From Planctomycetales bacterium (lineage in GTDB: Bacteria > Planctomycetota > Planctomycetia > Pirellulales > Pirellulaceae), in the NCBI GenBank assembly GCA_020426925.1, contig JAGQPC010000220.1:1-35206 (forward strand): a DNA stretch of 35,206 bases, written 5' to 3'. Every line of letters begins with the position of its first letter. Within the stretch, counting starts at the first letter, position 1. The notes under the pieces are model-generated. The model had not been told where the DNA came from. It saw only the letters and a list, made by a program, of their open reading frames with translations, and searched no databases. This document shows, piece after piece, positions 1-35,206 of this stretch. The position numbers and the translations under genes are program-made.

Positions 1-1989
1 GGACGACTCGCCGAAGCGCAGGATCTTTGTCGTCAGGCGTTGGCGACAAATCCCAACAACGCAGATGCTTATAACTTGCTTGGAGTCATCTCCGGCGGAA
101 CGGGAAACCACAAAGCAGCGGCTGACTACATGAGGCAGGCCGCTGCAGTTGCGCCGAATCAAGTCGCTTATCGGCGAAACTACATTTCGGCTTTGCTTGC
201 CCAGAATCAGTTCCAGGAAGCAGCTGCGGCCGCTCAAGAAGCGATCGAACTGTTCCCGAATGATGCGAAACTAACGGCTTTTCTTGGCGCCGCGAAGGGC
301 GCGATTGGCGATCTGGACGGAGGCATTAAAGCCTTAGAATCTGCTTGTCAGGCCGAGCCTGCGTTCGCCACAGCGCACTTCAACCTTGGCGAGCTGTATC
401 GCCGTGCACATCGAAGCGACGATGCGATTAAAGAGTTCAAAGCAACACTGGAGTTAAATCCGCAACATGCTGACGCACTCAACAATCTAGCTGGTCTGCA
501 GCTTGATCGCGGTGACTTTCTCGATGGGCTCTATTCGATCAAGAGGCTACTAGAGCTGCGTCCGCGTTCGGCTCAAGCTTACACCAATCTTTCGACGGCG
601 CTCGTTGCCGGTGGAGACGTTCACCAGGGAATCGTTGCCCTGCGGAACGCGATCACGCTTGCTCCTGATGAAGATCGAATTCGTGCGCAACTTTCTAGCT
701 TGCTAATCAACATCGGCGATCTTGACGAAGCGGAAGAAATCATCATCGAACTTCGAAAGAAGCTCGACGACAATCCGATACTCAAAGCAATCCATGCTCG
801 CATTCACGAGCGTCGAGGCAAGCTTGACGAAGCATGGGAACTGCTGGAACAGATTCCAGACACGATGCTCAACGAAGTCGAAATCGGACTTGCGCGAGCA
901 ACCGTTTTGGAACAGCGTGGCGACTTGGAAGGAGCCGCCAAAATACTGGAAGACGTTCTCGCATGCGACGAAACTTTGGTGATCGATGGAATCGGCGTCC
1001 AGTTCATGCTCGGGCAAATCTATGATTCTCTCGAACGCTACGACGAAGCATTCGCAATGTACCGCGAAGGAAATAAACACCGGCTCGATGCATTCCCGGA
1101 TCTCGAGCAAGACACGGAGCTAGGTCACTTTCTCAACCGGTTGATGGAAGGCACATCACCAGAACTGTTCGCTCAATGCCCAACGTCCGGGCTGGAAACG
1201 AATCGACCGATCTTCATCGTTGGCATGCCGCGAAGTGGTACGTCACTGATGGAACAAATCCTTTCCAACCACGCGGAGGTTCATGGGGCCGGCGAGCTAT
1301 CCACACTTGGCGACGTCATTCGAGATACTTACCAATCAGAAAACCCAGATGCAGTGCTTGAAATTGTCGATCAAGATCCGTCTGGAGATTTTGGTTGCTT
1401 GCTGCCCAAAGATTGGCTCAACATGAGCTCAGAAGGACTTGCTGCGATCGGGCAAGCGTACTTGGAACACATTGATCGCATCGCACCGGGTGCGGCTCGC
1501 ATCACCGACAAGATGCCGTTCAACTTCATGATGCTCGCCATTATCCACAAGGTCTTTCCCAACGCAAAGATTATCCATACGCGTCGCAACGCGATTGACA
1601 CGTGTCTGTCGTGCTTCTTTCAGAATTTCACGGCCGGTAGCAAGTTCGCATTTGATTTAGAGCAATCAGGCAGGTACTACCGCTGCTACGAAAAACTGAT
1701 GGCTCACTGGCGCGATACTCTGAATATTCCGTTCCTTACTGTCGACTACGAAGAGTTGGTTGAATCGCCTGCAGGTCACATTCGCGCTATCTTGGACTAT
1801 TGCGAATTGCCGTGGGACGAAAACTGCCTGAACACGCACAAGTCGAAACGCGTTGTGCGGACGGCAAGTTACCAGCAAGTTCGCAAGCCGATTTACAAGC
1901 GATCGGCCGGACGCTGGAAGCACTATGAACGTCATCTCGGACCGCTGTTTAATGGTCTTGGCATTGATCCTTCGAACCTCACCGCGTAG
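1..1989 (+). CDS. TPR-repeat sulfotransferase (5' end outside window)
   Basis: The reading frame is open to the first base of the window and the residues before the first possible start (a TTG at 40) already read as a TPR helix (GRLAEAQDLCRQAL), so the gene begins upstream. Up to about base 1150 the protein is a string of tetratricopeptide repeats (motifs such as AHFNLGELYRR and ADALNNLAGLQL). The C-terminal ~260 residues are a P-loop sulfotransferase: the PAPS 5'-phosphosulfate loop FIVGMPRSGTSLMEQIL lies at about 1210-1260, followed by the helix HAEVHGAGEL, and a plausible 3'-phosphate site is around RNAIDTCLSCFF (about 1585-1620). This architecture is known for tyrosylprotein-sulfotransferase-like and polysaccharide sulfotransferases of planctomycetes. 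The likely reaction is transfer of sulfate from PAPS to a protein or glycan; the acceptor cannot be read from sequence. A sulfatase lies 7 kb downstream but there is no operon link. Confidence 0.88.
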   Translation, partial: GRLAEAQDLCRQALATNPNNADAYNLLGVISGGTGNHKAAADYMRQAAAVAPNQVAYRRNYISALLAQNQFQEAAAAAQEAIELFPNDAKLTAFLGAAKGAIGDLDGGIKALESACQAEPAFATAHFNLGELYRRAHRSDDAIKEFKATLELNPQHADALNNLAGLQLDRGDFLDGLYSIKRLLELRPRSAQAYTNLSTALVAGGDVHQGIVALRNAITLAPDEDRIRAQLSSLLINIGDLDEAEEIIIELRKKLDDNPILKAIHARIHERRGKLDEAWELLEQIPDTMLNEVEIGLARATVLEQRGDLEGAAKILEDVLACDETLVIDGIGVQFMLGQIYDSLERYDEAFAMYREGNKHRLDAFPDLEQDTELGHFLNRLMEGTSPELFAQCPTSGLETNRPIFIVGMPRSGTSLMEQILSNHAEVHGAGELSTLGDVIRDTYQSENPDAVLEIVDQDPSGDFGCLLPKDWLNMSSEGLAAIGQAYLEHIDRIAPGAARITDKMPFNFMMLAIIHKVFPNAKIIHTRRNAIDTCLSCFFQNFTAGSKFAFDLEQSGRYYRCYEKLMAHWRDTLNIPFLTVDYEELVESPAGHIRAILDYCELPWDENCLNTHKSKRVVRTASYQQVRKPIYKRSAGRWKHYERHLGPLFNGLGIDPSNLTA

Positions 1990-2299
1990 CTTTCAAAATC
2001 TCTCGGGTCTAATGGCGTTTAAGAGGCCCGCTTCAGTGGCACTTGCGCAATGCGTCTTGGCTGGAGTCTAGCCGCTTCGTGACGCTCGTGTTTCCCCCGC
2101 CAAAAGCGGCGTTCGTAAAGGTGGCTGAACGCTCGACAACGGCGCATTCTGAATCGCCAAAACTTTGTTGAAGAACTGGCGCAATTTAGTTGCAACGCAG
2201 TCCGATTGAGTTAGTCTGGGATCCGGGTAATTTGGTTTAGTTGGGTTGTATTGCTTGTAACGATTATTCAGATGCGGAGAACGCTAACGCGGAAACAAG
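1990..2299. other. 310-base intergenic stretch, nothing clear
   Basis: I see no RNA gene, repeat or convincing small ORF. A short stem (CCGC 2097-2100 with GCGG 2106-2109) has no T-run and is too weak to call a terminator. The last 80 bases are AT-richer and presumably carry the promoter of the gene at 2300, but no hexamer pair is convincing. Confidence 0.5.
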
Positions 2300-3493
2300 A
2301 TGTCGAGTAAGCTCCACGGGGGAAACTGCGCAAGTCCAAGACTGGTGCACTTTGGGTTAGCCTTGATTACGTGGCTGTGGATCGTCGGTTCACTTGTTGC
2401 GGAGGTTCAATTTGAATACATAGGAACTCACCCCGACGCGGTGCTTCAAGAAACTGAGCAAGGTCAGACTTTGCACACGCTTCACGAAGTCAGTGGAAGG
2501 TTGTTTGTTGGGTATGGTGATTACTCGGCGGACACTGGCCCGATCGCGTTTAGGTCATTTGACACACAAAATCTAACATTCAGCAGTCCATTGGGAACGG
2601 TCGACACGGAGGCCATCTTTCGGATTCAGGACAGCAACGGCCGAGTGTTCGCTCTAACTACCGATCCGCTGTTGCGTGACCCTGGGGGATACTTGGGAGG
2701 ACCAGCAGGCAGTACGGAAGGCTGGGCCCCCGAGAACTCGCTTCCATTCCTTCACGTCTTAGACTTTGCTTCGACTGAGAGCATGCTCTTTCTCAGCGGA
2801 AGCGGTGGACCGGACGATATATTCCATAGCGTTGTGTATGCGAGTTCCAATGGCGGTAGCACTTGGGACCTAAGCCTGCACGCCAATCTGCCCGAGGGCA
2901 TCGAAGGTGGAAACGGCAACTTCAGCCGCTTTTACGGAGCAGCGGAAATCAGCGGAGAAGTCTACGTTCAACAGATTTTCTTCCGAGCAGGAGTCGCTGA
3001 GCCGTCCACGATGTTCCGTTTCGATGGCACTGGTTGGAACGAACACCCACCGCTACTAACGTCCGCGGGCGAATGGACGTACTTCATTGACCCGGACGAG
3101 TTCAAAGGCGAAATCGTCGTTCGAGACGCTCACCCTGGAGAGCCATCTGCGACATATCGGTTTGACGGATCGGAGCTCGTCAAACTGGAACCAAACGGCC
3201 TGCCCGATCTGATGGCTTGGGATCAGTACGTGACGGATGATACTGTTTATCTGCTCACCAATGATCGACGAGTGATCGCGTCTAAGGATCTCGTTGATTG
3301 GGAAACAATCGCGGACAACGTGCCGTTGACGTTTCGAAGCTTGGCAGTCTCAGACAACAGCGTTTTCTTTGGAACGACCGACTCGTCGCTCTACCGACTG
3401 ACGCTGGTACCGGAACCCAGCAGCACTAGCCTTTTGGTGCTACTGACTTTCGCTGTTGTAACGACAAACCGCCGAAGCGGAAGGCCCCGTTGA
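2300..3493 (+). CDS. Secreted PEP-CTERM protein with BNR/Asp-box motif
   Basis: A 397-residue exported protein. The N-terminus has a hydrophobic signal segment (about residues 20-35, LALITWLWIVGSLVAEV). The C-terminus is a classic PEP-CTERM tail: VPEPSS, then a hydrophobic stretch (SLLVLLTFAVV), then an Arg-rich end (NRRSGRPR), the form sorted by exosortase/EpsH-type systems. In between, SSNGGSTWDL at about residues 190-200 is an Asp-box (BNR) and repeated F-R-F-D-G-type strands (MFRFDGTGW, TYRFDGSEL) suggest a beta-propeller. No catalytic residues are recognised. The ATG at 2300 has a weak GGAA upstream. It is convergent with the DUF1501 gene, 38 bases apart. A surface or extracellular-matrix role is inferred from the sorting signal; the ligand is unknown. 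Confidence 0.75.
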   Translation: MSSKLHGGNCASPRLVHFGLALITWLWIVGSLVAEVQFEYIGTHPDAVLQETEQGQTLHTLHEVSGRLFVGYGDYSADTGPIAFRSFDTQNLTFSSPLGTVDTEAIFRIQDSNGRVFALTTDPLLRDPGGYLGGPAGSTEGWAPENSLPFLHVLDFASTESMLFLSGSGGPDDIFHSVVYASSNGGSTWDLSLHANLPEGIEGGNGNFSRFYGAAEISGEVYVQQIFFRAGVAEPSTMFRFDGTGWNEHPPLLTSAGEWTYFIDPDEFKGEIVVRDAHPGEPSATYRFDGSELVKLEPNGLPDLMAWDQYVTDDTVYLLTNDRRVIASKDLVDWETIADNVPLTFRSLAVSDNSVFFGTTDSSLYRLTLVPEPSSTSLLVLLTFAVVTTNRRSGRPR

Positions 3494-3531
3494 GAGAAAC
3501 GTGAACCGTAAGTTCGTGATCGGCGCTTGGC

Positions 3532-4965
3532 TTAGGCAACGATTTCGCTGACAACGTTTCCGTGAACATCGGTCAACCTGAAGTCACGCCCTTGGAACCG
3601 ATACGTAAGCCGCTTGTGGTCGATTCCTAATAGATGAAGCATCGTGGCGTGGAAGTCGTGCACTGTAACGACATTTTCTGCGGCGTTGTAACCTAGTTCA
3701 TCGGTTGCACCATACGTTGTGCCCGGTTTGATACCGCCACCGGCCATGAACATGGAGAACCCTTTGATGTGGTGATCTCGCCCCGATCCCTGAGCCATGG
3801 GCGTGCGACCAAACTCTCCGGTGAATACGACGAGAGTATCGTCCAACAGTCCGCGTTGCTCTAAGTCGCGAATCAAGGCCGCAGTCCCTTGGTCTACGAG
3901 TTTGGCTGTCACGGCAACACCGTTCTTGATTCCGCCGTGGTGATCCCACCCGCGATGATAAAGCTGCACAAATCGGACACCGCGCTCAACCAATCGGCGA
4001 GCGAGCAAACAATTCGCCGCGAACGATCCATCCGCTCCTTTTGTCCCGTACATGTCTAGCGTTTCTTGAGTTTCGTCCGACAGGTCGACGAGCGCCGGCA
4101 CGCTGGCTTGCATTCGAAACGCCAGCTCGTATTGGCTAATGCGTGTTGCAATTTCTGGGTCATGAACTTTCGCCTCGAACATTTTGTTCAACTGGCCGAC
4201 AGAATCGACGATGTCCGACTGCTGTTCGCGAGATACGCCGTCCGGATTTCCGACGTACAAAACTGGATCACCTTTCGAGTGGAAGTGCACTCCTTGAAAC
4301 CGACTGGGCAGAAAGCCGCTGTGCCATTGCCGCGACGCGATCGGTTGACTTTGCCCACCTCCGACAGACGTTAACACAACGAAACCAGGCAGATCGCTGC
4401 TTTGACTTCCCAAGCCGTACAGCAGCCACGCGCCCATCGATGGTCGCCCGCTGATCAGCGAACCCGTGTTCATGAACGTGTGTGCCGGGTCATGATTGAT
4501 CGCTTCGGTTTTCATCGATCGAATCACGCACATCTTGTCGGCGACCTCGGGAAGATGCGTGAACGCGTTTGAAATTTCGATGCCTGCCTCACCGTGCCTC
4601 GTGAATCCATGTTGTGGAGCCAGGCACTTCAGCTGCGAATTCTGCAGCTGCGCGATCGGCTGCCCTTTGGTGTACGATTCGGGCATTGGCTGACCGTCCA
4701 TTTCGGCCAGCTTTGGCTTGTTGTCCAGCGTTTCCAAATGCGACATCCCGCCCGCCATGCACAAGAAGATGACCCGTTTAGCACGCACTGGAACATGCGG
4801 CTTTGTGATGACGCCCTGCCAGTTCGGTACATCGCTGTCTATAGCCTCGGCACGAGCCAGATCGTTCTGCAAAAGCGCTGCTAACGCAATCGAGCCGACT
4901 CCACGACCGGTTTGACCAAGGAACGCTCGTCGTCGCAACAGGTTGATTTGCTCTATAAGGTTCAT
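3532..4965 (-). CDS. DUF1501 family protein (first copy)
   Basis: A 477-residue member of DUF1501, which belongs to the alkaline phosphatase/sulfatase-like fold and is greatly expanded in planctomycetes. The start has a Tat-type signal (RRRAFLGQTGRGVGSIALAALL, about residues 10-32), so export across the cytoplasmic membrane is likely. Family landmarks are visible: IFLCMAGGMSHLETLDNKP, a catalytic-region-like VFTGEFGRTPMAQGSGRDHH, and the conserved end [17 protein letters not shown]. The ATG at 4965 is preceded by GGAG seven bases upstream. It lies 53 bases downstream of the DUF1549/DUF1553 gene on the same strand, the standard two-gene arrangement of this family. The reaction is not established; a role in breakdown of complex polymers is usually inferred from context. 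Confidence 0.9.
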   Translation of the reverse strand: MNLIEQINLLRRRAFLGQTGRGVGSIALAALLQNDLARAEAIDSDVPNWQGVITKPHVPVRAKRVIFLCMAGGMSHLETLDNKPKLAEMDGQPMPESYTKGQPIAQLQNSQLKCLAPQHGFTRHGEAGIEISNAFTHLPEVADKMCVIRSMKTEAINHDPAHTFMNTGSLISGRPSMGAWLLYGLGSQSSDLPGFVVLTSVGGGQSQPIASRQWHSGFLPSRFQGVHFHSKGDPVLYVGNPDGVSREQQSDIVDSVGQLNKMFEAKVHDPEIATRISQYELAFRMQASVPALVDLSDETQETLDMYGTKGADGSFAANCLLARRLVERGVRFVQLYHRGWDHHGGIKNGVAVTAKLVDQGTAALIRDLEQRGLLDDTLVVFTGEFGRTPMAQGSGRDHHIKGFSMFMAGGGIKPGTTYGATDELGYNAAENVVTVHDFHATMLHLLGIDHKRLTYRFQGRDFRLTDVHGNVVSEIVA

Positions 4966-5018
4966 TTCAAGGCTCCATTTGACGCCGAATCGGCCAGCGT
5001 GTTCTTCTTTCGTGTGCG

Positions 5019-7964
5019 TTACGGACGAGAAATCGTTTCGTGAAGATTCAGAATAATGCGAGCTGCCGAAGTTAGCGCCGCAAGCTGGTCAGCCGGAACG
5101 CCACTGCTTACCGCACGTTCACCGACAGACGCAATCTCTTTTGCCGCTTGTTCGTCCGCTCGATATTTCGCTAAGTGCTTGTCGTGAATCGCCCGCAGAA
5201 TGTTTAGCTCTTCCGGATTAGGCTGGCGAGACGTCGCTCGCTGGAACATCCACGCGATCTGTTCAGACGCGGTTTTTCCGCTTGATTCCGCGACCAGCTC
5301 CGCCAAACAGCGTGCAGCCTCGACGTAAGTCGGATCGTTCAGCAACACCAATGCCTGCTGCGGAGTGTTTGACCTCGGTCGTTCGACGGTGCATTCTTCT
5401 CGGCTGGGAGCATCAAACGCCAACATACTCGGGTGCAGGAACATGCGTTGCCACCACGTGTAGAGCCCTCGCCGGTACAGGTTTTCGCCTTTATCGTGTT
5501 GCCAGGTGCGTGTCGGAAAGTTCATGTGTCGCCAATAACCCCCAGGTTGATACGGTTTCACGCTATCCCCACCGATGCGACGCACGAGCAAACCGCTGAT
5601 TGCTAGCGCATTGTCGCGCACAACTTCAGCATCCAAGCGTCGTCTGTTTTGCCGAGCATAAAGCTGGTTATACGGATCCGCGGCCTTGAGCTTTTCCGAA
5701 ACGACAGACGATTGCCGGTAAGTGGCCGACATCACTAGCATCTTTACTAAAGCCTTGACGTTCCAATTCTGATCGACGAATTCGGTGGCAAGATAATCCA
5801 GCAATTCTGGATGCGTGGGCCGGACTCCTTGTGCTCCTAAGTCGTCGAGTGGCGTGGCCAAACCCTGGCCGTAAAACAGCTTCCACATGCGATTGACGAA
5901 CGTTCTGGCCGTTAGCGGGTTGTCCTCATGGACGATCCAGTTTGCCAAATCGAGTCGCGTTGCTCGTTCAGCTGCGTCCGCGGCAAGGCCGAAGTCTCCC
6001 AGGAATGTTGGTACGGTCGGAGACATTACTTCTCCCGAATCGTCTTGCCAATTTCCGCGAGGCAACAGACGAATCGTGCGTGGTTTCGTCGAAACCGTCA
6101 TCAATGTCTTTGGAAGCGATTTTTGGAAGTTGTCTCGATCTGCCGTGGCCTTTGCGACTTGATCGACAATCGATTTCAGCTCAGGCGTCGCCTGCTGGAA
6201 CTGCGATGTGATGATTCGCTTCTGTTCGTCTGTTCGCTTTTCCGCCGCTACAGTGATCGCCGCTGCCAAGGATTCGTTAACCTGCGATCCATTCAACGAA
6301 AAGTAGAAACCTGCTTGGCCGCCGTCATTGACGATCTTTATGAGCAGCTGGTTCTTGCCGGAGTTCAGACGCAGCTTTGCCGAATCTTGATTTGCGGCCG
6401 CGCCGCGGCGAGCCGTGTTCTGAAACGCAACTTCGCCATTGAGCCAAACGATGATTCCGTCGTCGCTTCCCAGTGAGACCACCACTTCCTGTTCAGATTC
6501 GGCAACAACTTCGCGGTAAAGGAACCACGATTGCCGTTCTCCCGAAAGTGCATGTACCTTGTCGTCCACGAAGTCGGGCTTCTCACCCCACTTGAGGCCA
6601 CCGGCTTCGGCAGCGACATCTATTGCACCCGGGTCGACCGGTTCTCTAGTAGGTTCAAATTCTGTGTCGAACGAGTCGTGTGGAAACGGGCCGAGCATCG
6701 ACCAGTGTGTGAGTTGCGGACGGTTCGCCAACGCTGTCGCAATCGACTCTTCCCAAGCCTTTTGCGCCTCCGACATTTCGGCAGTTGTGTCATTTAGCTG
6801 TTTCTGCAGCGATTCAATTGTTCGATTGAACTCGGCGAGTCGCTGATTCGCAGCATCGTCGACGACCGGGTACGCAGCGGGATTACCGACGCCTTGCTCC
6901 GAAATGTCCGCAAAATACGATGCAAAACTGTAAAAGTCTCGCATCGTGAACGGGTCGAACTTGTGGTTGTGACATTCCGCGCAACCGAGCGTCACCCCTA
7001 AGAAGATGGATGCCGTATTCCGAACGCGATCGGCTGAGTACTTCGCGAGATACTCTTTTGCCTGCGCGCCTCCTTCGTTCGTCGTTTGCAGGAGCATGTT
7101 AAAACCGGATGCAACCTTGTGTTCGGTCGTTGCGTCTGGCATCAGGTCGCCAGCAAGCTGTTCCGTGACAAAAAGGTCGTACGGCTTGTTCGAATTAAAA
7201 GCGTTGATGACATAATCTCGGTACGGTGAAATCAGGCGGGGCTCGTCCGAGTGATAGCCATTACTGTCCGCGTAGCGAACGACATCCAGCCAGTACATCG
7301 CCATTCGCTCACCAAAGTGGGGCGACGCCAACAAGCTGTCGACTAGCTTCTCGTAAGCTTCCGGCGATTCGTCGCGCACAAATGCGTTAACATCGGCGAT
7401 TGACGGTGGCAGGCCGAGCAAATCGAAATGAAGTCGCCGAACAAGCGTAATCCGATCCGCTTCGGGCGACGGTTCTAGATTGGCAGCTTGGATTTTGCTC
7501 AGAGTAAAAAGGTCGATGTCATTTTGGATTGACGGATGGTCGATGTTCGGAATGGCAGGCTTGACCGGCTTTTCAAATGCCCAGTGAGTGTCCCATTCTG
7601 CGCCGCTGGCGACCCACTGTTTCAAATGATCGATCTGGTCGGCGGTCAACGATTTCCCTGAATCAGCGGGCGGCATGCGGACTTCAGGATCATCACTCGT
7701 AATACGACGAATGAGCTCGCTTTCATCTGGCTTCCCTTTCTGAATCAGTCCGTCATGGTTTGCGACACTCTCTTGCAAATCGAGCCTCAGGTCAGCTTCA
7801 CGAGCGTCATCATCCGGGCCATGACACGCGAAACAGTTTTCGGAAAGCACTGCTCTCACTTGTCGGTCGAAGTCTACGTCCGCCGCTGGCAGCAACGCAC
7901 CAGCGCTGATTACAAATGCACAAGCCAGAAACGATCGAAGCGATGAAACGGTTGAGGTAGTCAT
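5019..7964 (-). CDS. PSCyt1-DUF1549-DUF1553 protein with jelly-roll insert
   Basis: A 981-residue exported planctomycete cytochrome-type protein. Signal peptide about residues 1-28 (ending LLPAAD). A PSCyt1 domain follows, with heme motif CFACH at 44-48 and the downstream RMPP (96-99) that commonly carries the Met ligand. DUF1549 covers about 150-355 and contains a second CXXCH (CAECH, 328-332) in the conserved CAECHNHKFDPF block. Residues about 418-560 form a beta-sandwich insert (SWFLYREVV, SDDGIIVWLNGEV, NQLLIKIVNDGG) like the PA14/jelly-roll carbohydrate-binding modules of glycosidases. DUF1553 fills the C-terminal third (RTFVNRMWKLFYGQGL to LNLHETISRP). It precedes DUF1501 in a probable operon. 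No clear Shine-Dalgarno was seen before the ATG. Function is inferred only: a periplasmic redox protein linked to polymer degradation. Confidence 0.9.
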   Translation of the reverse strand: MTTSTVSSLRSFLACAFVISAGALLPAADVDFDRQVRAVLSENCFACHGPDDDAREADLRLDLQESVANHDGLIQKGKPDESELIRRITSDDPEVRMPPADSGKSLTADQIDHLKQWVASGAEWDTHWAFEKPVKPAIPNIDHPSIQNDIDLFTLSKIQAANLEPSPEADRITLVRRLHFDLLGLPPSIADVNAFVRDESPEAYEKLVDSLLASPHFGERMAMYWLDVVRYADSNGYHSDEPRLISPYRDYVINAFNSNKPYDLFVTEQLAGDLMPDATTEHKVASGFNMLLQTTNEGGAQAKEYLAKYSADRVRNTASIFLGVTLGCAECHNHKFDPFTMRDFYSFASYFADISEQGVGNPAAYPVVDDAANQRLAEFNRTIESLQKQLNDTTAEMSEAQKAWEESIATALANRPQLTHWSMLGPFPHDSFDTEFEPTREPVDPGAIDVAAEAGGLKWGEKPDFVDDKVHALSGERQSWFLYREVVAESEQEVVVSLGSDDGIIVWLNGEVAFQNTARRGAAANQDSAKLRLNSGKNQLLIKIVNDGGQAGFYFSLNGSQVNESLAAAITVAAEKRTDEQKRIITSQFQQATPELKSIVDQVAKATADRDNFQKSLPKTLMTVSTKPRTIRLLPRGNWQDDSGEVMSPTVPTFLGDFGLAADAAERATRLDLANWIVHEDNPLTARTFVNRMWKLFYGQGLATPLDDLGAQGVRPTHPELLDYLATEFVDQNWNVKALVKMLVMSATYRQSSVVSEKLKAADPYNQLYARQNRRRLDAEVVRDNALAISGLLVRRIGGDSVKPYQPGGYWRHMNFPTRTWQHDKGENLYRRGLYTWWQRMFLHPSMLAFDAPSREECTVERPRSNTPQQALVLLNDPTYVEAARCLAELVAESSGKTASEQIAWMFQRATSRQPNPEELNILRAIHDKHLAKYRADEQAAKEIASVGERAVSSGVPADQLAALTSAARIILNLHETISRP

Positions 7965-8162
7965 AGCAGAAGAGTACCCAATGGAAGACTGTAGCTCGGA
8001 ACACGCAGTTTGACTTAGTGCGTAAATACAGCGGACAGTTTAGTACGCTCCTTGCCACAAGTCACCATTGCAATCGATCCACGACAAAAAAACGACACAG
8101 TCACAGTTGGACCTCGTGTTTTCAGCACTCGGCGTCAGGTGCTCGGACGCGGTCTAAGACGG

Positions 8163-8168
8163 TATACT
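8163..8168 (+). promoter_or_regulatory. Possible -10 box for nfo
   Basis: TATACT matches the sigma-70-type -10 consensus at five of six positions and lies 31 bases before the nfo start, leaving room for the RBS GGAG at 8187-8190. The -35 region 17 bases upstream is poor, so this is only a candidate. Confidence 0.35.
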
Positions 8169-8198
8169 CGCCCAATCAACAGAATTGGAGATTCTAGG

Positions 8199-9053
8199 AT
8201 GGCAATACTTGGCGCACACATGTCGATCGCTGGTGGATACTACAAAGCGGTCGAAACGGCGAGCGAATTTGGATGCGACTGCGTTCAGCTTTTCACAAAG
8301 AACAACAAGATTTGGCGTGCCAAGGAACTAACTGACGAGGACGTTTCACTTTTCCAAGGCAGTCTGAAAGACCTTAAGATCACACACCCGATTTCGCACG
8401 CGTCATACTTGATCAACTTAGGCGCACCGAATGATGACTTGTGGAAAAAGTCGATCGATGCATTTGTCATCGAGCTGCAACGTGCTGAAATGCTTGGCAT
8501 CCCGTACGTCGTTTTGCATCCCGGAGCACACACCACCAGCACCGAGGAGCAGGGAATTCAGCGTATCATCAAAGGCCTGAATGAAGTTCACAAACAGACT
8601 CGTGACGTCGACTCGATGTGTCTGCTGGAAACAACGGCGGGCCAAGGCAGCTCAATCGGGCATACATTTGAGCAACTTGCCACAATCCTGGACGGAGTTC
8701 GCGATCCAGATCGGCTGGGAGTCTGCTTCGATACGTGCCACGTTTTTGCGGCTGGCTATCCGATGGACACCGAATCCGAATACAAAGCAACTATGAAGGA
8801 ACTCAACAAAACGGTCGGCACAAAACGTATCAAGGCATTCCATTTGAACGATAGTAAGAAGCCGCTTGGTTCAAGAGTGGATCGCCACGATCACATCGGC
8901 GAAGGAGAAATGGGATTGGATCCATTTCGGCACCTGCTCAACGATCGGGGATTCAAAAAAGTCCCGATGTACCTTGAGACTCCCAAGGAAGAAAAAGACG
9001 GCCGCCATTGGGATGAAATCAATCTAGAAACACTGCGATCGCTGGTTGTTTAG
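8199..9053 (+). CDS. nfo: Endonuclease IV (AP endonuclease)
   Basis: A 284-residue zinc-dependent apurinic/apyrimidinic endonuclease of the TIM-barrel endonuclease IV family, acting in base excision repair in the cytoplasm. It cleaves 5' to abasic sites and trims blocked 3' ends. Family blocks run in order: GAHMSIAGG near the N-terminus, VVLHPGAHT, CLLETTAGQGSSIG, GVCFDTCHVFAAGY, FHLNDSKKPLGSRVDRHDHIGEG and YLETPKEEKDG, which supply the His, Glu and Asp ligands of the three zinc ions. The frame is open back to 8052, but the ATG at 8199 is chosen because GGAG lies eight bases upstream, the protein then begins at the conserved MAILGAHMS block, and the length fits the family (about 280). It is divergent from the DUF1549/DUF1553 operon and 41 bases upstream of the sulfatase. 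Confidence 0.95.
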   Translation: MAILGAHMSIAGGYYKAVETASEFGCDCVQLFTKNNKIWRAKELTDEDVSLFQGSLKDLKITHPISHASYLINLGAPNDDLWKKSIDAFVIELQRAEMLGIPYVVLHPGAHTTSTEEQGIQRIIKGLNEVHKQTRDVDSMCLLETTAGQGSSIGHTFEQLATILDGVRDPDRLGVCFDTCHVFAAGYPMDTESEYKATMKELNKTVGTKRIKAFHLNDSKKPLGSRVDRHDHIGEGEMGLDPFRHLLNDRGFKKVPMYLETPKEEKDGRHWDEINLETLRSLVV

Positions 9054-9094
9054 AATTTGGTTTTGAAAGCAACTTCTTCACATAGAGAGTTACG

Positions 9095-10624
9095 ATGATT
9101 CGTTTTTCATTTGCGTCAATTCTTGTAATGTCCACAGTGGCCGCGGCGGCAGCTGACTCGCCAAACATTGTCGTGATCATGGCCGACGATCTTGGGTACG
9201 GAGATGTTTCGTGCTACGGAGCCGAAAGTCTGCAAACACCGAACATCGACAAGCTTGCGTCGGAAGGGATTCGCTTCACGAACGGACATTGTTCAGCGTC
9301 TACTTGCACGCCAACTCGCTATTCGCTGTTGACGGGAACGTATGCGTTTCGCGGCGAGCGAACTGGAATTGCGCCTCCAAATTCGCCGGCCATTATCAAA
9401 CCTGGTACGGAAACTGTCGCGTCGATTCTGAAACGAGCCGGTTACGCGACCGCCGTGATTGGCAAATGGCACCTGGGGCTCGGTGGCCCAGACGGACCAA
9501 ACTGGAACGGCGACCTCAAACCGGGTCCGCTGGAAATTGGATTCGACACGTGCTTTCTGCTGCCAACAACCAACGACCGAGTTCCGCAAGTTTACGTGAA
9601 TGATCATGTTGTTCCAAACTTGGACCCGGCTGATCCGCTGTGGGTTGGAGACAAAAAGCCTAATCCAGATCATCCGACGGGTCTGTCGCACAGACACAGT
9701 TTGAAAATGGATTGGTCGCACGGTCACAACTCAACGATTCACAACGGGATTAGCCGGATCGGTTTTTATACCGGCGGGATGGCTGCAAGATTTCGGGACG
9801 AAGATCTCGCTGACAAGTGGGTTGAAAAGTCGGTCGAGTTCATCGAGCAGCACAAGGACGAACCGTTTTTCCTTTTCTTTTCGTCGCACGACATCCACGT
9901 TCCTCGAATGCCGCACGAACGGTTTCAAGGCAAGACACCGCTCGGTTTTCGAGGCGATGCGATCGTGCAGCTCGATTGGTGCGTCGGCGAGCTCACAAAA
10001 ACGTTAGACCGGTTAGGGCTCACCGAAAAGACACTTGTTGTATTTTGCAGTGACAACGGGCCAGTGCTGGACGATGGATACAAAGACGGTGCAGTCGAAA
10101 AGAACGGAAGTCACCGAGCTGCGGGGAAATACACTGGCGGCAAGTACAGCGTGTTTGAAGGCGGAACTCGCACTCCATTCATTACTCGATGGCCTGGGCA
10201 TATCAAACCGGCGGAATCCGACGAGCTGGTTTGCACGATCGATCTGGCCGCCAGCTTGGCAGCGCTGACTGAACAAGAATTGCCCGCCAACAGCTGCTTG
10301 GACAGTTTCAACGTTTTGGACGCACTGCTCGGCGAGCAAAATGCAAACGGCCGAGACCATCTCATCACTCAAAACAACGGCAACAATGGTACGTATGCGT
10401 TGCGAGCAGGCGACTGGAAGCTTCACCGGTACGATCGACATACGGCAAGAAACAAGATCGTAGAACAACAACTTGCCGACACTAAAATGCCACAGTTCGT
10501 TCTGTATGATCTGAAGTCGGATCCGTCGGAATCGAGGGATGTGCTGCAGGACAACGTGGCAGTTGCGGATCGCATGAAAGGTCAACTTGCGAAGCTGATT
10601 GAAGATGGCCGCAGTCGCAATTGA
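9095..10624 (+). CDS. Secreted sulfatase (formylglycine type)
   Basis: A 509-residue sulfatase with a signal peptide (residues 1-20, cut near AAAAADSPN). The N-terminal block NIVVIMADDLGYGD supplies Asp31/Asp32 for the calcium site. The maturation motif is C71-T-P-T-R75 followed by YSLLTG: Cys71 would be converted to formylglycine, with Pro73 and Arg75 conserved and Thr in place of the usual Ser at position 74. GKWHLGL (about 123-129) and VVFCSDNGPV supply further active-site residues. Family function is hydrolysis of sulfate esters; in planctomycetes these enzymes usually act on sulfated algal polysaccharides, but the substrate is not readable here. Start: ATG with AGAGAG five bases upstream. 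It sits between two DUF1549/DUF1553-DUF1501 operons. A separate maturase must activate it, since the FGE-like domain at 20130-20900 lacks the catalytic cysteine pair. Confidence 0.93.
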   Translation: MIRFSFASILVMSTVAAAAADSPNIVVIMADDLGYGDVSCYGAESLQTPNIDKLASEGIRFTNGHCSASTCTPTRYSLLTGTYAFRGERTGIAPPNSPAIIKPGTETVASILKRAGYATAVIGKWHLGLGGPDGPNWNGDLKPGPLEIGFDTCFLLPTTNDRVPQVYVNDHVVPNLDPADPLWVGDKKPNPDHPTGLSHRHSLKMDWSHGHNSTIHNGISRIGFYTGGMAARFRDEDLADKWVEKSVEFIEQHKDEPFFLFFSSHDIHVPRMPHERFQGKTPLGFRGDAIVQLDWCVGELTKTLDRLGLTEKTLVVFCSDNGPVLDDGYKDGAVEKNGSHRAAGKYTGGKYSVFEGGTRTPFITRWPGHIKPAESDELVCTIDLAASLAALTEQELPANSCLDSFNVLDALLGEQNANGRDHLITQNNGNNGTYALRAGDWKLHRYDRHTARNKIVEQQLADTKMPQFVLYDLKSDPSESRDVLQDNVAVADRMKGQLAKLIEDGRSRN

Positions 10625-10659
10625 AATCGTTACGCTCACTCACTCCGCATATCGGACCG

Positions 10660-11088
10660 CTACGTCGGATCAGATCCAAACCGATTGGGCCCCTCGGTCC
10701 CTCTCAGACAACCGCACTCTATGAATTCCCAAATACTGCCCAAGTATGGAATCAGGGTAATCAGAATCCACCAACCTCGCTTGTCTCGATCATGCCATCG
10801 TTTCACTCGCAGGGCCAAAGTGCACCACACAAAGGGAATGAATGCAAAGATCATCCCGTTGAAGACCTCGTCCGACCCTTCCCCGAAAACAGCCATTAAG
10901 CCGAACATGAATGCTAGAAACAGCACGCCGACTAAGACCGATGCGCCCCAGTAGTATCGCCTGGGAATCCGGCCGTTGAACGAAAACAGAATCCACATCC
11001 AACCAGAATGTTCGGCCTGTTGATAGGGCAAGTCGCTAGTGTATGCTTCCGCTTCCGGCGATTGAAAAGGATTTGGGACATCGGTCAT
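10660..11088 (-). CDS. DUF805 inner-membrane protein
   Basis: A 142-residue membrane protein of the DUF805 family. After a hydrophilic N-terminus of ~28 residues come the typical FNGRIPRRYYW block, TM1 (about 46-68), TM2 (about 78-94), the conserved RVKRWHDRDKRGWW loop (about 94-107), TM3 (about 105-124) and the diagnostic end CLRGTEGPNRFGSDPT. The family is widespread and has no established function. The ATG at 11088 is 11 bases after the stop of the DUF1501 gene on the same strand, so it may be the last gene of that operon. It is convergent with the sulfatase, 35 bases apart. Confidence 0.88.
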   Translation of the reverse strand: MTDVPNPFQSPEAEAYTSDLPYQQAEHSGWMWILFSFNGRIPRRYYWGASVLVGVLFLAFMFGLMAVFGEGSDEVFNGMIFAFIPFVWCTLALRVKRWHDRDKRGWWILITLIPYLGSIWEFIECGCLRGTEGPNRFGSDPT

Positions 11089-11099
11089 GCTTATTACTT

Positions 11100-12557
11100 T
11101 TATGTGAGCAGCTCTTGAATGACGTTGCCATGCACGTCAGTCAGCCGGAAATCTCGGCCTTGGAAACGAAACGTCAGCTTTTCGTGATCGATTCCGAGAC
11201 AGCGCAGAATCGTCGCGTTTAGGTCGTGGATGTGAACCGGATTCTCTACGACGTTGTAGCTAAAGTCGTCGGTTTCGCCGTAGGTGATCCCGCGTTTAAT
11301 TCCTCCACCAGCCATCAAGACCGTAAAGCACCGAGGATGATGATCTCGGCCGTAGTCTGTGTTCGTGAGCTTGCCTTGACAGTATGTCGTGCGGCCGAAC
11401 TCGCCTCCCCAAACGACGAGCGTGTCGTCAAGCATCCCTTTCTGTTTGAGGTCTTTGATGAGCGCCGCCGTTCCTTGATCGACGTCTTTACATTGGAACC
11501 TGATGTCACGAGGCAAACTTCCGTGCTGATCCCAACCTCGAATGAAAACCTGAATGAATCGCACGTCTCGTTCGGCCATGCGGCGAGCCAATAGACAATT
11601 CGACGCAAATGTTCCTGGCTTTTTGACATCGGGTCCATACATTTCCAGAACTGATTCCGGTTCGTCCGAGATGTCCGTTAGCTCCGGCACTGACGTTTGC
11701 ATTTGATACGCCATTTCGTATTGTGCGATCCGAGTTGCGATTTCCGGATCTCCAACCGTATGGAATTGTTGCTGGTTCAGATCCCTAAGACCATCGAGCA
11801 TGCGGCGCCGCACAGTCGAATCGACGCCCGGTGGATCGGACAGAAACAGAACGGGATCGCCCTTCGTTCGCAAGCTCACGCCAGCGTGTTTGGATGGCAG
11901 AAAACCAGTTCCCCAAAGTCGTTCGTACAATGCTTGAGCGTCGCGTTTCGCGCTCCACGTTGAATGCATCACCATGAACGCTGGCAGATTTGCGTTGGCA
12001 CTTCCAAGCCCGTATGAAAGCCACGCTCCCATACTTGGCCGCCCAGGGATTTGCGAACCGGTTTGGATGTAAGTGATCGCCGGGTCGTGGTTGATCGCTT
12101 CGGTGTGAACCGATTTCACGATGGCCATTTCGTCAGCGACGGTCGACATGTGCGGCAGCAATTCGCTCATCCACGCACCGCTGTCGCCGTGTTGAGCAAA
12201 ACTGAATCGAGCAGGCGCGATCGGAAATCGAGTTTGGCCGGACGTCATCGTCGTAAATCGCTGGCCGTTGATGACCGACTCGGGAAGATCCTTGTCGAAC
12301 ATGTCGAGTAACTTCGGCTTGTGGTCGAACAGGTCAATCTGTGAAGGCGCTCCCGACATGAACAAGTAAATGACTCGCTTTGCCTTTTGCGGAAAGTGCG
12401 GCTTTTCGAGTACCCCGGACGACGCGGCCGAACCGGCGGTCGCGGCCATCGCGCCGTCTGACTGCAGCAACGATGCCAGTGCGGCAACACCGATTCCCGT
12501 ACTAGTTCGGCTGAAGAAATGGCGTCGAGTCAGTTCAAGAGCGTGATTGGCGTTCAT
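11100..12557 (-). CDS. DUF1501 family protein (second copy)
   Basis: A 485-residue paralogue of the gene at 3532-4965. A Tat-type signal is visible ([20 protein letters not shown], about residues 9-28). Shared landmarks are [36 protein letters not shown] with [19 protein letters not shown], and the end [17 protein letters not shown]. Its ATG overlaps the TGA stop of the DUF1549/DUF1553 gene upstream in a four-base ATGA, so the two are probably translationally coupled. Family fold: alkaline phosphatase/sulfatase-like; activity unknown. Confidence 0.9.
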
Positions 12558-15500
12558 TGTTTCGAAATCGTTTCATCGAGGTTTAGAAGTGTGCTTGCGA
12601 TCATTGTCCAAGCGGCGTGCTCGACACCGTCCAGCGATTTATCGCGTTGTGACTCGCCGACGGACAGAAGTTCCTTCGCAGCCTCTGAATCGTTTTTGTA
12701 GTGGTCACGGAAATCAGAGAGCATCGCTTTGACAACGCTCAGTTCGTTCGCGGTTGCGGATCGCGACGTCGCCCATCGATACGCGAACTCGATTCTCTGC
12801 TCGTCCGATTCTTCGGCAAGCATGATGCGTTCCGCGAAATGGCGAGCGATTTCGACGAATTGCTCACCGTTCATCATGGCCAACGCGGCCGCTGGCGTGT
12901 TCGTGCGAGGACGATTGACGGTGCAGTATTCGCGTGATGGAGCATCGAAGATTTGCATCATCGGTGGCGGTGACGTTCGCTTCCAAAACGTGTAGAGTCC
13001 TCGACGATACAGCGCCGGACCGGTGTCGCGTTTGAACCGAGCGGTATTGCTACTGGTGTATCCGACCGCGAACCAGAGTCCTTCCGGCTGGTACGGCTTC
13101 ACGCTCTTGCCGCCTATTTGCTCGTTCAACAAGCCACTGATTAGCAGCGCGTTATCTCGAACCTGTTCCGCGTCCAGCCGGTGCCGCGGTCCTCTCGCTA
13201 GAAATCGGTTTTCTGGGTCGGCGTTGTATTCCGCCACAGTCGCAAACGACGATTGCCGATAGGTTGCCGAAGTCACAATCAATCGATGAAGGGCTTTGAC
13301 ATTCCAGCCCGATTCGATGAATTCGGTTGCCAACCAATCGAGCAAATCGGGATGAGACGGCCATTCACCTTGCGAACCGAAATCGCCCGTTGTTTTCACC
13401 AGCCCGGTGCCAAAGTGCTGTTGCCAGATGCGATTGACCGTAACTCGTGCGGTTAATGGGTGCGCTGGATCTACCAGCCACTTTGCGAGATCCAATCGGT
13501 TCGGACGTTCATTCGCCCGACTCAGAGGCGGCAAAACCTTCGGTACGTCTGGCTGAACTGGAGCGCCTTTCTGATCGTACTGACCGCGAACAAGAACATG
13601 GGCCTGCCGAGGAACTTCACTCTCGCGCATGATCAGCGTACTTGAGTACTCACTTTCAAGTTGCGTTTTCTTGTTGCGGACTTTCGATAGTTCAGCCCGC
13701 AGTCGTGCAAACTCGGGATCGCGAGTCGTCAAGAAGTGTTCCAGCAGAGTGGCTGTTTGCTGCTGCGTGCGGTCCTGCGGATCGAGTGCAAGCAATTCCT
13801 TAATTGGATCGATACCCGCTAACAAACCGACTTCGGCGGAAGAAAGCTCACGACCGTAAATACGAACGTCATCGATCAATCCTGTGAATGGAGCAGAATC
13901 GGTACGGCGGCCGATCCGCAGAGGATGACTGGATTTGATCGTGCCAGAAAGATTGTCGTGGGTTCGTTTGAGCTCTTGCTCGTCGCCATCGACGAAAATG
14001 CGAACTCCGGCGGCCTTGCCACTGCCATCGTACGTCACCATGACGTGTTGCCATTTTTCACGCGGAATCGGCTGTTTCGTGTTGACTCGGATGGCGTTGC
14101 CTTGTTCCCAGTCGTGGATCAAATGTGCAAACAGCTTTCCGCCGCCAACGTACAGGTCGTATCCTCGCACTGAACTACCGCCGTCCATTTTGGACACGAC
14201 GGTCATTGCGCCGTTTTCGATACAGTAGATCCATGCTCCGTACGAAAACGCGTCGCCCGATTCGAACGCAGCCGTTTCCCCAACTTCGATCGTTGTTTGC
14301 CCATCAAAGCGAAATGCAGAACCGAACTTGCCAGCGTCCGAACTCGATTTGCCGATCACTTTACCTTTGATGTCGCCAGAAAACGTCAGCTCATCGCCCT
14401 GAATCGATTCGAAATCGGCGAGCAAAATGTGATCTTGCGGTGGATGGTTCTGTACGTTCTGTTCGCGAGCTGATTTGTCCCACGCGTTAAACTCGGGCAG
14501 TTTCGATTGCTTTCGACCGTCAATGGCAGCTTGAGCAGATTCGATTTCACGTTCGATCGCGGCGAGCTGGCGAAGCTGGCTATCTGTCGGCGATTTGATC
14601 GATGGCGGAGGCAGTAGAGCGTTTCCATCCATCGCTTTTTCCGTCAAGCTAAAGAAAAAGGAGAACAGACCGTAGAACTCATTCTGCGAAATCGGATCAA
14701 ATTTGTGATCGTGGCAAACGGCACATCCAGTGGTTAGACCTAACCACACAGTTGATGTCGTCTCGACGCGATCGACCGCGTATCGTACGTAGTACTCTTC
14801 GTCGATCGAACCGCCTTCGCCAGTGGTTACGTTGCAGCGATTGAAGCCGGTTGCGACGAGTTGATCGAGCGTCGGGTTCGGCAGCAAGTCGCCGGCGAGT
14901 TGTTCGATCGTGAACTGGTCGAACGGCATGTTTGAGTTGTAGGCTCGAATTACCCAATCGCGGAACGGCCAGATCGATCGTTCGTTGTCGAGATGCAAGC
15001 CATGAGTGTCGCCGTACCGCGCAGCATCCAACCAATGCCTTGCCATGTGCTCGCCGTAGCGAGGCGACTCCAGCAGCCGATCGACCAAGCGTTCATAGGC
15101 ATCGGGGCCGCAGTCGCCTGCAAACCTTTCAACCTCTTCGGGAGTTGGCGGCAATCCCGTCAGGTCAAATGTGACTCGACGGATTAGCTGTTCGCGCGTT
15201 GCCTCTTCCTTCGGTGCAAGGCCAGCAGCCGATTGCTTTCTTGCAGTAAATCGATCGATCGAATTTCGAGCCCACGTCCCGCCAGCAGTCGGCAGAGCGG
15301 GGCGCCGAGGAGCAACAAACGCCCAATGCTCGGCCCATGGCGCGCCTTGACGAATCCAGTCTCGGAGAAGCTTTCGTTCGTTATCGCTTAGCGATTTACC
15401 TGAATCGATCGGCGGCATGCGCACGTCGGCGTCTGCGTGATCGATTCGCCGGATAAGTTCACTCGCTTCCGTATCGCTGGCAATGATTGCGGTGACGCCC

Positions 15501-15715
15501 GATTCAAGTTTCGCCGTGGCGATCGATTGAACGTCCAGTCGTAGATCGGACGCTCGTTCTTCTTCGTCGGGACCGTGACATCGGAAACATTTGTCCGAAA
15601 GGATCGGTCGTATGTCTCGGCTGAAGTCAATGTCTTGCGTCGTTTCATTTGCACGAGCGTCCATCGACATGAGTGTGATGGTAATGACCAAAACCAATTG
15701 ATCGATGACTTTCAA
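12554..15715 (-). CDS. PSCyt1-DUF1549-LamG-DUF1553 protein
   Basis: The longest frame runs up to 15874, but its first 53 residues translate the REP-like palindrome at 15743-15813. I place the start at the TTG at 15715 because it gives a clean signal peptide ([17 protein letters not shown], cut after DARA); no strong RBS is visible, so the exact codon is uncertain. The 1053-residue product has PSCyt1 with CFRCH at about 43-47 and RMPP near 99, DUF1549 at about 152-352 with a second CXXCH (CAVCH, about 331-335), a LamG/concanavalin-like lectin domain at about 429-634 ([12 protein letters not shown] to [14 protein letters not shown]), and DUF1553 at about 735-1040. It is the paralogue of the 5019-7964 gene with a different carbohydrate-binding insert. 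It forms an operon with the DUF1501 gene (four-base overlap) and probably DUF805. The role is inferred as export-side redox and polymer processing. Confidence 0.88.
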
Positions 15716-15742
15716 CTGGACAGCGATGCTTTTTGTGAAACT

Positions 15743-15813
15743 CGTTCGTAGTCCCGCCTTTAGGCGGAATCCGGCACGCGCTAGTTTTCCGCCTACAGGC
15801 GGGACTACGAACG
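15743..15813. repeat. REP-like double palindrome
   Basis: Two 27-base arms (15743-15769 and 15787-15813) are inverted copies with one mismatch, separated by 17 bases. Each arm begins CGTTCGTAGTC and contains its own small hairpin: CCGCC-TTTA-GGCGG at 15754-15767 and CCGCC-TACA-GGCGG at 15789-15802. This nested design is like REP/BIME elements mobilised by REP-associated tyrosine transposases, and intergenic palindromes of this GGCGG kind are common in planctomycete genomes. No transposase lies in the window. Confidence 0.75.
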
Positions 15814-16236
15814 GACTGCGGCAATGTCCAATTAACAACCTGCTCATTTTGGTGACGTCACGGGCGATGGACATGGAAGCGACAAACGTTCGGCATGAAG
15901 TACATATTACTACGGGCTATTCTCATTGTACGTGTCAAAGAGCCGGTTTGGAGCGGCAGTTGTTTTTGACAGCATTATCATCCCACGCAACGAGCAATTT
16001 TGCGAAATATGCAGTTTGCACGTTTTTCTTGCCGGCACCGGTGTACTCGCGGGCGTGCCGGTGAATATCCAATAGAGGCAGAGGCAACCGGCCAGCAGCA
16101 AGCTCCGGAGGGCGCCCATGTCACTTGGTTAGCCCCACCCAGCTCCCTGGAGCTTGCCCTTGGCCGTCTCTTTCTGCTCATCCCAAGGCTGGACGAACGG
16201 AATCCAATCCCACAGTTCTGAATCCGCGCGCCATGC

Positions 16237-16242
16237 TACAAT
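16237..16242 (+). promoter_or_regulatory. Possible -10 box for the kinase gene
   Basis: TACAAT is one base off TATAAT. It would start transcription near 16249, just after the alternative ATG at 16241 and 37 bases before the ATG at 16286. The -35 region is not recognisable. It is one argument for the 16286 start. Confidence 0.35.
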
Positions 16243-16285
16243 GAAGCTGATTTCTCAGTTATTGATCACTTCTCGTAAGTTCGCA

Positions 16286-19200
16286 ATGAAACCCGCCCAC
16301 CCACCGGACGAAGAAAATCGCGATCCGTTCGAAGCACTGGCCGAGGAATTTGCCGAGCTGATTCGCAACGGTGCTGAGCCGTCTATCGACAATTATCTCC
16401 AGCGGTACCCAGATCTGGCGGACCAAATTGAAGACCTGTTTCCTCTAATTCAACAGTTTGAACAACCGAAGCTCGACACGTCGCTATCGGCCGCCGGAAA
16501 CAACGATTCCAATCCTAATCGTGGGAAACGGACGGACGATCACGCGGGCAAAACGAAAACGTACACGGACCTTGATTCGTCCGACGCGGCGTCGCGAGAT
16601 TCTAATTCCAGCCGCTCAGACGATTCACAAGTCACCGATATCAAGACCGTTGGTCGCTATGAAATCAAGCGATTGCTTGGGTTTGGCGGTTTCGGACGAG
16701 TCTACTTAGCATTCGATTCAGAGCTGCAACGTTCAGTCGCGATAAAGATGCCGAGCGATGCCGTTCACGACAAGATCGACGCGAACGAATTCAATCGCGA
16801 AGCCCGAATTGTCGCGCAGCTGGAACATCCGTCTATCGTTCCGGTGTACGACATCGGCGAAGACAATGGCCGAGTTTACATTGTCTCGCGTTACATTCGC
16901 GGCAAGAACCTTTCGGATGAAATTGCAGAGCGACCTTTGACTCGACATGAAGCCGCTCGCGTCGTCGAACTAATCGCGGAAGGTTTGCATTACGCGCACT
17001 CGAAAGGACTCGTGCATCGAGACATCAAGCCGGCAAACATCCTTCTGGACGAACAAGGAACGCCGTTCTTAACCGACTTCGGCATCGCACTCACCGATCA
17101 AGACGTGGCCGAATCGGTCAAGCATGCCGGAACGCCTCGCTACATGAGTCCCGAACAGGCTCGCGGTGAAGGTCATCTGATCGATGGTCGTTCGGACATC
17201 TTCAGCCTTGGCATCGTCTTGCACGAATTGCTAACCGGCGTAACGCCATTTCGCGGCAAAACAATTCGGGACGTTTTGAAACGCATCATCAGCGCGCGAG
17301 CCAAGCCGCTCCGGCAATACGATTCGACAATTCCCGTCGAACTGGAACGGATATGTCTCCGCGCACTGGCGAGACATCCATCCGACCGCTATTCGACTGC
17401 GTTCGATTTCGCCGAAGATCTTCGTGCGTACATTGCGGAAAGCAATCCGGTCGACGGCGCTACGTATGCGAATCGCGGCACCGGAACCGTTGGACTCACC
17501 GATACCAATAGCACCTCGGCGGCACTTCCCGCCGTTGTCCCAAAAGGGCTGATCGCGTTTGACCAGAACGATGCCGATTTCTTTTTCCAGTTGCTGCCTG
17601 GCCCGTTCGACCGCATGGGAATTCCAGATAGCGTCCGATTTTGGAAGCATTTGATCGAGTGTCGCGAGCCAGAACAAGCAGTTCGCATTGGCGCGGTGTA
17701 CGGTCCGTCCGGGTGCGGAAAATCGTCGCTCATTCGCGCCGGTGTGTTGCCTCGTTTAGATTCATCTGTTGAAACGCTAACGATAAACGCGACCGCTGAT
17801 CTTGCGCATAGACTGCTGGATTCTGTTGAGCGTCGATGGCCCAAATTGAAGCCCAATGGGGGTGTTGGCACTTCACCCGAGGAACGGCTCGTCGATGCTT
17901 GCCTGCGTCTTCGCCGCGACATTGCCCCAGAGAGCGGCCAGAAAATCACGCTCGTTATCGATCAGTTCGAGCAGTATTTGCATTCCACAACGGAAACCGA
18001 TTCGCTCGCCGATGCTCTGCGGCATTGTGACGGAGTGAATTTGCAAGCGATTGTTGTTGTTCGCGTTGACTATTGGCTTGGCCTCAGCCGATTCATGCAG
18101 CAACTTGAGCCGCGACAATTGGACGCGACGAACAGTCGCATGGTCGACCTCTTTGATGTTCGTCACGCTCGAACTGTGCTTAAGAATTTTGGGCGAGCGT
18201 ACGACGCGTTGCCATCGTCAGAACTTTCCGAAAGTCAAAACCAGTTTCTAGATCAGGCGATCGAACAGCTGCAAACGGACGATAAGGTCGTCGCAGTGCG
18301 TCTTTCTCTGTTTGCCGAAATGATGAAAGATCGCGTTTGGGAACCGGCAACGCTTCGCGATCTTGGTGGCGTGGAAGGAATTGGTGTCCAGTTTTTGGAG
18401 GAGTCTTTAGGGGACCACTCGACCAGGCCTGAAGTGAAGCAACATCGCACAGCAATTCGTAGCGTGTTGCAGAGGTTACTGCCGGACGATTTTAGCGAAT
18501 TGAAAGGAGAGCTCAGAACCGGACATGAACTGCAAATCGCAGGCAATTACGGAGAACGACCAGATGACTTCGAAACGGTTCGCCGCCTACTGGATACTGA
18601 TTTGCGATTGATCACACCTGTAGTTGAACTGGACGAACAGAACACAGAACCGAATGATGTTTCGGGGGCAAAGTTTCAGCTGTCGCACGATTTCCTTGTC
18701 CCAGCGATTCGTGAATGGCTGACTCTTCACCAACAATCGACGCCCGCAGGTCGTGCTCGATTGAAGCTTGAAGAATGCACGAAACTCTGGCTGAGGAGGC
18801 CCACGGACGCGATGCTCCCTGATTTGGCAACGTATATGTCGATCAGGACTCGCGTTCCCAAACGAGTCTGGACGCCCGATGAACAAAAGCTGATGCACAC
18901 CGCAACACACCGACACATCCGCCGCTGCTCGGCCTGGGCCGCTTCGATTGGATTTTGTGTGGCCGCTGTGATGATTGCCGGTCGGATTGCTCGACAGCGA
19001 GAAGCAGAACATCTCACCACGACGTATCTGAATTCCAGCGTCGCGAATTTTCCAGCAACGTTGGAAAAGCTCACTCCACATTTGAGCCGAGCGAGGGCTG
19101 CGCTAGAGGCGGTCGAGGCGCCTACCAACAGATCGGATTCTCAGCAACGAGCCCGACATCTTCGCGCCGGCGTCGCCCTTTTGCAGGTCGATTCGAAACG

Positions 19201-20938
19201 CGCGGACGTGATCGCTGACTACATGATCGACACATCAGATTGGACGGAGTTCACGATTCTCGACGAGTACATGCTTCCGCACAAAAGCGTTCTTGTAGAC
19301 AGCGCATGGACAACGCTCGGCGATGCCTCGGCACCCGATTTGTCTCGACTAAATGCTGCGACGATTGTTGGAAGACATGACGATTCAGAAAACCTGCTTG
19401 CGAGGTTTCGCGATGTTGCCGACTCGTTGGCGACTCCGTTGATTTATCGTTCGTTGGAACGCAACCGAACGGAGTCTCTGAGTCCCGTTGGAGAACTTCT
19501 TGCGCCAGGGTTGTGGCAATTCGCTCTGAACGAAGAAAACGACGATCAACTGCGGCGACAGGCGGTTGCATTGGTGCTCGATTATTCATCCACAGCCAAC
19601 GACATCAAGTTCCTAGTGCAAGCGAGGCGCGAGCATCTTCGGATGATGACAGACCACATTGTCTTAGATCGCGAACACGCGTTATCGGTGATTCGTGAAC
19701 GGCTGCCAACGCTGCAAGACGCTCGCGCTATCGCGATCGCTCGATCCGCCGCTTTCCGCCTGGGCGGTTTTACCTTGGCAACAGCGACGTTTGACGTCGG
19801 AGACGATCCTCTCGAGCGAAACTTCTTCATCAGCTTTTTGCGAGAAATTCCGGTTAACGCATCAGAGCTTATCGCCTCGATCAAACACGAAAAGAATCCA
19901 GTAAGACTTCTCGGATTGGTTCTCGCTGTGGCAGATAGTAAAGGTCATCTTTCGGATGACGATCGAAAAGTCGCGATTGAGTTGACCAAGAGGATACTCC
20001 TTAATCACAAAGACTCGGGAGTTCACGGTGCTTGTGCGTATCTGTTGAACACTTGGCAAGTTGATGGTTGGAAAGATGACGTTGCCGCGCTAGCGACGAG
20101 CGATCCGCCGATCGAAGCTGGATCTTGGTTTGTGAATTCACAAGGGCAGACGTTTTCCGTCATCAGCGCAGGGACCTTTGAACAGGGATCGAGCCCAGAC
20201 GATCCGTACTATCTGCATCCTGCGGAAGCACTTCATCCAGTGACAATGAATAGAACGTTTGCAATCAGCACTACGCCGGTCACTTTCGAGCAATTCGACA
20301 GGTGTCGGTCGATCAAGAACAGTCCGATCGAACACGACAGAAACGATGCGGAGGGCGGACCAGCTTGCAAGATATCATGGTTTGACGCGGCCGCTTACTG
20401 CAACTGGCTCACGTTGCAGGACGGGATGACAGAAGATGATTTGTGTTACGAGCCAAACATCAAAGGAGAGTATGGTCCAGAGATGAAGTTCGCGGAGAAG
20501 CATCGATTGAAGCGAGGCTATCGTTTGCCAACACAATCCGAATGGGAATTCGCATGCCGAGCAGGTGCTCCTCCAATTCGAAATCGCTACTATGGCACGT
20601 CGGACGAATTACTCGGCGAGTATGCGTGGTGTGAAACGTATGACAAGCCGCAACCGGTCGGAATGTTGAAACCAAATGCGATCGGATTGTTCGACATGCT
20701 TGGCAACGTCCATGAGTGGACGGCAACTCATCGCGGAAAACGCGGGGGTCGACACATTTTGAATTTGGATCCAATGGTTATGCGAGGTGGATCGTTTCAG
20801 ACCGATAAAAAATATGTCCGCGACGCTTGCATGTATTTTGAGGATGCGCGAACTCATGGTTTTTCATGTGGCTTCCGAATCGTGCGGACATTGAAGGCGG
20901 AATCCGATAGCGAGAATTCGGCGACACTGGGAGACTGA
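16286..20938 (+). CDS. Ser/Thr kinase-STAND NTPase-TM-FGE-like fusion
   Basis: A very large (1550-residue) membrane-bound signalling protein. Residues about 8-60 carry the short helical motif found before planctomycete kinases (DPFEALAEEFAELI, PSIDNYLQRYPDLADQI). A Hanks-type kinase domain follows at 124-382 with all key residues: Gly loop GFGGFG, Lys154, His244-Arg245-Asp246 and Asp264-Phe-Gly. A STAND-type NTPase comes next (Walker A GPSGCGKSS at 473-481, Walker B TLVIDQFEQ near 555). One transmembrane helix lies at about 882-902, then a helical region, then an FGE/sulfatase-modifying-factor fold at about 1283-1540 (YRLPTQSEWEFACRAG, LGNVHEWTA, MRGGSF, GFRIVR). The FGE-like part lacks the catalytic cysteine pair, so it is probably a binding module outside the membrane. 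The frame opens at 16154; ATG 16286 or 16241 are both possible. Confidence 0.88.
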   Translation: MKPAHPPDEENRDPFEALAEEFAELIRNGAEPSIDNYLQRYPDLADQIEDLFPLIQQFEQPKLDTSLSAAGNNDSNPNRGKRTDDHAGKTKTYTDLDSSDAASRDSNSSRSDDSQVTDIKTVGRYEIKRLLGFGGFGRVYLAFDSELQRSVAIKMPSDAVHDKIDANEFNREARIVAQLEHPSIVPVYDIGEDNGRVYIVSRYIRGKNLSDEIAERPLTRHEAARVVELIAEGLHYAHSKGLVHRDIKPANILLDEQGTPFLTDFGIALTDQDVAESVKHAGTPRYMSPEQARGEGHLIDGRSDIFSLGIVLHELLTGVTPFRGKTIRDVLKRIISARAKPLRQYDSTIPVELERICLRALARHPSDRYSTAFDFAEDLRAYIAESNPVDGATYANRGTGTVGLTDTNSTSAALPAVVPKGLIAFDQNDADFFFQLLPGPFDRMGIPDSVRFWKHLIECREPEQAVRIGAVYGPSGCGKSSLIRAGVLPRLDSSVETLTINATADLAHRLLDSVERRWPKLKPNGGVGTSPEERLVDACLRLRRDIAPESGQKITLVIDQFEQYLHSTTETDSLADALRHCDGVNLQAIVVVRVDYWLGLSRFMQQLEPRQLDATNSRMVDLFDVRHARTVLKNFGRAYDALPSSELSESQNQFLDQAIEQLQTDDKVVAVRLSLFAEMMKDRVWEPATLRDLGGVEGIGVQFLEESLGDHSTRPEVKQHRTAIRSVLQRLLPDDFSELKGELRTGHELQIAGNYGERPDDFETVRRLLDTDLRLITPVVELDEQNTEPNDVSGAKFQLSHDFLVPAIREWLTLHQQSTPAGRARLKLEECTKLWLRRPTDAMLPDLATYMSIRTRVPKRVWTPDEQKLMHTATHRHIRRCSAWAASIGFCVAAVMIAGRIARQREAEHLTTTYLNSSVANFPATLEKLTPHLSRARAALEAVEAPTNRSDSQQRARHLRAGVALLQVDSKRADVIADYMIDTSDWTEFTILDEYMLPHKSVLVDSAWTTLGDASAPDLSRLNAATIVGRHDDSENLLARFRDVADSLATPLIYRSLERNRTESLSPVGELLAPGLWQFALNEENDDQLRRQAVALVLDYSSTANDIKFLVQARREHLRMMTDHIVLDREHALSVIRERLPTLQDARAIAIARSAAFRLGGFTLATATFDVGDDPLERNFFISFLREIPVNASELIASIKHEKNPVRLLGLVLAVADSKGHLSDDDRKVAIELTKRILLNHKDSGVHGACAYLLNTWQVDGWKDDVAALATSDPPIEAGSWFVNSQGQTFSVISAGTFEQGSSPDDPYYLHPAEALHPVTMNRTFAISTTPVTFEQFDRCRSIKNSPIEHDRNDAEGGPACKISWFDAAAYCNWLTLQDGMTEDDLCYEPNIKGEYGPEMKFAEKHRLKRGYRLPTQSEWEFACRAGAPPIRNRYYGTSDELLGEYAWCETYDKPQPVGMLKPNAIGLFDMLGNVHEWTATHRGKRGGRHILNLDPMVMRGGSFQTDKKYVRDACMYFEDARTHGFSCGFRIVRTLKAESDSENSATLGD

Positions 20939-20953
20939 TTGCAACGGCGTTGA

Positions 20954-20981
20954 TTGCGAATATCACGTCGACGTGTATGAT
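20954..20981 (+). promoter_or_regulatory. Candidate promoter with internal palindrome
   Basis: A weak -35 (TTGCGA, 20954-20959) and a good -10 (TATGAT, 20976-20981) are 16 bases apart. The spacer holds a perfect 12-base palindrome, CACGTCGACGTG, at 20964-20975, which could be an operator. It lies ~90 bases before the repeat-protein start. Confidence 0.35.
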
Positions 20982-21072
20982 TGTTCCATCGAAAGCTGCT
21001 CGTTCAACTTCCCAGATCACGGCTGCGTTGCACCACCGAATACGTCCCAAATACAACGAAAGGTATTTGCAC

Positions 21073-22116
21073 ATGAGATTTATTTCCCGAGCTTTGGCGA
21101 TCACTTTAACGCTTTGTTTGCTTTCATCTGGATATGCAGCTGACAAAAGCGTCGATCTTGTTGGTGTATGGCACGCGACAGCATCAACCGACAGTGGCGA
21201 TCGCGAACTTACGTGGACCTTCAAAGAGGACGGTGGCAAGATTTCGGGAACCAGCCTCGATCACGAAAGTGACGACCAGCGTGACCTCGATCGCATCACG
21301 GTCAAGGATAAGGCCGTGACAATTGAAGTCGATATTGAGGTTGATGGTAACAAAGGGATCATCAAGATCGCTGTCGAAGAGAAGTCTCCTGGTGAGCTCG
21401 TCGGAAAATGGAGCGTCGAAGATCGCGGCGGCGCACAGTTTCTGAGTGGTGATATCACGGCAAAGAAGGAAGTTGAATTCGCGGGCAAGTGGGATGCATC
21501 CGCGACGCTGCCCGATGGAGGCACAATTGACACCGAGTTGACCCTGAAGGGCAAGAATTCTTCTTTGAAGGGGAAAATCGTTGGCAACAGCAACGAAATC
21601 GATATCGACACAATCACGGTTGATGAGGGTAACATCAAGCTTGAATTCGAAGTCGAAATGGACGGTAATAAACTCGATGTCGTCGTCAGTGCGAAAGCGA
21701 AAGACAGCAGTAAGCTCGATGGCAAGTGGGCTGTCATAGGCGACGATGGTAATGAAGCGGCTGATGGTAAATGGACAGCCAAACGCCAGCCTTTGAACTT
21801 TGCCGGTGAGTGGACGTATGTCGCCACGGTTCCCGGCCGCGACGCCTATGAAGGTGTGCTGACACTCAAGTCCAACAACGGCAAGTACGCCGGAACTTCG
21901 AAGGGCAACGACACCGAAGGTCGAGAGCTAACGAGCGTGACGATTGATGGCAAATCCATCACCTACACCGTGACGATAGAGGTGGAAGGAATCAAAGGAA
22001 CGATCACGGTCGAATCCACGCTACAAGATGACGGCTCGCTAAAGGGAGAGTGGAACCTCGTCGATACTGATGGGACTGAAGTCGCACGTGACTCGTGGAA
22101 AGCGACCAAGAAGTAG
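21073..22116 (+). CDS. Exported protein of three tandem ~105-residue repeats
   Basis: I do not recognise the family. The ATG at 21073 is chosen because it opens a textbook signal peptide (MRFISRALAITLTLCLLSSG, cut near YAA/DKS) and has AAAGG about ten bases upstream; the frame extends to 20950 without such features. The mature protein is three diverged copies of one beta-rich unit, at about 29-132, 135-238 and 242-347. Each opens with a G-x-W motif (LVGVWHAT, FAGKWDAS, FAGEWTYV), has a middle strand pair such as TIEVDIEVDGNKGIIKI, LEFEVEMDGNKLDVVV or YTVTIEVEGIKGTITV, and ends near a second G-x-W (LVGKWSV, LDGKWAV, LKGEWNL). The pattern suggests small beta-barrels or sandwiches, lipocalin-like in outline. 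It is rich in Lys, Asp and Glu and has no catalytic motif. A periplasmic or surface binding role is inference only. Confidence 0.8.
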   Translation: MRFISRALAITLTLCLLSSGYAADKSVDLVGVWHATASTDSGDRELTWTFKEDGGKISGTSLDHESDDQRDLDRITVKDKAVTIEVDIEVDGNKGIIKIAVEEKSPGELVGKWSVEDRGGAQFLSGDITAKKEVEFAGKWDASATLPDGGTIDTELTLKGKNSSLKGKIVGNSNEIDIDTITVDEGNIKLEFEVEMDGNKLDVVVSAKAKDSSKLDGKWAVIGDDGNEAADGKWTAKRQPLNFAGEWTYVATVPGRDAYEGVLTLKSNNGKYAGTSKGNDTEGRELTSVTIDGKSITYTVTIEVEGIKGTITVESTLQDDGSLKGEWNLVDTDGTEVARDSWKATKK

Positions 22117-22264
22117 TCGCATCGGATACATTCAGACAATCAGTCCCGTGTCCGCCAATGCGTGTTATTTGTTTGCTGGGTCCGACGCGGTTCCGATTTG
22201 TTGGCGTGGGTCCAATTCTGCAATGATTTATTGTGTGCGAAATTGCGCGCATACAGCGGAAGAT

Positions 22265-22292
22265 GGGCGACATCGGGCAATTCATCGGGCAA
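22265..22292. repeat. Short direct repeat upstream of the hpf pair
   Basis: CATCGGGCAA occurs at 22271-22280 and again at 22283-22292, a 12-base period, and a third GGGC lies at 22265. It is about 85 bases before the small ORF at 22378 and could be a regulator site; it may also be chance. Confidence 0.3.
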
Positions 22293-22377
22293 GTGTGCGA
22301 TAATTTGCTTGATAAACTCAGCGGCACACCATCTGCGTACTTTGGATTATTGTATGATTTCTCGAAGGGAGACAAAA

Positions 22378-22563
22378 ATGTGCGACTCAAAAACCTCTCA
22401 TTCGAAAAATAAGGCCAAAAGAGCACAGTCAGCTGAATGCAACAAGGACGAGAGGCAAGCAGAACCGGAAGCGGATGAAGCATCCAAAACGGGCTGTGAA
22501 GTTTACCCAAAATCGCACAGAAAGCCTGTGCCAAAGCGGTTCGAAGGAACTCGCGAATTCTAA
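22378..22563 (+). CDS. Small hydrophilic protein upstream of hpf
   Basis: A 61-residue ORF, MCDSKTSHSK to KRFEGTREF, with a near-ideal RBS (AAGGGAG at 22365-22371, six bases before the ATG). It is very rich in Lys, Glu, Ser and Ala, has Cys at 2, 21 and 40, and shows no membrane segment, so it is probably disordered. An in-frame ATG at 22354 overlaps the RBS and is not preferred. The hpf-like gene starts 30 bases downstream on the same strand, so the two may be cotranscribed. I know no family for it; the call rests on the RBS, spacing and operon position. Confidence 0.6.
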   Translation: MCDSKTSHSKNKAKRAQSAECNKDERQAEPEADEASKTGCEVYPKSHRKPVPKRFEGTREF

Positions 22564-22593
22564 TTCGTTGATCAATGAGCCAGGAGAATATCT

Positions 22594-22995
22594 ATGAACA
22601 TTAGGCCGTTTATTGAATTGCCTGAGAAAAACTTAGAAGCGTTTGCGGAAGAACGGATCGATTTAGTTCTCGGTCGTTTCGCGGATCGTATTGCACACTT
22701 CGACATCCATGTGCGAGCGGAGCATTCGACTCATGGTGCAGAGGAGTACTTGTGCACATGCGATGTAAAGCTGCATCCGCGAGGGACGATTCACGTCCAC
22801 GCAAACGAGTCTTCAGCTCAAAACGCAATTATTGCGGCCGTCCATCGCGCTGAAACGGTTCTGGCCAAGACTGTTGATCGTGGACATCGCTCAAAAGCTG
22901 TGCGACACAATGGTGGCGGTGTCCGACATTTAAACGATGCCCTGGATTCAGAAGATCCTTCAGAAGATGCTTCTCTAAACGTGTCAGAAGAGTGA
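22594..22995 (+). CDS. hpf: Ribosome hibernation factor (HPF/RaiA family)
   Basis: A 133-residue protein with the HPF/RaiA/YfiA fold. Typical stretches are the N-terminal helix (ERIDLVLGRFADRIAHFDIHV), the central strand pair (YLCTCDVKLHPRGTIHVHANES) and the second helix (NAIIAAVHRAETVLAKTVDR) with the basic patch that contacts 16S rRNA. It is the short form, without the C-terminal dimerisation domain of long HPF, and has an acidic tail (DSEDPSEDASLNVSEE). Such proteins bind the 30S decoding region and inactivate ribosomes in starvation or low energy. The ATG has AGGAGA six bases upstream. It follows the small ORF at 22378 and lies next to DUF4404 and a universal stress gene, which fits a stress cluster. 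Confidence 0.85.
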   Translation: MNIRPFIELPEKNLEAFAEERIDLVLGRFADRIAHFDIHVRAEHSTHGAEEYLCTCDVKLHPRGTIHVHANESSAQNAIIAAVHRAETVLAKTVDRGHRSKAVRHNGGGVRHLNDALDSEDPSEDASLNVSEE

Positions 22996-23102
22996 GCTAA
23001 GAAGTACTCGACGTTCGAAGTCCAATGCCGGAGCATGTGAATTTGCCTTCGCAGCCACTGCCAAGGCGGCCCCTGTTTTATACGTGTAGTTCGAACTATC
23101 GC

Positions 23103-23372
23103 TTAAATTCCAGTATTTGAAAGAGCATTCGCGATCCGGCCGATCAGCTCAGCTGCTTTCGGATGGTCGGCTTCCCATGATAGCACCATCGAGCGCAGCA
23201 ACGTAGCAAGCGAATGTGAATCACTTGACGATTCCTGACCGTCGTCAAGCAACCGGTGGATGTCTGCCGTTACATCGCGAAGTTGACGCGCTGAGTCCTC
23301 GTCCACATGCTGAGCGGACGCCAGGTGCTCGTGTAGCTTTTCAATAGTCTCGAGTAGCTCGGATTTATCCAT
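23103..23372 (-). CDS. DUF4404 family protein
   Basis: An 89-residue soluble helical protein that fits DUF4404: a leading ELLETIEKLHEHLAS helix, a middle RQLRDVTADIHRLLDDG segment and the conserved end WEADHPKAAELIGRIANALSNTGI. The family has no known function. The ATG at 23372 is supported by TGAGGA (minus strand, 23382-23387). It is convergent with the hpf gene and divergent from the usp gene, within the putative stress cluster. Confidence 0.78.
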   Translation of the reverse strand: MDKSELLETIEKLHEHLASAQHVDEDSARQLRDVTADIHRLLDDGQESSSDSHSLATLLRSMVLSWEADHPKAAELIGRIANALSNTGI

Positions 23373-23726
23373 AGCGGATCTTCCTCAGGTCTTCAGGACA
23401 AGTGTCTCCACGAAGGAAATATAGACGCAGTTACGTGACATGACTACGGGAAAGCTGGCCAACCAGGTTGCATTTCTCGATTCGACCAAGTAACAAGCGG
23501 CCCTCCAAATCCTTGCAAGCGCGTCGCAGTTGTGTCACTTCCGTTCCGAGATCGCTCGGTTGGCACGGTGCTTGCAATGTCTGTCGTGGCTACGAGATTC
23601 TTTGGCAAGAAAGTCGTCAAAGGCTTATGTTGACTGGACGTAGGGCAGTTGTTGGAAGTTTGTGGCTGTTTCAAGTAGCTGACGTCTATCCACAAATCGA
23701 GAATCGCGAGCACAAAGGATGTGAAA
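23373..23726. other. 354-base divergent regulatory region
   Basis: This stretch separates DUF4404 (minus) and usp (plus). It carries the sigma-54 promoter at 23560-23576. GTGTCAC (23532-23538) lies just upstream of it, and an opposite-orientation GTGACA (23435-23440) about 90 bases further up; these might be activator half-sites. No small ORF with an RBS was found. Confidence 0.6.
23560..23576 (+). promoter_or_regulatory. Sigma-54 promoter upstream of usp
   Basis: TTGGCACGGTGCTTGCA matches the RpoN consensus YTGGCACGRNNNTTGCW at every defined position, with the invariant GG (23562-23563) and GC (23574-23575) exactly ten bases apart. Transcription would start near 23587 and leave a leader of about 140 bases before usp. 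Such promoters need an AAA+ enhancer-binding activator; none is encoded here. Confidence 0.82.
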
Positions 23727-24161
23727 ATGAAATGGTTTAACAATAAACGAATTCTGGTTCCGTTCGATTTTTCGGACGCGTGCTTGGACGCGATTGGTGT
23801 GGCCAAGGCCCTGGCTGTTGACACTTCAGACATTCACGTCATCCACGTGCTCGAAAACTTACCAGCCACATCACCGTTGTCGATTTGGGATCCCGAAGCT
23901 GACGAACATCGGAAGGAAACGGCACGAAAAGCCATCAAGGACAAGTTGGCGGATCTGGATATTTCTAACGTTCATTTGGACGTCAGCATTGGCAATCCAG
24001 CCCGAGTTGTTGCTGACCTCGCAAAGGACATTGAGTGTGGACTGATCATCATTCCTTCGAACAGCCGTTCAACTATCGAACGTTTTTTAATCGGTTCGGT
24101 TGCCGAACGCGTCGTCAGACTGGCACCGTGTCCGGTATTGGTCCTCAAAAACGGCGTATAG
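23727..24161 (+). CDS. Universal stress protein (UspA family)
   Basis: A 144-residue single-domain Usp. The start is the ATG at 23727, with AAAGGA (23714-23719) seven bases upstream; a GTG at 23721 in the same frame is only one base from that RBS and is rejected. The fold signatures are clear: RILVPFDFSD at the N-terminus, HVIHVLEN, the central DVSIGNPARVVADLAKDIECGLIII, and the C-terminal IGSVAERVVRLAPCPVLVLK. The ATP-binding loop, normally G-x-x-G-x9-G-S/T, reads S-N-S-R-S-T-I-E-R-F-L-I-G-S, so the first glycines are missing and nucleotide binding is doubtful. Expression under sigma-54 (promoter at 23560) is predicted. The histidine kinase starts 100 bases downstream on the same strand. Confidence 0.92.
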   Translation: MKWFNNKRILVPFDFSDACLDAIGVAKALAVDTSDIHVIHVLENLPATSPLSIWDPEADEHRKETARKAIKDKLADLDISNVHLDVSIGNPARVVADLAKDIECGLIIIPSNSRSTIERFLIGSVAERVVRLAPCPVLVLKNGV

Positions 24162-24195
24162 TCGATCGCGATTCCTCGTGGCACTGCACTTTGGG

Positions 24196-24201
24196 TACAA
24201 T
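24196..24201 (+). promoter_or_regulatory. Possible -10 box for the PAS kinase gene
   Basis: TACAAT lies 60 bases before the kinase ATG in the gap after usp. No -35 is evident; cotranscription from the usp promoter is an alternative. Confidence 0.3.
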
Positions 24202-24261
24202 CAATTATGCCTGGCCGATTGAGCCTGGTTGCAACAACAACGGATACCCAAAAGAACCGTC

Positions 24262-25395
24262 ATGTCCGAACAGTCATTGCTCGAGGCAATACTCAACAAC
24301 GCTGTCGATGCGGTTGTCACGACCGACGATAAAGGAACTATCGAGTCTGCTAATCCCGCCACCGAGCGAATGTTTCAATACGAAGTCGCGGAATTAGTGG
24401 GACAAAACGTTACCATCCTGATGCCCAGCCCTTATCGAGAACAACATGGCCAGTATATGGCCGACTACATGGAGTCCAAACAGCCGAAAGTAATTGGGCT
24501 CGGTCGCGAAGTTCTTGGCCGTCGAAAGGATGGTCAAACATTTCCTATCCATTTAGCGGTCAGCGAAGTGACCTTCGGAAATCGAAGCGTGTTTACCGGA
24601 ATCATCCGCGACGTGTCGGATCTAAAAAAGATTGAACGAGAGCTGGCGGAACTCAACAGTCAATTAGAGCAACGAGTGCAAGAGCGGACGAAACAGTTAG
24701 AAGCCGCCCAAGAACAGCTGGTGCAGAAAGAAAGACTTGCGACGCTTGGCCAAGTGTCAGGGGGAATGGCTCACGAGATTCGAAATCCACTCAACGCCGT
24801 CAAGACCTCGGCCTATTATCTTCTTCATGCCCAGAATCCGCCCGAAGAGAAAGTGCGTCAACACCTGGAGCGAATCGATCGTCAGGTCACCCTGATCGAT
24901 AACGTAGTGACCGCGCTTTCCGATGTGGCGAGACTGCCTGAACCGAAAATGCGTCAGATCAATTTGGCAGCAATGCTCGAACAGATTCTGACTTCCGTGG
25001 AATTTCCAGCTAGTGTAAAACCAGTCTATACGGGACCAGCAGATCTACCGCGTGTGCTTGCCGACGAACATCAGCTCCCAATCGCCTTTCGTAATTTGAT
25101 TCGAAATGCCCGAGACGCCATGCCTTCAGGTGGAACACTCGAAGTCATAACGGACGTGGTTGGCGACCGTGTCCGCGTTCAAGTAATCGATGAAGGTGTC
25201 GGAATACCACCAGGTGATTTGGAACGAATTCTAGAACCGCTATACTCGACGAAAGCTCGCGGATTAGGGTTGGGCCTGGCGATTACGCGAACGATTCTTA
25301 GCAAGAATCGCGCTGAGTTGTTGGTTGAGAGCGATCTCGGACAAGGCAGTACTTTTACGGTGCTGTTGGATCGAGTTCAGGAGAAAACGAATTGA
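24262..25395 (+). CDS. FixL-like PAS histidine kinase
   Basis: A 377-residue soluble sensor kinase. The PAS domain (about 5-120) is of FixL type: MPSPYREQHGQYMADYM followed by VIGLGREVLGRRKDGQTFP aligns to the Bradyrhizobium FixL heme pocket without gaps, placing His62 on the heme ligand His200 and Arg82 on the oxygen-sensing Arg220; FixL Arg206 and His214 are Asp and Lys here. A coiled coil (about 122-157) leads to an NtrB/FixL-like H-box with phospho-His171 (GGMAHEIRNPLNAVK) and a HATPase domain (N-box NLIRNARDAMPSGG, G1 DEGVGIPP, G2 RGLGLGLAITR). There is no membrane segment, so it would sense an internal signal, plausibly oxygen. Start: ATG 24262; the frame opens at 24229 with a TTG but no better RBS. 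The next gene overlaps its stop and is the likely phosphoacceptor. Confidence 0.9.
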   Translation: MSEQSLLEAILNNAVDAVVTTDDKGTIESANPATERMFQYEVAELVGQNVTILMPSPYREQHGQYMADYMESKQPKVIGLGREVLGRRKDGQTFPIHLAVSEVTFGNRSVFTGIIRDVSDLKKIERELAELNSQLEQRVQERTKQLEAAQEQLVQKERLATLGQVSGGMAHEIRNPLNAVKTSAYYLLHAQNPPEEKVRQHLERIDRQVTLIDNVVTALSDVARLPEPKMRQINLAAMLEQILTSVEFPASVKPVYTGPADLPRVLADEHQLPIAFRNLIRNARDAMPSGGTLEVITDVVGDRVRVQVIDEGVGIPPGDLERILEPLYSTKARGLGLGLAITRTILSKNRAELLVESDLGQGSTFTVLLDRVQEKTN

Positions 25396-26117
25396 ACGAC
25401 ACGAAGTCCATTCTTGTTGTCGATGATGACGAAGACATTGCGGCTAACATGAACGATATCCTGAGTGACATGGGGTATCGAGTCGACGTAGCTCACAATG
25501 GCGAAACCGCTCTGAGCCATCTTACGCGCAAGGCCTACGACATCGCGTTGCTCGACTACAAAATGCCTGACGTCGACGGTGCGACACTCTTTTCGCAAAT
25601 GAAGCTGCTACAGCCTGGCTTAGCAGCGATTATGATCACCGCATTTGCTAATAGTGAAGATGTCCGTCGAGCGACGTCGAACGGTGTGACTAACGTGTTG
25701 CGAAAACCGGTTGACTTGCCGCAACTCTTCGAATCGATCGCTGACGTTTGCGATCGGCCACTTGTGCTGATCATTGACGACGATGACGACTTTAGTCATT
25801 CGCTCGAAGACATTTTACGCGAACACAACTATCGAGTTGGCAGGGCTACCGACGTAGCTCAAGCAAATGAATGCCTCGCTACGCTCAGATTTGACGTTGT
25901 CGTGCTTGACCTGCGACTCGGCAATCATACGGCGGAGAAAATCCAATTCGGCGGCAACCAGTGGCCGACCGCCATTCTGACAACTGGGTACACGTCAGAA
26001 ATGTCTAGCCTGATCAAATTGCTGCAAGAGCGTGGCGTCAAAGCTGTGCACAGGAAGCCCGTCGATACAGACGATCTACTGCGAGATGTGTCGAACGTCG
26101 CTCAATCAGCTCGCTAA
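25392..26117 (+). CDS. Double-receiver response regulator without output domain
   Basis: A 241-residue protein of two CheY-like receiver domains and nothing else. Receiver 1 (about 6-118) has Asp11/Asp12, phosphoacceptor Asp55 (LLDYKMPD), the T/S site in MITAFA and Lys105 (RKPVD). Receiver 2 (about 125-238) has the acidic cluster IIDDDDDF, phosphoacceptor Asp173 (VVLDLRLG), and HRKPVD. No DNA-binding or enzymatic domain follows. The start is a TTG that overlaps the kinase stop (ATTGA arrangement); AGGAG at 25379-25383, eight bases upstream, supports it and suggests translational coupling. It most likely receives phosphate from the FixL-like kinase and passes it on or acts through protein contact. 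Its end overlaps the convergent dockerin gene by four bases. Confidence 0.9.
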   Translation: MNDTKSILVVDDDEDIAANMNDILSDMGYRVDVAHNGETALSHLTRKAYDIALLDYKMPDVDGATLFSQMKLLQPGLAAIMITAFANSEDVRRATSNGVTNVLRKPVDLPQLFESIADVCDRPLVLIIDDDDDFSHSLEDILREHNYRVGRATDVAQANECLATLRFDVVVLDLRLGNHTAEKIQFGGNQWPTAILTTGYTSEMSSLIKLLQERGVKAVHRKPVDTDDLLRDVSNVAQSAR

Positions 26118-27415
26118 GCTTCGCCTGACCTGTTCTGGTCTTTGTCCGTATCGGCTCGCAAACAATCGAGACGTTTTGCAAACAGTGAATCGACGACGAG
26201 GACAGCACTAGTTTGCGGTTTCAAAGTATCGTTCGAGGAAACCGACGATCCTACTGAGCAGTCAGTTGCCGAGTTTTCTCCGGGCGATACGGTAGAGTTT
26301 TTCTGTTCCGGACCAACCTGCTTCGATTGCCTGGTCACGACTTCCCATGAGGCCGGGAAGTCCAACTGGTTGTGTTGCGGTCCGGCACCGGAAACATAGG
26401 TCCCGAACGCGAACGCGTTCACGAGATCGCCCGAGTCGAAATCACCAGTGCAATCCCAGTCACCTTCTGCCCACGTTGAATTCCGTATCACGCCGTCATC
26501 GTATTCATTCGCTTTGAAGACAAGCACAAGGTCACCTGAGTCAAACTGGCCGTCCAAATTCGAATCGCCGATGGAGGTGCCGATCACCGCCTCTATCAAA
26601 TAGTCAAAATCAACTCCGTTTATACTACCGCTGCCATCAATGTCAAAACGTGAATCAGTGTCACCGTGTTGGACGGCTGAACACAGTATGTCGATATCTT
26701 CGACGCCAACTTGGCCATCGGCGTTGAAATCGCCTTCGACATCAGCCGGTAAAACCTCGATTATGACGGTAGCTTCAGCGGATCCTTCGTTGCCATCTAG
26801 CGCGCGATAGGTAAAGCTGACGGCATCTTCGTGTTCGCCACTGTGCAAGTAGGAAAACGATCCGTTCTGGTTCAATGTCAATTCACCGTGAACTGGCCCG
26901 GTAACCAGTTCAACGGTGAGTGCGTCTCCATCAACGTCCAAATCGTTGCCTAGCACACCGGGAGCAGCAACCGCAAGTGCTCCACCTTGCTCGAGCGAGT
27001 ACACATCATCATTCGCGGTCGGAGCATCGTTGAGCGGATCAACAAAAACTGAGACCGTAGCCGTGTCACTGCGCGTTCCATCCGACACTTGATAGACAAA
27101 CGAGTCGGCCATCACTTCTTCGCCATTATGCTGGTACGCAAATGCTCCATCGCTGTTGAGCTGCAATGTCCCGTGTTGCGGACCGGAAACCAGCGACGCG
27201 GTTAGGACGTCGCCTTCTGCATCAGAATCGTTGGCAAGGACACCAGCGGGGCCGACGCTTAGCAGGCCTCCTTCTTCAACAAAATACGCGTCATCTACCG
27301 CGACCGGCGAATTGCCGGTAAGCATTCGGCGGTATTCCAAAGATTCGCACCACAAACGGCGTTGAAGATTTTTAGCCCGCACGCGTTTTGCCAGCCAAAA
27401 TGAGAGACGTTTCAT
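26114..27415 (-). CDS. LEPR-XLL protein with cadherin-like and dockerin domains
   Basis: A 433-residue secreted or surface protein. The N-terminus (KRLSFWLAKRVRAK, then CESLEYRRMLTG at 23-34) is a LEPR-XLL-type motif, the planctomycete N-terminal tag that replaces an ordinary signal peptide in many giant surface proteins. Two tandem cadherin-like/tandem-95 domains follow, at about 36-128 and 132-222; each starts A-x-D-D-x-Y and has VLxND-D-D/G-D, GTLxLNxDGxFxYxH and SFxYxxxDG motifs. Residues about 227-345 hold dockerin-I-like calcium loops (DFNADGQVGVEDIDIL, DIDGSGSINGVDFDYL, DSNLDGQFDSGDLVLVF). The C-terminal ~80 residues are low-complexity. It resembles the end of much longer adhesins; at this size it is a short member, complete at both ends. 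Confidence 0.85.
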   Translation of the reverse strand: MKRLSFWLAKRVRAKNLQRRLWCESLEYRRMLTGNSPVAVDDAYFVEEGGLLSVGPAGVLANDSDAEGDVLTASLVSGPQHGTLQLNSDGAFAYQHNGEEVMADSFVYQVSDGTRSDTATVSVFVDPLNDAPTANDDVYSLEQGGALAVAAPGVLGNDLDVDGDALTVELVTGPVHGELTLNQNGSFSYLHSGEHEDAVSFTYRALDGNEGSAEATVIIEVLPADVEGDFNADGQVGVEDIDILCSAVQHGDTDSRFDIDGSGSINGVDFDYLIEAVIGTSIGDSNLDGQFDSGDLVLVFKANEYDDGVIRNSTWAEGDWDCTGDFDSGDLVNAFAFGTYVSGAGPQHNQLDFPASWEVVTRQSKQVGPEQKNSTVSPGENSATDCSVGSSVSSNDTLKPQTSAVLVVDSLFAKRLDCLRADTDKDQNRSGEA

Positions 27416-27821
27416 ACAGTTTTACTCATGGGTAGGCGGGTCTGTTTCGAAACGACAACGGCTCGCGACGCCCGTTTTTCAGTGGCCAACAAAGCAAAAG
27501 CCGACAAAATGATTGACTTCATTGCGACATTTCGACAACGTAGAACGATGCGAAACGTACACGCACTCCTTTATTGATGATGCTCGGCTTCTCCAATTCC
27601 GGCAACAATGGTGGTTACCGAATGTGAGGATCAGCACGTCGGTTTGGGACTGTTACGCGGGTTGGCTTCGCAAACTTATCACCCAGTTGGGGGTTGCTTC
27701 AGCCTTGAGTTCTTCACAGAGTTCCGCTTCGTGACACGGCAAACCAACATGGCACAGCCATTGCTTTGGTTGGTGACGTTCTCAAATCCTATTCAAAACG
27801 TTCTTATCAGGAATACCGCCC
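27416..27821. other. 406-base divergent intergenic region
   Basis: The region lies between the dockerin gene (minus) and the small membrane protein (plus). It carries the sigma-54-type promoter at 27749-27765 and GTGACAC at 27731-27737 just upstream. A 73-codon plus-strand frame at 27513-27734 has no RBS and no protein-like pattern and is not called. Confidence 0.55.
27749..27765 (+). promoter_or_regulatory. Sigma-54 promoter for the 58-residue membrane protein
   Basis: ATGGCACAGCCATTGCT matches the RpoN consensus except A for Y at the first position and A for G in the CACG block; GG (27751-27752) and GC (27763-27764) are ten bases apart. The predicted start near 27776 gives a 46-base leader to the ATG at 27822. 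Confidence 0.75.
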
Positions 27822-27998
27822 ATGGCTAGTTACCAAAGGCTTGAAACTGAAAAATACTGGTACGAAGTGCAGCTTGAACGTGAGGCCGAAGAGAAAACAA
27901 ATCGCCGCCGCAAGACGGGCGAGAAGGTCGCGTTCTACGCCGCAGCGATTATCTTCGCCATCGTTGGTTTTGTCGTCGCAATCCAGTTCTTCATTTAA
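27822..27998 (+). CDS. 58-residue single-pass membrane protein
   Basis: A very short gene: MASYQRLETEKYWYEVQLE, then a charged helix rich in Glu and Arg/Lys (EREAEEKTNRRRKTGEK), then one transmembrane helix at about 36-57 (VAFYAAAIIFAIVGFVVAI) that ends at the C-terminus (QFFI). The positive charges before the helix predict cytoplasmic N-terminus and a tail anchor. AGGA at 27809-27812 lies nine bases upstream of the ATG, and a sigma-54-type promoter starts 73 bases upstream. No family is recognised. Its promoter links it to the sigma-54-driven usp gene 4 kb away, so a role in the same stress response is inferred, perhaps binding a cytoplasmic partner at the membrane. Confidence 0.78.
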   Translation: MASYQRLETEKYWYEVQLEREAEEKTNRRRKTGEKVAFYAAAIIFAIVGFVVAIQFFI

Positions 27999-28024
27999 GG
28001 TGGTTTCCTGCTTTCGCGATTGAC

Positions 28025-28039
28025 GCTGTTAATAACAGC
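28025..28039. promoter_or_regulatory. Perfect 15-base palindrome, possible operator
   Basis: GCTGTTAATAACAGC has 7-base arms around a central A. It lies 26 bases after the small membrane gene and ~15 bases before the TACAAT at 28054. There is no T-run, so an operator for the oxygenase gene is more likely than a terminator. Confidence 0.45.
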
Positions 28040-28053
28040 CGATTTGCCCGATC

Positions 28054-28059
28054 TACAAT
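28054..28059 (+). promoter_or_regulatory. Possible -10 box for the oxygenase gene
   Basis: TACAAT would start transcription near 28066, just before the hairpin at 28069, so the mRNA would begin with the stem. No good -35 is seen; the palindrome at 28025-28039 occupies that place. Confidence 0.35.
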
Positions 28060-28068
28060 TGCGATAAG

Positions 28069-28101
28069 ATGTTGCTCCTGTCATTCGGAAGGGAGCAACA
28101 T
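28069..28101 (+). promoter_or_regulatory. Hairpin covering the RBS and start codon
   Basis: ATGTTGCTCC (28069-28078) pairs fully with GGAGCAACAT (28092-28101) across a 13-base loop, with G-U pairs possible at both ends of the stem. The right arm contains the Shine-Dalgarno core (GGGAG, 28091-28095) and the first base of the TTG start. In the mRNA this would block ribosome entry unless opened. Confidence 0.6.
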
Positions 28102-28856
28102 TGAAAATCGAATCAAAATTCACAAAGGCTACTCTGCACGCGCTGTTCCCTACGCTCATCTATCAAGACCAGCTAGACCAGCATTCTGAATTTCACCAGG
28201 CATTCACGTCACTCGATGACGAACATTTCTTCTCGCCCTCAACCGCTGGCGGAAAGCGGCATCATGCCGGCGAATACCATGGGCGGATTCTGCTACACAA
28301 AGAGCCGTCATTGCGTCCGTTCTTTGAATGCCTAGCCCTCCACGTTGGCAGATATTTGCGTGAATTGGGAATGCGCACAGACGTGTTTGAAATGCAATGC
28401 CTCAAAAGCTGGTTAGTGCTCTGCGATCCGGAAGACGAAGACGAACCTGAGGCCATGATCGCTCACAATCATTCGTGCAGCGATATTTCATGGGTCTACT
28501 ACGTCGACGTTCCGGAAGATTGCCCAGCGATTCAATTTCACGCAGGGCGAAAACTCGGCAACCAGTTGTTCGAATCTGGTTTTCACTTCGATTGGAACGA
28601 TTCGACAAAGTCAGCGGTTAAGACGTTCAACTGCTGGAATAGCGAAACGTGGTCGATCCATCCGAAACAGGGAGACCTGTTGCTCTTTCCCGGCCACCAG
28701 TTGCATTCGGTCGAAGCCAACTACAGTAAACGACGCCGCACGTCAGTTGCTGGTGACATCGCGTTGACATTACGGAAGCAACAAAAGGATTTAGAGTACG
28801 GAAGAACGTCGCCCGAGCATTGGCTGACGCTTAGTCTAGGTGACAACGAGCACTAG
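28101..28856 (+). CDS. Putative 2OG-Fe(II) oxygenase
   Basis: A 251-residue protein resembling the 2OG-Fe(II) oxygenases of the double-stranded beta-helix fold (2OG_FeII_Oxy_5 group). Landmarks: HNHSCSDISWVYYVDVPED (His122, His124 region, candidate proximal ligands), then IHPKQGDLLLFPGHQLHSVEAN with distal His202, and RRRTSVAGDIAL where an Arg near 212 could bind 2-oxoglutarate. The usual H-x-D/E second ligand is not evident, so metal binding is uncertain. The start is a TTG with GGGAG five bases upstream; the RBS lies in a hairpin (28069-28101). Substrates of this group are mostly unknown; hydroxylation of a protein or small molecule is expected. As a possible oxygen-consuming enzyme next to an oxygen-sensor cluster it may be coregulated, but that is inference. 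Confidence 0.65.
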   Translation: MKIESKFTKATLHALFPTLIYQDQLDQHSEFHQAFTSLDDEHFFSPSTAGGKRHHAGEYHGRILLHKEPSLRPFFECLALHVGRYLRELGMRTDVFEMQCLKSWLVLCDPEDEDEPEAMIAHNHSCSDISWVYYVDVPEDCPAIQFHAGRKLGNQLFESGFHFDWNDSTKSAVKTFNCWNSETWSIHPKQGDLLLFPGHQLHSVEANYSKRRRTSVAGDIALTLRKQQKDLEYGRTSPEHWLTLSLGDNEH

Positions 28857-28870
28857 TAGTTCAACGCATC

Positions 28871-29034
28871 TTAGTTTTCGAATAGCTCGTAGTTGGTCTT
28901 GCTAAAGATCCCGTTTAGCAACGTCCAGCACCCGAAGATTAAGCTGACGCAGAGTACTAGGCAATTCGCTCGCGAACGCCTTCGCTTCTTGTTCTTTACG
29001 ATATCACGGAACGTTTGCGCGGTTCAACCGCCAT
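28871..29034 (-). pseudogene. Possible broken small membrane protein gene
   Basis: On the minus strand a 50-codon open stretch (29023 down to 28871) reads as a protein end: a basic segment KNKKRRRSR, a hydrophobic helix (NCLVLCVSLIFGCWTLLNGIF) and SKTNYELFEN before TAA, with mainly G/C third positions. It has no ATG, GTG or TTG before the helix and is closed upstream by TGA. An ATG at 29034 (MAVEPRKRSVIS) lies in another frame and stops at TAA; a one-base indel would join them. It could be a frameshifted small gene, a sequencing error, or chance. Confidence 0.35.
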
Positions 29035-29125
29035 GCTGGACGCAGCTAAAGTTAGTCTTCGCCGCGAGGCTCGTTTCGCGCGATAAGGTTGCACCTTTTG
29101 AACCACAGACACTCTCAACGAAGCA

Positions 29126-32100
29126 CTATTCGGCATATGCTGGTTGTCGTGCGTATTTGGTAACCAGCGCTAGTAGCTCTTTCCGGTTGATCGGTTTGGT
29201 CGTAAAGTCGTCGCATCCCGCATTGAGACATTTGTCACGGTCACCTGACATGGCGTGCGCTGTGAGTGCGATAATAGGCCCGCGGTAGCCGGCATCTCGA
29301 AGTTTCCGAGTCGCTGAATATCCGTCCAACACCGGCATTTGCATGTCCATTAATATGACATCAAATGCATCTTTCGAGGAAGCATTCGACAAAACCAAGT
29401 CACGCGCAATCTGGCCATTCTCGGCCAGGGTCATCACGGCTCCGACTTTCTTCAACATGAACGACACGAGAAGTTGATTGTCACGCTGATCCTCGGCCAA
29501 AAGAACGCGAACGCCTTCCAAGTCCTGATCGCCCTCTGGCTGTGGTTGCTCTTTGGCGGGTTGAATTGGCGTATTCATCGTTTCATTGCCACTGGGTTTT
29601 ATCAGCGGAACGCCCACAGTATCGCCAGTTTCAATTGACGCCATAAATATGCTCCCTTCCCCAAAGGTTGACTCAATATCAATTTGTCCACCGAGCATTT
29701 GCACCAGGCAATTTGAAATACGCAGCCCGAGACCAGCTCCACCGAATCGGCGGGTTGTCGATGAATCCGCTTGTGAAAACGCGTCAAACCGAGCAATCGT
29801 GTCACGTTGCTCTGGCGTCATTCCGATTCCCGTGTCAATCACGCGAAACTGCAACAGCCCCTGACGTGCGTCGTGGGAAATCCGGATGGTTACGGAACCT
29901 GCCTCCGTAAACTTGATCGCGTTTGCGACGAAATTGAGCAGGATTTGACGTACACGAGTAGGATCTGATTGAATCGAAGCGGGGATCGGCGTGTCGTACT
30001 CAACATTCAGGCTTAGTCCCTTCTCGGTGGCGCGGGATTCCAGCAGCGCCGTAACTTCGTCAACAATTTGAGCTGGTTGCATGGACAAAATTTCGACGGC
30101 CATCTTACCGGCTTCGATCTTTGACATGTCGAGGATGTCGTTGACGATTGTTAGCAGGTGCTCGCCGTTCCGACGAATCGTTTGCAGGGCGCGAATTTGG
30201 TCGGGATGCGTCGATGCGGATGTAAAGTCAGAAAGCATCAAGTCGGCGTAACCGAGAATCGCGGTCATCGGTGTGCGAATTTCATGACTCATGTTGGCAA
30301 GAAACTCGCCTTTTGCGTGACTGGCGTTTTCGGCAGCAGCCTTCGCTGCCTTCAATTCCGCTTCAATATCCGCGCGTTCCAGTTCGGCTGCTGCTCTCGC
30401 TGCAAACATCCCAAGTGTCGCATGTACGTCGATGTCGTCTCCGATTGGCGCGGAATGGACGACCATCATGATGCCAATTGGTTCGCCACGGTTGCTGACG
30501 AGCCGGATGCCTGCATAACTCTCAGCCCCCATGTCGGCGAGTATCTTGTCTTCTGGATAAGCCGCAGCAACATCACATTCGTGACGACAATATGCATCGT
30601 CGTACGCAACAGCGCAGGGCGTTCCAGTCAGGTCGTACGTGAACTGCTCAACTGGCTGACCGTTCATCCAGCCACCAACCATCGTGGCCAATTGACGACC
30701 GTTCTCATCAGTCGACTGCCTGGCGACGCCTGCGAAGTCGACGCCGAAGACTTCTGCTACAGACGCGGCCAGCCTAGACAGCGTTTCGTGTTCACTGTCA
30801 AAGACTGCGAGCGACGCAGCGTTGCGCAAGGCAATTCCTTTTCTGGTGGATTCATCGATATCGACGTGAACTCCGATCATTCTTTTGGCTGTGCCATCCG
30901 TGCCACGTTCCACGACCTCGCCGCTGTCACGAATCCAGCGCCACAGTCCGTCCTGCCTGCGCACTCGGTATTCATGTGCGTAAGTCGGGTCTACTCCATC
31001 AAGGTGACGATCCATGGCAGCTTGCATACTTTCTAAGTCATCGGGATGTACTAGCCCATACTTGGTTGCCAGTGACATTCTGAGTTCGCCAGGTTCGTAC
31101 CCAAGCATCGTGTAGAACGTGTCGCTGAAATGGATTTCTCCGGACGACACGTGCCAATCCCAAAGCCCGATTTTGGATGCTCGCGTCGCCAGATCAAGTC
31201 GGCTCTGGTCCGTGTGATGTTCATCAATATCGGTGATCGAGCCTGACATCCGTATCGCTCGATTCGATTCATCCCGTGTCGCTTGGCCACGCATGCGAAA
31301 CCACCGGAAGCTACCGTCATTCAATTGTAGCCGGCACTCAAAGTCATACGGCGCGTTGTGTTCGAGATGTTTTTTCCTTGCAGCAATTGCAGTCGCGAGA
31401 TCGTCCGGATGAAGCCGCTCGACATACGTTTCATAGAAAGGCTTAACTTCGTCAAACTCTTCCGGTTTGAATCCAATCAGTCGCTTGAACTGGTCGGAGT
31501 ACCAAATCTCTCCCGTAATCAGGTCGTGATCGAACAGTCCGTCCGACGAACCTGAGATGGCGTGCTCAAAACGATCCTGCTCCTGTACAAGTTGTTCACG
31601 AGCTTCTTCCAGTTCAGCTACGGCCCGTTTCTTGTCGGTAACGTCGAAACGCAGTGAAATAAACGCGGTGATATTCCCGTTCGCGTCGAACTGTGGAACG
31701 TGTGTCGCATCCACCCAATACAACGAGCCATCTTTGGCTCGGTTACATACTTCTCCTCGCCAAACGTTGCCCGCGGAGATCGTCTGCCACATTTCTTTCC
31801 AGAACGAGGTGGGGTGATGCCCCGAATTGACAATTCGATGATCCCGGCCGACAAGCTCCTCTTTGCTGTAACCGCTGATGATGCAAAACCCTTCGTTCGC
31901 GTCGACGATCTTGCCTTTGCTGTCGGTCATGGAGAAGAGCGTGTGCTTGTCGAGCGTGTCCCACAAGCTTTCCAATTCATGGAGCGCGTGACTCGCTCGC
32001 TCCGATAACTGAGTCGATTCGAGCAACAGATCGTGAAGCGTCTGGTCGCCAACTCTGACCTTTTGCGCCACCTTATATCCGTAACTGGCGACTGCGACGA

Positions 32101-32821
32101 CAATCACGACAATCATTGCCGCAATCAAGTATTCCAGGCTTCTAATGGACTTGGTCTGATTTGCCTGGTCCTTGAAATTGCGTGCTTGGATCTCGCGAAC
32201 CAGCGTGCCCATTTCACGAATCGCCGCAGCGACATTGGCATTCTTTCGATCCATCGAGGCCATTTTTGAGCCGGCTTCGGCTGACTCGTTGTTTCGGAAG
32301 TGGTCGAAGATCTCGGCCTGCACGATGTTCATCTGATGCATGGCATCGGCGATGGCATCAAGTTGGACAACAAGCGGCGCTGCCTCGACGACATCGACGT
32401 TGTCTCGCAAGTCATTCCGTGCTTGCGACAACACGGATTGGAAACGGTCCAGCGCTACTTGCTGTTCTGCGAGTTCGGTCGGGACGTCCATGGTGTCGAA
32501 GACTTCGTTGCCAGGCATGTTGACTTCCGTAGCCAACTCAGCAAGCGAAGCATAGACGCCCAATCGCTCTGCCCACTGGCGATTGATAGCAACCGACTCG
32601 GCGAAGCTCGACTTGAGTGAATGATTCAAATACAAACTACCCGACACGGTCAGAACGTCGAACGCCGCAAGCACGAAGTACAGCAGGTGCCACCTGGGGC
32701 GACTGGGCGCAGCGTGCCCCTTGATGGCGTCCGAAATGGGCGCAGCTTTCAGCTTGTCTTTCGAATGTATTGTCAATTCCGCTGCCCCATCGCGCACGTC
32801 ACGATTGCCACTTCGTAACAA
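29126..32821 (-). CDS. Hybrid histidine kinase with PAS and GAF domains
   Basis: A 1231-residue membrane sensor. TM1 lies at about 45-66 and TM2 at about 229-250, enclosing a ~160-residue helical periplasmic sensor. Then come PAS 1 (about 288-398, DANEGFCIISGYSKEELVG), PAS 2 (about 415-535) and PAS 3 (about 545-660, GLWDWHVSSGEIHFSD), a GAF domain (about 668-815), HisKA with phospho-His846 (FLANMSHEIRTPM), HATPase (NAIKFTEAG, DTGIGM, GGAGLGLRIS) and a C-terminal receiver with Asp1159 (ILMDMQMPVLDG) and Lys1209. The receiver makes it a phosphorelay kinase; the His-containing transfer partner is not in the window. The listed start is a TTG at 32821; a GTG at 32797 is equally possible, and neither has a strong RBS. 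It stands alone on the minus strand. Confidence 0.9.
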   Translation of the reverse strand: MLRSGNRDVRDGAAELTIHSKDKLKAAPISDAIKGHAAPSRPRWHLLYFVLAAFDVLTVSGSLYLNHSLKSSFAESVAINRQWAERLGVYASLAELATEVNMPGNEVFDTMDVPTELAEQQVALDRFQSVLSQARNDLRDNVDVVEAAPLVVQLDAIADAMHQMNIVQAEIFDHFRNNESAEAGSKMASMDRKNANVAAAIREMGTLVREIQARNFKDQANQTKSIRSLEYLIAAMIVVIVVAVASYGYKVAQKVRVGDQTLHDLLLESTQLSERASHALHELESLWDTLDKHTLFSMTDSKGKIVDANEGFCIISGYSKEELVGRDHRIVNSGHHPTSFWKEMWQTISAGNVWRGEVCNRAKDGSLYWVDATHVPQFDANGNITAFISLRFDVTDKKRAVAELEEAREQLVQEQDRFEHAISGSSDGLFDHDLITGEIWYSDQFKRLIGFKPEEFDEVKPFYETYVERLHPDDLATAIAARKKHLEHNAPYDFECRLQLNDGSFRWFRMRGQATRDESNRAIRMSGSITDIDEHHTDQSRLDLATRASKIGLWDWHVSSGEIHFSDTFYTMLGYEPGELRMSLATKYGLVHPDDLESMQAAMDRHLDGVDPTYAHEYRVRRQDGLWRWIRDSGEVVERGTDGTAKRMIGVHVDIDESTRKGIALRNAASLAVFDSEHETLSRLAASVAEVFGVDFAGVARQSTDENGRQLATMVGGWMNGQPVEQFTYDLTGTPCAVAYDDAYCRHECDVAAAYPEDKILADMGAESYAGIRLVSNRGEPIGIMMVVHSAPIGDDIDVHATLGMFAARAAAELERADIEAELKAAKAAAENASHAKGEFLANMSHEIRTPMTAILGYADLMLSDFTSASTHPDQIRALQTIRRNGEHLLTIVNDILDMSKIEAGKMAVEILSMQPAQIVDEVTALLESRATEKGLSLNVEYDTPIPASIQSDPTRVRQILLNFVANAIKFTEAGSVTIRISHDARQGLLQFRVIDTGIGMTPEQRDTIARFDAFSQADSSTTRRFGGAGLGLRISNCLVQMLGGQIDIESTFGEGSIFMASIETGDTVGVPLIKPSGNETMNTPIQPAKEQPQPEGDQDLEGVRVLLAEDQRDNQLLVSFMLKKVGAVMTLAENGQIARDLVLSNASSKDAFDVILMDMQMPVLDGYSATRKLRDAGYRGPIIALTAHAMSGDRDKCLNAGCDDFTTKPINRKELLALVTKYARQPAYAE

Positions 32822-32989
32822 TGCACCAACTAAAGAATCGCAAAAACGTCGCTTACGCTGAGCGATGGAGCAAACCGCGCGCTGCCTAAACGCCTCCGAT
32901 GCGGTTCCTACTGCTCATACGACCAGCGGAATCGTTCGAACTGAATCAGTCGATCGCTGATGGGCAAATCGTGGTCAGGCCAGATGGCG

Positions 32990-34654
32990 TCACGCCTTGC
33001 GACACCTACGCGCTAAGACGAAAGTCAGCACCAGATAGGCGGACACATGCATCGAAGTTGGTTCAGGGACGGTCTGCGTGAGCCAATCGAGATACACCTC
33101 TAAATTCGTATAGCCACCGCCGCTCAGATTTGTGGCACCGGCATCGAGTGGATCGTTCGGGTCTAGCGTGAACATTCGCTCAAAGTCGTCACTGATTCCA
33201 TCTCTATCACGATCGAACGTCGACGGTCGAACTACCAACATCTCCTGATGGATGCCCGGAACTTTGCCATCGATAGCAAACTCAAATTGACTGTTGATGA
33301 TTCCGCCAGTACGAGTTTCCAGTTCATCGATGACTCGTTGGTCGATCGCGTCACGCCACAAAGAAGGCCCACCCGATGCGAGCAGTCTATCGTACGCTTC
33401 TTCGGCGGAAACGAGTGCGTCAGCAACCGTCTCAACAAACGCAAATGGCTCAGAGTCTGCGGGCGTCATCAGCCGATCTGTCCGCTCGAAGCCTACATAG
33501 TGTCTGCGAGCGTCAGAATCTTCGATTAAGAATCCGTCGTGTTCGCCGTCTCGGTCTATGTCGAGGTAATTACCGGTCACGAATAGCTCTGTGTGGCCTT
33601 CGCCGTTTTCGTTGAACGCGCGAGCCGAAAGCGTAGCAGGACCGGTCACGAAGTAGTTCCCTATCGAATTTACGTGGACTGTCCCAAGGTTACTGCGATG
33701 ATTCGCTTGCTCTTGCCAATCGAAAACTACATTGTTGATGAAGTTGACGTCTGTCATTCGTCGTTGGTCTTCGGTTTGGCCGAGGTCTAGATTCTGCTGT
33801 CCGCCGAACGACGGATTGCGATGTGTATTGTGCGCCCATAGGTTGCCGTAAAACGTGTAGCCACCTTCGTTGTTGGCGTGTTCTTCGACTGTAACTTCAC
33901 CTCGCACTAATGAACCGTAGCCGTGAGCTCCCTTGTAATGGAACGAGTCATTAAGCGAATTGAAGATCAGCGAATGTTGGACGGTAACGTTTTTCGAAAG
34001 AGTCACTGACAACGACTCGTCCATGCCCCACGCGGCCGAAACATGATCAAGAATGACTCGGTTCGAGCCGACCACGCTTAGCGCATCGGCCGAATCTGCG
34101 ATCAGATCCATGCGACCGTTACCTTGCCGAGGCTCCAAGGGCGTTCCGTTTTCGTCGGTTCGCATAGCGTTAAAATCCCCAGTGCGAAAGCGAAGGTATC
34201 GAACGACGACGTCTTCCGCGTTTGCGATGAGCGTGTTGTATCCCCAAACTGAAACACCGGTTGGCGACGTCTGCCCGGCAAGAGTTAGGCGATCTTGTGA
34301 AATAACCAGCGGTCTTGATAACTCGATTCCTCCGCCCACGTCGAACACGATGGTGCGCGGACCAGAAGCGGATTCGATTCCGTCGCGGAGGCTGCCCGGG
34401 ATCTTAGCGTCGAGCTGCCCATAATCATCACGATTCGTGACGTGGTAAACGTCACCGCCTCGGCCGCCCAAAGCCACTGCGCCTTGGCCGACTGCTCCTG
34501 GAAACGCAAGCAATGCGGGTCCAGCAGCTTGCCCGAAAGCGATCGACGTGATACTACTCAGAACGCAGCCGACAAACATTGCTTGTACGATTACGCGTGC
34601 AAAATGGCAACTACCGTGCTGATGTGATCTGCTCACGAATTTCGAATCAAGCAT
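32990..34654 (-). CDS. Pectate-lyase-like PEP-CTERM protein
   Basis: A 554-residue exported protein. The N-terminus carries a long signal peptide (about 1-43, ending SITSIAFGQA). AFPGAVGQGAVALGGRGGDVYHVTNRDD and GSLRDGIESASGPRTIVFDVGG are the hallmark start of pectate-lyase-like right-handed beta-helix proteins (PL1-type); later rungs include NVTVQHSLIFNSL and INNVVFDW. Near the C-terminus DRDRDGISDDFE is a calcium-binding TSP3-like loop, and the end is PEP-CTERM (VPEPTS, hydrophobic segment, ARRCRKA). The start is ATG 34654: GGAG lies five bases upstream, and it overlaps the preceding gene's stop by eight bases; the frame extends to a TTG at 34681 without an RBS. Lyase activity is plausible but the catalytic Arg/Lys set was not assigned. 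Confidence 0.85.
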   Translation of the reverse strand: MLDSKFVSRSHQHGSCHFARVIVQAMFVGCVLSSITSIAFGQAAGPALLAFPGAVGQGAVALGGRGGDVYHVTNRDDYGQLDAKIPGSLRDGIESASGPRTIVFDVGGGIELSRPLVISQDRLTLAGQTSPTGVSVWGYNTLIANAEDVVVRYLRFRTGDFNAMRTDENGTPLEPRQGNGRMDLIADSADALSVVGSNRVILDHVSAAWGMDESLSVTLSKNVTVQHSLIFNSLNDSFHYKGAHGYGSLVRGEVTVEEHANNEGGYTFYGNLWAHNTHRNPSFGGQQNLDLGQTEDQRRMTDVNFINNVVFDWQEQANHRSNLGTVHVNSIGNYFVTGPATLSARAFNENGEGHTELFVTGNYLDIDRDGEHDGFLIEDSDARRHYVGFERTDRLMTPADSEPFAFVETVADALVSAEEAYDRLLASGGPSLWRDAIDQRVIDELETRTGGIINSQFEFAIDGKVPGIHQEMLVVRPSTFDRDRDGISDDFERMFTLDPNDPLDAGATNLSGGGYTNLEVYLDWLTQTVPEPTSMHVSAYLVLTFVLARRCRKA

Positions 34655-35206
34655 GGCATCTCCGCGATCGGCAACGAGCAACTACAAATGCCACGACGAT
34701 TAACTGCATCGCAGAAGTTGACGGTTCTGGAACGGCAACGGTGAGCGTGACGGTACCCCAATGCACTTCCGGTTTGATCGGATTGGATATGGGACGTTTC
34801 GTTTCAAAGTTCGCCAAGAACCGAATTTCTGTTCCGGGCTCTGCAGATGGCGAGATCTTGACGACAGAAGTCAGGCGAAAATCTGGACCACTGACGCTGG
34901 GCAACAGTTCGGATAGTTGTTCTTCCTCAAGCCACTCCACATTCGGATCGTCAGTGAAAAGGCGAAGACGATTTCGGCCAGTGTAAACCAAAACGTTTTC
35001 ACCCGGATTTACGAGTCCATCGCCATTTCCCGTTCCGCGACTGCCGAACCGGTCTCTGCTGACATCTTGTCCATCGTCGATGAGGATCTCCTCAAATTCC
35101 GCGACTTCAAACAGTTCCGGGACAAACACTTCTTCTCGCCGCCCGTCAGAGAATTCAATGTCAAAACGGATTCGGTGATCGATACGATTGTCAGGAGCGG
35201 GCTTGG
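34647..35206 (-). CDS. PEP-CTERM protein, 5' part outside window
   Basis: The frame is open to the right edge of the window (residues such as APDNRIDHRIRFDIEFSDG precede the first in-window GTG at 35129), so only the C-terminal ~186 residues are present. Visible parts: NGDGLVNPGENVLVYTG, which resembles the start of a CARDB/NEW-type or calcium-loop beta-domain, a beta-rich segment ending VHWGTVTLTVAVPEPST, and a PEP-CTERM tail (hydrophobic AMQLIVVAFVVA, then RCRSRRCHA). It overlaps the pectate-lyase-like gene by eight bases (ATGCTTGA), which implies one operon of two exosortase-sorted surface proteins. Function is otherwise unknown. Confidence 0.8.
   Translation of the reverse strand, partial: KPAPDNRIDHRIRFDIEFSDGRREEVFVPELFEVAEFEEILIDDGQDVSRDRFGSRGTGNGDGLVNPGENVLVYTGRNRLRLFTDDPNVEWLEEEQLSELLPSVSGPDFRLTSVVKISPSAEPGTEIRFLANFETKRPISNPIKPEVHWGTVTLTVAVPEPSTSAMQLIVVAFVVARCRSRRCHA

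Follow-up and report, generated by a model that had tools for sequence, protein, structure and literature searches.

A 58-residue single-pass membrane protein gene with a predicted sigma-54 promoter, and its conserved family in the Pirellulaceae

The window, a 35,206-nt stretch of DNA from a Planctomycetales bacterium, derives from one MAG (83% complete, 6% contamination). A divergently oriented gene occupies positions 26114–27415, and a short open reading frame preceded by a match to the sigma-54 consensus lies beyond it. The features considered here are as follows.

27750–27764, plus strand: predicted sigma-54 −24/−12 promoter element TGGCAC-AGCCA-TTGC (TGGCACAGCCATTGC), from the sequence, a genome-wide position test and relatives
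27776–27821, plus strand: predicted 46-nt 5' leader, its start placed from the geometry of the −12 element
27809–27812, plus strand: AGGA ribosome-binding site, 9 nt before the ATG, from the sequence
27822–27998, plus strand: gene for a 58-residue single-pass membrane protein, from the ORF, its coding score and a family of 32
27831–27860, plus strand: conserved N-terminal motif Y-Q-R-L-E-T-E-K-Y-W, residues 4–13, from three family alignments
27927–27995, plus strand: predicted transmembrane helix, residues 36–58, from hydropathy across 31 members and AlphaFold2
28101–28856, plus strand: 2OG-Fe(II) oxygenase (PF13759), the downstream same-strand gene, from Pfam (1.1e-14)

Translation of positions 27822–27998 gives the protein MASYQRLETEKYWYEVQLEREAEEKTNRRRKTGEKVAFYAAAIIFAIVGFVVAIQFFI, which begins at an ATG and terminates in IQFFI. 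An earlier note had reported a 58-residue ORF with a ribosome-binding site, and both were located as described. Its remark that the frame falls below usual gene-calling limits was overstated: the ORF spans 177 bp, above the minimum of roughly 90 bp applied by common gene callers. The coding score of the frame, 0.143 per codon (0.07–0.28 for the genes of the window), ranked first against the 308 non-gene ORFs of at least 40 residues in the window. The synonymous-codon component alone ranked 50th and was uninformative, so the coding signal is mostly one of amino-acid composition. The 12 residues preceding the helix carry a net charge of +4. AlphaFold2 returned a single long helix at low overall confidence with a pLDDT of 91 at residues 41–50, and the predicted helix is confident in its membrane portion only. 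Taken with the family described below, the sequence evidence indicates that the ORF is a genuine gene.

The putative promoter element has the canonical 10-bp spacing from GG to GC, and the other six core bases all match. Its deviations are an A after TGGCAC, where G is preferred, and an A before TGG. With the C of TTGC counted as −12, transcription is predicted to start near 27776, in agreement with the near-consensus promoter and leader proposed earlier; the element lies 72 bp from the start codon. Besides this element, only weak sigma-70-like sites were found in the intergenic region around the small gene. Across the 9.15-Mb genome there are 39 matches to the bare sigma-54 pattern, defined by ten fixed bases, and 26 to its reversed control, so the sequence match alone is weak evidence. 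Position is more informative, since 23 of the 37 sites outside the window fall within ~300 bp upstream of a correct-strand gene, compared with 1 of 26 in the control; a site so placed is therefore very likely functional. This census covers perfect-core sites only.

Components of the corresponding machinery were identified in the same genome, namely a partial RpoN match at a contig end (PF04552, 33.5 bits) and 24 matches to the enhancer-binding domain PF00158, ~19 of them strong. Among the products of genes located behind sigma-54 sites are DabA, an Mrp/NuoL-like antiporter subunit, a nitrite-reductase-like flavoprotein, a PPDK-type enzyme, hemerythrin, CBS, CsrA, GroEL, an exosortase, a TrkA-type channel, an NtrC-type regulator, a histidine kinase, a PP2C phosphatase and a protein kinase, with the universal stress protein gene at 23721 in the window as a further target. 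These targets agree with a published PSSM survey of Planctomycetia, in which the UspA, GroEL, CsrA and ZraR/NtrC COGs were sigma-54-enriched (PMC12316311). The second perfect element of the window (23561–23575) lies upstream of the universal stress protein gene (23721–24161). Next after that gene come a PAS histidine kinase and a double-receiver response regulator, and beside the element are an HPF-like gene (22594) as well as a DUF4404 gene (23103–23372, minus strand). Elsewhere in the genome, at a minus-oriented locus on contig C771 (~5127–5228), a further perfect element, TGGCACGCCGCTTGC, precedes a strong AAGGAG site by 37 nt; behind that site is a 34-residue single-helix ORF, MYLPALLIFAGAVLATSVVLCFIRPVGSGDPFYV, for which no convincing homologue was found among 199 family genomes.

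Single-sequence searches of the family, the phylum, viral contigs, GTDB contigs and plasmids returned nothing significant for the 58-residue protein. Three weak matches from one other genus proved to be short ORFs that share its N-terminal sequence (LSTEKYW or LSTVKYY); in each, a perfect sigma-54 element lies 108–138 bp upstream of the ATG. A four-sequence profile, followed by a 22-sequence profile, was searched against all 241 family genomes and recovered 32 members in eight genera of the Pirellulaceae. The genus that gave the weak matches has members in 25 of its 28 genomes, and the rest come from seven further genera, counting that of the window and one weak case (G029). A GTDB scan with a close subset yielded 8 Mariniblastus/Pirellulaceae records and gave Mariniblastus as the main genus; the bulk of the family belongs to Mariniblastus and allied MAGs. 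Three candidates (G191, G066 C13 and G187 C22) were excluded because they have either no N-terminal motif or no satisfactory start.

Family members are 56–94 residues long, except for an interrupted copy in G118 with an in-frame TAG after residue 32 and an intact promoter; it is either a natural pseudogene or a sequencing error. The N-terminal motif common to the members is YQxLxTEKYW, or YxxLx[ST][EV]KY[WYF] in its family-defining form. Members also share a ~34-residue positively charged segment, predicted to be cytosolic, and one helix near residues 35–53. For the 31 members of sufficient length, the helix was placed at residues 34–56 without exception, and the 12 residues that precede it always carry a net positive charge, from which an N-in topology is predicted. 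Description of the protein as tail-anchored holds for the window copy and for G050 but not for the other relatives, in which 13–41 residues follow the helix and many carry a conserved MPxWLP stretch directly after it. Pairwise dN/dS was 0.03–0.27 over 13 of the closest pairs, a fourteenth being saturated at synonymous sites; by this measure the relatives are under strong purifying selection. The earlier note had named loss of the frame in related genomes, or equal synonymous and non-synonymous change, as grounds for rejecting the gene; neither pattern was found.

No family match was obtained in Pfam, NCBIfam or PDB. A Pfam DUF4825 hit was rejected, as its E of 0.012 is below the cut-off and 1 of 23 members matches, and PDB profile matches (best E 0.012, a neuropeptide Y receptor helix) were rejected as composition matches. 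On sequence criteria, the members form an undescribed family of small bitopic Pirellulaceae membrane proteins.

Promoter conservation was scored independently of membership, as members were found by protein profile only and the promoter played no part in recruitment. An element was counted if GG-N10-GC and at least 5 of the 6 other core bases occurred within 150 bp upstream of the start codon. Such elements precede 26 of the 32 members, compared with 3 of the 297 other genes at the same loci (Fisher p ~1e-29); after clustering at 60% identity the figures are 17/21 and 3/297 (p ~1e-21). The element lies 55–140 bp from the start codon across members. The remaining six (G602, G613, G604, G027, G606 and G029) have no good element within 150 bp, and G027 and G606 carry versions matching 4 of the 6 bases.

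A second conserved signal was detected further upstream in the relatives. In exhaustive dyad counting, GTTGC-N6-GCAAC was present in 13 of 23 non-redundant upstream regions, whereas in shuffles no dyad reached more than 4. For the longer form, TGTTGC-N6-GCAACA at 9/12 matches or better, 45 occurrences were observed against 2.4 expected, a ratio that overstates the number of independent events because it was counted on related sequences; the non-redundant count is the safer figure. The dyads are positioned 60–120 bp upstream of the sigma-54 promoter and, where doubled, are commonly 31–33 bp apart (e.g. −90/−58, −101/−69 and −102/−70 from the −24 box), a spacing of about three helical turns that places them on the same DNA face. 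TGTTGC-N6-GCAACA looks like an activator site in the relatives, with the geometry expected for an enhancer-binding protein. Searching the 241 genomes for the exact dyad with a sigma-54 element at a gap of 40–70 gave 16 matches and 9 in the control, settings too narrow for the result to bear on a wider regulon. The window copy has no recognisable dyad (best 8/12, shuffle P 0.55), which suggests either divergence of its activator or a site degenerate beyond recognition. No dyad common to this genome's own 29 sigma-54 promoters was found, and no enhancer-binding protein gene adjoins any family member. Separately, in G066 and G187 the leaders that separate the small gene from its sigma-54 site (L174 and L175) contain a conserved hairpin, AGTTC-ACCTCCGAC-GAACT, whose loop holds an anti-Shine-Dalgarno-like ACCTCC; this hairpin may be regulatory.

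The gene neighbourhood bears on whether the promoter is private to the small gene, as had been proposed. In most relatives the small gene looks monocistronic, and often it is followed by a convergent gene. At the window locus the claim may not be strict, since the oxygenase gene follows on the same strand, 103 bp past the stop codon, with no canonical terminator between. The window promoter might accordingly serve mainly a two-gene transcript of the small gene and the oxygenase, and a very stable hairpin at 28068–28104 (12-bp stem, z −4.2), which overlaps the oxygenase ribosome-binding site, would be compatible with separate translational control. The hairpin itself is possibly a translational switch or the sign of a misplaced oxygenase start. 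Such a transcript is unlikely to be the main role of the promoter, although it deserves weight, as the pairing of promoter and small gene is kept in relatives whose downstream gene is convergent or another one. Oxygenase relatives in the family are only 23–27% identical and unlinked to the small gene, and the oxygenase is possibly a read-through partner in this genome only. Overall, the data support a regulated small membrane-protein gene under a private sigma-54 promoter.

Neighbouring genes are conserved within Mariniblastus but not between genera. The Mariniblastus copies have a PolX-like gene upstream, and two aldehyde-dehydrogenase-like genes and a deoxyribose-phosphate-aldolase-like gene downstream, all identified by reading the sequences. 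No partner is indicated by the neighbourhood because it differs between genera. The same observation weighs against the small protein being part of a larger membrane complex, such as a respiratory oxidase or a transporter, as a structural or assembly subunit co-made under sigma-54 control. The constant single helix, the fixed-length cytosolic segment and the MPxWLP stretch of many relatives would suit a subunit, and membrane energy systems (DabA, the Mrp/NuoL-like antiporter subunit and the TrkA-type channel) are among the sigma-54 targets. The small gene never adjoins complex genes, however, and no known small-subunit family was matched in Pfam, NCBIfam or PDB, which leaves a subunit role rather improbable.

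A membrane-damaging peptide that slows the cell in the manner of a type I toxin is very unlikely. The protein is short, single-helix and tightly regulated, as such a peptide might be, but its charged 34-residue cytosolic domain, conserved motif and purifying selection are unlike short hydrophobic type I toxins, and there was no sign of an antisense RNA: an Rfam search of the window gave no match, and only one weak promoter-like site was found on the opposite strand. A chance origin of the ORF and promoter match is practically negligible, for even though the bare pattern is only 1.5-fold commoner than its reversed control genome-wide and single-sequence searches gave no significant homologue, it is contradicted by the 32-member family, dN/dS values that do not exceed 0.27 in the pairs tested, and the promoter frequency of 26/32 against 3/297.

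Two characterized systems resemble the locus in different respects. In regulatory logic, the closest analogue is PspG of the enterobacterial phage-shock response, likewise a small inner-membrane protein with its own sigma-54 promoter; pspG lies outside the main operon and is listed as a sigma-54/PspF target in its own right, with a dedicated enhancer (PMC4987338). The upstream motif of the present family is a different one, and its protein has one helix at a constant position. PspG is described with more than one helix. When 23 members were scanned against Pfam and NCBIfam at E ≤ 1, no Psp family (PspB/C/D/G) was matched. In promoter anatomy, the closest analogue is the single-gene PEP-CTERM unit controlled by PrsR and sigma-54, which shares the same control layout of an activator motif, a ~63-nt spacer, the −24/−12 element and ~71 nt to the start codon, and whose cis motif was found only in Proteobacteria (PMC1569441). 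The activator motif is TTTACA in those units and TGTTGC-N6-GCAACA in the family relatives; moreover, the 58-residue protein has a charged N-terminus and lacks a signal peptide and the VPEP and C-terminal arginines. Judged by sequence, neither PspG nor the PEP-CTERM units are relatives of the small protein. Three other window proteins (3493, 32990–34681 and 34647–35129) end in a PEP-CTERM-like VPEP, helix and arginines, and an exosortase gene elsewhere in the genome has a sigma-54 element 287 bp upstream.

Small proteins of the CydX, AcrZ, KdpF and MgtS type have one helix and fewer than 100 residues, are often stress-induced and modulate membrane enzymes. The family shares the single helix and the size; it differs in that no sequence relation was found and no target enzyme gene adjoins the small gene. 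By analogy, we infer a partner-modulating role for the small protein.

The reading preferred here, at a probability of about 0.62, is a small membrane factor that is activated through an enhancer-binding protein under a stress or nutrient signal and modulates a partner. Sigma-54 RNA polymerase would wait silent at the small-gene promoter until such a signal activates an NtrC-type enhancer-binding protein, which would bind upstream, at the dyads in relatives and at some other site in this genome. The protein would then insert N-in/C-out into the inner membrane, where the ~34-residue cytosolic segment headed by YQxLxTEKYW may engage a partner in the cytosol or the membrane and alter its activity or location, in the way that small membrane proteins of the PspG, CydX or AcrZ type do. 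We infer promoter use, the start site, the N-in topology and activation by stress from the features above. What the members have in common is their regulation, the fixed cytosolic segment that carries the motif, and one helix; the most economical account is a stress-induced factor acting via a partner. A more specific proposal, tentative and on balance doubtful, is a dedicated enhancer-binding-protein circuit of the Pirellulaceae whose conserved output is this one small membrane protein, an effector of envelope or energy stress playing a phage-shock-like part with unrelated components.

Homology searches easily overlook small membrane proteins, and this family emerged from weak matches and profile iteration. 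The planctomycete sigma-54 regulon would thereby gain an unannotated output that is unlikely to surface in COG-based surveys (PMC12316311). The paired TGTTGC-N6-GCAACA at 32 bp is a predicted activator motif, and would make the regulator directly testable in Mariniblastus.
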